DNA of 64,000 nt from an uncultured Bacteroidota bacterium (GTDB taxonomy: Bacteria > Bacteroidota > Bacteroidia > Chitinophagales > Chitinophagaceae). A model generated the notes under the pieces. It did not search any database, was not told the origin of the DNA, and worked only from the letters and a program-made list of their open reading frames with translations. Positions 1-64,000 of the stretch are shown here, piece by piece; within the stretch, counting starts at the first letter, position 1; every line of letters begins with the position of its first letter. The stretch is taken from positions 1-64,000 of the forward strand of contig CAIJXT010000009.1 in NCBI GenBank assembly GCA_903824665.1. Direction: 5' to 3'. The position numbers and the translations under genes were made by a program.

Positions 1-53
1 AAAAGAAACCACCTATGGCAGAAAACGATAATTTTGGGTATAACTTTTCAAAG

Positions 54-141
54 GTGTAAACTTCTTTCGGGACTAAATACCAATGTGTAAACTAAAACAG
101 GGATTATCTAAAAACGTGTAAACCTATTTCGGGACGAGGCA
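54..141. repeat. Three 31-nt-period repeats, possible IS21-type end
   Basis: GTGTAAAC recurs at 54, 85 and 116, so the period is exactly 31 nt. The first and third units continue with a TTTCGGGAC block, and the middle one is degenerate (ACAGGGATT). Multiple short direct repeats of this kind occur at the ends of IS21-family elements, where the IstA transposase binds. No transposase gene is visible here because the window begins just to the left. Assignment to an IS end is inference; a regulatory repeat cluster is the alternative. Confidence 0.4.
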
Positions 142-148
142 GGGAAGG

Positions 149-332
149 AGTGGGAAGCAACTGCGCAAAAAGTGCGCAAAAAGCAAAATAAAAACAAATC
201 GTATAACAGAGATTATCAATTATTTAAGTCACAAAACACCAAAACAAAAAAAATTACAGAAAAGTGCGCAAAAACAAAAAACAAGGGGCGCCCCCACCCT
301 TAGCACCGCCACAAAAAGCAACACGGCTGCCC
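149..332. repeat. Dispersed intergenic repeat, copy A
   Basis: This A-rich, G-poor stretch starts with AGTGGGAAGCAACTGCGCAA and has a TGCGCAAAAA motif close behind. After an A/C-rich middle it has a run of eight A, then GTGCGCAAAA, and it ends near CACCGCCAC. The same blocks in the same order lie at 41628-41782. The distance from AGTGGG to the last GTGCGCA is 115 nt here and 116 nt there. It lies downstream of the minus-strand metalloprotease gene, as copy B lies downstream of dapD. Function unknown. Confidence 0.65.
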
Positions 333-351
333 CAAAATAGGAGCAGCCGTG
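310..351 (-). terminator. Rho-independent terminator of metalloprotease gene
   Basis: CACGGCTGC (322-330) pairs with GCAGCCGTG (343-351). Read on the minus strand, the hairpin is followed by a TTGCTTTTTG tract. It lies 29 nt beyond the stop codon of the metalloprotease gene. Confidence 0.75.
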
Positions 352-379
352 CAAATAAAAATATGCTTCAAGATTCTTC

Positions 380-2692
380 TTATTGTTTGGTCAGCGTACC
401 GGTAAACACACTGTTGCCACCAGTAATACGATAAAAATACAAGCCCGTGGTCAGGTCCTTTGCATTTACCGGTGTAACAGTAGCACCCTGTAGTTGCTGT
501 GTATATACCAGTCTGCCATCTGCTGCATACAGATTGAAGTACAGCATTTCAGTTGCCGGTATGCCCTGTGTTGCCACCAGCCACTCATCGCTGGTAGGGT
601 TGGGGAAAATGCGCACCGCACCCTGCCTGCCATTCACATCATCTACACCCACCAGAGTGCTGGGGTAAAACAGAGTACCACCACCCGACAGGTTAGACAT
701 CTGAACCGCTGCAAACAGCGTACCGCTTACTGTTGTTGATGTCCAGTTGGTAGTAGATGCCGCAGCACCATTGGTGAATATGCTGATGCTCGATGGGGCT
801 GCAAACATTAAGCTGTCTGTCGCCGGGTTCGGATTGATCGGTGTGTTTACCTTGTAGAGTTTCAGGTCTGTTGCGGCAACAGCTCCAGACACACTGCCAT
901 CAATATCAGTAATATCTGCCGCTGTATAAGGAAACATTACCGTAACCGGAGATGAAGGCGTAGCCGTTGGTGTGATCTTCCAGTAACGCCGCATTGCCAG
1001 CCCGATCGATGGTGCACCTACCGTACCTGCCGGAAATGCCACAGTATCTGCCGATCCCATGCCATACATTGGCCCGGCACCTGTTACCACACTGAAACCT
1101 GCAGAGTCAAGATTACCTATATAGTTGCCATGCTTCTTGATCACCAGTACCAGCGTATCATCAGCATGGTCAGCAGTATTGCGGTCATACCAGTAGTAGG
1201 TAGTGGTATCGCCACTCACCATATTGGTACACTCGCGGTTTGCGGTCACCGTCTTGTTCTTTACAGACAGGGCTACATTGGGTATGTATACCTCGCCGCA
1301 GGTGCTCGAAAATTTGTTGCGTATCTGCCTGCGTATCGTATCGCCGGGTTGCATACCAAAACCCTTACTCAGGTTGATACCAACGCTCTGCAAATGGCAA
1401 TAACTCATCACCGTACCGCCGCCAGCCGGGTAAGCCGGCGATGGCATCGCACACGAGCCCTCCAGCGTCTGGCAGCCATCAATAGCTGTGTTGCGTGCAG
1501 GTGGGTTCCAGCAGCAGCGGTGCGTATGGGGTGACCCTACTATATGCCCCATCTCATGAGCCAGCACCATCAGGTTCCAGCTGTAGGTAGGGAAATTGGT
1601 AATACCGGCATTGGCAATATTGGCATAGCCATAAGGCCCGCTAGAGTCTGATGAGCTGTAGCTGTTACACATGGCTTTTAGCCAGGCCACACCACCCAAA
1701 CTACCATACCGGGTCGACAGCAGCAATGCTAGGTCACAGTCATGCATCACGTTCTTGGTCTGCCATCCAAATTTGCGCAGGAAGCGGATAGACTGTGCAC
1801 TGGTAATAGACATGTAGATATCAGTAGCAGTATTTACCTGCAGGTACTTCAGTACTATTGGGATACCCTCATTGCGGTATACAGTGCTCTGATTGTTAAA
1901 AAGCGCTGTTACAAAATTCGTTACCGTAGTTACATTCGATCCCTTTTTTACATAGGTATCGTAATCTGCAACCTCAAACACCCGCACCTCTGTGCAGCTG
2001 TTGTATACTTTGTTGTTGAGGAAGGTAGTCGTTTTGGCAGCCTGATTATCGCCAAACATTTCAGGGAGCTGATCTGTAGCACAGCCGGGAGCCAGTTCCT
2101 TCACTTTTATATCTACATCATTGTACAGCAGGTAGTTGGGGTTGTAATCATATTCTTTACCGGTCATGCTGTTGGGTACCAGCACATAGTTGCCCTGGTC
2201 AGGTATGGAGAACACTCCATATACCTCATTGTTAAAGAACGAAAATGCCGCCACCGAACCGGGGAAACCTTTCACCACCCCACGGTAGTACAAACCCGGA
2301 GTGTAGTGCACCCGCTCATCGCTGTTGCCAGCGCCCATAGCATGCACCTGAAAATCGTTGGATAGGAAATCATAACGCCCCAGCTCTATAGTATACATAC
2401 CACCGTTGAGACCAGGTATAATGAGATTGATAGCAGCATTCTTCTGACCCATAAAAGCGGCAATATTGCCATAATCAATAGTCAGTGGCTGAGCGTCTTC
2501 AACAAATTTCAACAGATCAGTCTTATCAAAATTGTTATCTGGCTGCCAGATGTTGCTTACTGGTACAAAAGTGTTAGTGGTTTTCATCCTCCCGATAAAA
2601 GCCTCCATCGCTGTAAAATCTCTCGCCGACAATGCAAACACAGGCAACAGGAAAGCAAGCAGTACCGACACAAAACGTAAATTGTTGTTCAT
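380..2692 (-). CDS. Secreted zinc metalloprotease with T9SS type A sorting domain
   Basis: This 770-aa protein is predicted to be exported and then sent through the outer membrane by the type IX system. The ATG at 2692 was chosen because it starts directly before a hydrophobic signal peptide (MNNNLRFVSVLLAF…ALSA); an upstream in-frame extension would spoil it. Residues 379-389 are HEMGHIVGSPH, matching the metzincin zinc motif HExxHxxGxxH with its catalytic Glu, so a reprolysin-like (M12B) fold is likely. A Cys-rich stretch follows. The last ~75 residues contain FPNPTSDEW and end in a beta-rich tail typical of T9SS type A sorting signals. A close paralogue lies at 49565-51895. The substrate is unknown; protein degradation or host/prey tissue attack are possible roles. 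Confidence 0.88.
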   Translation of the reverse strand: MNNNLRFVSVLLAFLLPVFALSARDFTAMEAFIGRMKTTNTFVPVSNIWQPDNNFDKTDLLKFVEDAQPLTIDYGNIAAFMGQKNAAINLIIPGLNGGMYTIELGRYDFLSNDFQVHAMGAGNSDERVHYTPGLYYRGVVKGFPGSVAAFSFFNNEVYGVFSIPDQGNYVLVPNSMTGKEYDYNPNYLLYNDVDIKVKELAPGCATDQLPEMFGDNQAAKTTTFLNNKVYNSCTEVRVFEVADYDTYVKKGSNVTTVTNFVTALFNNQSTVYRNEGIPIVLKYLQVNTATDIYMSITSAQSIRFLRKFGWQTKNVMHDCDLALLLSTRYGSLGGVAWLKAMCNSYSSSDSSGPYGYANIANAGITNFPTYSWNLMVLAHEMGHIVGSPHTHRCCWNPPARNTAIDGCQTLEGSCAMPSPAYPAGGGTVMSYCHLQSVGINLSKGFGMQPGDTIRRQIRNKFSSTCGEVYIPNVALSVKNKTVTANRECTNMVSGDTTTYYWYDRNTADHADDTLVLVIKKHGNYIGNLDSAGFSVVTGAGPMYGMGSADTVAFPAGTVGAPSIGLAMRRYWKITPTATPSSPVTVMFPYTAADITDIDGSVSGAVAATDLKLYKVNTPINPNPATDSLMFAAPSSISIFTNGAAASTTNWTSTTVSGTLFAAVQMSNLSGGGTLFYPSTLVGVDDVNGRQGAVRIFPNPTSDEWLVATQGIPATEMLYFNLYAADGRLVYTQQLQGATVTPVNAKDLTTGLYFYRITGGNSVFTGTLTKQ

Positions 2693-2905
2693 TCCCCCCA
2701 AAATTTTAATTGGTTTTAAAAAAGAAAGATGCAATATATAAAATATTCAGTGTTCAAAGTGCAGGATGCCCCAAAAAAATCACCGTCGTTTTCAACATGT
2801 TATTCAACACCTGCATTGACAATCAATGCCATACAACGATAACCAAATGAATTATTGAATAGAATACAAAAACCATACAACAGCAATGTATAAACCGGCA
2901 TACAG

Positions 2906-4873
2906 CTATTCGCTGACACGTTTCAGGTTGAAATCGGGTGTTGCAGAAACAATGATCGGATACTTCTCCAGCGTTACATCAGATGGGTCTAGCCCAAAAC
3001 CACGCTCCTCTGATAGGCTGAACTTCTTCAGAATAAAGTACCCCCGCATCATGAGCTTGTCCATCATAGGCAGCGAATTATCGCGCGAAAGGAACTTTTC
3101 CATCACAATAAACCGAAAGTCACCCATTACTTTGTTCTTGCTCAGCGATTCATACCTGCTTACCACATTCACCTCCCGGTTCTTCACCATTTCCTCTACA
3201 ACCATCTTAAACATATACTGTATCTTATGCTCCATCCGGAAACCGAGCCTGAACTCAACCCTTATGATCTCGTTGGGCACAATGGTCTGTACCACATATT
3301 CAGTAGTATACGGATCGTCCAGAACATCAACATGTACAAACCAATAAATATCTGCCCGCTTCGGTTTGCGGTAAAGTATCGAATACAATATCTTATGTTC
3401 TATTTCCTTGGGGTTGTTAGCACTGGTCAGGTACACAAGGTGGGTGGCGTACTTGGGAATGGTGGCATCGTTACTGAGCTCCTGCATGATGGGAATGTAG
3501 TTTTCCAGCCTCACAAATTCCACATAACGATTCTTGATCTTCCGCGACTTGTACCAGACGATCATCACACCAAACAGGCCGCCTGCAATGACTACCGTAA
3601 CTATGCCGCCTTCTGCAAATTTCTCAACAAGATTGGCAACCAGAAACGAAAACTCGATAATAAGATACAAAATAAGGTACGCAGCAATAGCAAAAATAGG
3701 TACCCGCTTGACAAACATGTAAAAGGAAAACAAAATAGATGTCATGATGAATGTGGTTGTAATGGCCAGACCATAGGCTGCCTCCATTTTAGACGACTGC
3801 TGAAAGTAAAGCGTGATAGCCACACAACCGGTAAAAAGCAGCAGATTGATTCCAGGTATGAACAATTGCCCCCGTTCCACAGTAGGATAGTTGATCTTCA
3901 TCTTGGGCCATAGGTTCAGCTTTATCGCTACACTGATCAGGGTAAACGACCCTGATATCATAGCCTGGCTGGCGATGATGGCCGCAATAGTGGCGATCAT
4001 AATACCCGGAATGATAAACCATTGAGGCATGATCTCATAAAACGGATTCTTGGTCAGCGAGTTCCAGGGGGTATTCGAATGCACATTGAGCAAAAATGCC
4101 CCCTGACCCAGGTAATTGAGTATCAGGCAGGCTTTTACAAACGGCCACGAGATACGGATATTCTTTCGGCCGCAGTGCCCAAGGTCAGAATACAGCGCCT
4201 CAGCACCCGTGGTACACAGAAATACAGCACCCAATATCCAGAAACCCTTGGGATAAACCGTCAGTATCTTAATAGCGTAATAGGGGTTGAACGCCTTGAA
4301 CACACTCCAGTCATTAGCCAGATATAGCTGGTGCAGACCCAGTGTTGCCAGCATCAGGAACCATATAGACATAATCGGCCCGAAAGCCTTACCTATCGAC
4401 GAAGTACCAAACTGCTGAAAAAAGAATAGTCCCGCAATAATGGCGAGGACTATGTATACAATTGTTATGGTGGTGATGCTGTGAAACGCAGGTATATTCC
4501 TAAGCCCTTCGATAGCAGATGTCACAGAAATGGGCGGGGTGATCATCCCGTCGGCAAGTAGGGCAGCACCACCTATCATCGCCGGAAACACCGTCCACTT
4601 GCCATGTCGCCTCACCAGTGCAAACAAGGAAAAAATGCCACCCTCACCTTTATTGTCAGCACGCAATGTAAAGACCACATACTTAATGGTTGTCTGCAGC
4701 GTCAGTGTCCAGATGATGCACGACAACGCGCCGATAATGAGCAGTTCGTCGACCACCTTGCCATTACAAACAGCATTCATGACATAAAGTGGCGACGTAC
4801 CTATGTCACCATATATAATGCCAAGCGCGATAACAAACCCGGCCAGTGATGCCCTGTTCAGATTATTTCCCAA
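2906..4873 (-). CDS. kup: Kup-family potassium uptake permease
   Basis: This inner-membrane K+/H+ symporter of the Kup/HAK/KT family has 655 aa. The family signature GDIGTSPLY is at residues 22-30 in the first membrane helix, and about a dozen hydrophobic segments follow. A soluble C-terminal domain of roughly 200 residues (from about 450) is normal for Kup. The start is unusual: the frame opens with TTG at 4873, and no ATG or GTG lies between it and the upstream in-frame stop. The next Met is at residue 32, beyond the signature. Start is therefore TTG, or less likely a CTG further up. The gene stands alone, convergent with nothing, downstream of the ACMSD-like gene on the same strand. Confidence 0.93.
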   Translation of the reverse strand: MGNNLNRASLAGFVIALGIIYGDIGTSPLYVMNAVCNGKVVDELLIIGALSCIIWTLTLQTTIKYVVFTLRADNKGEGGIFSLFALVRRHGKWTVFPAMIGGAALLADGMITPPISVTSAIEGLRNIPAFHSITTITIVYIVLAIIAGLFFFQQFGTSSIGKAFGPIMSIWFLMLATLGLHQLYLANDWSVFKAFNPYYAIKILTVYPKGFWILGAVFLCTTGAEALYSDLGHCGRKNIRISWPFVKACLILNYLGQGAFLLNVHSNTPWNSLTKNPFYEIMPQWFIIPGIMIATIAAIIASQAMISGSFTLISVAIKLNLWPKMKINYPTVERGQLFIPGINLLLFTGCVAITLYFQQSSKMEAAYGLAITTTFIMTSILFSFYMFVKRVPIFAIAAYLILYLIIEFSFLVANLVEKFAEGGIVTVVIAGGLFGVMIVWYKSRKIKNRYVEFVRLENYIPIMQELSNDATIPKYATHLVYLTSANNPKEIEHKILYSILYRKPKRADIYWFVHVDVLDDPYTTEYVVQTIVPNEIIRVEFRLGFRMEHKIQYMFKMVVEEMVKNREVNVVSRYESLSKNKVMGDFRFIVMEKFLSRDNSLPMMDKLMMRGYFILKKFSLSEERGFGLDPSDVTLEKYPIIVSATPDFNLKRVSE

Positions 4874-5040
4874 ACTTATGCTTGAAGTTAATGATGAAAG
4901 CCACAGTAAAGTTAGCTATAAACGAATCTAAAAAACAATTGATTTGCCGGAACAATGCAGCAGTGGCTTGTTTTCCATCTGCTACCATCAATTTACAAAA
5001 GATCGCTGCTAACTATACACCAAAGCACTTCAAACCAAAA

Positions 5041-5048
5041 CAAAGCTA
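5041..5048 (-). promoter_or_regulatory. Possible -7 promoter element for kup
   Basis: The minus strand reads TAGCTTTG, a match to the Bacteroidota -7 consensus TAnnTTTG, about 170 nt upstream of the kup start. It overlaps the stop codon of the upstream gene. No clear -33 element was identified. Confidence 0.3.
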
Positions 5049-6041
5049 CTTTTTCAGGTTGAGCCAGTTCATTGCATTGCGGTAGAGTAGCTTTTCTTTC
5101 AACTCAGCTGAGTAGCCGGAACTTTCTATCAGCAAGCCGGGATGATGCTCACCCAGTGGAAACGGATAGTCGCTGCCCATACAAATATGGTCATGGCCCA
5201 TTACATCGGTAATAAAGTCAAGTGCCTTGGGGTCATGTACCAGCGCATCTATCCAGAATCTGCCAATGTAGTCTCGCGGATTCACAGCATTGTCTACCGC
5301 ACATAGGTCCGGACGCACATTGTAGCCATGTTCTATCCGGCCAATGGTGAGCGGAAAGCTGCCGCCACCATGTGCAAATGCTACGCGCAGTTTGGGATAT
5401 TTTTCAAACACGCCTCCAAAGATCATGGAGCAGATAGCCCTGCTGGTTTCCGCCGGCATACCTACCAGCCACGGTAGCCAGTAGCGGGTCATATCATTTT
5501 CACCCATCATCTCCCATGGGTGCACAAATATGCTGCAGCCCAGTTCTTCGGCAGCCTGCCAGAATGGTGCAAACGACGGATCGCTAAGGTTTTTATTATT
5601 GATATTGGAGCCGATCTCCAATCCGGGCATTTTCAGTTCCTTGATACACCGCTCCATTTCCTTTATGGCAGTATCTACATCCTGCATAGGCACTGTACCA
5701 ATACCTATAAACCGATCAGGATGATGATCCACACATTGCGCTATGTGATCGTTGAAAAAACGGGACGTTTCCAGTGCATGCTCAGGCTTGGCAAAATAAT
5801 TGAAGAGTACTGGTATTGTAGACAGCACCTGCATACCCACCTCGGTCATGTCCATTTCCCGCAAGCGTGTATCAGGCTCCCAGCAGTTGTCTGTTATCTC
5901 CCTGAACACCTTGTCTCCTTTTATCATCTTGGCACAGCAGGGACGGTGATGCTCCAGCCTGATGAACTCCCCATAACCGAACTTTTCGAACCAGTTTGGT
6001 ATATGCTTCGGCATCACGTGCGTGTGTATATCTATCTTCAT
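5046..6041 (-). CDS. ACMSD-type amidohydrolase (2-amino-3-carboxymuconate-semialdehyde decarboxylase)
   Basis: This 331-aa protein belongs to the metal-dependent amidohydrolase superfamily, ACMSD branch. The HxH metal-binding pair is at residues 6-8 (DIHTH). Further matches are FVHPWEMMG in the middle, AHGGG about 40 residues later, and GSDYPFPLGEHHPG near the C-terminus with the metal-binding Asp. Length matches animal and bacterial ACMSD (~335 aa). In the kynurenine pathway ACMSD removes the carboxylate of aminocarboxymuconate semialdehyde, diverting tryptophan or 3-hydroxyanthranilate carbon away from quinolinate. No other kynurenine-pathway gene is in this window, so the pathway assignment rests on family resemblance alone. 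It lies 43 nt downstream of the PLP-enzyme gene on the same strand and may be co-transcribed with it. Confidence 0.82.
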   Translation of the reverse strand: MKIDIHTHVMPKHIPNWFEKFGYGEFIRLEHHRPCCAKMIKGDKVFREITDNCWEPDTRLREMDMTEVGMQVLSTIPVLFNYFAKPEHALETSRFFNDHIAQCVDHHPDRFIGIGTVPMQDVDTAIKEMERCIKELKMPGLEIGSNINNKNLSDPSFAPFWQAAEELGCSIFVHPWEMMGENDMTRYWLPWLVGMPAETSRAICSMIFGGVFEKYPKLRVAFAHGGGSFPLTIGRIEHGYNVRPDLCAVDNAVNPRDYIGRFWIDALVHDPKALDFITDVMGHDHICMGSDYPFPLGEHHPGLLIESSGYSAELKEKLLYRNAMNWLNLKK

Positions 6042-6084
6042 TATTTCGTTGTCTATACCTTAAAATAATTGATATTGGATTGCA

Positions 6085-7308
6085 TTAATCGGCTATTGCC
6101 TGTTCTATATCGGAGAGTATATCGTCTATACACTCCATGCCCACACTCACCCGCATCAGGCCATCCGTAATACCGAAAGCAAGTCGCTTTTCTCTGACTA
6201 CACCCATATGGGTTGTAGAAGCTGGGTGTGAGATAAGCGTATCACAAGTACCCAGCGATACTGCATTGGTACATAGCTTCATCTTGTTGATGAACCGTAC
6301 ACCGGCATCAAACCCACCCTTCAACTCAAAGCTGAGAAGAGCGCCGCCGTTCTTCATCTGGCGCATAGCCAGGGTATGGTCGGGGTGCCCGGGCAGCCCC
6401 ACATAGTTTACTACTGAAACGTCACCGTTACTTGCCAGAAAACCAGCCACCGCAGCCGCATTGCTGCAATGCCTGTCCATCCGTATACCCAAAGTACGCA
6501 ATCCATTGGTGAGCAGAAAAGCGTCGAATGCGTTACTATTTCCGCCCAGTAGTCTGTGCGTCTTGGTCACAGGACCATTCATTTTGTCTATGTCCTTTCC
6601 TGTCAGCACACCACCTATGGCAGTACCATGCCCGTTTAGAAATTTGGTAGTAGAGTGCATTACAAAGTCCACATCGTACTTGAATGGCTGCTGCAGATAA
6701 GGTGTTGCAAACGTATTGTCGGCACACACAGTAAGCCCATAACTCTTGCCCAGCGACGATAATGCCTCCAGATCTATGCATTGCAAAGTTGGATTGGCGG
6801 GAGTTTCCAGATACATCAGCGCAATATTGCTATCCGCTTTGATGGCGTCCTCCACCTTATTTACATCATGAAAGTCAACAATTACCGCCTCAATACCCAA
6901 ACCAGGTAATATCTTTTCAATCAGCTCATGAGTACCGCCATATAACGAAAAATGGGTAATAATCTTTTGCCCTGCCCGCAGATTGCTCAGCAACATGGTA
7001 CTGCATGCCGCCATGCCCGATGCATGCAGCAGCGACTTCAACTGCAGCGGCGTTCCATTGCTGTTGGTAAGGTTGTACGCTTCCAGCAACGAGATCTTCT
7101 CCTCTGCTTCTGTTATTGTGGGGTTTCCCCAACGACCATATATATACCCCGGCTCATCTCCTTTGAATACTGCTATCGATTGCTCAGCAGTATCAAATGT
7201 ATACGTACTGGACGCATATACCGGAGTAAGATGCGCACGGTTGCTCTCTGTGGCATGACCACCCCTTATACATAATGTATCAAAGCCCACTTTTTTCATT
7301 TCAGCCAT
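6085..7308 (-). CDS. Cys/Met metabolism PLP-dependent enzyme (gamma-synthase/gamma-lyase family)
   Basis: This is a fold-type I PLP enzyme of the cystathionine gamma-synthase/methionine gamma-lyase family, about 407 aa. The PLP lysine lies in MHSTTKFLNGHG. The phosphate-binding region (YGRWGNPT) and the ADNTFATP block are also present. The residue that is a conserved Cys in true methionine gamma-lyases (…LYGCT…) is Gly here (SLYGGTHELIEK). This makes a gamma-synthase, O-acyl-homoserine sulfhydrylase or cystathionine lyase role more likely than methionine gamma-lyase. ATG at 7308 or at 7299 (…MKKVGFDTL) are both plausible starts; a further-upstream TTG was not used. Substrate specificity cannot be fixed from sequence. 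Confidence 0.85.
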   Translation of the reverse strand: MAEMKKVGFDTLCIRGGHATESNRAHLTPVYASSTYTFDTAEQSIAVFKGDEPGYIYGRWGNPTITEAEEKISLLEAYNLTNSNGTPLQLKSLLHASGMAACSTMLLSNLRAGQKIITHFSLYGGTHELIEKILPGLGIEAVIVDFHDVNKVEDAIKADSNIALMYLETPANPTLQCIDLEALSSLGKSYGLTVCADNTFATPYLQQPFKYDVDFVMHSTTKFLNGHGTAIGGVLTGKDIDKMNGPVTKTHRLLGGNSNAFDAFLLTNGLRTLGIRMDRHCSNAAAVAGFLASNGDVSVVNYVGLPGHPDHTLAMRQMKNGGALLSFELKGGFDAGVRFINKMKLCTNAVSLGTCDTLISHPASTTHMGVVREKRLAFGITDGLMRVSVGMECIDDILSDIEQAIAD

Positions 7309-7347
7309 CAGCAAATCTTTTTGTATCGTAAAGGTAAAGGCATTTTC

Positions 7348-8877
7348 CTAATTGGTAAGTTTTACGATCCGGTAGTTGATACCGTCACCCGCCATTACTT
7401 CGGCAATAGACCCCGGCATCCGGTCTTTATATTGCGCTATTAAAGTGGTGTCTGCTATCGCATACACCGGCATACTTTCATTCACCTTGTATGCCGGAAA
7501 CGTCATCAGCACCCAGTCGCCGGGAACAGTGTTGTCAAATGGCAGATTTCGGGTATGCTCGTAGGGATAGGCCACCCCCGGGGTGATGAGTATCGGCAAC
7601 TTTTTGTCGTTGGCTATGGCTACTGCCCGCTCGGTAGACCTGTATATTTCCATCCTTCGGGCATACTTGTCGTCGGTAAATGAAGCCGCTATCGTCGAAA
7701 AAATATTACCCGACAACCCCGCTAACAGTATATAACACACCACAACAGCTACTTTTCCCTCTCCCACCCTTTGCTGCATAGCGCCCAAAAAATGAATAAG
7801 CAACACCGATATAGCGGGAATTACAAACGCATTCAATCGTGGTTCACCCAGCGGCAGCTTACCCGCAAGGTGCATTACCATAACAGTCAACAACAACAAA
7901 AAACTGTAAAAAAGCACACTTCCCTGTAGGTCTGCGGTAACAACCGACCTGTTTTTCAGAATAGTATAAACGCCAAATACGAATGCTATAGTGCAGGATA
8001 AACCAAACAACCACCAGAACAAAAATCCCGAACCGGCCTGAGCGAACATATGAAACACATTGCGGCAAAAGACGCTTATTTCGAAACCCTGCTGCATCAT
8101 CAGGTGCTGCCAGTACCGTTTCATTTCGCCATCGGAGCTCAGTTGTGCCACATCCAGCACATAAAACAGGGTAATACTGAATGTGCATAGAAACAACGGA
8201 AACCACTGTTTCAATATTACCCTTATCTTTTGGGGTGTTGGTGCCTCGGTTCGCCAATATACGATTTGCCACACCAACAGCACCAGATACACCGGAGCCA
8301 CTACCAGCGGGTAGGTATAACTGAAGAAAGGAGCCACAAGGAAACTCAGACAAACCAATACGTAACTTATAATGCTCTTACTTTTGTCCCTGCCTGTTTC
8401 AAGCAGCAGTATCATCTGCCATATAGCTGCCACACAAAGAAACAGATCCATTGTATACTGCTTTATCTGCACATAATACTCTGTGAATGTGCCGCACGAC
8501 AACAGCATAAGCACCAGCAAATACCGGTTTATAGATGCAGGATAGAGTTTTGTAGCAAGCCTGTTTACAATGACAATGGTAAGTACCCCAAGTACAAATG
8601 AAGGCAGCCTGAGCGCGTGATAGTTGTAGCCAAAGGTGGCCGTAAACACCTTCAGTAACGAAAGATAAGCACGGGGAAACTGCTGCATAAAGGCCAGTTT
8701 GCCCCACAACTCAGGTATCGTTTTAAATTTCAGATTATAAATAATCCGCCATTCATCTACCCAGAATGGCCGCACCTCAGCCACCACCGACACCATGCCC
8801 CAGACCACCAATGCACCCAGTGCACAGGCAACAACATATTCAGCGATTTTTTCAGGTTTGCTGATTTTACGGCGCAT
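7348..8877 (-). CDS. Polytopic membrane glycosyltransferase-like protein (GT39/ArnT type)
   Basis: This ~509-aa integral membrane protein has about ten hydrophobic helices. Near its N-terminus a loop reads RPFWVDEWR, resembling the acidic catalytic loop after the first helix of GT39/GT83 (PMT/ArnT-like) transferases, which use polyprenyl-phosphate sugars. The final ~100 residues form a soluble domain. The ATG at 8877 (MRRKISKPEK) was chosen because the in-frame extension upstream overlaps the terminator of the next gene at 8958-8991. The acceptor could be a lipid, protein or glycan. Distance to the neighbouring genes does not suggest a glycan cluster. Confidence 0.7.
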   Translation of the reverse strand: MRRKISKPEKIAEYVVACALGALVVWGMVSVVAEVRPFWVDEWRIIYNLKFKTIPELWGKLAFMQQFPRAYLSLLKVFTATFGYNYHALRLPSFVLGVLTIVIVNRLATKLYPASINRYLLVLMLLSCGTFTEYYVQIKQYTMDLFLCVAAIWQMILLLETGRDKSKSIISYVLVCLSFLVAPFFSYTYPLVVAPVYLVLLVWQIVYWRTEAPTPQKIRVILKQWFPLFLCTFSITLFYVLDVAQLSSDGEMKRYWQHLMMQQGFEISVFCRNVFHMFAQAGSGFLFWWLFGLSCTIAFVFGVYTILKNRSVVTADLQGSVLFYSFLLLLTVMVMHLAGKLPLGEPRLNAFVIPAISVLLIHFLGAMQQRVGEGKVAVVVCYILLAGLSGNIFSTIAASFTDDKYARRMEIYRSTERAVAIANDKKLPILITPGVAYPYEHTRNLPFDNTVPGDWVLMTFPAYKVNESMPVYAIADTTLIAQYKDRMPGSIAEVMAGDGINYRIVKLTN

Positions 8878-8957
8878 TGTAGATTTTATAGCAAGCAGGA
8901 GCCGGATCACGGCCTTTCCCTGTCCACTAAGATAATAGAAATGCAGAAATGGCGGCA

Positions 8958-8991
8958 ATAAAAAAATCCGCCTGTAAGAATACAAGCGGAT
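8958..8991 (-). terminator. Rho-independent terminator of barrel gene
   Basis: ATCCGC (8966-8971) pairs with GCGGAT (8986-8991), with TGTA/TACA continuing the stem past one mismatch. On the minus strand it is followed by a run of seven T. It ends transcription of the outer-membrane barrel gene just upstream. Confidence 0.75.
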
Positions 8992-9011
8992 CGCAATTCA
9001 TTATTCTATTC

Positions 9012-9623
9012 TTACATTTTCACCAGACGGAAACCTACCGTCAGCTGTGCTGAAGAATTCCGCCATCTGGATGATGGTAATGTATTATTTATATTAACAA
9101 ATCCCTGAATAATACGAACACCTACCGTCAAACGCAAAGGAAGATCAACATCCGCACCAAGCACGGCAGAAAAATCACAGTTCTTGAAGTTGTTTTTTAC
9201 ATCCATTCCATTGGCACGTTTTGCAGAGATGATTGCAGTGAGCTGCGGACCGGCCATAACTTTCAAACGATCAAAGAATGTATACTCGTACAGGAACGGG
9301 ATATCAAGACTCGTTGTACGGATGTGAACGTAACTTGAATTCTTGGTACTGTAACGCACGGTTTTCACAAGCGCCTCTACCCTACCACCCATGTGCTTCT
9401 TAGATACACTGAGAAAAATACCCCCAACAGCACCCAACTTAAAATTGGTGTCGATGGCTTTATCGCCACGCATCTGTTCTACGTTCAAACCAGCTTTAAC
9501 ACCAAACGTAGCAGTAGGCAGTATCTTTTTGCCTTTTTTCTTTGGTCGGTAAGACTGTGCAAAAGCGTCACCGGAGCAAATGAATGCTACCATGATCACT
9601 GTAAGCAACAAAATACGTTTCAT
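9012..9623 (-). CDS. PorT-like outer-membrane beta-barrel protein (paralogue 1)
   Basis: This 203-aa exported protein has a signal peptide ending in GDAFAQS, a short basic linker (RPKKKGKKILP), and then alternating beta-strands ending in an aromatic/hydrophobic C-terminus. It belongs to the small OMP_b-brl/PorT-like barrel group. It is clearly homologous to the gene at 10440-11048: both share G-[VI]-K-x-G-x-N near the start, S-x-x-K-K-x-M-G-x-R-V-E, AGPQ, a VKN-F motif and GF-NNT. ATG at 9623 places the signal peptide at the N-terminus. A -7 promoter and a terminator bracket it, so it seems to be transcribed alone. Specific function is unknown. Confidence 0.75.
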   Translation of the reverse strand: MKRILLLTVIMVAFICSGDAFAQSYRPKKKGKKILPTATFGVKAGLNVEQMRGDKAIDTNFKLGAVGGIFLSVSKKHMGGRVEALVKTVRYSTKNSSYVHIRTTSLDIPFLYEYTFFDRLKVMAGPQLTAIISAKRANGMDVKNNFKNCDFSAVLGADVDLPLRLTVGVRIIQGFVNINNTLPSSRWRNSSAQLTVGFRLVKM

Positions 9624-9640
9624 ATTTAGTGTTTTTTTTG

Positions 9641-9648
9641 CAAATATA
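9641..9648 (-). promoter_or_regulatory. -7 promoter element, barrel gene 1
   Basis: The minus strand reads TATATTTG, a perfect TAnnTTTG match, about 18 nt upstream of the ATG at 9623. The same octamer, similarly placed, precedes paralogue 3. Confidence 0.6.
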
Positions 9649-9677
9649 GCCACAAAAATCAGGTATCATAAGCCCTC

Positions 9678-10310
9678 CTACAATATTTTGTAGGAAACTG
9701 CCACCTGAAAACCGGTTGTTGTCCAGGTTTTGGGTGCAAGATAATAAGGGCTTTTATTGATATCTGTTACTCCTTTCATCAAACGGGCACCCAGACTGAA
9801 CTTCTTTTTCACAGCCAGTTCTGCACCGGCAACAATAGAAAAGTCACCTTTCTTCAAAAAACTGTTTTTGCCATACAGCGTCGTATAGGCGTCATTTTTG
9901 TCAGAAAGCGAAACCAACTGACGGTATTGCGGGCCAGCCAAAACTTTCAGCTTTTTGTTCACCTGATACTCTACCATCACAGGTACCGAAATACCAATAC
10001 CCTGAAATTCGCCCTTACTGAGCGTATCCATAGTTGGGGTATGTATCAGATAATAGGCGGCAGGATACTTTGTAGCATAATTGCAGTAATTGCCCATTAT
10101 CTCGATCCGTACTCCGAACCTCCCAATATCTTTCCGGGCATATCCACCGGCAATAACTCCCGGCCCTACGCTGATGGGCGCCGAAATATGTTGCAGATCG
10201 CCGCCCAGTTTTACTCCCACTTCTACGAATGGCTCATCTCCACCCATCACTTGTGCATCGGCTGATGCAGCAGAAATGAGCAATAGAGACATTAATATAG
10301 CATGCTTCAT
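9678..10310 (-). CDS. PorT-like outer-membrane beta-barrel protein (paralogue 2)
   Basis: This 210-aa protein has a signal peptide (MKHAILMSLLLISA…ADAQ) and a beta-strand-rich body with the landmarks EVGVKLGGDLQH, VEYQVNKKLKVLAGPQYRQL, FSIVAGAELAVKKKFSLGARLMKG and a final VSYKIL strand. It is more diverged than the two flanking paralogues but has the same layout. The start at 10310 is fixed by the signal peptide; the longer upstream frame has none. It lies between two similar barrel genes on the same strand, pointing to tandem duplication. Function unknown; PorT in T9SS is one member of this broad family, but no specific T9SS role can be claimed. Confidence 0.7.
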   Translation of the reverse strand: MKHAILMSLLLISAASADAQVMGGDEPFVEVGVKLGGDLQHISAPISVGPGVIAGGYARKDIGRFGVRIEIMGNYCNYATKYPAAYYLIHTPTMDTLSKGEFQGIGISVPVMVEYQVNKKLKVLAGPQYRQLVSLSDKNDAYTTLYGKNSFLKKGDFSIVAGAELAVKKKFSLGARLMKGVTDINKSPYYLAPKTWTTTGFQVAVSYKIL

Positions 10311-10397
10311 AATATATTTTAAACCTGAAACCGATAAGACAGAACCCAACAGGATTCTGACTGTGTGAAAACTAATACGAACAATCGTCCGGTGCGC

Positions 10398-10405
10398 CAA
10401 AGATA
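10398..10405 (-). promoter_or_regulatory. -7 promoter element, barrel gene 2
   Basis: The minus strand reads TATCTTTG (TAnnTTTG) 88 nt upstream of the ATG at 10310. A 5' leader of roughly 80 nt is implied. Confidence 0.5.
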
Positions 10406-10439
10406 TTGTCCTCAGCAAAAACTCACTGCAACTAATCCT

Positions 10440-11048
10440 TTAATTAAGGAAACGGTAACCTATAGAGAACTGCATACAGGTATTCTTCCACTTGTCTGTG
10501 CCGGAAGTGATCGTATTGTTCACATTCGAGAAGCCTTTTATATAGCGGGCACCAACAGTAAGCTTCAACGGCAATGCAATTTCTATACCTGCAACAGCAG
10601 AAATATCGCTGGTTTTGAAGCTGTTTTTCACATCCACGTCGTTGGTGGATTTTGCTGAAAGCAGACTGCTGAATTGAGGACCTGCCTGCAGCCATACTCT
10701 CGGTATTACCTTGTACTCAAATAAAGCAGGTATGTCAACACTCACCGTATTGATACTTACCGCGGAACCAGACTGATCAAATTTCGCAGTCTTGATCAGA
10801 CCTTCCACACGCACACCCATCTTCTTTTTGTCTACGCTTACAAAAGCGCCACCCAATATACCGGGTTTATAGGCACCGTTCCAGGTAGGACCACCTGACA
10901 TTTGCTGCATATTGGCGCCGATTTTAATACCCAGTGTAACAGTAGGCACAATTTTGCTCGCCATTTTTGATACACCCAACTGCGCATTGGCAGTATTGGC
11001 GCAAAGCATTGCTGCTGTGCAAGCAGCTATAATCAAAGTACGTTTCAT
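10440..11048 (-). CDS. PorT-like outer-membrane beta-barrel protein (paralogue 3)
   Basis: This 202-aa exported protein has a signal peptide (MKRTLIIAACTAAM…NAQL). A beta-barrel body follows, with LGIKIGANMQQM, SVDKKKMGVRVEGLIKTAKF, VWLQAGPQFSSLLSAKS, DVDVKNSFKTSDISAVAG and KGFSNVNNT, ending in YRFLN. The aromatic C-terminal strand suits insertion into the outer membrane. It is the closest match in this window to paralogue 1. ATG at 11048 was chosen by the signal peptide. Function unknown. Confidence 0.75.
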   Translation of the reverse strand: MKRTLIIAACTAAMLCANTANAQLGVSKMASKIVPTVTLGIKIGANMQQMSGGPTWNGAYKPGILGGAFVSVDKKKMGVRVEGLIKTAKFDQSGSAVSINTVSVDIPALFEYKVIPRVWLQAGPQFSSLLSAKSTNDVDVKNSFKTSDISAVAGIEIALPLKLTVGARYIKGFSNVNNTITSGTDKWKNTCMQFSIGYRFLN

Positions 11049-11064
11049 ATTCCTGATTTTTTTA

Positions 11065-11072
11065 CAAATATA
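11065..11072 (-). promoter_or_regulatory. -7 promoter element, barrel gene 3
   Basis: The minus strand reads TATATTTG about 17 nt upstream of the ATG at 11048, the same arrangement as at 9641-9648. Confidence 0.6.
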
Positions 11073-11225
11073 GCCTACAATTCGCTTTAGCACTGTGAAT
11101 TTGTCTAAAAATTATTAAAAACCAATACGTTTAAATTCACAACATGTGCATGCAAACACATTTCTATATACTATAATTTTATTTTTCGCGTTAGTCTTTG
11201 TATCTTCAATATAAATATACCCAAA

Positions 11226-12698
11226 ATGCCCGGCCCTATCCGTAAAATTTTACAATGCATAGCCCTGATGGGTTTGCTCGCAACCAGCCACAACACATTC
11301 GCCTCCCATATTGCCGGTGGTGGATTCACTTACAGGTACCTTGGAGATACCCTGATAGGCGGTGTGCCATTACAAAAATATGAAGTTACCCTAACGCTCT
11401 ATCAGGATTGCATTACAGGTGTTCCGGAAGCCATTTTCCAGGACAATCCTGCCTATTTCACATTGTACGAGCAAGGCAGCAATGTACCAACACGGGTAGA
11501 TACCAATATTTACTATAATGCTGCGCCCGGCAGTGGCGGGTCTGCAACTATGCCACCAGACACTGTCAACAGCCCCTGTGGTCTTGTAAGCCCGGAAAGC
11601 CTGCTTCCGCTTTGCCTGCTTCGAAAGAAATTCGTTAAGACGTACTACTTACACAACAATGCCACCGGCTACGTAGTTGTTTACCAGCGTTGCTGTCGTA
11701 ACTCATCGATACTTAACATTTCAAATCCGGGCGACGCGGGCATTACGTTTTTTTGCAACATACCACCGGCAGCAACAGCACTTAACAACAGTGCTGTTTT
11801 TAACCGGTATCCACCTCAGGCAACTTGCAATAACATACTGACGTCCATAGACCTGAGCGCTACCGACCCGGACGGAGACTCATTGACCTACGAATTTGGC
11901 AACTGTTATAACGGCTCGTTTTCTGCCGACATTAAGCCAAGGGTAGCACCGCCGCCACCTCATGAGTCTATCTCCTTTATGCCACCATACAGCTACCAAC
12001 AACCGCTCGGTGCAATGAATCCGTATCAGATCAACACAACTACCGGAAGGCTTCTGTTTACAGGAAACAGAATAGGCCGGTACCTGGCTGGCGTTGTATG
12101 CTATGAGTGGCGCAATGGAGTGGTCATTAATGCTACAGCAATGGAATTTCAAATCGTTAACACCGATTGCAAAGACCTTACCTATAGCTACAAAATAAAG
12201 GCAGGACCTGACCATACCATTCTTGCCGGAGAAAGTGTGCAATTTCTGGCAACAGGTGGTATTCGCTATTATTGGTTGCCCGGGGAATTTCTATCCAACC
12301 CATATCGTGCCGACCCGCTCGGTGTATTTACCGAACCCGGAACTTATACGTATGTAATTACCGCTGAGACGGATTCAGGATGTGTGGGTAGGGATACGGT
12401 TTCTGTATCTGTACTGGATCATTCATCTTTCGAATTGCCCAATGCTTTTACTCCCAATAATGACGGGCGCAATGACCTGTTGATACCACGGCCTGTCGGG
12501 ATGAGCACGCTGAAAAGCTTCAGGGTATTCAACAGGTGGGGAAACCTCATTTACCAGACCAATACTTCCGGCACCGGATGGGATGGAAAAGACCAGGGCA
12601 CACTGCAGGATCAGGGCGTTTTTTCGTGGTCTATAGAGTTTATCGATGACAAAGGTGTGAACAGAACCAAGAGTGGTAATACTGTATTGCTACGCTAA
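11226..12698 (+). CDS. Surface protein with T9SS type B (gliding-motility) C-terminal domain
   Basis: This 490-aa exported protein has a signal peptide in the first ~27 residues. An N-terminal domain beginning SHIAGGGFTYRYLGD is of a kind often seen in large Bacteroidota adhesin-like proteins. An Ig/PKD-like segment at about 325-395 includes ILAGESVQFLATGG and GTYTYVITAET. The C-terminal type B sorting domain, from about 400, contains LPNAFTPNNDGRND, FNRWGNLIYQT and GWDGK. Type B domains direct T9SS secretion and attachment, commonly together with a PorP/SprF partner. The promoter region is divergent from the barrel genes. A TTAGTCTTTG sequence near 11190 resembles a -7 element with a one-base longer gap. 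Ligand unknown. Confidence 0.82.
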   Translation: MPGPIRKILQCIALMGLLATSHNTFASHIAGGGFTYRYLGDTLIGGVPLQKYEVTLTLYQDCITGVPEAIFQDNPAYFTLYEQGSNVPTRVDTNIYYNAAPGSGGSATMPPDTVNSPCGLVSPESLLPLCLLRKKFVKTYYLHNNATGYVVVYQRCCRNSSILNISNPGDAGITFFCNIPPAATALNNSAVFNRYPPQATCNNILTSIDLSATDPDGDSLTYEFGNCYNGSFSADIKPRVAPPPPHESISFMPPYSYQQPLGAMNPYQINTTTGRLLFTGNRIGRYLAGVVCYEWRNGVVINATAMEFQIVNTDCKDLTYSYKIKAGPDHTILAGESVQFLATGGIRYYWLPGEFLSNPYRADPLGVFTEPGTYTYVITAETDSGCVGRDTVSVSVLDHSSFELPNAFTPNNDGRNDLLIPRPVGMSTLKSFRVFNRWGNLIYQTNTSGTGWDGKDQGTLQDQGVFSWSIEFIDDKGVNRTKSGNTVLLR

Positions 12699-12815
12699 AA
12701 TTCTCCTTCAGACAGATTATTGCCACTGATTCGGCAGTTTCTAATACTACTTTTCATATTTTGGTGTATTTTGCGGGCATATTGGCCACATACCGGCCGC
12801 ACATAATTTACTGAT

Positions 12816-13958
12816 ATGAACTTTCAACTTACCGAAGAACAGGTGGCCGTACAACTGGCGGCAAGAGACTTTGCAAGAACCGAATTACTGCCGGGCGTTA
12901 TAGAACGCGACGAAAAGCAGAAATTTCCAACCGAACAAATTCAGAAGCTCGGTGAACTTGGTTTCATGGGCATGATGGTAGACCCGAAGTACGGCGGATC
13001 GGGTATGGATACAATCTCTTATGTACTGGCAATGGAAGAAATCTCTAAAATAGATGCTTCTGTGTCCGTGTGCATGAGTGTAAACAACTCGTTGGTATGC
13101 TGGGGCCTTGAAAAATATGGCAATGAAGACCAGAAACAACAATACCTCACCCAACTGGCCACAGGCAAAAAAATAGGTGCTTTTCTTCTGAGCGAACCGG
13201 AAGCTGGCTCTGATGCTACTTCGCAGCGTACTACCGCCGAGGACAAAGGCGATTACTACCTGCTCAACGGCACTAAGAATTGGATCACCAACGGCAGCTC
13301 TGCATCATATTACCTCGTTATTGCTCAGACCTATCCTGAAAAAGGGCATCGCGGTATCAATGCATTGATCGTAGAAAAAGACTCACCAGGTGTTACGGTA
13401 GGTGCCAAAGAAAACAAACTGGGTATCCGCGGCAGCGACACTCACAGCATTATGTTTCAGGATGTGAAAGTCCCAAAAGCAAACCGTATCGGCGACGATG
13501 GCTTCGGATTCACTTTTGCAATGAAAGTTCTGGCGGGTGGCCGTATTGGTATTGCTTCTCAGGCACTGGGTATAGCTAGTGGCGCATATGAGTTGGCGCT
13601 TAAATATTCTAAAGAACGTAAAGCATTCGGCACAGAAATATCCAACCACCAGGCTATCGCCTTCAAACTGGCAGATATGGCTACAGAAATTGAAGCCGCA
13701 CGCCTGCTTTGCTTGAAAGCTGCATGGACCAAAGATCAGGGCCTGGATTACACACTATCTGCTTCTATGGCCAAACTGTTTGCTTCAGATATTGCACAAC
13801 GTGTAACCAACGAAGCGGTACAGGTACACGGTGGCTATGGCTATGTAAAGGAATTCCATGTAGAACGCCTGATGCGCGACGCCAAGATCACGCAGATATA
13901 CGAAGGCACCAGTGAGGTACAGCGCATTGTGATCAGCCGTACCGTACTCAAAGGATAA
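12816..13958 (+). CDS. Acyl-CoA dehydrogenase
   Basis: This 380-aa flavoprotein carries out alpha,beta-dehydrogenation of acyl-CoA and passes electrons to electron-transfer flavoprotein. N-terminal helices (MNFQLTEEQ) are followed by the FAD/substrate region LLSEPEAGSDA, NWITNGS and GIRGSDTHS, and a C-terminal helical domain with VQVHGGYGYVKE. The catalytic Glu is E363 in IYEGTSEVQ, the position used by short- and medium-chain enzymes. Length fits butyryl/short-chain members. No ETF or thiolase gene is adjacent, so chain length and pathway (fatty acid or branched amino acid breakdown) stay open. A strong terminator follows 25 nt after the stop. Confidence 0.93.
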   Translation: MNFQLTEEQVAVQLAARDFARTELLPGVIERDEKQKFPTEQIQKLGELGFMGMMVDPKYGGSGMDTISYVLAMEEISKIDASVSVCMSVNNSLVCWGLEKYGNEDQKQQYLTQLATGKKIGAFLLSEPEAGSDATSQRTTAEDKGDYYLLNGTKNWITNGSSASYYLVIAQTYPEKGHRGINALIVEKDSPGVTVGAKENKLGIRGSDTHSIMFQDVKVPKANRIGDDGFGFTFAMKVLAGGRIGIASQALGIASGAYELALKYSKERKAFGTEISNHQAIAFKLADMATEIEAARLLCLKAAWTKDQGLDYTLSASMAKLFASDIAQRVTNEAVQVHGGYGYVKEFHVERLMRDAKITQIYEGTSEVQRIVISRTVLKG

Positions 13959-13982
13959 TACTTTCAATACTCAATACAGTTT

Positions 13983-14012
13983 GTGCCGCCCCGTCCACCG
14001 GGCGGCACTTTT
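13983..14012 (+). terminator. Rho-independent terminator after acyl-CoA dehydrogenase
   Basis: GTGCCGCCC (13983-13991) pairs perfectly with GGGCGGCAC (14000-14008) around an 8-nt loop. It is followed by TTTTGCTTT. Confidence 0.88.
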
Positions 14013-14102
14013 GCTTTAAATGCCTGAATACAGCAATACTTTCGGAAAAACAACTGCGTGTAAGTACCGAACAGCAAACTGTATTATATTTACCTGACCA
14101 TT

Positions 14103-14819
14103 ATGAAAGCAATGATATTCGCTGCCGGACTCGGCACTCGTCTGAAACCGTTTACCAACCATAGCCCCAAAGCCCTGGCCGAAGTAAATGGCAAAAGCCT
14201 GCTTGAGCACAATGTGCGCTATCTCCAGCGGTGGGGCATTTACGATGTGGTAATCAATGTGCATCACTTTGCCCAACAAATAAGGGATGCCCTAGCTGAT
14301 TTCGACGGATATGGCAGTGAAATTACCATATCGGACGAAACTGATTCACTGCTCGAAACCGGCGGCGGACTGCTGAAAGCAGCAAAGTTCTTCGAAGGAG
14401 AAACAGCCTTCGTAGTGATGAATGTAGACATTCTCACCAACCTCGATCTGGGTAAAATGATCGACGCCCACCTGTCCGGAAATACCCTAGCCACTTTAGC
14501 TGTGATGCAGCGCGAATCGTCAAGGCATTTCCTGTTCAACTCCGAGTTGCAGCTCTGCGGCTGGACGAATAACAAAACCGGTGAGCGTCGCATGGCTCGT
14601 ATTGCGGATCAGGTTAGTCCATTTGCATTCAGTGGCGTTCAGGTGTTATCTCCTGACGTTTTACAACACATGCCATTCACAGGCAAGTTTTCACTTGTCG
14701 ATCTCTACCTGCATCAGGCAGCAAACAATATCCTGAAGGGATTCGACCATTCCGGCAACCTGTTCATAGACGTCGGCAAGCCGGGCAGTGTTGAGCAGGC
14801 AGAGTACTTATTCTCCTGA
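14103..14819 (+). CDS. Sugar-1-phosphate nucleotidyltransferase (MurU/RfbA-like)
   Basis: This 238-aa cytoplasmic enzyme couples a sugar phosphate to a nucleotide. The nucleotide-binding signature at residues 7-23 (AAGLGTRLKPFTNHSPK) fits the G-x-G-T-R-x-x-P-x-[ST]-x-x-x-PK pattern. MNVDILTNLD carries the metal-binding Asp, and the final part holds ISPFAFSG-like and FSLVDLYL strands. The short length without a C-terminal hexapeptide domain resembles MurU (N-acetylmuramate-1-phosphate uridylyltransferase) or mannose-1-phosphate guanylyltransferase-type proteins. In MurU contexts a sugar kinase gene is usually adjacent; none is present here. The actual sugar and nucleotide cannot be told. Confidence 0.8.
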   Translation: MKAMIFAAGLGTRLKPFTNHSPKALAEVNGKSLLEHNVRYLQRWGIYDVVINVHHFAQQIRDALADFDGYGSEITISDETDSLLETGGGLLKAAKFFEGETAFVVMNVDILTNLDLGKMIDAHLSGNTLATLAVMQRESSRHFLFNSELQLCGWTNNKTGERRMARIADQVSPFAFSGVQVLSPDVLQHMPFTGKFSLVDLYLHQAANNILKGFDHSGNLFIDVGKPGSVEQAEYLFS

Positions 14820-14899
14820 CAATACACTCTTGGCCCCTGATTGGAGTTTCATGTCACCGCACTCAAAACCAAGTCAGTTTGTATTGGAGCCTATTCCAT

Positions 14900-15637
14900 C
14901 TATTGGTGCAACACGACACGCAAAATCTGCAGAGAGCGCACATTGCCCAGATGTTGGGTGTGTTGTTGCAGGTACGAAATATACCAGTCTATCAGTCGCA
15001 AACGCATATCACTGCTCATCGCCGTCACCTTTAGCGAAACATAATCATCTGTCTCAAGAAATGCGTTCAGTGCACGCGCATCTTCATCTGAAGTAAACGG
15101 TGCAAGCACTGGCGTATGTTCCGAAAATCCGCCCTGTTGCAAATCCAGATGCGGCGTTTCCGTGGTGTACCTGCCCCGTGGTTCGTAGCCCAGCAAACGG
15201 CTGCATTGTACCAGAAAAAACAACGGCATATTCGCTGTTTGCTTTACCGGCATACTGTCGAGCATCGGGAAGAAATCACTTGCAAAATCAAATAACTCAG
15301 GCAGCGGCGCATGCTCCGGCAGCAGGCGAAGCATTATTTCAGTGCAAAACAAAAGGATGCTGTTCTTTACTACATCACCATGAAGGTCGGTATACATATA
15401 TCCAGCCTGGTACTCCCGCAAACGGTTTATGTTCTTACCTGGCTGCATATACATCACCAGATCCAGCAGCATACCCGGCTGAAAATAACTTGCTTTATTA
15501 CTACCCTTTGTCGTTTTGCGCACACCCTGCACCATAAATGCCTGCACACCCTGGTCAGCTGTAAACAACGTGACTACGAGACTTGTTTCGCCATACTTAA
15601 TGGCACGCAACACAATCCCTTTGGTTTTCTGGAGCAT
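14900..15637 (-). CDS. recO: DNA repair protein RecO
   Basis: RecO loads RecA onto SSB-coated DNA together with RecR in the RecFOR pathway. This 245-aa protein opens with the typical OB-fold strand pattern (KTKGIVLRAIKYGETSLVVTLFT, residues ~4-26). A helical domain follows with CTEIMLRLLPEH and LLGYEPR. The Cys residues forming a zinc site in some RecO proteins are not evident. It starts 1 nt past the stop of porZ (porZ stop at 15639, recO ATG at 15637), so the two are probably translated from one mRNA. Confidence 0.9.
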   Translation of the reverse strand: MLQKTKGIVLRAIKYGETSLVVTLFTADQGVQAFMVQGVRKTTKGSNKASYFQPGMLLDLVMYMQPGKNINRLREYQAGYMYTDLHGDVVKNSILLFCTEIMLRLLPEHAPLPELFDFASDFFPMLDSMPVKQTANMPLFFLVQCSRLLGYEPRGRYTTETPHLDLQQGGFSEHTPVLAPFTSDEDARALNAFLETDDYVSLKVTAMSSDMRLRLIDWYISYLQQHTQHLGNVRSLQILRVVLHQ

Positions 15638-15638
15638 A

Positions 15639-17930
15639 CTATTTCATAAATACCAGCTTACCGGTATATGTTTCGGCGCCGTTGGCGTCCGTGGCAAATA
15701 TCAGGTATACGCCACTCTGTGGCCTGCGGCCGGTATAGTCGAGACCTGTCCATACTGCCTGCCCGCCCAGTGCCTTGGTACGATATACCAGCTGTCCGCT
15801 GATATCCGTAATGCGTACATCGGCATTAGCAACCAGTCCCTTTATAGCAATGGTACCCGGATACCCTGATGGCACAGGATTAGGGAAAGAGATCACATTT
15901 GCATTTGTTTTTCCACCCTCTGTGGCCGTGCTGCGATAACTCATCATGCCCTGATCTGTACCTATGTATACGTCACCGGTTACTTTGTCAATCGCAATCT
16001 TTTGTACCCGGTTAGAGGGCAACGGACTGTTGTCTGTTGTAAACCGGTACACTATTTTGCTTGCATCAGGCGACAGCAGCCATACACCATCGTCCGTTCC
16101 TACCCACTTACGGTTGGCACCATCCACAGCAATTGATCTTACATTATTTCCCGCGAAAAGATAACCCGCATACTGGTCATATTGCACAATCGGTATCTCA
16201 GCCTCACAAGGTTGCGATGTACTGAAGGGAGCACTGCAATTGTTTATAATTCCGATACCATTGTTGGTGCCTACCCATATATTGTTGTTGTTGTCTTTGG
16301 CTATACAATTTACCGTATTGGATGGCAGATTACCAAAACCAACACCAGATGCAAAATGGTAACTCGCATCATCCGACTTATCCCCCAGCGTGCCATTGGT
16401 GTTATACACAAACACCCCACCTCCTACATAGCCCGAAAACCATACCTGATCTTCATCGTCAACCAGTACCTGCCCCCCATAGGGCGCTCCCGGCACCTGA
16501 AACTTGAACCACTCATTTTCAGTGCTACGAACGTATAACTGGCTCTGTGAAAACATAGTAGATACCCAGAGATTCTTCTTGCTGTCCAGCGCCAATCCAC
16601 TGATCTGCCTGTATTCTGCTCCCTGCGATATACTTGGGTCAAATACTGAATTTTCTTTCAGCAACTCATTAGTACCATCGGGCTTCAGTATAAACAAACC
16701 GTACTTGAACGAACCTGCATATACTACCCCGCTTGCCTCATCTTTCAGAAATATACTGAAATCAGACAGGTTGTCGAACGGGCTGTACACATAACGCATA
16801 AAGTACTTCCACTTATCGTCCTTGTAGTTGCACATGCCATAAAAGTTGCCGACGGGAAGAAAGTTATCATTAAAACCACCATGCGCTATCCATAGCTCTC
16901 TATTGTTTGCATAAATATCGAACGAATTCGGGTTCAAAGGACCCGACGGTGTGTAGTACCCGGTTTGTTTTTGGGTATCCATTTTCAAAAGACCACCATA
17001 CTCATCCGCAATCCACAAATTACCATCCAGCGTCTGTGCCACTTGCCTCGGCTTCTTGCCCTGCAGCAAAACAGAATCGAATACACCTGCAGCAGTACTG
17101 TACATTCTCAGGTATCCATTAAAGTCCGATGCGTCGTACTGACTAATATAAAGCACTCCGTTTCCTCCATCTATGCTTTCAATATCTATTGTCGAATGGT
17201 ATACCAACGCCAAACCCGTATCTGCAATCCTGTACACATCCCTTTTGGTTGCAACAAACAACTCGCTGCCATTAGCCGAGATCATCTCATAGCCGGGTAA
17301 AGTATCAATTGCCTTCCATATCTGAAAATTCTGCAACTCGTTACTGCTCTTCCGTGCAACATAAATCCCCGACTCTGCTACCGCATACAGCGAGTCTCCC
17401 CGTGCTACTATGCTCTTAACCGGAATGATCATGTTGTTGATATTGAACTCATAGGTCTCCCGGATGTTGCGCTTCTCCAGATCCACCACAATTACGCCCA
17501 ATGCAGTACATAAATAGGCCAAACCATCCACAGTATATACCTTGAACACCGTTTTGGCACCTGCTATAGTTTTGATCTTCAGTTCAGGAATATTATAAAA
17601 TGTATGATCCTTAAACAGATCTATGTTACCGTTTGTATAAACTATCACTGCTGTAGACGTAGCGATATCGTACCCAACACATTGCATACCTATGTCAGAC
17701 ATGCCCTCTACTTTGCTGTAAGGCTCTGGTTGCCCTTCCAGACTGTTAAAGGTAAAAAATGCCTGATTCGATATTGTGTAGAGTGTATTGCCGTTGGTAG
17801 CTACCCCAATAGCAGTGTTGTAAGGCAAAAAAGAACGCCAGTAACCGATAGGGTTGTTTTGGGCATTGGCAGCCACGGCAAAGCATGTATAGAATGCAAA
17901 AAAACCAAATAAAAACCTGTTACATCTCAT
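15639..17930 (-). CDS. porZ: PorZ-like T9SS component with double beta-propeller
   Basis: This 763-aa exported protein has a signal peptide (MRCNRFLFGFFAF…ANAQ). It then has many short beta-propeller blade repeats (NTLYTISNQAFFTF, DGLAYLCTALGVIVVD, NIWVGTNNGIGIIN, RKWVGTDDGVWLLSPD). The T9SS type A tail begins at about residue 690 (SFPNPVPSGYPG … GVYLIFATD … GKLVFMK). Length and order match PorZ of Porphyromonas gingivalis, a surface protein that brings anionic LPS to the T9SS sortase complex. The type A tail would make it a T9SS substrate itself. The ATG at 17930 was preferred to a TTG three codons upstream. It is directly followed by recO. Confidence 0.8.
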   Translation of the reverse strand: MRCNRFLFGFFAFYTCFAVAANAQNNPIGYWRSFLPYNTAIGVATNGNTLYTISNQAFFTFNSLEGQPEPYSKVEGMSDIGMQCVGYDIATSTAVIVYTNGNIDLFKDHTFYNIPELKIKTIAGAKTVFKVYTVDGLAYLCTALGVIVVDLEKRNIRETYEFNINNMIIPVKSIVARGDSLYAVAESGIYVARKSSNELQNFQIWKAIDTLPGYEMISANGSELFVATKRDVYRIADTGLALVYHSTIDIESIDGGNGVLYISQYDASDFNGYLRMYSTAAGVFDSVLLQGKKPRQVAQTLDGNLWIADEYGGLLKMDTQKQTGYYTPSGPLNPNSFDIYANNRELWIAHGGFNDNFLPVGNFYGMCNYKDDKWKYFMRYVYSPFDNLSDFSIFLKDEASGVVYAGSFKYGLFILKPDGTNELLKENSVFDPSISQGAEYRQISGLALDSKKNLWVSTMFSQSQLYVRSTENEWFKFQVPGAPYGGQVLVDDEDQVWFSGYVGGGVFVYNTNGTLGDKSDDASYHFASGVGFGNLPSNTVNCIAKDNNNNIWVGTNNGIGIINNCSAPFSTSQPCEAEIPIVQYDQYAGYLFAGNNVRSIAVDGANRKWVGTDDGVWLLSPDASKIVYRFTTDNSPLPSNRVQKIAIDKVTGDVYIGTDQGMMSYRSTATEGGKTNANVISFPNPVPSGYPGTIAIKGLVANADVRITDISGQLVYRTKALGGQAVWTGLDYTGRRPQSGVYLIFATDANGAETYTGKLVFMK

Positions 17931-17946
17931 CAGGATCAAGTATTGT

Positions 17947-17954
17947 CAAAAGTA
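17947..17954 (-). promoter_or_regulatory. -7 promoter element, porZ-recO
   Basis: The minus strand reads TACTTTTG (TAnnTTTG) 17 nt upstream of the porZ ATG. Confidence 0.55.
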
Positions 17955-18033
17955 TAAAAATAACGCAATTCGGGGTCTGATATTGTCTGTGCCGGACTTA
18001 GCACCCTAAAAAAACAAAAAATGGCTGGCTTGG

Positions 18034-18924
18034 TTACGCTCGCAGCAACATGGCAGCAATGGTAAATACTGCAAACACCACGCTGGCTACACCATTCGTA
18101 TTGGCAAATGCAATACCAACTTTGCTTAGATCATTTGGCTTCACCAGCAGGTGCTGATAGACAAGCATACTTGCGTAAAACAGCACACCCGCCCAATACA
18201 CAACACCCAGTTGCCCTTCAATACCCGCCCATACCACAAAACCGGCAGAAAGCACATGCAACAGGGAGGATACAAAAAGGGAACGCCGCACACCCAACGC
18301 AGCAGGTATAGAATGTAAAGTGTTGCTACGGTCAAATTCTTCGTCCTGCAATGCATATATGATATCAAACCCAGCCACCCAGGTAAGCACTGCAAACGAA
18401 AACAACAACGGGAATAAAGCAAAAACGCCTGTCACAGAAAGGTAGGAGCCAATTGGCGACAGAGACAACCCAACACCCAACACCAGATGGCAAAGCGATG
18501 TAAACCGCTTGGTGTAGCTGTAAAACAAGACAACAAACAAAGCCACAAATGATAATTGGAAACATGCCGGATTAATGAACCAGGTGGTCGCAACAAACAA
18601 AACAGAATTAATAATGGTAAAGGCAAGTGCTTTAGACGGACTAATAACCCCGGCCGGGATCTCTCGTTTCGCTGTTCTCGGATTCAGTGCGTCAAAGCGC
18701 CTGTCTATATACCGGTTGAACGCCATCGCAGCACTTCGGGCAAATACCATACAAAGCAGCATTTTAACCAGCATGGCCCATTCAAACTGACCGGTATTCA
18801 TTCGCAACACACCTGCAGTGAACCCAATGAAGGCGAAAGGCAATGCAAAAACAGTATGGCTGAATTTGATAAGTGACAAATAATGCCTGATACCACGCAG
18901 AGGTGTTGGTACAACTCTTTCCAT
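18034..18924 (-). CDS. UbiA-family prenyltransferase (4-hydroxybenzoate/MqnP-like)
   Basis: This 296-aa inner-membrane prenyltransferase has about eight to nine helices. The first Asp-rich prenyl-diphosphate site is N70-x3-D74-x3-D78 (FNRYIDRRFD), and the second is D194EEFD198 after GFDIIYALQ. It attaches a polyprenyl chain to an aromatic acid in quinone synthesis. Bacteroidota make menaquinone; UbiA-type proteins with this motif pair include MqnP of the futalosine route, but the pathway cannot be fixed here because no other quinone gene is in the window. ATG at 18924 is preferred to the TTG just before it. It begins 4 nt after the DUF1573 gene stop (18929), so the two form an operon. Confidence 0.85.
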   Translation of the reverse strand: MERVVPTPLRGIRHYLSLIKFSHTVFALPFAFIGFTAGVLRMNTGQFEWAMLVKMLLCMVFARSAAMAFNRYIDRRFDALNPRTAKREIPAGVISPSKALAFTIINSVLFVATTWFINPACFQLSFVALFVVLFYSYTKRFTSLCHLVLGVGLSLSPIGSYLSVTGVFALFPLLFSFAVLTWVAGFDIIYALQDEEFDRSNTLHSIPAALGVRRSLFVSSLLHVLSAGFVVWAGIEGQLGVVYWAGVLFYASMLVYQHLLVKPNDLSKVGIAFANTNGVASVVFAVFTIAAMLLRA

Positions 18925-18928
18925 CAAA

Positions 18929-19456
18929 TTAGTTTATATCGGCTTCTATACCAATCGACACCGCTTCCTGCAGCGAATTGGAATGTACAATAATGTTCTT
19001 CTGCTGAAAACCTGATTTCCCAGAGGTATTGAACACCACGGTTATCTCTCCGTCGCTTCCGGGTGCTATCGGGTCTTCCGGGTAATTGGGAACAGTGCAC
19101 CCACAGGTCACATCCGTTTTGGCAATCATCAGCGGATGAAACCCTGTATTTTTAAAACGGAACGTATGCTTCAGTATCTTACCCTCTGGCTGCTTGCCAA
19201 AACTGTATTTTGTTTCATAAAACTGAATTGTCGTTTTAGGCATTTCGGCCACACGCTGGCTGCGGGTTCTTGTCTGCTCCGGGTAAATCTCACCACGGTA
19301 CACTTCTCCATCCTTGCTGTAGAAAATACCCTCGCCTCCACCTCTGAATCGCCTGAACATCGCATTCCGGCTCACACCGGTCAATTCTATAATTACCAAT
19401 GTAAATACAGACAGGGTCAGCACAGTGAGCATGATCGCCTTATAATTCTTTTCCAT
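18929..19456 (-). CDS. DUF1573 domain protein
   Basis: This 175-aa protein has one N-terminal membrane anchor or uncleaved signal (residues ~8-28). A single DUF1573 Ig-like domain follows at about 73-173, with FGKQPEGKILKHTFRFKNTG, the VTCGCTVP pair of cysteines and VHSNS. These domains are common in Bacteroidota periplasmic or outer-surface proteins, and their molecular role is not established. It is the first gene of a two-gene unit with the UbiA prenyltransferase. Confidence 0.8.
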   Translation of the reverse strand: MEKNYKAIMLTVLTLSVFTLVIIELTGVSRNAMFRRFRGGGEGIFYSKDGEVYRGEIYPEQTRTRSQRVAEMPKTTIQFYETKYSFGKQPEGKILKHTFRFKNTGFHPLMIAKTDVTCGCTVPNYPEDPIAPGSDGEITVVFNTSGKSGFQQKNIIVHSNSLQEAVSIGIEADIN

Positions 19457-19479
19457 CAGACAATGCTATATTGTTACCA

Positions 19480-19487
19480 CAAAGATA
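19480..19487 (-). promoter_or_regulatory. -7 promoter element, DUF1573-ubiA unit
   Basis: The minus strand reads TATCTTTG 24 nt upstream of the ATG at 19456. No clear -33 TTG was found. Confidence 0.55.
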
Positions 19488-19568
19488 ACGATAATAGCAC
19501 ACGCAGAACCAGCGCATTACATAAACAGACGTTAATACCAGGACGCCCATCTCGTTTTTTGCGCGAAA

Positions 19569-21866
19569 CTATCTTACCACTGTGAATTTGCCATAGAACT
19601 TACTCACTCCGCTTTGCAGTATGCATATATACATTCCTGATGGCAGATCGCCTATTGTTATGGTAGTATGGCCATAATTGGGCGGCAATGTTTTGCTGCG
19701 ATAATGACGCCCCTGCACATCAATAATATTAAGTGTTACGTCATCGCTGTCGAGCCCACTCCACGATATATTCAATAGGTCCTTCGCAGGATTAGGGTAT
19801 ACCACCATTTTTCCCACTTGACTCACATCTGGTGTTGTAGCCTGATACACTTTTCGTTTGTAAAATTCGAGACCACCACGGATATTACCTTTTATCAGCG
19901 AGTAGCTGCCGCTGCCGTCAATATCGCCCACCGTTACCGAGGTGCGGTGATTACCGTATACTCCATAATAGGTGGCGGGGCTATTATACATACTATGCGT
20001 AGAGTCTATATATGAAAACCTGCCATCGATCAAAGAAAATGTTGCTGTTGTATCGCCTGTCTGAAAACCCGAATACTGATACACATTGCCCGAGTTACTG
20101 CCCATCAGCAGAAAATCGGTTCCTGTCGGGTCTACCTTTCCTATAAAAGGCACAGAATAGTTACCAAAGCTTTGTAAAGGATCCGATTTAGCTTGCCCCA
20201 GACGTTTGTTGATAAGCTTTAATACAACCGTACCCGGGGTACTGCTTATGTTTCTGTAGTACTGAATATAACCATATATACTACCAATGATAAGATCTTT
20301 TTTCCCATCCTTGTCAATATCATAGATAAATGGAGCAGCATTGCCATCTACGTTGATTACGGTACCGCTATTATCTAGCAGCTCCAACTGTGTTAACTGC
20401 CAGTCTGGTTGCAACCCCTCGCTTGAAGCCATGTTCCTGAAAAAAGACAGTGTACCATTGGTATGACCAACGACAAGGTCAGTTCTACCATCATTATCAA
20501 TATCCCCGGTTGCAGGAGCCGCCCCGGCAAAACTATGTACACTTATACCCGCCAGGTCCTTGGTCTGCAGGGTAAAGGAAGCATTACCTGTTGTACTGGT
20601 ATTTTTGTAGTAAGAAAGTCGACTCTTCAATAATCCACCCGGCTGGCGGTATCCATCAGACCCTACTATAAGATCAGGCCTGCCGTCTTTGTCATAATCA
20701 AACAGCATAGGGTAGCTGGCACTGCCCAGGTCTATGCTTTTATCTGTAAGAAACGAGTCTGACTGAAACTGCCAATCCGGTGTGCCCGTACTTGAATTGT
20801 TTCTGTAATACCAGACGTTATTGTAATTTTCTGAGCTGGTACCGGCATTGGGGGCCACCAGCAGATCCTTTTTGCCATCCATATTAATATCCAGATGGAA
20901 GGCCGCCGGCCACGTTGGAAGCACAACCTGTTTGCCGCCGGTCTGCCAAAGCGTATCCTGCGATATCATCGTGTCTACCGGGTAAGAATGCTCTACTTTA
21001 CCATTCTTCAAAAAGGTCATTTCATTAAACGATACACTGCCATCCAGGTAATCCATATCACCGTCCATATCCCAGTCGAACAGGCAAAGCGAATTTCCGG
21101 AATGGGTTGGTTTCTCCTCAGTACCGGCCGGACGTGCCAGCCCGGCATTACTGCACGAATAACCAAGACTATGTGTACGGTAGAAGCCCTGATAAACTTT
21201 TCCCCAGCAACGGTCCTTCAGTTTTATTCTGATACTATCGCAGGGAAGCCCATCCTCTACCCGCATGTTTTTGTAGTAATACATGTAACCACCCGTAATG
21301 TAATACGATACGAAATCCACATCGCCATCGCCATCCACATCTGTTATTGCGGGTATATCACCGGGGTTCACATATGCATTCGCAGCACCGCCAGACATCG
21401 CATCGTTGAAATAAAACAGGCTCTTATAAAATTCGAAGCAGAGTTCGTTGCCGGCATTGTAATACCCACGATAAGCCGAAAAACCATCGCTGCCCCGATC
21501 AAACAAATCAGGAACACCATCGCAATTATAGTCTACCAGCAACATATACCCATAACAAGCGGGGAATTTGAGTGCATATTTAGGCGCATATTTATAGTTA
21601 GGCATACCGGCAATCATGCCAGTGTTGACCAACGTAGTTATACCCAGACCTGCTTCAAAAATCACCAGGTCCTGCAATCCGTCACGGTTCACGTCAGCCG
21701 ATGATATCTGCGGATTATTAAAACCGCCGCACCATGCCAGTGGCAGCTGTCGGCTGTAAGCATAGACTTTTACAGTAGTATCGTGCTGGTAAAACTCCTG
21801 CGCACTAAGTTCGGAGCCTGCCAGAAACAGGCACGCCATAACACCTACTTTATGCAATAGATTCAT
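19569..21866 (-). CDS. Secreted FG-GAP/VCBS-repeat protein with T9SS type A tail
   Basis: This 765-aa protein has a signal peptide (MNLLHKVGVMACLFLAG…SAQ). At least eight FG-GAP/VCBS repeats carry calcium-binding Asp/Gly loops (DVNRDGLQDLV, DYNCDGVPDLF, DVDGDGDVDFV, DWDMDGDMDYL, DINMDGKKDLL, DYDKDGRPDLI, DIDNDGRTDLV, DIDKDGKKDLI). The repeats probably form a Ca2+-stabilised beta-propeller. The last ~80 residues (VVYPNPAKDLLNISW … GMYICILQSG) are a T9SS type A sorting domain. It is predicted to be cell-surface or released, with a binding rather than enzymatic role, since no catalytic motif is evident. Confidence 0.85.
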   Translation of the reverse strand: MNLLHKVGVMACLFLAGSELSAQEFYQHDTTVKVYAYSRQLPLAWCGGFNNPQISSADVNRDGLQDLVIFEAGLGITTLVNTGMIAGMPNYKYAPKYALKFPACYGYMLLVDYNCDGVPDLFDRGSDGFSAYRGYYNAGNELCFEFYKSLFYFNDAMSGGAANAYVNPGDIPAITDVDGDGDVDFVSYYITGGYMYYYKNMRVEDGLPCDSIRIKLKDRCWGKVYQGFYRTHSLGYSCSNAGLARPAGTEEKPTHSGNSLCLFDWDMDGDMDYLDGSVSFNEMTFLKNGKVEHSYPVDTMISQDTLWQTGGKQVVLPTWPAAFHLDINMDGKKDLLVAPNAGTSSENYNNVWYYRNNSSTGTPDWQFQSDSFLTDKSIDLGSASYPMLFDYDKDGRPDLIVGSDGYRQPGGLLKSRLSYYKNTSTTGNASFTLQTKDLAGISVHSFAGAAPATGDIDNDGRTDLVVGHTNGTLSFFRNMASSEGLQPDWQLTQLELLDNSGTVINVDGNAAPFIYDIDKDGKKDLIIGSIYGYIQYYRNISSTPGTVVLKLINKRLGQAKSDPLQSFGNYSVPFIGKVDPTGTDFLLMGSNSGNVYQYSGFQTGDTTATFSLIDGRFSYIDSTHSMYNSPATYYGVYGNHRTSVTVGDIDGSGSYSLIKGNIRGGLEFYKRKVYQATTPDVSQVGKMVVYPNPAKDLLNISWSGLDSDDVTLNIIDVQGRHYRSKTLPPNYGHTTITIGDLPSGMYICILQSGVSKFYGKFTVVR

Positions 21867-21996
21867 AGTAAAATATTCAACCTAAAGTTAGCGAATATTA
21901 TGCCAATTGCAGTAAAATAAATCGAAATACCCGGTTCCGGAAAGGGGGTAACAATACCTGCCAAAAGCAAATATTAACCAAAAACAAATAAAATGC

Positions 21997-22809
21997 TTAA
22001 TGGTACTTTTTCAATGGAGAATCAGCTTCTTTGAGAAAATGCCTGTATACCATTTTGTCAGCAATACCCGGCAACAGCTTACTCAACCACACAGCCATCT
22101 TGCCCTGCAACGACAACACTACGCTGCGCCGCCTACCCGTTACAGCAGCCAATACATGTGCAGCACATTGCTCAGATGTCATAAGCTTGCTCTCATCCAG
22201 TGGTGTCTCAGCCTGTGTAGACCCGTCTGCTATACGGGCCACATTGCGGATGTTGGATGCCGTAAAACCCGGCGATACCCACATTACATGCGCTCCGGTA
22301 TGCAGCAGCTCGGTACGCAACGACTCCAGAAATCCCTGCATCGCAAACTTGGAAGCAGAGTAACCGGTACGCCCTGGCAACCCCCGGTAACCGGCTATAG
22401 AAGATATACCCACAATCACACCTTTATGCTTGATTATGGATGGTAACACACGCTTGGTGCAATAAACAGTACCCCAGAAATTGATATCCATCAGCTCGCG
22501 GATCACATTAATATCGGCATCCTCAAACAAAGCCCGCATACTGATACCAGCATTATTAATCAGTACATCTACCCTCCCCCATTGCTTCAATACAGCATCT
22601 ATAAATGTATAACAATCAGTCTCTTTGCTCACATCCGCCTGAAAACACAACAGCTTATCGCTGGCAGGAAAAAGGGCTTTGAGTTTCGCGAAATTTCTCG
22701 CACATACAGCCACCAGCGCACCCTGTGCCAGTGCTGCCTCGGTCAGTGCCTTCCCTATACCAGACGATCCGCCCGTTATTACTACTACTTTATTGCTGAG
22801 TGTTGCCAT
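21997..22809 (-). CDS. Short-chain dehydrogenase/reductase (SDR)
   Basis: This 270-aa NAD(P)-dependent oxidoreductase has the Rossmann glycine motif GGSSGIG at residues 13-19 and NNAG near 92. The catalytic Ser lies in GISSIAGYRG, and the Tyr/Lys pair is in GYSASKFAMQGF. A C-terminal tail contains basic and hydrophobic residues (SLQGKMAVWLSKLLPGI), as in classical SDRs that associate with membranes. ATG at 22809 is favoured because it directly precedes the first beta-strand and lies 12 nt after a -7 promoter. Substrate unknown; no pathway neighbours. Confidence 0.87.
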   Translation of the reverse strand: MATLSNKVVVITGGSSGIGKALTEAALAQGALVAVCARNFAKLKALFPASDKLLCFQADVSKETDCYTFIDAVLKQWGRVDVLINNAGISMRALFEDADINVIRELMDINFWGTVYCTKRVLPSIIKHKGVIVGISSIAGYRGLPGRTGYSASKFAMQGFLESLRTELLHTGAHVMWVSPGFTASNIRNVARIADGSTQAETPLDESKLMTSEQCAAHVLAAVTGRRRSVVLSLQGKMAVWLSKLLPGIADKMVYRHFLKEADSPLKKYH

Positions 22810-22821
22810 GATGAAGTAGCG

Positions 22822-22852
22822 CAAAGGTAAACCTTAGCTCGTAGATGCCCAA
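22822..22852 (-). promoter_or_regulatory. Promoter of SDR gene (-7 and -33)
   Basis: The minus strand has TACCTTTG (22829-22822) and a TTG at 22852-22850, 20 nt apart, matching Bacteroidota -7/-33 spacing. Transcription would start only a few bases before the ATG at 22809. Confidence 0.6.
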
Positions 22853-22964
22853 TAAACGGTTTTAGATAACATGCAAAAATAACACACATATCATTATACT
22901 TAAATCAAATGAATAAATGTTCAATGTTTTGGCTATTCGGCAATTTGAGGATTTAGCAAACTGA

Positions 22965-23393
22965 ATGAATTTGATAATTTTATTTGCAGTAGAAGCACAA
23001 GACACGGAGAACGGAATGCTATTAAAGGATGTTAACATTACAAGCACCCTACTGCCGGATAGTGCCAACAATTATAAAAAGGTTGGGCATGACTACGCTT
23101 TCCACGGTATGGTAGACCATCAAAAACCAGAGTATATAAAAGATAAGGTGATACACGCAAACACTTTTGAAGGAGCCGTTCGCCTTTTCGATAGAATGGT
23201 AATCGGTATCTCTCACAACATCTCTCAGAAACACATGCAATCCTATTGTAACGAAAGTGCTTACAGGTACAACGAACCTAAATCTACTGACCCTTTCAGG
23301 TTATGAACAGCAGTCAAAAAGTTCGGAAATTCACTGTTAACCTACAACAAACTCACAGGAAAAACAGAATCACCGCAACAGGCAGTTATTTAG
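22965..23393 (+). pseudogene. Decayed ISXO2/IS1595-type transposase fragment
   Basis: The first 113 codons read like the C-terminal catalytic part of an ISXO2-like (IS1595-family) DDE transposase. Landmarks are LLPDS with the second catalytic Asp, HANTFEGAVRLFDRMVIGI and SQKHMQSYCNESAYRYN. After a stop at 23304-23306 the homology continues in another frame as SLLTYNKLTGK up to a stop at 23391-23393, showing an indel. The N-terminal half, with the zinc ribbon and first Asp, is absent: an in-frame stop sits immediately before the first ATG. It is therefore a non-functional remnant. It overlaps the end of the convergent nuclease gene by a few bases. Confidence 0.75.
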
Positions 23394-24288
23394 CCCCACC
23401 TTTAGCGTACCCATCACGGTGGAAAACGTACGGCTCATTTTCTTTTGGAAAAGGTAATTCTAAGGGATCTGTAAACTCAAGACCCTCGGGTGTTAGCACC
23501 TCCCATTTGACCCGCTTTTGTTCAATAGCTCGTTTAATGTTCTGTTGCTTCACACTCAATTTTGATGTGCCCGTTTTAACCTCAATGAAATACACAGTTA
23601 TATTTTCTTCACCTTCATTGTGACCATCAAAAACAAGCAAATCTATCGGACTACCTATAAACCTTACGTCCTTATGATTGAACGGAAAATTAGAGTGAAA
23701 TGGTAGTAAATGCTCGGTGATCTTGCCCATATTCACACTTCCACTACGTTTAATAGCATCTTGCCGGATTCGTAATTCATTTTCATCAATCCATACTTTA
23801 AGTAAAATTCGAGCCTGAGAACGCGCCTCTGTTAACTTATACTGCTCACATTGAGCCGTAAATCGCTCCTCCGCACTTTTCAATTGCAACTTATGTTTAG
23901 TTTCTAACTCTTGCCTTAGTTCATTTGTTGTTTTCAAATGCTCTAACGCTTTATCGGTATTGGTTTGCTGATGCTTTATAATTAAATCGTTTAACCTCTT
24001 ATTCAATTCCCCAATTTCTTTATTCTTTAACTCGTTCAAGGTGTTACGTAGGTCTTTTAGCTTGTTCTCGTATTCCAGTCTTGCTACATTTACCGCTTGC
24101 TGTAAATCCTTGTCCTTTTGCTTTAACTGTTCTTGATATTCTTTCTGCTTAACCTCTAAAAACTTTGAATTAGATTCAACACTTGTAATTTTATCTTTGC
24201 TCCAACGATCCGACGTCCATATCCAAAAAACAAGCACACAAACAGCAAGGATTAATGCAACACCCAAATTATCAGAAAATAGCAGCAT
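23386..24288 (-). CDS. Membrane-anchored coiled-coil protein with Holliday-junction-resolvase-like nuclease domain
   Basis: This 300-aa protein has three parts. Residues ~9-25 are a hydrophobic membrane anchor. About 40-165 is a long charged coiled coil. About 180-255 resembles the archaeal-type Holliday junction resolvase-related endonuclease domain (PD-(D/E)XK fold). Visible active-site candidates are E192 in GKITEHLLPF, D216/D221 in SPIDLLVFDG and E236-K238 in FIEVKTG, the pattern E…D…ExK. The gene is AT-rich and A/K-rich compared with its neighbours and sits in an island with a transposase remnant, so recent acquisition is likely. The biological role is unknown; a defence-related or mobile-element nuclease is an inference. 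No methyltransferase or helicase partner is next to it. Confidence 0.75.
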   Translation of the reverse strand: MLLFSDNLGVALILAVCVLVFWIWTSDRWSKDKITSVESNSKFLEVKQKEYQEQLKQKDKDLQQAVNVARLEYENKLKDLRNTLNELKNKEIGELNKRLNDLIIKHQQTNTDKALEHLKTTNELRQELETKHKLQLKSAEERFTAQCEQYKLTEARSQARILLKVWIDENELRIRQDAIKRSGSVNMGKITEHLLPFHSNFPFNHKDVRFIGSPIDLLVFDGHNEGEENITVYFIEVKTGTSKLSVKQQNIKRAIEQKRVKWEVLTPEGLEFTDPLELPFPKENEPYVFHRDGYAKGGAK

Positions 24289-24402
24289 TGCGTATTTTTT
24301 TAACCAAATTTATACAATACTTTACAAACAGTTACAATGCCTTACAGCAATCTACAACAAAATTGCCTATCTTGAAGCGGTTCATAGTAACACATTTTCC
24401 CC

Positions 24403-24537
24403 ATTGATAAAAAGAAAAAAACAAAAGTTCCAAACAAATACGAAGAAAAAGTAGCTGTGAACTGCTCGTTCAGTGAAGTACTTAGAGCAATTGAGTTGCA
24501 GCCACCAATAAAACAAAACAGAATTTGTTTATTCTAG
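24403..24537 (+). pseudogene. Possible broken small ORF
   Basis: An open frame of 44 codons begins with ATT GAT AAA AAG where ATG would be expected. It encodes a Lys-rich start and then NKYEEKVAVNCSFSEVLRA, ending at TAG (24535). Its composition resembles the small basic proteins of unknown function common in Bacteroidota. There is no ATG, GTG or TTG in frame after the upstream stop. It is either a start-codon mutant or chance coding. The rest of 24289-24600 shows only a 7-bp hairpin (CTGTATC/GATACAG at 24574-24592). Confidence 0.3.
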
Positions 24538-24608
24538 GAAAACGCTAATATCTGGTGTCATTTCTACTCATATCTGTATCATCAAGATACAGTACCAGCT
24601 AATACATA

Positions 24609-24824
24609 TTTACTGGAATTTCCCTTGCTTCCGCGCTATTTATACTGGAAAATCCGGACGAAGTAATACAAACCGATAACTATATAGTTTATCAGTCTGT
24701 TGTGGCAGAAGACAGTCAAAGCTATCTTACACGTATCTTTGTCAATGACCTCAAATCACCCAAGGTTGTAATAACAGCTTACAAAACTTCTAAAATCACT
24801 AAATATCATGATCGTAAAATATGA
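24609..24824 (+). pseudogene. 5'-truncated DUF4258-like gene
   Basis: In frame, the sequence reads ISLASALFILENPDEVIQTD … YLTRIFVN … VVITAYKTSKITKYHD and stops at TGA 24822-24824. The pattern leading through ENPDE to the final YKTSKI-KY motif matches DUF4258 proteins, which are commonly encoded directly upstream of DUF2283 proteins and look like toxin-antitoxin pairs. The usual N-terminal block (S-x-HA-x-ERM-x-ER) is missing, and no standard start codon exists between the upstream in-frame stop (24600) and the first motif. The 3' end overlaps the DUF2283 start by 17 nt, as expected for an original pair. Confidence 0.55.
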
Positions 24825-25002
24825 TAAGGAAGTGGATGTTCTGTCGCTCATTTTCAACGACAATCAAGTCGTAGAAAGCGACGAAGATAAACCGGGACTA
24901 ATTCTCGATTTTGACGATACAGGTACCGTTGTGAGCATCGAGATACTGGATGCTTCTAAGAAAATGAAGAACCCAACACAAGTAGAGTATCAGGCTGCCT
25001 GA
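24808..25002 (+). CDS. DUF2283 small protein (possible antitoxin-like partner)
   Basis: This 64-aa protein has the layout of DUF2283: an N-terminal VKYDKEVDVLSLIF, the VESDEDKPGLILDFDDTG core and an SIEILDAS strand. Its ATG overlaps the 3' end of the truncated DUF4258-like gene, the usual genomic arrangement. In other genomes this pair is thought to behave like a toxin-antitoxin module, but which partner does what has not been established to my knowledge. With the upstream partner truncated, this could be an orphan survivor. The last codons lie inside a hairpin shared with the convergent hemF gene. Confidence 0.75.
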   Translation: MIVKYDKEVDVLSLIFNDNQVVESDEDKPGLILDFDDTGTVVSIEILDASKKMKNPTQVEYQAA

Positions 25003-25031
25003 CAAGACCCTCTATCGTTCTCTTGTCAGGC
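24997..25031. terminator. Bidirectional hairpin between DUF2283 gene and hemF
   Basis: GCCTGACAAGA (24997-25007) and TCTTGTCAGGC (25021-25031) form a perfect 11-bp stem with a 13-nt loop. The stem includes the stop codons of both convergent genes. No long T-run follows on either strand, so it may block both transcripts or act with Rho. Confidence 0.55.
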
Positions 25032-25934
25032 CCATTCATTCGGGCGGTAATACTGCATCATCTGCTCCTCCCTGCTGCCGGGTTCAGGATGATGGTCGTA
25101 TACCCATCTCGCTCTGGGCGGCAGACTCATCAGTATACTCTCTGTCCGTCCATTAGTCTTCAACCCAAATAGCGTACCCCTGTCATGCACCAGGTTGAAC
25201 TCGACGTATCGGCCACGCCTCAATTCCTGCCATTCTATCTCCCGCTCACCGTAGGGCATATCCTTTCTTTTTTCGGCAATAGGCAGGTAAGCTGGCAGAA
25301 ACGCATTCCCGTTGGCTTGCTGAAAGGCAAAAAGTCTTTCAGTATTTGGTGCATCAGCCGCTCTCAGGTAGTCGTAAAACACCCCACCAATGCCCCTCAT
25401 TTCATTTTCCCGGTGTTTATTGGTGAAGTATTCATCGCACTGTTTCTTGTATTGGGCATACAGATCGGCTCCAAAAGGTGTGATAGCTGCTTTCAGGGTG
25501 CCATGAAAATGTCGGGCATCCTCCTCAAAAAGGTAATATGGCGTGAGGTCTGACCCGCCACCAAACCAACCATCTATTCGATCTCCGGCCTTGTTGTATA
25601 GCTCAAAATACCTCCAGTTGGCATGCACAGTAGGCACAAACGGATTGCGTGGATGAATGACAAGCGACAACCCGCACGCAAAAAAATCACTTTCCGGAAC
25701 CCCGAAGGCGTCCTGCATGGTCTTCGGTAGAGCGCCATGTACTATCGATGTATTAACTCCACCCTTTTCAAACACTGCACCGCCCTCTATCACTCTGGTT
25801 TTTCCACCACCACCTTCCTTCCGTTCCCATTTATCTTCTCTGAAGGCGGCACTACCGTCCACACCTTCAAGGCCGGCACAAATCGTATCCTGCAATCCGT
25901 GAATATATGCAACAAATTCATTTCTGATATCCAT
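25026..25934 (-). CDS. hemF: Oxygen-dependent coproporphyrinogen III oxidase
   Basis: HemF oxidatively decarboxylates coproporphyrinogen III to protoporphyrinogen IX using O2. This 302-aa protein carries family blocks KWERKEGGGGKTRVIEGG, FFACGLSLVIHPRNPFVPTVHAN with conserved His, WFGGGSDLTPYYLFEEDARHFH and GRYVEFNLVHDRGTLFGLKT, and ends YDHHPEPGSREE. It is the last gene of the hem operon, 18 nt after hemE. Using HemF rather than only HemN fits aerobic growth. Confidence 0.97.
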   Translation of the reverse strand: MDIRNEFVAYIHGLQDTICAGLEGVDGSAAFREDKWERKEGGGGKTRVIEGGAVFEKGGVNTSIVHGALPKTMQDAFGVPESDFFACGLSLVIHPRNPFVPTVHANWRYFELYNKAGDRIDGWFGGGSDLTPYYLFEEDARHFHGTLKAAITPFGADLYAQYKKQCDEYFTNKHRENEMRGIGGVFYDYLRAADAPNTERLFAFQQANGNAFLPAYLPIAEKRKDMPYGEREIEWQELRRGRYVEFNLVHDRGTLFGLKTNGRTESILMSLPPRARWVYDHHPEPGSREEQMMQYYRPNEWA

Positions 25935-25952
25935 CCGTTCAAGTCTACAATG

Positions 25953-26984
25953 TTAACTTCCGTATTCCTTCACTGCATCTACAAAAGCCCGGGCATGGTC
26001 TACAGGTACATTGGGCAAAATACCATGCCCCAGATTGGCAACATACCGGTTTATACCAAATCCATCTATCATTTCTTTTACCTCTTTCCTGATCTGAGGT
26101 ATCGGTGCCAGTAGCTTCGACGGGTCAAAGTTGCCTTGCAGCGTCACACGCCCCCCTGTCAATTGCCTCGCCAGCTCGGGCCGTACACTCCAGTCCAGAC
26201 CCAAACCTGCTGCACTGGTGTGGCTCAGATCCTCCAGCGCATACCAGCTTCCCTTAGGAAAAAGGATCACAGGAACTTCGGTGCTCACCGCATCAGCGAT
26301 CTGCACCAGATACGGTTGGGCAAATATCTTAAAGTCAGCCGGACTCAACATACCGCTCCAACTGTCAAATACTTGTACCAGGTCAGCTCCTGCCGCCGCC
26401 TGGGCCTTCAGGTACTTAATTGTTACATCAGTTATCTTCTGTAACAGCTTGTGAGCCAGCTCAGGTTGCGTAAAACAGAATTGTTTAGCCTTGTCAAAAG
26501 TTTTGCTGCCTTTTCCCTCTACCATATAGCAGAGCAGGGTCCAGGGTGCACCCGCAAAACCAATAAGAGGCACTCGCCCGTTCAGTTCCTGCTTGGTTAG
26601 CGTCAGCGCCTTCATCACATAATCCAGACGTTGTTCTGTGTCAGATGTTATCAGCGCATCTATGTCTGCATCGGTAGCCACCACTTTGGGCAGCAGCGGC
26701 CCTTTGCCTTCTTCCATCAGCACCTCCATACCCATAGCCTGTGGTATTACGAGTATGTCCGAAAACAGAATTGCCGCATCTACACCTACCTGGTCCACCG
26801 GCTGCAGTGTTATCTCACATGCTAGCTCAGGCGTCTCCACCCTTGTAAAAAAATCATATTTCTGACGCAGTTTTATGTAATCTGGCAGATACCTGCCTGC
26901 CTGCCGCATCATCCATACAGGCGGCCGGCTTACTGCTTCACCCTTCAGCGCCTTCAACAACAAATCATTCTTCAAAACACTCAT
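25953..26984 (-). CDS. hemE: Uroporphyrinogen decarboxylase
   Basis: HemE removes four carboxyl groups from uroporphyrinogen III to give coproporphyrinogen III. This 343-aa TIM-barrel enzyme has the N-terminal signature [11 protein letters not shown] at residues 26-36, the Asp-containing [12 protein letters not shown] block, and [12 protein letters not shown] in the second half. Near the end it has GLDWSV and LQGNFDP. It is preceded by hemD with a gap of 15 nt and followed by hemF. All family landmarks are present and the length is typical. Confidence 0.97.
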
Positions 26985-26999
26985 CTTATTGATTTTAAA

Positions 27000-27779
27000 C
27001 TAATTATTATGATTACTTGAATTAAAATATTCGATAGCATCCTGTAACACCCTTACTTTGGAGGGCGTGCTGCAAACAACAATCTTGTTGTTCGACAGCT
27101 CCCGCAATGCAGCTGCAGTAGTTTGCCCAATCGCAAATAACACCGTTCCGATGCTTACCCGGTTATGCCTGAAGAAACTGTTGGCAGCCGAGGGGCTGTA
27201 AAACAAAACACCATCATATACGTCCTCAACCACATGCATCACCTCCTTCATTTCATACACCACTACTTCCCGTACTGCCACCCCGGCTTTCAGTAGCAAA
27301 CCGGACAGTGTATCTAGCCTTTGATCACCACAAAAAAAGACAATATTCTTGACATTATCTTTAATTATCTTGTTTGCCAATTCCTTTGCATTGTCCCCAA
27401 CGCCAGCAATTCTCACATTTTTATCAGGTGTTTCAACTATATTAAATTGCTCAACAACAACAGATTGTGTCGTATTACCTAAACAATAAACAGACCACTG
27501 AACAGGCATTTTTGCAGCCACTTTAGCCACTGCCATTACGGCATGTTTGCTTGTAAAGACAACTTGAGCTTCAGATTTTGCGATCTCCCCTATCTGCAAA
27601 TCCAGCGCTTTACTTTCCAAAATCCTGCATGCTATAAAGGGTATCACATCCAGTGCAACATCAGCAGGTACCATCCCCTCATACGGGAGGTCACCCGTAT
27701 CTCCGGTACTTAGGATGGATATTCTCTTTGTCAATTGGTGGCCGATGATATTGCGAAGTAAAAGTATATTAAACCACAT
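27000..27779 (-). CDS. hemD: Uroporphyrinogen-III synthase
   Basis: HemD closes hydroxymethylbilane to uroporphyrinogen III with inversion of ring D. The family is poorly conserved, and identification here rests on both sequence and position. The ~259-aa protein has a two-domain pattern: VVFTSKHAVMAVAK in domain 1, then NIVFFCGDQRLDTL, VYEMKEV and GVLFYSPSAANSFF in domain 2, ending with AIGQTTAAALRE. ATG at 27779 was chosen: it overlaps the end of hemC by 11 bp, whereas the longer frame would overlap by over 70 bp. Confidence 0.85.
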   Translation of the reverse strand: MWFNILLLRNIIGHQLTKRISILSTGDTGDLPYEGMVPADVALDVIPFIACRILESKALDLQIGEIAKSEAQVVFTSKHAVMAVAKVAAKMPVQWSVYCLGNTTQSVVVEQFNIVETPDKNVRIAGVGDNAKELANKIIKDNVKNIVFFCGDQRLDTLSGLLLKAGVAVREVVVYEMKEVMHVVEDVYDGVLFYSPSAANSFFRHNRVSIGTVLFAIGQTTAAALRELSNNKIVVCSTPSKVRVLQDAIEYFNSSNHNN

Positions 27780-28668
27780 TTCCAGATAGCAGGGCGGCAA
27801 TTTCGTTACCTGCTTCAAAACCGATATTACCGGCCATATCCGCATCCACTACCCTGCTGATCTCTTTCTTGTCTTTACCATCCACACTGAGTACGTTTCC
27901 TTCAAAATGTAATTTCCCACTCGCTATTCTGGCCAGTGCACTTATGGGAGTGCTACAACCGCCCATCAATGCCCTCAGGAAATCTCGTTCTATTTTGGTA
28001 CACAACGCAGTATCCGCATCATTAAGTGGCGAGCAGGCATCCTGGCTTTCAGCATCACCATCCCTGCTTACAACCATTATCGCACCCTGTGCAGGTGCTG
28101 GCAGCATCCAGTCCAGTGTTATTGCATTATCAGGCCGCAGGCCTATCCGCTCCAGACCGGCCGCAGCAAATATTGCACCATGCCATTGGCTTTCCGCCAC
28201 CTTGCGCAGGCGTGTATTCACATTTCCACGCAGGTTTTCCAAAGTATCAGCAGGATACCGGTGCAGCCATTGTGCCTTACGGCGAATGCTGCTTGTAGCT
28301 ATTATCCGGGACCCCAACGCCCCTTCAGGGGTATACCCCGGGGCAGGCACCAGCACATCATAATAGGATGCCCTCGGCAACACGGCCGCCTGGGCTATAC
28401 CCTTTGCCATCATAGTGGGGACATCTTTCATAGAATGCACCGCAATATCTATGTCGCCATTCAACAAGGCAATGTCTAGCGCACGGGTAAATATCCCCTG
28501 AACGCCGATTTCATATAATGGCGTTTTGAGGTCAGTATCTCCATCGCTTTTTATGTAATGTAATTCCGCCCTGTACCCATGTGTCTCCAGCAACTGCTGC
28601 ACAGTCGTTGCCTGCCACACAGCCAGCTGGCTCTCGCGTGTACCTATCCGGATAAACTTGCTGGTCAT
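27769..28668 (-). CDS. hemC: Hydroxymethylbilane synthase (porphobilinogen deaminase)
   Basis: HemC joins four porphobilinogens into the linear tetrapyrrole hydroxymethylbilane. The 299-aa protein has the start IRIGTRESQLAVWQA, the catalytic loop region DIAVHSMKDVPT, RGNVNTRL with substrate-binding arginines, and C238 in MGGCSTPISALA, where the dipyrromethane cofactor attaches. ATG at 28668 overlaps the hemA stop by one base (TGATG), indicating translational coupling. Confidence 0.97.
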   Translation of the reverse strand: MTSKFIRIGTRESQLAVWQATTVQQLLETHGYRAELHYIKSDGDTDLKTPLYEIGVQGIFTRALDIALLNGDIDIAVHSMKDVPTMMAKGIAQAAVLPRASYYDVLVPAPGYTPEGALGSRIIATSSIRRKAQWLHRYPADTLENLRGNVNTRLRKVAESQWHGAIFAAAGLERIGLRPDNAITLDWMLPAPAQGAIMVVSRDGDAESQDACSPLNDADTALCTKIERDFLRALMGGCSTPISALARIASGKLHFEGNVLSVDGKDKKEISRVVDADMAGNIGFEAGNEIAALLSGNVV

Positions 28669-29921
28669 CAGGCTATATAATCGTTGATTGCTTGTATGTA
28701 ATGGCACCCTGGTGTATTCAGGTTGCGCATGCGGGTAGCCAGGTTGCTCATGGCTTTCTGTACCTTTTCCTCGTGCCTGCCCGGCAAAAATTGCTCGCCC
28801 GACGTCAGTGCGTGCAGCACTACCGGGTCTATCGGCAATCCCATCAGTTTATTCTTTACCTCTTTTAATACCGGTACATGCTTACGCATCTCGCACCAAT
28901 CAGTAAATTCAGCTATATGCTGCGCTATAATTGCTGTAGCCTTGGGTACTTCGTCACGGCGTTTCTGCAATGTTTCATCTTTGATCTTCGACAACATGTC
29001 CACATCCACAAACGAAATCTCAGGCAACTTCTGTGCGTCAGCAGCCACATTGCACGGCACAGATATATCAATAACCAGCTTTTTGCCTGCGTTGGCCAGG
29101 TGCGCTGCCAGCAAAACCGGCTCCGTTGCATTTGTCGACACCACCACTATTGCGGCGTCAGCAATCTCTGTTGCCAGATCAGATAAAGGAGCCGAACTCA
29201 ATCCAAGTTCCCCGGCCAGTGCCACTGCTGTTTCTTCAGTACGATTGATCAGTGTGATATTGCGTGTACCCAGGTAATCTACAATATTTCGGCACGTAAC
29301 CCTTCCTATCTTACCCGTACCTACCAATACAATTTTTTTATCTGCTATCGGTGCATCAGTGCCAGCTCCAGAAAGACCCAGGTACTGTTTTATGTACTGA
29401 ATAGCTGCAAAAGACACAGACACCGTACCACCGCTAAGCTCTGTATGGGTCTTTACGGCTTTCGATGCCTGCAAAACCGAATTGATAAGCCGCTCCATGT
29501 ATTGACCAATAAACCCATTGGCTTTGGCAATTTTTACGGCACATTTTATCTGCCCCAATATTTCATAATCTCCTAATATCTGAGAATCAAGGCCCGCAGC
29601 TACATGGTAAAGGTGAGTTATCGCCTCGCTACCACTCTTGGAATATGAAATACCTGAGAATGTAGCACTGTTTCCGGCACATACACTACAAATAAACTCT
29701 ATAAGATGAAGTTCTGATGCTGCAAAACCGTAAATTTCCGTACGGTTGCATGTCGATAGAATAAAAAAATCACTAACACCAAAATCCTTTGCAGTTGTCA
29801 GCAGCTTAGCATATTGTTCCTGATTCACGGCAAAAAGACCGCGTACCGACGCATCACTCTTTTTGTAGTTGATCCCAACTACTCTGAAAACTTCTGTTTG
29901 GTGCCCTTCTGTTGTGTGCAT
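28668..29921 (-). CDS. hemA: Glutamyl-tRNA reductase
   Basis: HemA reduces glutamyl-tRNA to glutamate-1-semialdehyde, the first committed step of C5-pathway heme synthesis. The 417-aa protein has the catalytic Cys C58 in STCNRTEIYG, the GLDSQILGDYEILGQIK block, the NADPH-binding VGTGKIGR, and a C-terminal dimerisation helix region. It is first in the hemA-hemC-hemD-hemE-hemF operon. hemL and hemB are not in the window. Confidence 0.97.
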   Translation of the reverse strand: MHTTEGHQTEVFRVVGINYKKSDASVRGLFAVNQEQYAKLLTTAKDFGVSDFFILSTCNRTEIYGFAASELHLIEFICSVCAGNSATFSGISYSKSGSEAITHLYHVAAGLDSQILGDYEILGQIKCAVKIAKANGFIGQYMERLINSVLQASKAVKTHTELSGGTVSVSFAAIQYIKQYLGLSGAGTDAPIADKKIVLVGTGKIGRVTCRNIVDYLGTRNITLINRTEETAVALAGELGLSSAPLSDLATEIADAAIVVVSTNATEPVLLAAHLANAGKKLVIDISVPCNVAADAQKLPEISFVDVDMLSKIKDETLQKRRDEVPKATAIIAQHIAEFTDWCEMRKHVPVLKEVKNKLMGLPIDPVVLHALTSGEQFLPGRHEEKVQKAMSNLATRMRNLNTPGCHYIQAINDYIA

Positions 29922-29944
29922 AGTGGTTTATAAAAACTACGTAG

Positions 29945-29976
29945 CAAAGGTACTTTTGGTTGCCCTAGCAGCACAA
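29945..29976 (-). promoter_or_regulatory. Promoter of the hem operon
   Basis: The minus strand has TACCTTTG (29952-29945) and TTG (29976-29974), 21 nt apart. The -7 element lies 24 nt upstream of the hemA ATG. Confidence 0.6.
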
Positions 29977-30182
29977 TTTCTATGTCATAACTACGTCATT
30001 TCAAAGGGTGATTTTGATCAGCGAAAAATATTGAAACAACCGAAGTGGAAAAATTTAGCAGCAAATTTTTGCATGCATAAACCAAACATGAATACTTGTT
30101 GCAAAACAAAAAACTACAAAAAATATTCATAGAAAAATAGTACATTTGAAATTAAGTGATTACCATTAAACTCAAAACCGCT

Positions 30183-31215
30183 ATGAACATAAGTCACATT
30201 TATTGGTTTGGATATTATGATATCACCGAACCGGGGGTACGATACCGGGGCAAATATGCACTTGAATATCTCAAAGAAAAAAACGGCATATCCTTCAACC
30301 TCGTCACCCCGGGGCTATTCATTAAATGTGATATGTCGGTTTATATTGGTTTACATTTCTGTATTGCTCTTCCAAAAAAAGAATTCCATTATCGTATTCC
30401 AAAAAATCCGCACAAATAGAATATATGCTGCTGCTCTCAAATTGCTGCTGTATTTAAGACCTGAAAACACAATTTATGATATTGACGATCCTGATTACCT
30501 CACTTTCAATAAAAAAACCATCAACCATTTTATTCAGAACGCAGAAAAATGTACTGTAGGCAGTGCCGCACTTTACGACTACGCGTCAAAACTAAATCCT
30601 AATAGTTTTCTGCTGACATCACCAGTCATATACCATAACGAAACAAGGAATAACACCAATACTATCTTTACTATCGGCTGGATTGGCTACTACAATGCTC
30701 ACCGTAATAGCCTGAAAGAGTTGCTCTTTCCGGCCCTTTCCAATCACAATTTTGACATAAGATTAGTATTGCTGGGTGTTTCCAATTCGAAAGATATCCT
30801 TGAAATTCAGGCTATGTTCGCTAACTCCCCAAACATAACGCTCGATATTCCGATTGGCATAAACTGGCTTGATGAAATGTCCGTCTATAAACGAATCTGC
30901 ACCTTCGATATTGGGGTTTCGCCTTTGCTAAACACAGACGTAAACCAGGCGAAATCTGCGTTCAAACTTAAACAGTGCCTTTCCTGCGGTGTTCCTGTTC
31001 TTGCTAGCCCAGTTGGCGAAAACAATAGTTTTATAAAAAATGGCGTCAATGGGTATTTCTGCATTGATTCATCGGAATTCAGAATGAAAATCATCACAAT
31101 GAAGGAACTTCATGTTAACGCCTACAATGACATGGCGAAAAACGCATTGGAAACCACTAACGAATTCAACATGAATTTGTACACCAACAATTTGACTGGT
31201 TTATTTTATCGTTAG
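30183..31215 (+). pseudogene. Frameshifted glycosyltransferase (GT4-like)
   Basis: The gene opens at ATG 30183 (MNISHIYWFGYYDITEPGVR). It reads in one frame to about 30310 (FNLVTPG) and then continues in the +1 frame (YSLNVICRF … FQKKNSIIVFQK …) to a stop at 31213-31215. The switch falls at CCCCGGGG (30307-30314), and one base too many there explains it exactly. The second part has a GT-B Rossmann core: FTIGWIGYYNAHRN, LVLLGVS, FDIGVSPLLNTDVN and KLKQCLSCGVPVLASPVGENN, like retaining GT4 enzymes. It lies upstream of and convergent with the DinB gene. Either a real inactivation, a homopolymer sequencing error, or less likely a slippage site. Codon choice is AT-rich. Confidence 0.75.
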
Positions 31216-31285
31216 TCTCTGGCAAATTATCCCGAAACCCGCAACTAAAGTCACAGGCTTCGGGATACTGTATCAAATGGCTCAA

Positions 31286-31777
31286 TCACTGCTCATCAGC
31301 ACTCGGCCCGTAACTGCCCGGAATAGGCACATCCAGGAGCCTCAGGAATACACCCAACTGGGCACGGTGATGCACTATCTGACAGTAGGTAACTCTCAGA
31401 AATTCCAGCTTTGTGGTATGTGAGAAAATCTGATCGCCACTGCGCAGGGTCCACATATCTTCCAGCTGCGCCTCACTGGCTTTTTCCAGGTCGGCCTTGC
31501 CCGCTGCCAACGTTTGTTCAAAAAACGCCATCAATTCATTGCTGTCGGCAAACTGGGGCGGCGTGTAGGGCACCTTGGCAAAGTCCAGCTCGGCAGAGTT
31601 TAATACATAACCTACCCACCCTGGCAATTCGGCTATGTGTCCAGCGAGCGCTTTCAAGGTCATGCTTCGGGTATGTGGCTGCCAGTCGTATTTGTCCTTG
31701 GGTACCCGCGCCAGCATATTACGGGTTGTCATTGCTTCCTGCTCCATCTCTTTGAGCAAAATTGGGATGATCTGCAT
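31286..31777 (-). CDS. DinB-family protein
   Basis: This 163-aa four-helix-bundle protein of the DinB/YfiT superfamily has the metal-site pattern H…HxxxH: WQPHTRSMTLKALAGHIAEL, then VTYCQIVHHRAQLG. Members are metal-binding and often act as thiol S-transferases, but the specific activity is unknown. Start at ATG 31777 fits the family; a longer upstream frame does not. It follows the WYL regulator gene with a 92-nt gap on the same strand and may be its target or operon partner. Confidence 0.8.
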   Translation of the reverse strand: MQIIPILLKEMEQEAMTTRNMLARVPKDKYDWQPHTRSMTLKALAGHIAELPGWVGYVLNSAELDFAKVPYTPPQFADSNELMAFFEQTLAAGKADLEKASEAQLEDMWTLRSGDQIFSHTTKLEFLRVTYCQIVHHRAQLGVFLRLLDVPIPGSYGPSADEQ

Positions 31778-31869
31778 AGTCTTTCTTTTTTTGGTTTGTG
31801 GTACAAAGAAAGACCCTGCCACTGACAGCCCTATGGCAGTCTGCTTGGCAACCCTACAGATATTTTATT

Positions 31870-32559
31870 TTAGTAACTCACTGGCAATTCCTTCATATAG
31901 GCGCTCAGCTCTATGTGGTCCGATTTGGAAAACAGTTTCCCCGTATCTTTCAGCCGCAAAATCCGCGACACCCTGAAGTCGCGGTAGTCGCTCCGCACAT
32001 GGCACCACCCTATCAGGTGCCAGTTCAGCGCATAAAATATGAGGCCTATTGGCTCCACCATCCTGCTGCTCACTTCCTCCTTGTTGTTTTTGTAATCCAC
32101 CTGCAGAATCGTTCTCGCCGATATCGACTGCTGAATCACCGACAAATATTCATAGGTCGGATTGATACACGAGGGAAACTGCATTTTTATCCGTTCATTC
32201 AGATGCTCCAGTTTCTCCTTTGCCCCGCTACCCATCACCGCCTTTACCTTGTTTAGCGCGGTTGCATAGTGATCTCTGATGGACTTATCCGTGAATCCAT
32301 AAACAATACTTTCGCTCAGCAATAGTGCATTTGCCTCCTCCGTTGTAAAAGATACAGGCGGCAGAAAAAAACCGTGCACCACAAAATAGCCCTTCTGCGG
32401 CTCAAAACTCACAGGTATGCCCTGCTCGCCAAGTGCCTTTATATCGCGGTACACAGTCCGTACGCTGATGTCAAATTTGTCAGCGATCTGCTCTGCCGGC
32501 ACATGCTTTTTCGATTGCAGCAGCGTAAGTATCCCGAATAACCTGTCTATCCGATTCAT
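31870..32559 (-). CDS. HTH-WYL transcriptional regulator (YafY-type)
   Basis: This 229-aa regulator starts at ATG 32559 (MNRIDRLFGILTLLQSKK). The N-terminal winged helix-turn-helix (VPAEQIADKFDISVRTVYRDIKALGEQGIPV, residues ~18-48) resembles DeoR-type regulators. The C-terminal WYL domain (~about 130-200) has IGLIFYALNWHLIGWCHVRSDYRDFRVSRI. WYL domains bind small ligands or nucleic acid ends in several regulators. The -7 element is right upstream. Ligand unknown; the neighbouring dinB-family gene is a natural target candidate. Confidence 0.82.
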   Translation of the reverse strand: MNRIDRLFGILTLLQSKKHVPAEQIADKFDISVRTVYRDIKALGEQGIPVSFEPQKGYFVVHGFFLPPVSFTTEEANALLLSESIVYGFTDKSIRDHYATALNKVKAVMGSGAKEKLEHLNERIKMQFPSCINPTYEYLSVIQQSISARTILQVDYKNNKEEVSSRMVEPIGLIFYALNWHLIGWCHVRSDYRDFRVSRILRLKDTGKLFSKSDHIELSAYMKELPVSY

Positions 32560-32566
32560 GGTACAA

Positions 32567-32574
32567 CAAATATA
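32567..32574 (-). promoter_or_regulatory. -7 promoter element, WYL regulator
   Basis: The minus strand reads TATATTTG 8 nt upstream of the ATG at 32559, so the transcript would be almost leaderless. Confidence 0.5.
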
Positions 32575-32813
32575 AAGTACAAACCAGAATATACCGGCAA
32601 AGACAATTCTTGCACTAATGCGCATACTACCAGAAGACGGCTGTGGAAACAATCTGCACGGTCCGTTTTTTCGGATCACCGGTAACATGCCTTCTGGCAA
32701 AACACAAAAACAATCCCTACTTTTACCATTCGTCGGCATTACCAATAATGTCTGGATCGCTTGCGGTACGATTATTGCTGGTACATCAACAAACGTATTA
32801 ATTGTCAAAAAAC

Positions 32814-33596
32814 ATGAATTCATTCAAAGCGCTTTTGCTTATCGCAATAGCTATTACCACACTGGCTGTCTCCTGCAAGCGGGACGACGATGAAGCATCC
32901 TACGAAACAGCACAGCTTGAAATACGCCTTGCTGATGCACCGGGCAGCTTCGATATTGTAAACGTCGACATTCAGCTGATTGCCGTAAAAATGATAGGCG
33001 GCACCGAGATGGTATTGACACCCAACGCACCCGGCCAATATAATCTGCTGAAACTCAACAACGGCAAGGACAGCCTGCTACTCGATATGACGCTACCAGT
33101 GGGCACCCTCGAAAGCATAAGGCTTGTATTTGGTGGCAACAACAATGTTACTATTAAGGGCGTGAAATACAACATGAATGCACCAACGATCGCAGAAGGC
33201 ATGCTGCCACTTGATTTCGACAAAACCATCAAAGCCAATAATACCTACAAGGTATGGATCGATATGGATGCCGGAAGATCTGTAATAAAAACAGGGGCTT
33301 CCAGCTACAAACTCGTACCCGTGCTCAAAACCTATACTTTCGGCACCAATGGCCGCATTGACGGCACAGTATTACCCAAGGCAGCAAATGCAACAATCTA
33401 TGCTGTTTCAGGCGCCGACACTGCAGTCGCCATACCTTCCGACAGCACTGGCTATTTTATGTTCAGCGGTCTTGCAGCGGGTAGCTACCAGCTCATTGCA
33501 GTTGCAGACACAGCAGGCTTTTCACCCAACACCAGAACCGTGAATGTAAACAAGGGCAATCTGACAAGCGCTGGCACCATTTCCCTCGTACCCTGA
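32814..33596 (+). CDS. DUF4382 lipoprotein
   Basis: This 260-aa lipoprotein has a signal peptide with lipobox LAVSC, Cys21 being the lipid-modified residue. KRDDDE follows, an acidic stretch similar to Bacteroidota lipoprotein surface-export signals. The main DUF4382 domain covers about 35-175 (AQLEIRLADAPGSFDIVNVDIQ … NTYKVWIDMDAGRSVI). A small carboxypeptidase-regulatory-like beta domain occupies ~180-260 (DSTGYFMFSGLAAGSYQLIAV). Function unknown; surface or outer-membrane location is inferred from the lipoprotein signal. ATG 32814 was preferred over a TTG four codons upstream. Confidence 0.8.
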   Translation: MNSFKALLLIAIAITTLAVSCKRDDDEASYETAQLEIRLADAPGSFDIVNVDIQLIAVKMIGGTEMVLTPNAPGQYNLLKLNNGKDSLLLDMTLPVGTLESIRLVFGGNNNVTIKGVKYNMNAPTIAEGMLPLDFDKTIKANNTYKVWIDMDAGRSVIKTGASSYKLVPVLKTYTFGTNGRIDGTVLPKAANATIYAVSGADTAVAIPSDSTGYFMFSGLAAGSYQLIAVADTAGFSPNTRTVNVNKGNLTSAGTISLVP

Positions 33597-33739
33597 TAAA
33601 CAGAGTTGACACCTGCTTATTAGTACTCATTGGTAAACGCGACTTAGGTTTCTTATCGAACACTTCTGTTTGAAATGTATCCGCGCGTTATAACAGGAAA
33701 GTCGTGATAGCCGGAAAGCATGGCCACCGCCAAAGAGGC

Positions 33740-34777
33740 TTAGTTAAACCTCGGACAAGTATAGCTGCGCTTTATGCCGTCTTTGTTTCTGCCATAAGAG
33801 CCCTGATAGATCAGCGAAAACTCCATAGCACCATAAGATGAATTGTAGGGTGCCAGCGAAGACATTGTCATATCATAACTGGCCATAAACTGCACCGGCC
33901 CAACCTGCATTCCCGCAGCCAGTATAGCCGCGTCGGCCATTCTGTAAAAGCCACCAAGTATCAGCTGAATCGGTGTCCCATTACCGTTGTTGCCACCACC
34001 AAGTATGGTACGCACCTGCACGCCGGTAACGATTTCAGTAGCACCCTTCTGCTGTGTGTAATACACCGACGGGTTCACGATAAGTATAGATCCTGTTCGT
34101 ACCAGCACATCCAGCGTACCAGCCGGGCGCAAAGCCACCTCGTTTACTCCATTATCATAAAAACTCTCTATCGGCTTGTTGATGTTCACCGCACCACCAC
34201 CCAGTTTCAGATATACATTCTCATTGGGGAACCACGCAAAATTCATCCCTGCACCAATTGTGTAGTAGCTGGTACGCATGATCCCTACCTTTTCGCTGTT
34301 CGGCAGATTGGTATTGAAGCTGAAACCATCCCATTGAGCGTCGAAAGTAAGCAGATCATAATTTACACTCCGCGATACGGTTGCAGCAGACATACCCAGA
34401 GAGATCATAGAAGTATTGCTCAGCTGCAGGTGATACGCCACATTACCCTGTAGCTGCGACAATTTCAGTTGTCCATCACCGGCTTTATCTGTGTAGATCG
34501 TAAAGCCCATTCCCAGCCAGTTGTTGTGGTCATTGTCCTTATTTCCGCCTATCTTAAAATCGCCCCAACCCGAAAACGTATTGTACGGCACTGGCAATGC
34601 AGACCACTGGTTGCGGTAGTTAAGTCCTACCCTGAAGTCATTGTCTGGCATCAGTCCCGTATTGGCAGGGCTGATCAGGATAGGCGCATTATAAAACTGC
34701 GACAGATGGATGCTCTGTGCCGACACAAAGCCACTCATCAGCATAATAGCCACTAAATGCAGTAGTCCTTTCCTCAT
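33740..34777 (-). CDS. PorP/SprF-family T9SS-associated outer-membrane barrel
   Basis: This 345-aa exported protein has a signal peptide (MRKGLLHLVAIMLMSG…SAQ). It then has SIHLSQFYNAPILISPANTGL and RVGLNYRNQWSALPVPYNTFSGW, hallmarks of the PorP/SprF family of outer-membrane beta-barrels, followed by alternating strands ending in SLIYQGS. SprF-like proteins serve particular T9SS type B partner proteins, helping their surface attachment. Here the ATG overlaps the stop of the 1189-aa type B gene (ATGA), so its partner is almost certainly that protein. Confidence 0.88.
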   Translation of the reverse strand: MRKGLLHLVAIMLMSGFVSAQSIHLSQFYNAPILISPANTGLMPDNDFRVGLNYRNQWSALPVPYNTFSGWGDFKIGGNKDNDHNNWLGMGFTIYTDKAGDGQLKLSQLQGNVAYHLQLSNTSMISLGMSAATVSRSVNYDLLTFDAQWDGFSFNTNLPNSEKVGIMRTSYYTIGAGMNFAWFPNENVYLKLGGGAVNINKPIESFYDNGVNEVALRPAGTLDVLVRTGSILIVNPSVYYTQQKGATEIVTGVQVRTILGGGNNGNGTPIQLILGGFYRMADAAILAAGMQVGPVQFMASYDMTMSSLAPYNSSYGAMEFSLIYQGSYGRNKDGIKRSYTCPRFN

Positions 34778-37700
34778 CTCAGCAGTGTAATATTTCCTTT
34801 CAATAGCCTGGCTGTCCCGTCTATAAATGTCGCATTGAGTACATATCCGTATGCCTCTACCGGCTGTGGCTGACCATTAAATGTGCCATCCCAGCCCACA
34901 TCCTGTGTGGATGTTTCAAATATCAGCTGTCCCCACCGGTTATATATCTTCAGGTTCATTGTTTTGATAGCCGCGCCGCGCACATACAATATATCGTTCT
35001 GTCCGTCACCATTCGGGCTAAACCCTGTAGGCAAACCAATCAGTGGTACCACTTCCGATGGTACAGTCTTGCAGGCTATTGCCGGGCAATTACTGCTATT
35101 AAACGCCGTCAGGCATACCTTGTAGTTACCTGTCTTATTGTACTGATGTACCGGATCCACCTCTGTACTATGCGTATCATCGCCGAAATCCCAATCATAC
35201 CGCGTCGCATTGTACGACAGATTCTTGAATTTCGTTGGAATATTGGCCTCCGGCTTCACTGGTATGAAGCTGAAATTCGCTATCGGCGTGGGCAATACCG
35301 TGATCACATTCTTTATCGAGTCTGCAAGGTTGCATGCACCGGCGTTCTGCGCCACCATCGTTATTGTAAACGTTCCTACCGTAGCATAGGTATGTCCCGG
35401 CAATGGTTCGGTACTGGTTGTAGTATCACCAAATGTCCACCAGATACTCGTTGCATTGTTAGAGCCACCGGTAGGTATTATTGTCTGCCCCAGACATATC
35501 GAATCCGGAATATCAAAGTTTGCCGATACCAGCAATCCATAAATACGAATCTGCTTTTGCACTGTATCCGGTGTTTTACAAGCATCCGGATGCGACATGA
35601 TCAGCATCACTGTGTACGTTCCACTATCCGGATAGTTATGCGGCGGCGGCGTTACACCTGTATACGATGTCCCATCTCCAAACCACCAGGTGTAGGTAGG
35701 CGCACCACCGGTAGTGATATTGGTGGTCGATGTATTGGTGAACGAAGCAATATACGGTCCGCAGCTGTCTGTTACTTTTGGTATAAAGTCGGGATTGATC
35801 TTGTTGGTATCTACAGATATCACCAGGTAAGCAGTGTCATCTGTTTTAAAGCAGGCATTTGCGTTGGTAGAGGTAAGTGTGACCGTATACGTACCACCTG
35901 CAGTAAACACATGCGTAGGCGCAAAGCTCGTCACCGGTGCACTGCCATCGCCAAAATTCCATACAAACGAAAGTCCGTTAGTGGTGGTATTGAAGAAATT
36001 CACTGTCAGTGGTGCACATCCGCTGGTACTTGGGCCTGCAGTTATGTTGCACTCTACCGGTCCAATGTTAAATGCGATTTTCAGCCCTGCCTGATTACAG
36101 TTCGGACTCGGCATCGTCGTAGCCCACGCTCCCGGCGTCGTCGGGAATGGTGGTCCGCCACCTGCACCACCGCAGTTAGAGCATATCCCCTGATACACAA
36201 TGCCTTTCTTGTCAAACCGGCTCGTTCCGCCATCCACGTGTTCCCCCAATCCGCCTACACCCACACGGCCATAAAAAGTAGCATACCGTAGCGAGGTCAT
36301 TGCAGGCCCCAGCACGATAAAGTAAAAATCAAAACCATCAGTTGTGGAAAGAATGGCGTCAGACGTTACCGGCATACCCGTTGTGGTGCCCGTATGCGCC
36401 AGACTGGCCACACCCATTATATTACCTCCCCAGCCCGATACATATACGTTCTCGCAGGTATCCACCAGAAATGCCACCGGCGATATATTGGTCTTTGTCG
36501 GATCGCCCGAGCCATATACTGTCGATATCAGATTGTTTGTAAGGTTACTGTCCATCTTCATAATGAACTGGGTAGAGTTCGGATTGGTATATACGCCCGT
36601 TGTTACAGGAAACGTGCCACCCATCGATTGCCCCATGCAATACACATTACCGCTGTAGTCCACCTGCAATCCATACACCTGGTCAAAGTTGGCAGTACCC
36701 ACAAAGGTACCGCGCTGCAGATTGTAGGGCGCACTGTTCTTGAATTTCAATATATACCCATCTGCCGAATCGCCCATATACGTAGGCTGCCATCCACCAG
36801 CTGGCACCGGGAAGTTGTTACTGCTGGTACCACCTGCCACATATACCGATGTCTGAGTAGGGTTGAATGCCAGTACATATCCCGCATCATCGCCCACACC
36901 ATCCAGATACGTACTCCACATCAGTGTAGACATCGAAGGGTTAAACTTGAACACAACACCCGCCTGCAATCCGGTGATCGTACTGGCTATAGCCGTGGGT
37001 GTTACCGGAAAGTTGGCCGATTCCGTACAGCCTGCAACATAGATATTGCCCAGATTATCCACCTGCACCTCACTGCGTGCATCATCACCATAGTTGTATT
37101 TCAGGTGCCCGTAACCATATTCTGTCGAGTCAAAGTTCACACCATCATGCCCTGCACCGCCTATAAAAGTTGACGCTACAAGCCCCGATCCACCGGGATT
37201 GAGCTTGGTCACTATGATATCAGATCCGCCATTCTTTACAGTCTGGTAGGCACCGGCAGTTACCGGATAGTTAGGCGACAACGTTCTTCCGGCAATGATA
37301 AGGTTTCCTGCTGCATCCACGATCATACTATGCGGACGCTCATTATTTTCACCACCTATATAGGTAGCATATACACGCGAAGACCCGTCTGGGCTCAGCT
37401 TCATGATCGCAATATCAGAACCGAACTGAATACCCGAGTTACCCTGTCCGCCGCCCCACGTTGTCTGGTAGGCTCCCGTGCTTACCGGGAAAGTACCACC
37501 ACCGGCTATCGCCAGACAGTTCACTATACCACCCATGTAGAAATTCCCTGCATTATCGTAAGTAGCCGTAAAACCCCAATTGTCAGCCGTCGATCCTGTA
37601 AAGGATGCCCAATAGGTCACCGGATCTATGATCAGCATTTTAGAATGATCATAGCCATCAGGCATGTCAAAGGTGATGGTATTATTTTCCAGGCGATAGT

Positions 37701-38343
37701 TACATGCCACCTCTACTTTGTTATCGTTGATGTACTGATACACATAAGGCTTCATTTCCGTTACCTTGCCCACAGAGGTACTGATCACCAGATTACCCTT
37801 GCTGTTCACCTCCATCTTGTCCTGACCTTCAAACTTCAACCGCACGGTGTTAGCGTCTGCTCCGGGCTTCACAAAAAATTCATACACCAGTGCACTTCCT
37901 TCACTGGTCACATGCATATCTATCCCTTTGTAAACATCATTATACTCCAGGCCCAGATACGGGTGTATACCACCCTTCCAGCGCTTGGGGTCATTGCCTA
38001 TAAAATAGTTGTAGTAATTCGACTGCTGCTTTACTCCCTTTATCAGCGCATCACCTGCACCTACAATGGTCATTTTGTACACATGAAACTTCAGTACCGG
38101 CTTTTCGGTCAGCAATCCGTGATGAAATGAATCTACGCGCTCAGTATTGGTAGCATCGCTCAGTATATACCTGAACCCATCATTTTCCAGATACATTTCC
38201 CCTGCAATCGTCTTTGCTTTATACCTGACCCAGTCGCCCCATTGGCCTTTGTTTTCTATAAATTCAGTAGGCGGCGTCTGTGCATACGCGGTAGGGGCTA
38301 TACAGGATAGTAAGCAATATAATAGTATATAGTGCCTTTTCAT
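34774..38343 (-). CDS. Large surface protein: DUF7948, SBBP repeats, PKD domains, T9SS type B tail
   Basis: This 1189-aa secreted protein has a signal peptide (to ~21). An N-terminal DUF7948-like domain (PPTEFIENKGQWGDWVRYKAK) is followed by several SBBP-type beta-propeller repeats between about 250 and 720 (FYMGGIVNC, NLIIAGRT, NIYVAGCT, VYVAGGTSS, NVYVSGWGG). Four PKD-like domains at about 750-1080 carry WNFGDGS, WWFGDGT, WWTFGDTT and WDFGDDT. The type B sorting domain begins at about 1100 (GLPTGFSPNGDGQNDIL, NRWGQLIF, GWDG). Such proteins are adhesins or gliding-type surface proteins. The stop codon overlaps the start of the PorP/SprF gene, indicating a coupled two-gene unit. Confidence 0.88.
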   Translation of the reverse strand: MKRHYILLYCLLSCIAPTAYAQTPPTEFIENKGQWGDWVRYKAKTIAGEMYLENDGFRYILSDATNTERVDSFHHGLLTEKPVLKFHVYKMTIVGAGDALIKGVKQQSNYYNYFIGNDPKRWKGGIHPYLGLEYNDVYKGIDMHVTSEGSALVYEFFVKPGADANTVRLKFEGQDKMEVNSKGNLVISTSVGKVTEMKPYVYQYINDNKVEVACNYRLENNTITFDMPDGYDHSKMLIIDPVTYWASFTGSTADNWGFTATYDNAGNFYMGGIVNCLAIAGGGTFPVSTGAYQTTWGGGQGNSGIQFGSDIAIMKLSPDGSSRVYATYIGGENNERPHSMIVDAAGNLIIAGRTLSPNYPVTAGAYQTVKNGGSDIIVTKLNPGGSGLVASTFIGGAGHDGVNFDSTEYGYGHLKYNYGDDARSEVQVDNLGNIYVAGCTESANFPVTPTAIASTITGLQAGVVFKFNPSMSTLMWSTYLDGVGDDAGYVLAFNPTQTSVYVAGGTSSNNFPVPAGGWQPTYMGDSADGYILKFKNSAPYNLQRGTFVGTANFDQVYGLQVDYSGNVYCMGQSMGGTFPVTTGVYTNPNSTQFIMKMDSNLTNNLISTVYGSGDPTKTNISPVAFLVDTCENVYVSGWGGNIMGVASLAHTGTTTGMPVTSDAILSTTDGFDFYFIVLGPAMTSLRYATFYGRVGVGGLGEHVDGGTSRFDKKGIVYQGICSNCGGAGGGPPFPTTPGAWATTMPSPNCNQAGLKIAFNIGPVECNITAGPSTSGCAPLTVNFFNTTTNGLSFVWNFGDGSAPVTSFAPTHVFTAGGTYTVTLTSTNANACFKTDDTAYLVISVDTNKINPDFIPKVTDSCGPYIASFTNTSTTNITTGGAPTYTWWFGDGTSYTGVTPPPHNYPDSGTYTVMLIMSHPDACKTPDTVQKQIRIYGLLVSANFDIPDSICLGQTIIPTGGSNNATSIWWTFGDTTTSTEPLPGHTYATVGTFTITMVAQNAGACNLADSIKNVITVLPTPIANFSFIPVKPEANIPTKFKNLSYNATRYDWDFGDDTHSTEVDPVHQYNKTGNYKVCLTAFNSSNCPAIACKTVPSEVVPLIGLPTGFSPNGDGQNDILYVRGAAIKTMNLKIYNRWGQLIFETSTQDVGWDGTFNGQPQPVEAYGYVLNATFIDGTARLLKGNITLLR

Positions 38344-38530
38344 TAAGATATTTTATAATTCAGATAGTAAATTTAACCTTTTTCTTATAAAAGACAGTAA
38401 ATTAACGAAATTAGTGGGCTATTTTCTAAAATATTTTCCCACACAACACCTAAAATACAAATATGTTTCAACTGACTGTTAAATATCAGCCTGTTACGGC
38501 ACTTTGCCGGAAAATCCATAACCTTGCTGT

Positions 38531-39292
38531 ATGAAACATCTGCTCACTTTTCTGGTCGTTTATTTGCTTTCCGTTTCATCAGTGGTATGCCAAACCACTG
38601 GGGGCATTGGTGCGGTCTTGTTGCTTGATACTGCAAAGGACGGCACCACCATGCCCCGCATCAAAAACACCGTCCCCAACAGCCCGGCAGCCGCCCAAAA
38701 CCTGCCCGAGGGGTCCTACATCATTGAGGTAAATGAGCTGAAATGCAGCAACAAAAGCCTCGAAGAGGTCGTCGCCGTCATTCGTGGTCAGGTGGGCACG
38801 TCAGTCAAGATCACCCTCGCCGACAACCCCCAGGGCAAAAAATCCCAAACATACGAACTGGTCAGGGCTGCCATACAAACCGGTACACCTCCCGCCGACC
38901 CTGTTGATGCGTTCATTGGCTGGTGCGAACTCGAAACGAAACGAATAAAACGACAAGGACACGCCATCGTCAAAACCTTCACCTCAGACTGTGGCAGCTT
39001 TTTCTTCAGCTTCGAGGGCGATAACAGCCTGCATCATGTGCGCCTGATATCGCTGGAGGCAAAAACAACTGGCACCGGCAAGATCGCTGCATCACTGTAT
39101 GATACCAACAACGAACCTGGCGCGGTAAAAATGAGCCTGACCGGCACTCGCGACGATGGCAACAATACCATCACAACATTGGACGGCACCATTACTTTGA
39201 AAAACAACAGCGTAGGCGTGGTCAGCACCAACACCGACGCCATGCCCAATGGGGCAGTGTGCAAAAAAATGTACATCGTGGTATACAAATAA
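38531..39292 (+). CDS. Exported PDZ-domain protein
   Basis: This 253-aa protein has a signal peptide (MKHLLTFLVVYLL…VVCQ). One PDZ domain spans about 24-110 (GGIGAVLLL … VPNSPAAAQNLPEGSYIIEVNELKCSNKSLEEVVAVIRGQVGTSVKI). The unrecognised C-terminal part is beta-rich (~125-253, GNNTITTLDGTITLKNNS). No protease triad is visible, so it is not a DegP-type protease. A near-match -7 element (TAACCTTG, 38519-38526) lies only a few bases before the ATG, suggesting a leaderless mRNA. Confidence 0.7.
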   Translation: MKHLLTFLVVYLLSVSSVVCQTTGGIGAVLLLDTAKDGTTMPRIKNTVPNSPAAAQNLPEGSYIIEVNELKCSNKSLEEVVAVIRGQVGTSVKITLADNPQGKKSQTYELVRAAIQTGTPPADPVDAFIGWCELETKRIKRQGHAIVKTFTSDCGSFFFSFEGDNSLHHVRLISLEAKTTGTGKIAASLYDTNNEPGAVKMSLTGTRDDGNNTITTLDGTITLKNNSVGVVSTNTDAMPNGAVCKKMYIVVYK

Positions 39293-39378
39293 CCAATAAC
39301 CATCCACCGCACTGCACTCGCACTACAGGTACTACTCACCAAAAAATTACTACTTTAGCCCCGAAATAAACTGATAGA

Positions 39379-40125
39379 ATGAAACTGCTTGAAAACAAAA
39401 CAGCACTCATTACAGGTGCAAGCCGTGGTATCGGCGAGGCTATAGCCGTCAAATTTGCAGAACAGGGTGCCAACATCGCATTCACCTACCTCTCCTCCGA
39501 GGAGCGTGCCAAAGCACTCGAAGAGCGCCTCAGCGCCATGGGTGTCAGGGCAAAAGGCTACAAAAGCGATGCCGGCGACTACAAAGCCGCCGAAACACTC
39601 GCAGCCGATGTGATCAAAGACTTTGGCACTATTGATATCTGTGTAAACAACGCGGGCATCAGCAAAGACAATCTGCTGCTGCGCCTCACACCAGAGCAGT
39701 GGGACGACGTCATGCAGGCCAACCTGAAGAGCATTTACAACCTCACCAAACAAGTCATAAAACCTATGATGAAAGCCCGTGCCGGCAGCATCATCAACCT
39801 CAGTTCCATTGTTGGTGTCAAGGGCAATGGCGGACAGAGCGCATATGCAGCCAGCAAAGCAGGCATCATCGGTTTCACCAAGAGTATAGCACAGGAGATC
39901 GGCAGCCGCAACATTCGCTGCAATGCCATAGCACCCGGCTTTATCGAGACCGATATGACCCACTATCTAAAAGATGGTGGTGCCGAAAAATGGTTTGAAA
40001 AAATTCCGCTGGGCCGCTTTGGCAAGCCCGAGGAAGTAGCCGATGCGGCCCTCTTCCTCGCCTGCGACATGAGCCGGTACGTTACCGGCCAGGTCCTCAG
40101 CGTTTGTGGTGGCATGAGCATGTAA
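39379..40125 (+). CDS. fabG: 3-oxoacyl-ACP reductase
   Basis: FabG reduces 3-oxoacyl-ACP with NADPH in fatty-acid elongation. The 248-aa SDR has the cofactor motif GASRGIG at 13-19, NNAG at 90-93, and the catalytic Ser143/Tyr156/Lys160 set (LSSIVG … YAASK) with the same 13-residue Ser-Tyr spacing as FabG of E. coli. The C-terminal GQVLSVCGGMSM is a FabG hallmark (GxxLxVDGG region, with Cys in place of the usual Asp). It stands apart from the rest of the fab genes. It is followed by a bidirectional terminator shared with hflX. Confidence 0.92.
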   Translation: MKLLENKTALITGASRGIGEAIAVKFAEQGANIAFTYLSSEERAKALEERLSAMGVRAKGYKSDAGDYKAAETLAADVIKDFGTIDICVNNAGISKDNLLLRLTPEQWDDVMQANLKSIYNLTKQVIKPMMKARAGSIINLSSIVGVKGNGGQSAYAASKAGIIGFTKSIAQEIGSRNIRCNAIAPGFIETDMTHYLKDGGAEKWFEKIPLGRFGKPEEVADAALFLACDMSRYVTGQVLSVCGGMSM

Positions 40126-40154
40126 GCACAAGCTTCAGAGGCATATAATTGAAC

Positions 40155-40192
40155 GCGGCAGCCCCGGTCACAACCTTGGCTGCCGCTTTTTT
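40155..40192. terminator. Bidirectional terminator between fabG and hflX
   Basis: GCGGCAGCC (40155-40163) and GGCTGCCGC (40178-40186) form a perfect 9-bp stem. TTTTTT follows on the plus strand, ending fabG. The stem lies just beyond the hflX stop on the minus strand, where no T-run follows. Confidence 0.85.
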
Positions 40193-40193
40193 A

Positions 40194-41381
40194 TCAGTAG
40201 AATTTTGTCAGATACGGATACCGCTCTTCATACAGCTTCTTCACCCTGCTCAGTATCGTGTTACGCAGCCCATCTATGTTTCTCCGCTCTGTGGCAGATA
40301 CAAATATGGCCGAATTGTTTGTCAGTGTTTGCCAGCGGCTCTCCAGCTGGGTCAGCATATCATTCTTCACCTCATCGTCTAGCCACGGGTCAAAGACCGT
40401 CTGCTCGTACAGGTCCATTTTATTGAACACCACCATCGTAGGCTTGTCAAATGCCCCTATCTCCTGCAGCGTTTTGTTCACCACACCCATCTGGTCTTCA
40501 TAGCCGGGGTGCGATATATCCACGACATGCAGCAGGCAGTCGGCCTCGCGCACCTCATCCAGCGTGCTCTTGAAGCTTTCTACCAGGTGGTGGGGCAGCT
40601 TGCGAATAAATCCTACCGTGTCGCTCAGCAGAAACGGCGTCTGCTCATACACAACCTTGCGTGTGGTCGTGTCCAGCGTGGCAAACAGCTTATTTTCTGC
40701 AAACACCTCAGCCTTGCTCAGCGTATTCATCAGCGTGCTCTTGCCTACATTGGTATACCCTACAAATGCGAGGCGTATGTACTCACCACGCTCTTTACGT
40801 TGGGTTACTGCTTGCCTGTCTATCTCTCCCAGCCGTTTGCGCAGCAGCGATATTTTGTCTTTTACAAGCCTGCGGTCCGTCTCTATTTCAGTTTCACCCG
40901 GGCCACGACTGCCTATGCCTCCGCCCTGCCGCTCCAGGTGTTTCCACATCCCTTTCAGCCGGGGCAGCAGGTACTGGTACTGTGCCAGTTCCACCTGCAC
41001 CTTGGCCTGCGCCGTTTTGGCCCTGCTCGCAAAAATATCCAGTATCAGGTCGCTGCGGTCTATCGTCTTTATGCCAGTGGCATCGGTTATATTGCCTATC
41101 TGCGACCCCGTCAGTTCATCATCAAAAATGATCAGTTTAACCCCCTTGGCTATCGCATATTCCTTTATCTCTTCCAGCTTTCCCTTACCCACAAACGTCT
41201 TGCTATCGGGCTTGGGCAGCTTCTGTATAAACGTCTTTACCGTTACCGCGCCGGCAGTCTCTGCCAGAAACGCCAGTTCGTTTAGGTATTCTTTTGTCAG
41301 CGTCTCCGTTTGTTCCTTGTACACAAGGCCCACCAGTATCGCTTTTTCTTCCTGTTGTATTTTATTATTCTTATCGAGCAC
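40194..41381 (-). CDS. hflX: GTPase HflX
   Basis: HflX is a ribosome-associated GTPase that splits stalled or stressed ribosomes. The 395-aa protein has the glycine-rich GKGKLEEI N-terminal domain, the long helical linker with GGGIGSRGPGETEIE, and the G domain with GYTNVGKS at 208-215, DTVGF and NKMD. The start is GTG at 41381: the next upstream in-frame codon set ends at a stop (41393-41391) without any ATG. A three-tier hairpin lies 55-95 nt upstream. Confidence 0.93.
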   Translation of the reverse strand: MLDKNNKIQQEEKAILVGLVYKEQTETLTKEYLNELAFLAETAGAVTVKTFIQKLPKPDSKTFVGKGKLEEIKEYAIAKGVKLIIFDDELTGSQIGNITDATGIKTIDRSDLILDIFASRAKTAQAKVQVELAQYQYLLPRLKGMWKHLERQGGGIGSRGPGETEIETDRRLVKDKISLLRKRLGEIDRQAVTQRKERGEYIRLAFVGYTNVGKSTLMNTLSKAEVFAENKLFATLDTTTRKVVYEQTPFLLSDTVGFIRKLPHHLVESFKSTLDEVREADCLLHVVDISHPGYEDQMGVVNKTLQEIGAFDKPTMVVFNKMDLYEQTVFDPWLDDEVKNDMLTQLESRWQTLTNNSAIFVSATERRNIDGLRNTILSRVKKLYEERYPYLTKFY

Positions 41382-41435
41382 AGTATAGTTTCAATGGTAT
41401 TAGTGAAGCAATAAAAGTATGCATTTTTTCACCAC

Positions 41436-41476
41436 CACTGGCAAACAGCCACTTTTAGTGCGCTTGCCGAACAGTG
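41436..41476. other. Nested hairpin upstream of hflX
   Basis: CACT(G) at 41436-41440 pairs with CAGTG at 41472-41476. GGCAA (41440-41444) pairs with TTGCC (41464-41468), and CACT (41450-41453) with AGTG (41457-41460). The three helices are coaxial with short bulges. It has no T-tract, so it is not an obvious terminator. The stretch 41480-41625 otherwise shows an imperfect TTGGCAC/GTGCCAA repeat near 41523-41545 and no gene. Confidence 0.3.
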
Positions 41477-41627
41477 AAACATCCCGCGCAACACGAAGAA
41501 TTCATCATCTCGAAAGCGGCAACTTGGCACGATATTTGTGCCAAAAATAGCCCGACGTTAACCGGTCCCCACCCGCCCCTGCAAACCAAACCCGGGATCA
41601 ACCGCACGGCACGCGGCAACTGCGCAA

Positions 41628-41782
41628 AGTGGGAAGCAACTGCGCAATTTTTGCGCAAAAATCAAAACCACATTTTCACACAAAACACTAAATATCAACA
41701 ACTTATAAAACCAAAACCTTTACACAAAAAAAATTGCGCACAAGTGCGCAAAATAACAAAACCAACGCTACCACCGCCACCT
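41628..41782. repeat. Dispersed intergenic repeat, copy B
   Basis: Second copy of the element at 149-332. AGTGGGAAGCAACTGCGCAA opens it (41628), TTTTTGCGCAAAAA follows, then an A/C-rich centre, eight A, TTGCGCAC, GTGCGCAAAA (41744 onward), and a CCACCGCCAC end that runs into the dapD stop. Order and spacing match copy A to within one base over the 115-nt interval, while the centre has diverged. In this copy the GCGCA motifs form the dapD terminator. Confidence 0.65.
41726..41751 (-). terminator. Rho-independent terminator of dapD (inside repeat B)
   Basis: On the minus strand TTGCGCAC (41751-41744) pairs with GTGCGCAA (41741-41734) around a 2-nt loop, followed by eight T. In copy A the corresponding hairpin is degraded (…TGTAA), and the metalloprotease gene uses another hairpin. 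Confidence 0.7.
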
Positions 41783-42599
41783 ACACCGACACATTAAACT
41801 CCCGCAATGCATCATTCAGGCTCGTTTTCAGATCAGTCGATGGTTTCCGTTGCCCTATGATCAGCGCACAGTTTACATGATATTCACCAGCCGGAAATTT
41901 TTTGGCATAGCTGCCCGGTATCACCACACTGCGTGCAGGCACCCTGCCCTTATATTCTACCGGCTCCGCGCCACTTACATCTATTATCTTGGTCGACTGT
42001 GTCAGCACAACATTGGCACCCAGCACCGCCTCATCTTCTACAACCACACCCTCTACCACTATGCACCGCGACCCTATGAAACACCCATCCCCTATAATCA
42101 CTGGCGAGGCCTGCAGCGGCTCCAGCACACCACCTATGCCCACACCGCCACTCAGGTGCACCCCCTTACCTATCTGTGCGCAAGAGCCCACCGTAGCCCA
42201 GGTATCCACCATCGTACCCTCATCTACATACGCACCTATATTCACATACGAGGGCATCAGCACTACATTGCGCCCTATAAAGGCGCCATACCTTGCTACC
42301 GCATGTGGCACAGCGCGCACACCCAGAGCAGCATAGCCCTTCTTCAGCTCCATCTTGTCATAAAACTCAAATGGTGCCAGCTCCCACGTCTGCATCTGCT
42401 GTATCCCGAAGTACATCAGAATGGCTTTTTTCACCCATTCGTTCACTACCCAGCCGCCATAAGCAGGTGCAGCCACACGCAGCCTGCCCTTATCTACCTC
42501 TTCTATCACTGCTCGTATCGTATCACTGTAAGTGGCGTCTTTAAGCAGTTCCCTGTTCAGATAGGCGGCTTCCACAGCCTGTTGCCATTGTTGTTGCAT
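41781..42599 (-). CDS. dapD: Tetrahydrodipicolinate N-succinyltransferase
   Basis: DapD transfers succinyl from succinyl-CoA to tetrahydrodipicolinate in lysine/meso-diaminopimelate synthesis. The 272-aa protein has an N-terminal helical domain and left-handed beta-helix hexapeptide repeats (RNVVLMPSYVNIGAYVDEGTMVDTWATVGSCAQIGKGVHLSGGVGIGG). The family landmark LEPLQASPVIIGDGCFIGSRC follows. The C-terminal SLNDALREFNVSV is DapD-like. It is the last gene before a terminator in the dispersed repeat. It lies 60 nt after the acyltransferase gene on the same strand. Confidence 0.95.
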   Translation of the reverse strand: MQQQWQQAVEAAYLNRELLKDATYSDTIRAVIEEVDKGRLRVAAPAYGGWVVNEWVKKAILMYFGIQQMQTWELAPFEFYDKMELKKGYAALGVRAVPHAVARYGAFIGRNVVLMPSYVNIGAYVDEGTMVDTWATVGSCAQIGKGVHLSGGVGIGGVLEPLQASPVIIGDGCFIGSRCIVVEGVVVEDEAVLGANVVLTQSTKIIDVSGAEPVEYKGRVPARSVVIPGSYAKKFPAGEYHVNCALIIGQRKPSTDLKTSLNDALREFNVSV

Positions 42600-42659
42600 A
42601 GTATTGAGTTGTATATATCGAAGTGTAGTGAGTGAATTATTATGAAGGCATCAGGTACA

Positions 42660-43796
42660 TTATCCTTTTCGAAGCTTGCTTACCTGCCATGGCCATATCA
42701 TCTTGTCCGTCACCAGCCCCCGGGCAAAATGCCGCTCTACCAGCTGAAACAGCGCCATAGAAGCCAGAAACGCCAGTGGTATTCCCACTCCCCTCGTCAG
42801 CAAGGCATACACCAGTCCGCGATGGGGTGTAAAATAGGCAGCCAGGTTGTCCGAAAGGTAAAACACCGACAGATGCACCAGAAACAGCGAATAAGACCGC
42901 TCCCCCACCCACAGAAACAGTGGCTTGGACAGAAAGGCCTTCACCTTGTCGCTGTGAAACACAAGTATCAGCACACCACCATAAAACAGTCCGTAACCGG
43001 AATGCATAATAGGAAGATAGAAACCATGAAGGAAAAACAAAATAGCGCCAAACACCATAAACACATAGGCATGTTGCTTATTAAAGTCGCGCGCGGCCAG
43101 CAACATCCCCATCAGGAAACAGATAGGATAATCGATGATCCTGCCAATATTGAGTACTATATGTTCAAACGAATAGACCATTGGAAAATAGCGGTCGAAG
43201 AAAAACTGCATCGCCAGATTCCCGATCATCGTACCAACGATCAGCAGAAACAACCCCTTATTATCCAGTTTAGACCGCGATGGAAAAATGAAAATAAGCA
43301 ACGGCACCAGTATATAGAAGAAGGCCTCTACCTGCACACTCCACCATGCCAGATTAAAGTACACCCCGTCCAGATTCAGCAGATAAGCCTCACGCAGCGT
43401 CTCCTTCACCGAGAAGTACACATGAATACCCTTTTCATTATACCATGTAGGATAATTATTCAGAAACCAGATGACTGCCGCTCCGAATATAAGTGCCACA
43501 AAATAGGTAGGATAGATACGTATAAAACGCTTCTTAAAATACGTAAGCGACGAGAAAGCCCTTTCGCCACGCAGATAGGGGCGCAGCAACACCAGACCGC
43601 TGATCACAAAAAACAGGTTCACCCCCGATCCGGTCAGGTTCCAGAGAAAGTCGCCCAGATACGGCAAACCATGCGCCCCGAGAAACCGGGCCACATTGGC
43701 AGATACCGAATGGTGCAGCACAATCATGAAAGATGCAATAGCCCTGAAACCATCTATGTAATGAAACCGGATTTGCTTTTCGGCTGGTACGCTCAT
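42660..43796 (-). CDS. Acyltransferase 3 family membrane protein (OafA-like)
   Basis: This 378-aa inner-membrane O-acyltransferase has about ten helices. The N-terminal HYIDGFRAIASFMIVLHHS contains the RAI-x-FMIVLHH motif with the conserved His pair needed for acyl transfer in this family. A loop around FFVISGLVLLRPYLRG matches the FxxSGFLI-type region. Typical roles are O-acetylation of LPS, capsule or other glycans. It is encoded together with the DegT and PglD-like genes, so it may decorate the sugar those enzymes make. Confidence 0.85.
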   Translation of the reverse strand: MSVPAEKQIRFHYIDGFRAIASFMIVLHHSVSANVARFLGAHGLPYLGDFLWNLTGSGVNLFFVISGLVLLRPYLRGERAFSSLTYFKKRFIRIYPTYFVALIFGAAVIWFLNNYPTWYNEKGIHVYFSVKETLREAYLLNLDGVYFNLAWWSVQVEAFFYILVPLLIFIFPSRSKLDNKGLFLLIVGTMIGNLAMQFFFDRYFPMVYSFEHIVLNIGRIIDYPICFLMGMLLAARDFNKQHAYVFMVFGAILFFLHGFYLPIMHSGYGLFYGGVLILVFHSDKVKAFLSKPLFLWVGERSYSLFLVHLSVFYLSDNLAAYFTPHRGLVYALLTRGVGIPLAFLASMALFQLVERHFARGLVTDKMIWPWQVSKLRKG

Positions 43797-43855
43797 GAAC
43801 TATTCGTTTATTATGCTGCTGCACGTAAAAACATGCGCAGGTAAAAGTAATATAA

Positions 43856-44986
43856 TCAACCTAAAACTGAATTGATAACAGCAAATACTCGCTCCATATC
43901 TTCATCCGTAAGGTTAGAACCCGATGGCAGACACAGTCCGTTAGCAAACAACCGTTCAGCAGTGCCATCGCCATAATACGGATAGCTTTCAAAAACCGGT
44001 TGCAGGTGCATTGGCTTCCACAGCGGCCGCGACTCTATGTTTTCTTGTTCCAGTGTCAGTCGCAGGTCCTCACGGGTAGCACTTGCTGTTGCCGGGTCTA
44101 TCAGTATCGTCGACAGCCAGCGGTTGCTGAAGTACCCCGGCAATTCGTTGGCAAACGAAATACCCTTGCGGCCGGCAAGCAGCGTATGGTATCGACCATA
44201 TATCTCACGTCGTTTTGCAACCCTGTCGGCCAATACATGCATCTGTCCCCTGCCTACACCCGCACACAGGTTGCTCATGCGGTAATTGTAGCCAATTTTG
44301 GAATGCTGGTAATGGGGAGCCTCATCGCGGGCCTGAGTAGCCAGAAAGCGTGCATCCTTCACCACCTGCTCGTTAGCCGATACCAGCGCACCACCACCCG
44401 ATGTGGTAATAATCTTATTGCCGTTGAATGACAACACGGAAATATCAGCCAGTGCACCACACCGCCTGCCGTTGATAGAAGAGCCCAGCGCTTCTGCAGC
44501 ATCCTCCAGTACAGGTATTTCGTACCGGCGGGCTATAGCGTTTATTTCATCCATCTTGGCTGGCATACCATATAGGTGCACCGGCAAAATGGCTTTGGGC
44601 TTCTTTCCCTTGGCTATGCGGTCTTTTATGGCCACCTCCAGCAGTTCGGGCGACATATTCCACGTATCCGGCTCGCTGTCTACAAATACCGGTATCGCAC
44701 CAAGGTAAGATATCGGATTGGCGGTCGCCGAGAAGGTCATGCTCTGGCATATCACCTCATCGCCTGCCTTTACACCCAGCAGCACCAGACCCAGATGAAT
44801 GCCGGCCGTACCCGAACTCAGAGCTGCTACATGGCTGCCCTCACCCAGAAACAACTCCAGATCATGCTCAAAACCATTCACATTTGGCCCCAGCGGCGCT
44901 ATCCAGTTGGTAGCAAACGCTTCGTTAACAAACTGCTGCTCTGTGCCGCCCATATGCGGCGACGACATCCATATCTTTGGTTTCAT
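43856..44986 (-). CDS. DegT/DnrJ/EryC1 aminotransferase (PglE-like)
   Basis: This 376-aa PLP enzyme of the sugar aminotransferase family makes 4-amino sugars from nucleotide keto-sugars. K191 in LSFNGNKIITTSGGG is the PLP lysine; EDAAEALGS supplies the ring-stacking residues, and SSGTAGIHLGL the phosphate loop. MKPKIWMSSPHMGG and the C-terminal SRPLWKPMHLQPVF closely resemble PglE-type enzymes of N-acetylbacillosamine synthesis. It lies 3 nt downstream of the PglD-like gene. A PglF-type dehydratase and a PglC-type transferase are not in the window, so the final sugar stays open. Confidence 0.85.
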   Translation of the reverse strand: MKPKIWMSSPHMGGTEQQFVNEAFATNWIAPLGPNVNGFEHDLELFLGEGSHVAALSSGTAGIHLGLVLLGVKAGDEVICQSMTFSATANPISYLGAIPVFVDSEPDTWNMSPELLEVAIKDRIAKGKKPKAILPVHLYGMPAKMDEINAIARRYEIPVLEDAAEALGSSINGRRCGALADISVLSFNGNKIITTSGGGALVSANEQVVKDARFLATQARDEAPHYQHSKIGYNYRMSNLCAGVGRGQMHVLADRVAKRREIYGRYHTLLAGRKGISFANELPGYFSNRWLSTILIDPATASATREDLRLTLEQENIESRPLWKPMHLQPVFESYPYYGDGTAERLFANGLCLPSGSNLTDEDMERVFAVINSVLG

Positions 44987-44989
44987 CTT

Positions 44990-45589
44990 TTAAGGTTCTC
45001 TTGTTTTAATGATTTTAGCAGGCACACCCACGGCTGTGCAATAGTCAGGTATATCCCTGATCACAACCGCCCCGGCACCTATGGTACACCACTTGCCTAT
45101 CCGTACACCCTGTATCGCAGATGCTCCCGCCCCAAAATGGGTACCCTCGCCTATGTGCACATCGCCGCTCAGCGTAGCGTTGGGCGATACATGCGCATAG
45201 TCGCCTATCACACAATCATGATCTATAGATGCACTGGTATTAATGATGCAATGTTGGCCAACCTTTGTGTCAGCATTAATGGTCACTCCTGCCATAATAA
45301 CGGTACCTGCACCTATGGTCGCCCTTTTAGAGAGCAATGCAGTATTATGAATCGCCGTACCAAACTGCACCTGTGGTGCCAGCCGCTCAGCCACCCGCTT
45401 CCGTGTAGCGTTCACACCTATACTGATCACCACATCATCATTATTCCCGGTAGAAAACGGTGGCAACACCGCATACTCCCACATGGGTGGTTTAGGCGCA
45501 TCGTCCCATACCTCTATACGGGGAGTATCTATACTCTCCAGTATCTCTATGATAACCTTACCATGGCCACTTGCACCGTAAACGATCAT
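44990..45589 (-). CDS. PglD/NeuD-family sugar N-acetyltransferase
   Basis: This 199-aa enzyme has an N-terminal Rossmann-like domain (IVYGASGHGKVIIEIL, glycine-rich residues 5-10) and a C-terminal left-handed beta-helix. The helix segment INTSASIDHDCVIGDYAHV holds H124, matching the catalytic His of PglD, and GAGAVVIRDIPD binds acetyl-CoA. PglD-type enzymes acetylate the 4-amino group made by the aminotransferase encoded 3 nt downstream, a classic pairing. It is first in the pglD-degT-acyltransferase-dapD run. Confidence 0.87.
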   Translation of the reverse strand: MIVYGASGHGKVIIEILESIDTPRIEVWDDAPKPPMWEYAVLPPFSTGNNDDVVISIGVNATRKRVAERLAPQVQFGTAIHNTALLSKRATIGAGTVIMAGVTINADTKVGQHCIINTSASIDHDCVIGDYAHVSPNATLSGDVHIGEGTHFGAGASAIQGVRIGKWCTIGAGAVVIRDIPDYCTAVGVPAKIIKTREP

Positions 45590-45637
45590 GATGTCTGTTT
45601 AGCATTTATTGTCAAAAAGGCAATGTACAGGTATTAT

Positions 45638-45660
45638 AAAGGCTGCAATAAGCAGCCTTT
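45638..45660 (-). terminator. Hairpin ending the sdh operon
   Basis: AAAGGCTGC (45638-45646) pairs with GCAGCCTTT (45652-45660) around a 5-nt loop. On the minus strand it lies 19 nt after the sdhB stop and is followed by an AT-rich stretch (ATAATACC) rather than a pure T-run. Confidence 0.6.
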
Positions 45661-45678
45661 ACTAAGTTATTCTTTTTA

Positions 45679-46449
45679 CTATCCGCGCGGGCTGCCTGAA
45701 AAGACCGCACCCACATATTCACGGTTCAGCCTGGCAATGTTCTCCAGCGATATACCCTTGGGGCATTCTGCCTCGCAGGCACCAATATTGGTACAGCTGC
45801 CAAAGCCCTCGGTGTCCATCTGCTGCACCATGTTCACTGCACGCACCTTGCGCTCCGGATCACCCTGCGGCAAAAGCGCCAGATGGGCGATCTTCGCTGA
45901 TACAAACAACATAGCAGACGCATTCGGACAAGCTGCTACACAAGCACCACAGCCTATACACGATGCCGCAGCAAACGACTCATCTGCCTTCTGCTTTTCA
46001 ATAGGCAGTGCATTAGCGTCTACCGCATTACCGGTATTTACAGACACATAACCACCGGCGGCTATGATACGATCGAAGGATGAACGGTCTACTACCAGGT
46101 CACGTATCACCGGGAACGCGTTGGCGCGCCATGGCTCCACTACTATGGTATCACCATCCTTGTATTCGCGCATATGCAGCTGGCAGGTTGTGGTCTGGTC
46201 CCACGGACCATGCGAACGGCCATTGATATGCATACTGCACATTCCACAAATACCTTCACGGCAGTCGTGATCAAAAGCTATCGGGTCTTTCCCTTCCGCC
46301 ACAAGCTGCTCATTCAGCACATCAAACATCTCCAGAAAAGACATCTCTGAAGATATGTTCTTCACCTGAAAGGTCTCAAAATGACCCTTTACCTTGTTGT
46401 TTCTCTGCCGCCACACTTTCAGTGTGAGATTCATATTGTAATGTTGCAT
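45679..46449 (-). CDS. sdhB: Succinate dehydrogenase/fumarate reductase iron-sulfur subunit
   Basis: SdhB carries electrons from SdhA to quinone through three iron-sulfur clusters. The 256-aa protein has the [2Fe-2S] cysteines C63, C68, C71 and C89 ([10 protein letters not shown]). The C-terminal ferredoxin-like part has [13 protein letters not shown] and [14 protein letters not shown] for the [4Fe-4S] and [3Fe-4S] clusters. ATG at 46449 or at 46434 ([10 protein letters not shown]) are both possible. It is the last gene of sdhC-sdhA-sdhB, the usual Bacteroidota order. Confidence 0.95.
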
Positions 46450-46557
46450 ACTAATATATTTCTTCTACGTGTGTAAAACTTATTTCTGCTATGCACTTTT
46501 CTATCTGTTATTCCGTTGAGCTCTGATTCATGTAGCCCACCACAGACTCCCAGAAAC

Positions 46558-48534
46558 TTATTTATAACTCCTTGCACTTGGGTGTACTACTTCATAGTCA
46601 AGCGTCTCTTTGTGCAGCTCAAACTGGCTTTCACCTTTAAACTCCCAGGCCGCTACATACATGAATTTCTCATCATCACGCAGTGCTTCGCCATCTTCAG
46701 TCTGCGACTCCTCGCGGAAGTGACCACCGCAACTTTCTTCACGGTGCAGCGCATCCTTGCACATCAGTTCTCCTAACTCTATGAAGTCCGCTACCCTGCC
46801 TGCTTTATCCAGTTCCGGGTTAAATTCTTTAACTTCTCCGGGAATACGCACGTTCGACCAGAACTCCTTGCGCAGTGCCTGTATCTCCCTGATCGCTTCT
46901 TCAAGTCCCTTTGCATTCCTACCCATTCCGCACTTGTCCCACATGATCTTACCCAGGCGTTTGTGGAAGCTTTCAACACTTTCCTTTCCTTTGATATTCA
47001 TCATGCGATTGATGCGGTCGCTTACTTCCTTCTCAGCCGCCACAAATGCCGGATGATCAGTTGGTATCGCCTTGGTGCGTATATCGTCAGCAAGGTTGTT
47101 ACCAAGTGTGTACGGTATTACAAAATAGCCATCGGCCAATCCCTGCATCAGCGCAGAAGCACCGAGGCGGTTGGCACCATGATCACTGAAGTTGGCTTCA
47201 CCCAACGCATACAGGTTAGGCACGGTTGTCATCAGCTCATAGTCTACCCAAAGGCCACCCATGGTATAGTGAACCGCAGGATAAATACGCATAGGCACCT
47301 CGTAAGGGTTCTCACCGGTGATCTTCGCATACATATCAAAAAGGTTGCCGTACTTCTCCTTTACTACATCCTTGCCCAGAGCTATGATCGACGCTTTATC
47401 CAGATTGCCTTTGCCCTGTTTGTTCGCTTCAATTTTTCCGTAACGTTCTATAGCAGCAGCAAAATCAAGGTATACAGCCATTTTAGATGAGCCTACACCA
47501 TAGCCCGCATCACAACGCTCCTTGGCAGCACGGCTGGCCACGTCGCGCGGTACCAGATTACCGAATGCAGGATACCTGCGCTCCAGGTAGTAGTCTCTTT
47601 CTTCTTCTGCTATATCTGTTGGCTTGCGGTTGTCGCCTTGTTTTTTCGGAACCCATATACGACCATCATTACGCAGCGACTCCGACATCAGTGTCAGCTT
47701 CGACTGGTGATCACCACTTACCGGAATACAGGTAGGATGTATCTGTGTGAAGCAGGGATTACCGAAAAATGCTCCCTGACGGTGCGCTTTCCACGCTGCT
47801 GTTACATTGCTGCCCATCGCATTGGTAGACAGGTAGAATACGTTTCCGTAACCACCGGTACACAACAATACAGCATGCCCGAAATGACGCTCCAGCTCAC
47901 CGGTTACCAGATTACGGGCAATGATGCCCCTCGCTTTACCGTCTATCTTTACAACCTCAAGCATCTCATGACGGGAGTACATTTCTACAGTACCCAATGC
48001 CACCTGACGCTCCAAAGCCTGATAGGCTCCTATTAACAACTGCTGACCAGTTTGTCCGGCAGCATAAAATGTACGCTGTACCTGAGTACCACCAAAAGAG
48101 CGGTTGCTCAGCAAACCACCATATTCGCGGGCAAAGGGTACACCTTGTGCCACACACTGATCAATGATGCTTGCGCTCACCTCTGCCAAACGATGCACAT
48201 TGCCTTCCCTGGCGCGGTAATCACCTCCTTTAATGGTATCGTAAAACAAACGGTAAGTACTGTCACCATCGTTCTGGTAATTCTTAGCTGCATTGATACC
48301 ACCCTGAGCAGCAATAGAGTGCGCTCGGCGCGGACTGTCCTGAAAACAGAATGCTTTCACCTTGTAGCCCATCTCGCCCAGCGATGCTGCTGCAGATGCC
48401 CCAGCCAGTCCGGTGCCCACTACAATGATTTCCAGTTGCCTTTTATTGGCAGGGTTTACAAGCTTGCAAGTGGATTTGTATGTCTTCCATTTTGCGTCTA
48501 TTGGTCCTGCTGGTATTTTTGAATTGAGTGCCAT
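46558..48534 (-). CDS. sdhA: Succinate dehydrogenase/fumarate reductase flavoprotein subunit
   Basis: This catalytic subunit oxidises succinate to fumarate. It has 658 aa. GTGLAG (40-45) binds the FAD dinucleotide, and H72 in [11 protein letters not shown] is the covalent FAD attachment His. [13 protein letters not shown] and [30 protein letters not shown] are the usual FAD/substrate blocks. It lies between sdhC and sdhB, all on the minus strand with 20-110-nt gaps. Cytoplasmic face of the inner membrane. Confidence 0.96.
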
Positions 48535-48641
48535 ATTATTTTGAAATCAAAAGTCGTAAGTAGATATTCGTTTTACCTTTTTCGATAGGGGTTGATAAGC
48601 AAGGCGGAGAGCAGTGTGGTGTATCCATCTGCGCATCGCCT

Positions 48642-49322
48642 CTATGGATGGCTGTTGGCCATAAAGTGCATGTATACCGGCATACTCGCAAAAATCAATG
48701 GGATGAGGATTGCAAACGCCACACCCACAGACCTGATGATACCTTTATACCTGTTGGTAGCGAGCCCGAATGTCTGGAAACCGCTGTAGAAGCCATGCAT
48801 CAGATGCCATGCAAGCGAAAAACAACCCAGCAGGTATACGATCACCACCCACATTGGTGTGAACACTACCATCATCTTTTCATAAAGGTCTTCTTCCTTC
48901 CAGCCAGCATCAAATGCCTGTCCGTACCGGTTAGGTGCCCAGAAGTGGAACAGATGGAGAATAAGAAACAACAGGATCAATGTACCCAACAAACCCATAG
49001 AACGGCTATACCACTTGCTGGTCTTGTTTCCGGCACTCACTTCATAGCGAACACTGCGGCGGGCAGCATTCTGACTCCACAACATGAGGCCCTGAATAAT
49101 ATGCAATCCAAGCCCTAAGAAAAGCCCGATTTCAAGAATTCTTACCGCAACATTACCGCCCATAAAAGCCGCTGCTTCTGTAAAATGTTTTCCCCCATCA
49201 CACCAAAAAATCATTGCGTTGACATAGCAATGCACTACGAGAAAAAGAATAAGAAATAAACCTGTTGCACCTACAAGTATTTTCTTACCTATAGACGTAG
49301 TAAAATAATTTTTCCAGTTCAT
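48642..49322 (-). CDS. sdhC: Succinate dehydrogenase cytochrome b subunit
   Basis: This 226-aa membrane anchor has five hydrophobic helices and binds heme b and quinone. It is the single-subunit type (no separate SdhD), as in Bacteroidota and in Wolinella fumarate reductase. Heme-ligand candidates are His in LVVHCYVNAM, GLGLHIIQG, LHLFHFWA and AWHLMHGFYSG. The sequence starts MNWKNYFTTSIGKK. It is the first gene of the operon, 46 nt downstream of a clear -7/-33 promoter. Confidence 0.92.
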   Translation of the reverse strand: MNWKNYFTTSIGKKILVGATGLFLILFLVVHCYVNAMIFWCDGGKHFTEAAAFMGGNVAVRILEIGLFLGLGLHIIQGLMLWSQNAARRSVRYEVSAGNKTSKWYSRSMGLLGTLILLFLILHLFHFWAPNRYGQAFDAGWKEEDLYEKMMVVFTPMWVVIVYLLGCFSLAWHLMHGFYSGFQTFGLATNRYKGIIRSVGVAFAILIPLIFASMPVYMHFMANSHP

Positions 49323-49367
49323 GTTATCCGGCTGTATTTAGATTGTATTTTGACTTGTTGTACCCCA

Positions 49368-49399
49368 CAAAGATAATACGGGTTTACTTAAAAAGCCAA
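49368..49399 (-). promoter_or_regulatory. Promoter of the sdh operon
   Basis: The minus strand has TATCTTTG (49375-49368) and a TTG at 49399-49397, 21 nt apart. It drives sdhCAB from a TSS about 40 nt before the sdhC ATG. Confidence 0.6.
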
Positions 49400-49528
49400 T
49401 TAAAGCACATATTGGAAATATTGAACAATAATCAACGCTGCGAAAACAGTATTAATCGGCGATTTATTTTTGGCAAAAAATGACAATCTTATTATAACAA
49501 CCGCAAATCAACAAAGATCAATATGCCC

Positions 49529-49536
49529 TATATTTG
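49529..49536 (+). promoter_or_regulatory. -7 promoter element, second metalloprotease
   Basis: TATATTTG 29 nt upstream of the ATG at 49565. The paralogue at 380-2692 has a weaker version (TATATTGC on the minus strand around 2738-2731). Confidence 0.5.
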
Positions 49537-49564
49537 CGAAGCTCAAATAAAAAAAGCGCTTATC

Positions 49565-51895
49565 ATGTCAAAAAGAAATCTACTTTTTTGCCTTATCTGC
49601 CTGGTTTTTACGCCGGGTACTGTATTGTTTGCAGGTGAAAATGCGATGGATGCATTCATCCACAGAATCAAACAAACTAACGCATTTGTGCCGGTAAATA
49701 CTATTTGGCATGCCGACAATAATTTCGACAAATCAGCACTACTCAAAGTGGTTGAAGACGCACAGCCACTAAGCATAGACTACATGCAGGTAGCGATGTT
49801 CATGAAACAGAAAAACACAGCTATCACCCTTACTGTACCGGGTATTGGCGGCGGCACATATACACTCGATCTGGCTCGTTATGATTTCCTCACCAACGAT
49901 TTTCAGGTACACGAAGTGGGCGAAAACAATTCCGACAAAGTAGTTCCATATACACCGGGTCTGTATTACAGAGGCGTTGTCAGGGGAATGAAAGGATCCA
50001 TGGTCGCTTTTTCTTTTTTTAACAACGAGATCTACGGCATTTTCTCTATTCCAGACGAGGGAAACTTTGTTTTGGTACCCAATACAATGGTAGGCAACTA
50101 TTACGATTATAACCAGCATTACATTTTATACAACGACGCCAAAATATTGCATCCGGAAATGCTGCCCGGCTGCGAAACAGATATGCTCCCAGAACGTAAT
50201 GAGCCAGCAGAAAAAACAACAACTTTCCTCAACAACAAAGTTTATAACAACTGTAAAGAAGTGCGGGTAATGGAAGTAGGTGACTATTCCACTTATCAGG
50301 CAAAAGGAAACAGCACCACAAACGTTGTCAACTTCCTCACAGCACTCTTCAATAATCAGAGTACTATTTACCGCAATGAAGGCATCCCTACCGTAATGAA
50401 GTATGTACAGGTGAACACCGCTACCGATATCTATCAGGCAGTTACAAGTGCTCAGTCTATCCGCTTCCTCAGAAAATTTGGCTGGCAGACAAAAAATGTC
50501 CTGAATGGTTGTGATCTCGCATTGCTTTTTTCTGCTAAGTTCAACTCAGGATACGGTGCACTCGGTGGTGTAGCCTGGTTGCGGTCTATGTGCAATTCAT
50601 ACAGCAGCTGGGATTCCAGTGGTCCTTATGGCTATGTCAACATCAGCAACAGCGGCAATGTAAATTTCCCTACCTACAGTTCCAACGTGATGGTGCCCAC
50701 GCACGAAATGGGCCACATCATCGGTTCTCCGCACACACATGCATGCTGCTGGAACCCACCGGCACGCAACACCGCGATAGACAAATGTTACAATCTGGAA
50801 GGTAGCTGCCCTGACCCATCACCGCTTTACCCTGCTGGTGGCGGCACAATCATGAGTTACTGCCACTTGGTGAGCGGCGTGGGCTCCAATTTCTCCAAAG
50901 GTTTCGGAACACAGCCCGGTGACACCATCAGGCGATTCCTCTCCAATAAGTTTTCTGGTTCATGTGGAGAGGTTTTCTTTCCTACAACATCATTGTCTGC
51001 TGCCGGAAGAACAATAACAGCAAACAGAGAATGTACAGACATTGCCGGTGGTATAGCCACTACCTACTACTGGAAAGACAACAGCTCTGCATCGCACGAC
51101 GATGACACCCTGGTGCTGATGGTTATAAAAAATGGCAACAACATTGGCAACCTCGACACTACTGGCTTTGCGGTAACAACCGGAACAATTACCGGGTATG
51201 GCGGTGGTACTGGCATTGCAGCAACCTTCCCTGCAGGAACTGCGGGAGTAGGTACCAGTGGCATTAACTATGCCATGCGCAGATACTGGAGCATTACCCC
51301 AACCGGAACCGCAGCAATTACTACCCCTGTTGAAGTTATTTTCCCATTCAGGGCCACCGACACTGCCGATGTGAGCGGAAGCGTACCAGGCGCCACACCC
51401 ATTTCGAGCTACAGAATGTACAAGGTTTCCAACCCTATTGACCCGAACCCAGCCAACAGTTTCACATCTGCTGTTCCTTCTAATTTCACCGTATATACCA
51501 ATGGAGCTGCTTCGTCAACTACAAACTGGGCGTTATCTACATCAGGCACAACCTACTTTGCTAGCATGAAGATGACCAATGTTGCGGGTGGCGGCACAGG
51601 TTTCTACCCCAGCAGCGTGATCTCAGGCATTGAAAGTGTGCAGCAGGGTGCAGCACCAATTTACATCTACCCCAATCCAACATCTAATGAATGGAACATC
51701 TCAACAATGGAGATTGGCGGAAACGGTCATTTCGATTTCAGGCTGTACACCAGTGATGGCCGTGAAGTAAGTAATGAATTACTGCAGGCTGGCACAATAC
51801 ATACAATAAATGCCGCAAACCTGCCAGCAGGTGTGTACTACTACCGTATTATCGGCGAACAAAGCGTTTATACCGGTTCGCTGATGCGCAACTAA
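49565..51895 (+). CDS. Secreted zinc metalloprotease with T9SS type A sorting domain (paralogue)
   Basis: This 776-aa paralogue of the protease at 380-2692 has the same architecture. The signal peptide begins MSKRNLLFCLICLVF, so ATG 49565 is the start. The pro-region contains QPLSIDYMQVAMFMKQKN. The metzincin zinc site is HEMGHIIGSPH at 380-390, followed by CCWNPPARNTAID and the GGGTIMSYCHL Met-turn-like block. The T9SS type A tail is YPNPTSNEWNIST to the end. Divergence from the other copy is scattered over the whole length, suggesting an older duplication with both copies retained. A strong terminator follows 21 nt after the stop. Confidence 0.88.
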   Translation: MSKRNLLFCLICLVFTPGTVLFAGENAMDAFIHRIKQTNAFVPVNTIWHADNNFDKSALLKVVEDAQPLSIDYMQVAMFMKQKNTAITLTVPGIGGGTYTLDLARYDFLTNDFQVHEVGENNSDKVVPYTPGLYYRGVVRGMKGSMVAFSFFNNEIYGIFSIPDEGNFVLVPNTMVGNYYDYNQHYILYNDAKILHPEMLPGCETDMLPERNEPAEKTTTFLNNKVYNNCKEVRVMEVGDYSTYQAKGNSTTNVVNFLTALFNNQSTIYRNEGIPTVMKYVQVNTATDIYQAVTSAQSIRFLRKFGWQTKNVLNGCDLALLFSAKFNSGYGALGGVAWLRSMCNSYSSWDSSGPYGYVNISNSGNVNFPTYSSNVMVPTHEMGHIIGSPHTHACCWNPPARNTAIDKCYNLEGSCPDPSPLYPAGGGTIMSYCHLVSGVGSNFSKGFGTQPGDTIRRFLSNKFSGSCGEVFFPTTSLSAAGRTITANRECTDIAGGIATTYYWKDNSSASHDDDTLVLMVIKNGNNIGNLDTTGFAVTTGTITGYGGGTGIAATFPAGTAGVGTSGINYAMRRYWSITPTGTAAITTPVEVIFPFRATDTADVSGSVPGATPISSYRMYKVSNPIDPNPANSFTSAVPSNFTVYTNGAASSTTNWALSTSGTTYFASMKMTNVAGGGTGFYPSSVISGIESVQQGAAPIYIYPNPTSNEWNISTMEIGGNGHFDFRLYTSDGREVSNELLQAGTIHTINAANLPAGVYYYRIIGEQSVYTGSLMRN

Positions 51896-51916
51896 CAAAC
51901 ATAGCTAATACGAAAG

Positions 51917-51953
51917 AAAGCCGCTTCCTATGCAAACAGGAAGCGGCTTTTTC
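51917..51953 (+). terminator. Rho-independent terminator of second metalloprotease
   Basis: AAAGCCGCTTCCT (51917-51929) pairs with AGGAAGCGGCTTT (51938-51950), then TTTTC. Among the strongest hairpins in the window. Confidence 0.88.
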
Positions 51954-52049
51954 TGGTACAGGTCGATGGTGCTGTGCACACAATTATCGATTGTGAAAAT
52001 CTTTCAACGACCTCATTTCTGAGTCTTGGCGACGCTATTTGCCGCCTAA

Positions 52050-52083
52050 CAAAAAATGAGGCCACCCTTTTTAGGGCAGCCTC
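52050..52083 (-). terminator. Rho-independent terminator of collagen-like lipoprotein gene
   Basis: GAGGC (52058-52062) pairs with GCCTC (52079-52083), with CCCT/AGGG continuing inside. On the minus strand it is followed by ATTTTTTG. Confidence 0.7.
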
Positions 52084-52136
52084 AAAAACTTTTCATTGAA
52101 TATATGATGACCTTATACCTTAAGGGCTAGGTAACT

Positions 52137-52637
52137 TTAGTTTGCCGAAGCCTGCTGTTCGGTACCCTGCAGTACTTTCATTACCTCGTTATAGTTTCTC
52201 CAATCGGTATTGGGATTTGCCTGGCGCAGTGAACTTGATATCACAACCATACGGAACGTAACCGATCCGGGAAAGCCTGGATCTGTGCCATCTGAGTTTT
52301 GAATGTATATCGAGAACCCATTATCGTAAAAATTGAACACTGTAGACGTTTTACCATTAATATCGGGGAGTGGTGACCACTCGTTGGTACCATACTTCTT
52401 AAAAATGGACACAATACCCAGATCTACAATAGCAGGTGTAATGTCTCCACTTGAAAAATCTGCAGAATAGGTATTCCCCGTCTTAGACCACGAAGAAACA
52501 GTAAATGGATCCGAGCCAATCACATTGGCATTGCCCTGTGGACCTTGTGCGCCCTGAGGTCCGGGAGGGCCGGTTTTGACACATCCTGTAAATACAAACA
52601 GACTCGAAGCGAGCAACATCAGGAAAATCCTTTTCAT
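52137..52637 (-). CDS. Lipoprotein with short collagen-like segment
   Basis: This 166-aa predicted lipoprotein has MKRIFLMLLA… with lipobox FTGC and C19 as the lipidation site. Residues 23-35 are GPPGPQGAQGPQG, a short collagen-like Gly-X-Y run. The remaining ~125 residues look beta-rich and are not recognised (WSKTGNTYSADFSSGD, VFNFYDNGFSIYIQN). Similar short collagen-like linkers occur in Bacteroidota outer-membrane lipoproteins and probably form stalks or trimer-forming stems. It lies between two terminators, so it is a single-gene unit. Confidence 0.72.
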   Translation of the reverse strand: MKRIFLMLLASSLFVFTGCVKTGPPGPQGAQGPQGNANVIGSDPFTVSSWSKTGNTYSADFSSGDITPAIVDLGIVSIFKKYGTNEWSPLPDINGKTSTVFNFYDNGFSIYIQNSDGTDPGFPGSVTFRMVVISSSLRQANPNTDWRNYNEVMKVLQGTEQQASAN

Positions 52638-52838
52638 TTTTTTGTTTTTGGTTTTACTGCACGGTTCATGAACAGTTGTGAATGAAAGATAAGCGCAGAA
52701 CCCCGGTTAACCAACCTACGCTTCCATGTGAAAACAAATTTAATGCCAATCAAATCGGGAGAATGTTAAAATTAACTGTTTTTATTGCTCATTCAAATTT
52801 GCCCCCCACTCTGTGTAGGCAAGTTCATTTGCACACCC

Positions 52839-52846
52839 TACCTTTG
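52839..52846 (+). promoter_or_regulatory. -7 promoter element, DUF5683 gene
   Basis: TACCTTTG (TAnnTTTG) ends 20 nt before the TTG start at 52867. It implies a leader of only about 15 nt and helps decide for the TTG. Confidence 0.5.
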
Positions 52847-52866
52847 ACCTGCAGAAAACCACCTCG

Positions 52867-53472
52867 TTGCAGCTAGCCAGACCATACATATATATAGTAG
52901 TAATCGCGATCATACTTTCGGCAAACTGTGCTGCACAGGAAGTATCTTCCGATTCTGCTACCACGTCATCCGGAGCACGCGTTCTCGCACCCAACAGTAA
53001 GGACACTGCAGTATCACCACCTCACAAACGCAAAATGTGGCAACCCAATCCGAAAAAAGCCGGACTATACGCCGCACTTGTACCCGGCCTGGGACAAATC
53101 TATAACCGGCAATACTGGAAACTACCTATTGTTTATGGCGGATTGTCAGTTGCTGGATACTTCATTGTAAAAAATACACAGGAATTCAGCAAGCTTCGAA
53201 AAGCATATATTGGCCGCATTAACAATCCATACCCTACCGACGAGTATGTAAAAGTATATACAGACGACCAATTAAGGCAGTTGCAGGACGACCAGAACCG
53301 TGTTGTCAATCTAACCGTTCTATTCAGCAGCCTCGCCTACTTTATGCAGGTACTCGATGCAGTCACCTCCGCCCACCTCCGAAACTTTGACATCTCACGC
53401 GACATTTCACTGCAAATGAAACCGATGGCAACTCCCTACGGAGCCGGTTTAGGCCTTGCAGTGCATTTTTAG
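52867..53472 (+). CDS. DUF5683 membrane protein
   Basis: This ~201-aa exported or membrane protein opens with a hydrophobic segment (IYIVVIAIILSANCAAQ). After a Ser/Thr-rich linker comes the DUF5683 domain (PNPKKAGLYAALVPGLGQIYNRQYWKLPIVYGGL), with a short hydrophobic stretch (LSVAGYFIV), then NRVVNLTVLFSSLAYFMQVLDAVTSAHLRNFDIS. The domain is widespread in Bacteroidota, with no known function. The frame has no ATG before the first hydrophobic segment, so TTG 52867 is taken as start; a CTG at 52849 is the only alternative. It is the gene directly upstream of rpoB, with a long gap and separate promoter between. Confidence 0.75.
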   Translation: MQLARPYIYIVVIAIILSANCAAQEVSSDSATTSSGARVLAPNSKDTAVSPPHKRKMWQPNPKKAGLYAALVPGLGQIYNRQYWKLPIVYGGLSVAGYFIVKNTQEFSKLRKAYIGRINNPYPTDEYVKVYTDDQLRQLQDDQNRVVNLTVLFSSLAYFMQVLDAVTSAHLRNFDISRDISLQMKPMATPYGAGLGLAVHF

Positions 53473-53761
53473 TTGAATTTTCAACAAAAAATTTGTCGTT
53501 GCGCAACAGTCGAGAAAAAAATAGGTAAATCTGAAAGACAAAAATACTTGCATCAGGTATTTGCCGGAATTTCAAAAAAAGAGACATTTGTATTATTTAT
53601 TTTAATACTTTATTGTGCTAAATTTTTGTTAATTTCTCATTTTTAACATTTTTTTATCAGAAGGTAAAGTTAAAGTTAACGGATTAGGTAATAATAAATT
53701 GATGTTGCCAGCAGGGCTTTTCAGCGCACAAGGGGTGATTTTCTGAAAAATTGGAATATAA
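53473..53761. other. AT-rich non-coding stretch before rpoB promoter
   Basis: No gene is visible in this stretch of nearly 290 bases. It is strongly AT-rich with several runs of five to seven T. It holds a small GTTGAA/TTCAAC palindrome at its start (53472-53485). No tRNA or riboswitch shape was recognised. It separates the DUF5683 gene from the rpoB promoter. Confidence 0.5.
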
Positions 53762-53793
53762 TTTGCTTATTTAATAGCGCTTCGCTATCTTTG
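53762..53793 (+). promoter_or_regulatory. Promoter of rpoB
   Basis: TTTG (53762-53765) and TATCTTTG (53786-53793) are separated by 20 nt, a full match to the Bacteroidota -33/-7 promoter. The ATG of rpoB is 138 nt downstream, so transcripts carry a leader of roughly 130 nt. Confidence 0.7.
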
Positions 53794-53862
53794 CCATCCC
53801 TTTTTCTGGGGCTACAGTACGTGGGTAAAAAAACTATTATCACTTTTTGATTTTGCAGATCA

Positions 53863-53902
53863 CCTGAAAGGGCAAGCTACGCTTGGTTTTCAGGGCTTTT
53901 TT
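53863..53902 (+). terminator. Terminator-like hairpin in the rpoB leader (possible attenuator)
   Basis: CCTGAAA (53863-53869) pairs with TTTCAGG (53888-53894). After a small GGG/GT internal loop, CAAGC (53873-53877) pairs with GCTTG (53881-53885) around TAC. GCTTTTTTA follows directly. It sits between the rpoB promoter and its ATG at 53931. It looks like an intrinsic terminator in the wrong place for an ordinary gene end, hence a candidate attenuator. There is no ORF between the promoter and it. Confidence 0.6.
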
Positions 53903-53930
53903 ATTTGTATAAAAGGAGTAACAAAATACT

Positions 53931-56900
53931 ATGGCTATAACGCAAAAAAAGACCGCAACGGGTAGAATAAATTTCGGCAAGCTACACGACGCTGCCGCGA
54001 CGCCCGACCTGCTGGCTATTCAGCTTCAGTCGTTTCAGGATTTTTTCCAGCTGGAAACAACACCCGACAAACGCAACAATGAAGGCTTGTTCCGGGTGTT
54101 CAAGGAAAACTTCCCGATCACCGATACCCGCAACATTTTCGTACTCGAATTCCTCGACTATTTCATCGATCCGCCACGTTACACCATCGATGAGTGTATG
54201 GAGCGCGGTCTTACGTACTCCGTTCCACTGAAAGCCAAGTTGAAACTGAGCTGTAATGACGAAGAGCACGTTGATTTCGAAACCATAGTACAGGATGTGT
54301 TTCTTGGAAACATTCCATACATGACACCACGCGGCACATTCGTGATCAATGGTGCTGAGCGTGTGGTTGTATCGCAGCTGCACCGTTCACCGGGTGTATT
54401 CTTCGGACAAAGCGTTCACCCCAACGGAACAAAAATCTACAGTGCCCGTGTTATACCTTTCAAAGGCGCTTGGATGGAATTTGCTACTGACATCAACAAT
54501 GTCATGTATGCATACATCGATCGTAAAAAGAAATTCCCCGTTACTACCCTGCTCCGTGCCATCGGGTACGAAACAGACAAGGACATCCTTGACCTGTTCG
54601 ACATGGCAGAGGAAGTAAAAGTGGAAAAAAAGACACTTGCCAACCACATCGGCCGCAAACTGGCAGCACGCGTACTGCGCAGCTGGACAGAAGATTTCGT
54701 TGATGAGGACACCGGTGAAGTTGTAACCATAGAGCGTAACGAAATAGTACTGGACCGCGACAGTATCCTCGACGAGAGCAACGCTGAAATGGTAATGGAA
54801 ATGGGTATTAAAACCGTTTTCCTCCAGAAAGAAGAAGTAAGCGGCGACTATTCAATCATCTACAATACCCTGAATAAGGATACTTCCAACTCAGAGCTGG
54901 AAGCCGTTCAACACATCTACCGCCAGTTGCGCGGTTCTGATGCTCCGGATGATGAAACAGCACGTGGCATCATCGAAAAACTGTTCTTCAGTGATAAGCG
55001 TTATGACCTCGGCGAAGTTGGCCGTTACAAAATTAACCGCAAGTTGGGTCTTGATATCAACCTCACTACCAAAGTACTGAGCAGAGAAGATATCATTTCT
55101 ATCATTAAGTATCTTGTTCGCCTTACCAATGGTAAAGCGGAAATTGATGATATTGATCACTTGAGCAATCGTCGTGTTCGTACCGTTGGCGAGCAGTTGT
55201 TTGCACAGTTCGGTGTTGGTCTTGCCCGTATGGCGCGTACCATCCGTGAACGTATGAACGTACGCGACAATGAGGTGTTCACACCAATAGATCTGATCAA
55301 CGCCCGTACGTTGTCATCTGTTATCAATTCATTCTTCGGAACCTCACAGCTATCACAGTTCCTTGACCAGACCAACCCACTGTCAGAGATCACGCACAAA
55401 AGGCGTATCTCGGCACTCGGACCGGGCGGTCTTAGCCGTGAGCGTGCCGGCTTTGAGGTACGTGACGTACACTACAGCCACTACGGCCGCCTGTGTACCA
55501 TTGAAACTCCTGAAGGTCCAAACATCGGTCTGATATCAACGCTTTGCGTACATGCGCAGATCAATGATATGGGCTTTATCGAAACGCCATACCGCAAGGT
55601 GAAGGACGGCAAAGTAGATCTGAAAAATTTCAGGTTCCTGAGTGCAGAAGAAGAAGATCTTGCCAAAATCGCCCAGGCCAACGTGCCTATGGATGATAAA
55701 GGCAACTTCCTTGAAGACAAAATCAAATCACGTCAGACTGGTGACTTCCCTATCCTCGATCCGGGAGAAGTGGAGTACATGGACGTGGCGCCAAACCAGA
55801 TCGTGGGCCTTAGCGCATCGCTGATCCCCTTCCTGGAGCATGATGACGCCAACCGCGCACTGATGGGTTCAAACATGCAACGTCAGGCTGTGCCACTTAT
55901 CATCCCTCAGGTACCTATCGTGGGTACAGGTCTGGAAGGTAAGGCTGCACGCGACGCCCGTATTCAGATTCATGCTGAAGGTAACGGTGTTGTAGAGTAC
56001 GTTGATGCTGATAACATCCATGTTCGTTACGACCGCGGCGAAAAAGAGCGCCTGGTGTCTTTCGAAGATGATCTGAAAATCTATACACTTACAAAGTATA
56101 AGAAAACCAACCAGAGCACAAGTATGACACTGCGCCCATGTGTGCGTAAAGGTCAGAAAGTGAAAACAGGCGACTTCCTTACAGAAGGTTACGCTACTCA
56201 GGACGGAGAGCTGGCACTGGGTCGTAACCTGAAAGTGGCGTTCATGCCATGGAAAGGCTACAACTTCGAGGATGCGATCGTGATCAATGAAAAAGTAGTT
56301 CGCGAAGACTGGTTCACATCAGTGCACATCGACGAGTATGAACTCGAAGTTCGTGACACTAAACTGGGCGAAGAAGAACTGACACCAGATATCCCCAACG
56401 TTTCTGAAGAGGCTACAAAAGACCTCGACGAAAACGGTATCATCCGCATCGGTGCGCATGTTGGCGAAGGTGACATCCTGATTGGTAAGATCACACCAAA
56501 AGGCGAAACAGATCCTACACCGGAAGAAAAACTGCTCCGTGCGATATTTGGTGATAAAGCCGGTGATGCAAAAGATGCATCGCTGAAGGCACCAAGCGGT
56601 ACTGAAGGTATTGTTATCTCCAAGCAGCTGTTCCAGCGCGCCAAGAAAGACAAGAACTCTAAAGTGCGCGAAAAAGCACAGATAGAAAAGATAGATAAGG
56701 TACACGAAAAGAATCTGGAAGACCTTAAAAACTTCTTGTTCGAGAAATTGCAGATCCTCCTTAAAGACAAGTCATCAGCAGGTATCACCAACAACTTCGG
56801 TGAAACTGTACTGACGAAAGGTGGCAAATTCAATTCAAAAACACTGGGTTCTATCGATTACCAGAACGTAAACCCTCTGGGTTGGACAGGTGACAAGGAA

Positions 56901-57743
56901 ACTGATGACCTGATCAACCAGCTGTTGCACAACTACAACATTAAGTTCAACGAAGAACTGGGTCGCTACAAGCGCGAAAAGTTCAACCTGAGCATTGGTG
57001 ATGAGTTACCTGCAGGCGTGCTGAAACTCGCAAAAGTATACCTCGCCAGCAAGCGTAAGCTGAAAGTGGGTGATAAAATGGCGGGTCGACACGGTAACAA
57101 GGGTATTGTGGCTAAGATCGTGCGTGAAGAAGACATGCCGTTCCTCGAAGATGGCACACCGGTTGATGTGGTGCTGAACCCACTGGGTGTACCTTCCCGT
57201 ATGAACCTCGGTCAGATCTACGAAACAATCCTCGGATGGGCCGGAGAAAAAATGGGTGTGAAATTTGCTACACCGATATTCGATGGTGCCTCTGTAGAAG
57301 AAATCGACGACCTCATCAACAAAGCTGGTCTGCCCGAATTCGGTCACACCTTCCTGTTCGATGGTGAAACCGGAGAGCGCTTCCACCAGAAAGCAACCGT
57401 AGGTATCATCTACATCATCAAACTGCATCACATGGTAGACGATAAGATGCACGCGCGTTCTATCGGACCATACAGTCTTATTACGCAGCAGCCGCTGGGT
57501 GGTAAAGCACAGTTCGGTGGTCAGCGTTTTGGTGAGATGGAAGTTTGGGCACTTGAAGCATATGGTGCATCAAACATCCTGCAGGAGTTGCTCACACTCA
57601 AATCAGATGATATCGTAGGTCGTGCAAAAACTTATGAAGCAATCGTGAAGGGCGACAACATACCAAAAGCCGGTATACCAGAATCCTTCAATGTATTGGT
57701 CAATGAGTTGAGAGGCCTCGGTCTGGAGCTGAAGTTTGAGTAA
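53931..57743 (+). CDS. rpoB: RNA polymerase beta subunit
   Basis: RpoB forms half of the RNA polymerase catalytic cleft. 1270 aa, typical of Bacteroidota. The rifampicin region at about 470-500 ([20 protein letters not shown], then [12 protein letters not shown]) has the sensitive-type Asp, His and Ser at the usual resistance positions. [40 protein letters not shown] and [24 protein letters not shown] are all present. Upstream lie a strong promoter and a terminator-like hairpin; AAAAGGAG 13-20 nt before ATG may act as ribosome-binding site. The rplKAJL genes that usually precede rpoB are not there. A four-helix-bundle gene separates it from rpoC. Confidence 0.98.
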
Positions 57744-57760
57744 GGAGTGGAGTGGTTGGT

Positions 57761-57788
57761 ATATAGTACTTAGTATTTAGCTACTGCC
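57761..57788. repeat. Left half of imperfect inverted repeat around the four-helix-bundle gene
   Basis: TAGTACTTAGTATTTAGCTA followed by CTGCC ends just before the ATG of the four-helix-bundle gene. Its reverse complement (GGCAGTAGCTAAATACTAAG…) aligns with GGCTATCTACTAAAGACTAA… at 58149-58180, sharing GGC, then CTA-A-ACTAA-TACTA. Confidence 0.45.
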
Positions 57789-57789
57789 T

Positions 57790-58140
57790 ATGAATAACTT
57801 TAGGGAACTGATTGTGTGGCAAAAATCAATAAATCTGGTTGTTCAGATTTATGAACTAACACGAAACTTCCCTAAAGACGAACAGTATAATCTGATTACT
57901 CAAATGCAACGTGCTGCGACATCAATACCCAGCAATATTGCAGAAGGGTCGGGAAGAAATACTAGCAGTTCATTTAAACACTATTTGACGATATCGATTG
58001 GCTCAGCACACGAATTGGAAACACAGATAATTATTAGCAAACAATTGGGTTACATAAGAGAAGATAGTTATAATTTGATTATTACAGAGTTGCACGGAAT
58101 TCAGAAAATGCTGTTTTCATTGCACAACAATATGAAATAA
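57790..58140 (+). CDS. Four-helix-bundle protein (S23/TIGR02436-type) between rpoB and rpoC
   Basis: This 116-aa all-helical protein matches the four-helix-bundle family once called 23S rRNA intervening-sequence or S23 protein: FRELIVWQKSINLVVQIYEL, FPKDEQYNLITQMQRAATSIPSNIAEG, and SAHELETQIIISKQLGYI. In other bacteria such genes lie in rRNA intervening sequences and as scattered small inserts, and a structural relative (Avd) works in diversity-generating retroelements. The role here is unknown. It starts 46 nt after the rpoB stop, ends 47 nt before rpoC, and has imperfect inverted repeats at both ends. Codon use is AT-rich compared with rpoB and rpoC, supporting insertion into the operon. 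Confidence 0.88.
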   Translation: MNNFRELIVWQKSINLVVQIYELTRNFPKDEQYNLITQMQRAATSIPSNIAEGSGRNTSSSFKHYLTISIGSAHELETQIIISKQLGYIREDSYNLIITELHGIQKMLFSLHNNMK

Positions 58141-58148
58141 TCATTCGA

Positions 58149-58180
58149 GGCTATCTACTAAAGACTAACTACTAATTACT
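58149..58180. repeat. Right half of imperfect inverted repeat around the four-helix-bundle gene
   Basis: GGCTATCTACTAAAGACTAA, then CTACTAATTACT, lies between the four-helix-bundle gene and rpoC. It is the partner of 57761-57788 (see there). It ends 7 nt before the rpoC ATG and may thereby alter rpoC translation initiation. Confidence 0.45.
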
Positions 58181-58187
58181 TAAGAAA

Positions 58188-61100
58188 ATGGCAATAAAAA
58201 AAGATAACCGTCCAAGGGCGGGATTTGGTAAGATCACTATCAGTCTTGCATCGCCGGATGCGATCCTTGATCGCTCTTATGGTGAGGTACTAAAGCCTGA
58301 AACTATTAACTATCGTACCTACAAGCCTGAGCGTGATGGCCTGTTCTGCGAAAAAATATTCGGACCGGTTAAGGACTACGAATGCTATTGCGGCAAGTAC
58401 AAACGTATTCGCTACAAAGGCATCGTATGCGACCGTTGCGGTGTTGAGGTTACAGAAAAGAAAGTACGCCGTGAGCGTCTGGGCCACATCAAGCTGGTGG
58501 TGCCTATCGTCCATATCTGGTATTTTAAGAGCCTTCCTAATAAGATAGGTTATCTGCTCGGTGTTAGCTCCAAAAAAATGGAGAGCATCGTTTATTACGA
58601 GCGTTATGTAGTTATACAGTCTGGCGAAGCCGAAGAAATGGTGCGCACAAAGCTCAACCTCAAGGAGAGCGAAAACACCCATCAGCAGTTGCTTACTGAA
58701 GATGAGTATCTGGAGATCCTCGATGGTCTTCCAAAAGAAAACCAATACCTGCCAGACGAAGACCCTAACAAGTTCATCGCTAAGATGGGCGCTGAGTCTG
58801 TACAGATGCTGTTGTCACGCATTGATCTCGACAAACTGTCTTACGACCTTCGCAATGCAGCAGCAAACGAAACTTCACAACAGCGTAAGCAGGAAGCCCT
58901 TAAGCGCCTGAGCGTTGTTGAGGCTTTCCGCGATGCCAACACACGTATCGAGAACCGTCTGGAGTGGATGGTGATGCAGTATGTACCGGTTATTCCACCC
59001 GAGTTGCGCCCGTTGGTGCCGTTGGATGGTGGCCGTTTTGCATCGTCCGATCTTAATGATCTTTACCGCAGGGTGATCATCCGTAACAACCGTCTGAAGC
59101 GTCTTATAGAAATCAAAGCACCTGAGGTGATCCTGCGTAATGAAAAACGTATGCTTCAGGAAGCTGTCGATTCTCTGTTCGATAACAGCCGTAAGTCAAA
59201 CGCTGTAAAAGCCGAAGGTGGTCGCGCACTGAAATCTCTTTCTGACGTACTGAAAGGCAAACAAGGTCGTTTCCGTCAAAACCTTCTTGGTAAACGTGTC
59301 GACTACTCTGGTCGTTCGGTTATCGTGGTAGGCCCTGAAATGAAACTGCATGAGTGTGGCCTTCCAAAAGATATGGCTGCCGAACTGTTCAAACCGTTCA
59401 TCATCCGCAAGTTGATTGAAAGGGGCATTGTAAAAACAGTAAAAAGTGCGAAAAAACTGGTAGAGCGCAAAGAGGCTGTGGTTTGGGATATCTTGGAGAA
59501 TGTACTGAAAGGACACCCGATTCTCCTCAACCGTGCCCCTACCCTTCACCGTTTGTCAATTCAGGCCTTCCAGCCAAAGTTGATCGAAGGCAAGGCAATC
59601 CAGCTGCATCCGCTCGTATGTTCCGCGTTCAACGCCGACTTCGATGGTGACCAGATGGCCGTGCACGTTCCGCTCAGCAATGCTTCTATTGTAGAGGCTC
59701 AGCTGCTGATGCTGGCATCGCACAACATTCTTAACCCACAGAATGGCACCCCGATAACACTTCCTTCTCAGGACATGGTACTCGGACTCTACTACATTTC
59801 TAAAGGAAAGAAATCAACAGAAACTGAAAAAGTAAAAGGCGAAAACAAGGTATACTATAGTTCAGAAGAAGTGATCATAGCGCACAACGAAGGTCATGCC
59901 GACCTCCATGCCTGGATCAAGGTTCGTGGAACTGTTCGTGAAGCCGATGGCACACTCGTCGACAAACTTATCGAAACAACCGTTGGACGTGTTATGTTCA
60001 ACCAGTTTGTACCAAAAGAAAATGGCTTTGTAAACGCGCTGCTCACCAAAAAATCACTGCGTGAGATCATCGGCCAGATATTGAAGAACACCAATATCCC
60101 TAAAACCGTAGCTTTCCTTGACGATATCAAAACACTCGGTTTCCGTACGGCATTCCGTGGTGGACTATCGTTCAACATCAAGGATCTTACAGTTCCGGAT
60201 GTTAAAGAACAACTGGTTGCAAATGCTCAGGTTGAAGTTGACGAAATTTGGGACAACTACAACATGGGTCTTATCACCAATAACGAACGTTATAACCAGG
60301 TGATCGACGTTTGGTCACGCGTAGATACGCGTGTAACTGAAACGCTGATTCGTGAAATGGCAGCAGACAAGCAGGGCTTCAACTCTGTGTACATGATGCT
60401 TGACTCCGGTGCGCGTGGATCAAAACAGCAGGTTAAGCAGCTTGCAGGCCTTAGGGGTCTGATGGCAAAACCTCGTCGTAGTGGTTCATCAGGATCTGAG
60501 ATCATTGAAAATCCGATCCTCTCCAACTTCAAAGTAGGTCTGAGTGTATTGGAGTACTTTATCTCTACCCACGGTGCCCGTAAGGGTCTTGCGGATACCG
60601 CCCTTAAAACGGCCGATGCCGGTTACCTCACACGTCGTCTGGTAGACGTTGCTCAGGATGTGGTGATTAATGGTGAAGATTGTGGTACACTTCGTGGTAT
60701 CGCAACCTCCGCACTGAAAGACAATGAGGAAATTGTAGAACCATTGTACGATCGTATACTCGGTCGCACATCGCTTCATAACATCTACGATCCGTTTACC
60801 GACGAGGTTATCTGCTCTGCAGGCGACGAGATCACAGAAGACGTTGCAAAACGTATAGAAGACAGTCCAATCGATACGGTGGAGATTCGTTCTGTACTTA
60901 CCTGCGAACTCAGAAGAGGTGTATGTACCAAGTGTTACGGCAAGAACCTTGCTACCGGTTATATGGCACAGAAAGGTGATGCAGTTGGTATCATCGCTGC
61001 CCAGTCCATCGGTGAGCCGGGTACACAGCTTACACTGCGTACGTTCCACGTTGGTGGTGTTGCGGGTTCTTCTGCTATCGAATCTCAATTGGTTGCCCGC

Positions 61101-62510
61101 TTCGACGGTACTATCCAGTTCGATGGTCTGCGTACTACTAAGTTTAAAGACATCGAAGGTGAAGATCAGATCGTGGTAATAGGCCGTACCGGAGAGGTAA
61201 GGATTGTGGATGTAGCCAATGACCGCCTGCTGATCACCAACAACATCCCTTATGGCTCTGTCCTTAAAATTGCAAATGGTAAAAAAGTTGCAAAGGGCGA
61301 TGTGATCTGCACATGGGATCCGTTTAACGCTGTGATCATATCAGAAATCAGCGGAAAAGTGAAGTTCGATAGCGTAATCGAAGGTGTTACCTACCGCGAA
61401 GAGGCCGACGAACAAACTGGTCACCGCGAGAAGGTGGTAATTGAAACTAAAGATAAAACCAAGATACCATCAGTATTGGTAGAAGGTAAAGAACATAAAA
61501 TGTACAACTTGCCTGTAGGTTCTCACATCATCGTAGAGCCAGAGCAGGAAGTACATAACGGACAGGTACTGGTGAAAATACCACGTATCATGGGTCGTAG
61601 CAGGGATATCACCGGTGGTCTGCCACGTGTTACAGAACTGTTTGAAGCACGTAACCCAAGCAACCCTGCAGTAGTAGCCGAAATCGACGGTGTGGTAGGA
61701 TTTGGTAACGTGAAGCGTGGTAACAGAGAGATCATCGTTGAATCACGTGAGGGCATGGTTAAAAAATACCTTGTACCGCTTACACGCCACATCATGGTGC
61801 AGGACGGTGACTTCGTAAAAGCAGGCACAGCGCTTTCTGATGGTGCCACAACGCCTAGCGATATCCTGTCTATCAAAGGACCTTTCGCAGTTCAGGAGTA
61901 CCTTGTAAATGAAATTCAGGAGGTATATCGCCTGCAGGGTGTGAAGATCAATGACAAGCACATTGAGGTGATCGTTCGCCAGATGATGCGTAAAGTAAAT
62001 ATCGTTGATCCGGGTGATACCAAGTTCCTTGAAGAAGATACAGTAGATAAGTTCGAGTTTATGGACGAGAACGACTGGATCTATGACAAGAAGGTAGTTA
62101 TGGATGCTGGCAACTCAGACAAGCTGCACCCTGGCCAGATCGTTACAATTCGCGAACTGAGGGAAGAAAACAGCGGTCTGCGTCGTGCCGATAAGAAACT
62201 GGTTGAATACCGCGATGCTAATCCTGCTACTTCCTCTCCTATGCTTCTGGGTATTACCAAGGCATCGTTGGGTACGCAGAGCTGGATATCAGCGGCATCG
62301 TTCCAGGAAACAACAAAAGTACTGTCTCAGGCAGCCATCAATGGTAAAGCCGATTCACTGATGGGTCTGAAAGAAAACGTTATTACCGGCAATCTGATAC
62401 CTGCTGGTACCGGTATGCGCGAATTCGATGATCTGGTAGTAGGATCTAAAGAAGAGTTCGAATTGCTGATGGCAAATCGCGATGTACTGCAGTTCGACGA
62501 TGAAGAATAA
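58188..62510 (+). CDS. rpoC: RNA polymerase beta' subunit
   Basis: RpoC provides the catalytic Mg2+ site of RNA polymerase. 1440 aa. The N-terminal zinc ribbon has C66, C68, C81 and C84 ([21 protein letters not shown]). NADFDGDQ at 482-489 holds the three Mg-binding aspartates. [23 protein letters not shown] and the bridge helix follow. The second zinc site has [13 protein letters not shown] near 905-920. Together with rpoB it would form one transcription unit, but the S23 gene intervenes. Followed by a symmetrical hairpin. Confidence 0.98.
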
Positions 62511-62568
62511 GATTACTGCTGTTCGCATTGATTAATATTATTGCGATAGTAATTGTAAATTAAAATAC

Positions 62569-62603
62569 AATCAAAGCCGCCTTTTTTAAGGGCGGCTTTG
62601 ATT
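62569..62603 (+). terminator. Hairpin after rpoC
   Basis: AATCAAAGCCGCC (62569-62581) pairs perfectly with GGCGGCTTTGATT (62591-62603) over 13 bp, with a T-rich loop. The tract after it is short (TAACAG), but the stem foot itself is A-rich/T-rich, giving partial terminator character. Confidence 0.7.
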
Positions 62604-62628
62604 TAACAGCCAATCCCCCACCACTTAG

Positions 62629-63549
62629 ATGAAAAAGCTATTTGCCCTGATACCGATGTTTTTTTTCTTTCATTGCAGCGCACAATCAGTGTGCAAAATT
62701 TACCAATACCCTGCCGGCGAACAATCATCCAAGAAGCTCGTTGCCACCATATCTTACGATCCGGCAGGACGGGTCACAAAAGAGGTTATCAGAGGGTATA
62801 TCCGCTTTCTCAACAACGTTAATACCATGTATTGCCACAAGGAAGACGGAGTATACCAATACTATTATGATGATTCTATTTTGTACAAAACGGTGATAAC
62901 GATTAATGATGACCGCACCAATAAACCAATAGATTCCAACAAGATTTTCTACTATTACGATAGCGTCACAAACTGCCTTACCAGCGAGGTAACAGTAATG
63001 CACCTGAATAAGAGACTACCCGGCAAAAAGCCCGGCAGTTTCCGCAAAACAGTTGAATTCATATACGATTCACGTGGCAGACTGAGCAAAAAATGCGGAA
63101 CCTACAATCGCAACACCGTTGAGCACCTCTGTTATGACGAAGAAGGCCGCATCGTTACAGACAGCATGGTAAGTATCGACCCTACCGACGGCTTCTCGGT
63201 AATGACAAAGTACGAGTATAGCAAAGGGGGTTACAAAGAATATACCTGGATGTCCGAACGTAAATACCCCTCAATCACAGAATACAAGCTCGATAGTCTG
63301 GGTAGGGTTATCGAACAGGCATTGTGGTTTCATAAAGACGACGAAAACGGCGGTTGCAAGAGTACGTTGCATACAGACTGGAAGCCATTCCTAAACAACG
63401 ACTTTAAACAATACAAGCAATACGAAAAAGCCGTGACCAATTTTGATGCAGCCGGGCGAATAGCAATGACCTTCTACTACTTTGAAGGCATACACACTAC
63501 AACGCACGAGTTTGTATACGAATCTGCTGCAAGCACAAATAATCATTAA
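62629..63549 (+). CDS. Exported YD/RHS-like repeat protein
   Basis: This 306-aa predicted secreted protein has a signal peptide (MKKLFALIPMFFFFHCSAQS). At least four short YD-type repeats have the pattern Y-D-x-x-G-R: ISYDPAGRVTKE, FIYDSRGRLSKK, CYDEEGRIVTD, KLDSLGRVIEQ and NFDAAGRIAMT. It lacks the conserved RHS core and toxin tip, so it is a small relative, not a full RHS toxin. Role unknown. It stands after rpoC on the same strand but behind a terminator. Confidence 0.72.
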   Translation: MKKLFALIPMFFFFHCSAQSVCKIYQYPAGEQSSKKLVATISYDPAGRVTKEVIRGYIRFLNNVNTMYCHKEDGVYQYYYDDSILYKTVITINDDRTNKPIDSNKIFYYYDSVTNCLTSEVTVMHLNKRLPGKKPGSFRKTVEFIYDSRGRLSKKCGTYNRNTVEHLCYDEEGRIVTDSMVSIDPTDGFSVMTKYEYSKGGYKEYTWMSERKYPSITEYKLDSLGRVIEQALWFHKDDENGGCKSTLHTDWKPFLNNDFKQYKQYEKAVTNFDAAGRIAMTFYYFEGIHTTTHEFVYESAASTNNH

Positions 63550-63563
63550 TACCCGGATAGCAC

Positions 63564-63571
63564 TATTTTTG
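63564..63571 (+). promoter_or_regulatory. -7 promoter element directly before VF530 gene
   Basis: TATTTTTG (TAnnTTTG) ends 4 nt before the ATG at 63576. The TSS would fall on or very near the start codon, predicting a leaderless mRNA. Confidence 0.5.
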
Positions 63572-63575
63572 CGAT

Positions 63576-63806
63576 ATGACTGATATACAAAAGAACAATC
63601 CATTACATGGCATAACGCTTGAAGCTATTCTCAGATACCTGGTCGAAAATATGGGATGGGAGGAAATGAATGAGCGCGTACGTATCAATTGTTTTTACGA
63701 AAACCCAAGTATTTCTTCCAGCCTTAAATTCCTGCGGAAAACAGAATGGGCCCGCAAAAAAGTAGAATTGCTCTACATCGACGTCATTTCACAGGAGCGA
63801 AAATGA
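63576..63806 (+). CDS. VF530-like DNA-binding protein (DUF2132)
   Basis: This 76-aa protein matches the VF530 family throughout: [54 protein letters not shown] and LYI. VF530 of Vibrio fischeri was solved as a small helical DNA-binding fold; its cellular role is not established. Start at ATG 63576 agrees with the family and with the promoter directly upstream. Single gene. Confidence 0.9.
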
Positions 63807-63920
63807 TATCATCTCTTGAGGATGTAGCTATACTTCATTAATACATTTAAATTATTCTTTTGTTACAATAATAAATATAAAGCTTTTTAACTGCCTATCT
63901 ATTTTTTCTCGGAAAAATTT

Positions 63921-63928
63921 TATTTTTG
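63921..63928 (+). promoter_or_regulatory. -7 promoter element of partial gene at window end
   Basis: TATTTTTG (TAnnTTTG) ends 22 nt before the ATG at 63951. Confidence 0.5.
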
Positions 63929-63950
63929 AGGTACACAAAACAAAAACAAT

Positions 63951-64000
63951 ATGAAAAATCTAATCCCGGTAGCGGCAGTAGTAGTACTCGCAATGATGTT
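63951..64000 (+). CDS. Start of an exported protein (cut by window edge)
   Basis: ATG at 63951 opens MKNLIPVAAVVVLAMM, a typical signal-peptide beginning, and runs off the window. A -7 promoter lies just upstream. The product cannot be named. Confidence 0.5.
   Translation, partial: MKNLIPVAAVVVLAMM

Follow-up and report, generated by a model that had tools for sequence, protein, structure and literature searches.

The rpoB-rpoC spacer

The window analysed here is a 64,000-nt stretch (contig CAIJXT010000009.1) of an uncultured Chitinophagaceae genome. We refer to that genome as G000; other G numbers denote genomes of relatives and L numbers denote loci. On the forward strand, rpoB (53931–57743, 1270 aa) and rpoC (58188–62510, 1440 aa) of the ORF list are separated by a 444-nt gap that holds a single ORF, a codirectional 116-aa gene at 57790–58140. 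The rpoB stop (57743) lies 46 nt upstream of it and the rpoC start (58188) 47 nt downstream. The protein belongs to PF05635, 23S_rRNA_IVP (E = 1.2e-39, 135.2 bits, cut-off 33.8), and to TIGR02436 (3e-36, 124 bits, cut-off 24), and we call it IVP below. AlphaFold2 modelled the monomer as a four-helix bundle (helices 3–24, 29–55, 59–85 and 91–113; mean pLDDT 94.4). Foldseek matched XCC0516 (2gsc, TM 0.90) and BT_0352 (2rld). The Avd structures 8ub7 and 4dwl matched the fold at TM 0.75–0.82 (E 0.04–0.24), but the score against the Avd model NF033474 was 25.6 bits, below the cut-off of 80. The gene has a GC content of 0.345 versus 0.481 in rpoB and 0.474 in rpoC, and a GC3 of 0.36 versus 0.52 and 0.48. 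The preliminary description of an AT-rich, S23-type four-helix gene of 116 aa between rpoB and rpoC was therefore accurate. Rfam returned nothing at E ≤ 1 in 57500–58500, and the gene does not lie within 23S rRNA here.

The imperfect inverted repeats that had been noted at the edges of the gene are real: 57751–57781 and 58150–58180 are complementary at 71% over 31 nt, with a 16-nt core at 88%. The earlier reading had not noticed that both flanks are arrays with a 7-nt period, each kept in one phase. The left arm (57751–57781, forward strand) takes five 7-nt steps, with AG in phase at 57751, 57765, 57772 and 57779 and GG at 57758. The right arm (58151–58184, forward strand) is an imperfect reverse complement of the left, with CT in phase at 58151, 58158, 58165, 58172 and 58179. 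In 20000 shuffles per flank the period was significant on the left (p = 0.0019) and on the right (p = 5e-5), and no shuffle of 20000 equalled both jointly. By alignment, the ORF thus sits between complementary arms as in an rRNA intervening sequence (IVS). RNA folding gave 8.5–31 expected arm-arm pairs per cassette (11 cassettes from the genus), more than all 20 arm-shuffled versions in 5/11. In G000 the value was 28.2 against a shuffle mean of 13.5 and maximum of 33.1, and the folding test alone was not significant for this cassette. These folding results make a stem that loops out the gene plausible.

Heptad arrays elsewhere in the genome

Flanking repeats shared with no other copy would, by the earlier reading, have argued against a mobile cassette; the repeat type was instead found in many other places of G000. 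The right-arm motif ACTNNNT had 130 overlapping matches at ≤2 mismatches, versus 0 for the reversed pattern. Among the matches listed there were 21 arrays of 7–36 heptads in 18 regions, mostly alone in spacers, and neither of the two IVP genes of G000 lay in any of those regions. Three inverted array pairs with about 70–150 nt between them and no gene occurred at L097 (2877–3125), L100 (2588–2860) and L101 (2753–3016). They resemble the emptied gap of G022 described below and are mini-cassettes without a gene. Across the genus, the ACT pattern at ≤1 mismatch had matches in 31/35 genomes. The reversed control at the same threshold had matches in three (G002 with 7, G027 with 1, G033 with 1), and G002, with 7 control matches versus 5, was therefore not above control. 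A rank test linking the cassette to more ACT arrays gave p = 0.019, but at most three informative independent pairs were left after accounting for phylogeny, and we do not claim this association.

Distribution among relatives

The rpoB-rpoC gap was readable in 27 of the 35 same-genus genomes, G000 included, and had no readable form in the other 8. An intact cassette was present in 12 of these gaps (G000, G009, G010, G015, G017, G019, G024–G028, and G033, where it is split over two contig ends). One cassette (G018) was broken by stops, four gaps held what we judged by eye to be remnants (G011 and G016, with arms alone in G022 and G029), and ten had no trace. The cassette was also absent from all four gaps read in other genera (G035, G036, G037 and G049, among 22 genomes with an rpoC match), and by coordinates no IVP match adjoined rpoC in 25 other-genus genomes. 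Presence throughout the family, which would have argued against a mobile cassette, was not found, since G035 and G036 are family members from other genera.

All 13 genus matches of at least 55% identity, including the broken G018 copy, were located at rpoB-rpoC, and searching the 35 genus genomes, some of which are incomplete, gave no second copy of this lineage. The search for further copies in G000 gave only a weak, divergent IVP gene (G000:C26:68774-69106; L002, L110) with 26% identity. This gene has no heptad arms and instead has direct repeats, CTCCGCTCCCTTTCCCGCT, at its flanks.

Gaps without a cassette often contained other palindromes, such as GTAGAGACGCAATGCATTGCGTCTCTAC or relatives of it (L042 in G004, L047 in G008, L046 in G030 and L053 in G031). 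The rpoB-rpoC gap may attract palindromic repeats.

Exchange and selection

The IVP gene tree resolved three cassette types, A, B, and C, that conflicted with the phylogeny of the flanking genes. On the rpoB+rpoC tree (8133 columns), G028 (type A) grouped with G019 and G026 (type C) at 100/99, and G000 (type A) grouped with G017 (type B) and two empty genomes, also at 100/99. With clades chosen after the trees were known, AU tests rejected the groupings G028+G019+G026 and G000+G017 when forced on the IVP alignment (p = 1e-6 and 4e-6), and rejected types A, B, and C when forced as clades on the rpoBC alignment (p = 9e-48, 2e-4 and 5e-4). This conflict indicates that cassettes have been exchanged between species at rpoB-rpoC. 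At least 5 type changes were needed among intact cassettes, and 13 when empties and remnants, whose type labels were judged by eye, were included (G029 left out). Among 11 cassettes (G033 left out), the mean inverted arm score was 18.9 within a cassette, 17.9 between species of the same type, and 12.7 between types. The arms travel with the cassette type.

Exchange appears to replace the spacer as a whole. By eye, G012 and G020 have similar empty spacers, and on the tree they bracket G015 at 100/100; G015 carries a type A cassette and, compared with those two, has no trace of the native spacer. The whole spacer was thus replaced, and no target duplication can be read. There was no clear co-conversion tract in rpoB or rpoC, where third positions agreed at ~0.5–0.75 between most pairs. 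In permutation tests of co-conversion with cassette type, two stretches at the end of rpoB had p = 0.064 and 0.051, and the rpoC start had p = 0.664 and 0.627. We infer that the exchange route is recombination in the conserved gene ends. In a separate observation, the sisters G004 and G020 agreed at 0.91 in rpoC, but agreement fell to 0.73 and 0.71 over the two opening 45-nt blocks of that gene (L121), so that the first 90 nt of the G004 rpoC look as if swapped locally together with the spacer.

For the IVP gene, dN/dS was 0.06–0.14 in 8/9 pairs, with dS >1 in five of the eight and near saturation in several; dS of the ninth was undefined. Substitution patterns thus indicate that the gene is under purifying selection. 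The earlier suggestion of a small mobile cassette holds in part. A gene with matched inverted arms is absent from many gaps, has been exchanged between species, and has similar counterparts in other operons (see below). The parts that are not supported are a young insertion or a copy hopping around the genome, given that all 13 genus matches are at one site and the gene is under purifying selection. We rejected young transposition into the gap on the basis of the single locus, the selection, the three cassette types, and the decayed remnants in relatives.

IVP loci in other Bacteroidota

PF05635 genes were found in 100/119 genomes sampled from the order (E ≤ 1e-15). We parsed two sets of Bacteroidota loci, both consisting of best-scoring matches rather than a random sample: a first set of 78/82 loci, with usable flanks in 73 (5 dropped), and a second set of 72/76 loci from named genomes. 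Four loci in each had no readable IVP ORF. The sets share at least three loci (L248=L150, L285=L154, L301=L017) and many orthologous sites. IVP was codirectional with both neighbours in 65 of the 73 first-set loci that have two neighbours (both opposite in 4, mixed in 4) and 67/71 of the second, while codirectional triplets made up 17/41 of the control gene triplets in the window.

The 7-nt period recurred in both sets. Mean autocorrelation z in the first set was 3.19 at lag 7 and 1.85 at lag 14, with other lags from 2 to 15 within 0.75 of zero. In the second set, the values were 3.93 and 2.86, with other lags within 0.5. In the second set, 48/72 loci had z >3 at lag 7, compared with 8/52 control genes of the same loci (control mean z 0.86). 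Inverted pairing of the flanks recurred as well. Over the 73 loci the median inverted score was 15, versus 9 for direct, reversed, and cross-locus pairs; 44/73 were significant at shuffle p ≤ 0.01 and 21/73 exceeded the 99th percentile of cross-locus pairs. Inverted pairing in the second set was significant in 50/72 loci (p ≤ 0.01, 120-nt flanks) versus 5/52 controls (p ≤ 1/61, 90-nt flanks).

The step common to the loci was AG on the left and CT on the right, while the rest of the motif varied by locus. Left-arm chains of at least three AG at lag 7 occurred in 39/73 and 40/72 loci, versus at most 8/73 and 4/72 at any other lag from 4 to 11. The strict test for both arms was passed by 27/73 and 35/72 IVP loci, 0/43 other genes of the window, and 4/68 other genes at the named loci. 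Many IVP loci therefore miss it, which weakens the link of the gene to the arms. Among ORFs of at least 60 aa, scanned in loci that were chosen for their IVP genes (L001–L014 and L032–L091 left out), both-arm flanks were found around 93 IVP-like instances, some genes being counted in several loci, and around only 2 others. These two, cas4 (L218) and a thiolase (L232), each adjoin the IVP gene of their locus. In-phase AG counts were broadly distributed, with many loci at 1–3 and a second peak at 5 (12/73 and 13/72), so five steps are not a rule.

Of 149 IVP genes, 147 had a downstream gene, and these fell into 60 sites, the two largest holding 30 and 22; six loci were left out of this count, and among them L017 alone has a stand-in (L301). 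On the FastTree phylogeny of IVP, the site changed 71 times, against a minimum of 59 and an average of 110 in 30 shuffles, which indicates that lineages mostly keep a site but do move. Named sites included atpF-IVP-atpH in the ATP synthase operon (L145, G066) and paaB-IVP-paaC (L029). Further sites were next to an enoyl-CoA hydratase-domain protein and a thiolase (L149) and next to an acyl-CoA dehydrogenase (L155). L146 (G078) clustered with L145 by its downstream gene, and its upstream side ends at the contig end.

Cyanobacterial plasmids and a 23S rRNA gene

A tblastn search with one IVP query matched 30 plasmid records, mostly cyanobacterial; phage records gave no match to one IVP query. 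We examined 20 of the 30, of which 18 were cyanobacterial. The IVP gene was codirectional with both neighbours in 13 of these 18, antisense to both in four (L215, L217, L220 and L312), and mixed in one. In two batches that include the near-identical loci L306 and L307, left-arm chains of at least three AG were present in 6/9 and 6/9 loci and right-arm CT chains in 6/9 and 3/9. Inverted pairing was significant at p ≤ 0.01 in 10/18 loci (L311 at 0.010). Clear heptads were GGGAGTA (L215), GGGTGTA (L216), and GGGAACA (L219). The exceptions were a period of 8 in L222, L311, and L312, direct heptads in L218, and no heptads in L217. Locus L224 likewise had direct arms and a period of 8. AG stays to the left of the gene even at L215, where both neighbours run in the opposite direction, so the polarity there belongs to the cassette.

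Three of the plasmid cassettes were located in CRISPR-Cas operons (L218, L221 and L222), as cas6-IVP-cas4 twice and cas10-IVP-cmr3 once. The 23S rRNA IVP is named in a figure legend on CRISPR-linked proteins (PMC10910872).

Locus L314, from Azospirillum lipoferum, aligned with 23S rRNA from end to end (Rfam LSU, 1715 bits). Its arms had an inverted score of 26 (p = 0.003) and z of 2.8 at lag 7. By eye, four successive 7-nt steps carry GAC in the left arm and GTC in the right, while AG chains reached only 2. In the Coxiella IVS, tandem heptamers GACAGAT precede the S23 start in the published sequence description (PMC4990558). With one locus here and one published, a small sample, the classical IVS and the operon cassette appear to share a plan.

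Interpretation

What is established for this insert is its gene family and fold, its inverted arms with a 7-nt period, its placement between codirectional genes, the selection, and the tree conflict, and we consider it reasonably probable that it is the operon-borne counterpart, in mRNA, of the 23S rRNA IVS: an IVP gene held between complementary period-7 arrays. The cassette fills the spacer from just behind the rpoB stop to just short of the rpoC start. No reading frame is therefore interrupted, and the rpoBC transcript could carry the cassette without a dedicated promoter. If co-transcribed with rpoBC, the arms could pair in the RNA and the gene could be looped out as in an rRNA IVS, possibly followed by processing in the cell. 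The IVP protein, whose solved relatives form rings of five chains and which has the fold of Avd, a retroelement protein, probably binds the arrays, perhaps taking one AG or CT step per subunit. The five steps per arm here and the five chains of the solved relatives invite a model in which the ring would read one step per subunit. The cassette may persist because the gene is kept under selection and because cassettes of relatives occasionally replace the whole spacer, with homologous recombination as the likely route of exchange. Several observations weigh against this reading: in G000 the arrays outnumber the gene, many IVP loci fail the strict two-arm test, only 21/73 inverted scores pass the cross-locus percentile, control genes carry some lag-7 signal, some arms are direct or have a period of 8, arm folding beats all shuffles in 5/11 cassettes but not in G000, co-conversion of the gene ends is not clear, and the Xanthomonas GGGAATC unit has no AG step.

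The same arrays could arise without any role for the gene. Under this alternative they are the product of generic polymerase slippage, kept alike by hairpin template switching, and the IVP gene has nothing to do with them, being a small gene able to tolerate spacers of this kind. Solo arrays are abundant in G000 and the ACT pattern is present in 31/35 genus genomes, which agrees with slippage, as do the citation of 7 nt as a polymerase contact length (PMC4679880, PMC4692102) and the description of about 70 inverted heptad pairs in Xanthomonas without such a gene (PMC4692102). Against slippage stand the both-arm flanks around 93 IVP-like instances versus 2 others, a count from loci chosen for their IVP genes, and around 0/43 and 4/68 controls, together with the recurrence of the association of gene and arms across Bacteroidota, Cyanobacteriota, and the rRNA gene of an alphaproteobacterium. 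We regard slippage as unlikely.

A classical non-autonomous DNA transposon, in which a transposase acting in trans would mobilize the arms as terminal repeats, would account for the inverted arms, the geneless arm pairs in G000 (L097, L100 and L101) and G022, and the spread of the 147 IVP genes that have a downstream neighbour over 60 sites. We nevertheless find it improbable, because each genus genome that has this lineage holds one copy, always at rpoB-rpoC, rather than several; the arms, instead of being fixed ends, are degenerate arrays of heptads with a motif that varies from locus to locus; and the spacer is replaced whole with no readable target duplication. Equally hard to credit is a domesticated operon regulator in which IVP, together with the paired arms, sets the ratio of rpoC to rpoB translation to the host's benefit by TRAP-like autoregulation: the low dN/dS in 8 pairs (dS near saturation in several), the spacers ending at the rpoB stop and rpoC start, and the strong bias toward codirectional neighbours would suit it, but the cassette is absent, broken, or decayed in 15/27 same-genus gaps, the named host operons have no evident common feature, and exchange between species is more like a selfish element.

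Returning to the reading of the insert as an mRNA counterpart of the IVS, a broader version of it is tentative at best. The rRNA IVS, the cyanobacterial heptanucleotide repeats, the TAACTGA arrays, and the operon inserts might be one class of element, built by or for an Avd-fold ring protein that reads a step every 7 nt. IVP would then be the reader of such arrays, or even, with a polymerase as partner, their maker, and would act in trans on the solo arrays scattered over the genome.

The association joins S23/IVP genes, familiar from split 23S rRNA, to the heptamer arrays of cyanobacteria and others, which had no maker, and gives each a partner and a direct biochemical test. It suggests that essential operons such as rpoBC and atpFH can carry a passenger gene between their own genes, and that the same package of gene plus repeats, present in many bacterial operons and in ribosomal RNA, is one widespread and overlooked kind of passenger element.

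Comparison with known systems

TRAP is a ring-shaped protein that recognizes regularly spaced (U/G)AG repeats in RNA. It has 11 subunits, a fold unrelated to IVP, and 2–3 nt between triplets, and the likeness is one of analogy only, a ring with regularly spaced repeats. XCC0516 (2gsc) and BT_0352 (2rld) are similar to the cassette protein at TM 0.82–0.90 and crystallized with five chains each. To our knowledge, neither has a known function. The Xanthomonas protein has been described as a homopentamer (PMC4990558). Avd resembles IVP in fold (8ub7, 4dwl) and in weak family scores, a likeness of PF05635 already in print (PMC10053308), but the cassette's neighbours are rpoB and rpoC rather than a reverse transcriptase, and its score is below the Avd cut-off.

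The TAACTGA arrays are 7-nt tandem repeats in Beggiatoaceae, Cyanobacteria, and Bacteroidetes (MacGregor 2015, PMC4679880). In one genome they were mostly located no more than several nt upstream of start codons and were described without a mechanism, although a repeat-binding protein that could itself be a mobile element was proposed. They share the 7-nt tandem period and in-phase CT with the arms described here, but consist of one fixed heptamer, whereas the cassette motif varies and brackets a gene; the terms S23 and four-helix do not appear in that paper.

Xanthomonas campestris has 186 GGGAATC arrays, with about 70 convergent (inverted) pairs, mostly between codirectional genes near the end of the upstream ORF. 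These arrays and the GGGGA(T/C)T arrays of Nostoc were interpreted as G-quadruplex repeats (PMC4692102). They resemble the cassette arms as dispersed 7-nt arrays, in Xanthomonas also as inverted pairs, but the GGGAATC unit is without the AG step. XCC0516, S23, and four-helix are absent as terms from that paper. The Xanthomonas campestris with the published inverted GGGAATC pairs also encodes the solved IVP protein XCC0516.

Apart from the Coxiella IVS, we found no published link of operon IVP genes to heptamer arrays in the open-access literature, as far as its accessible text goes. The 23S rRNA IVS has the same protein family, complementary arms, and left-arm tandem heptamers (Azospirillum L314; Coxiella, PMC4990558), and a similar size, with 428 nt reported in Coxiella versus the 444-nt gap here. 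It differs in lying within the 23S rRNA gene rather than in the rpoB-rpoC spacer, and the Coxiella ORF is described in that source as being in reductive evolution, whereas the cassette ORF is maintained by purifying selection.
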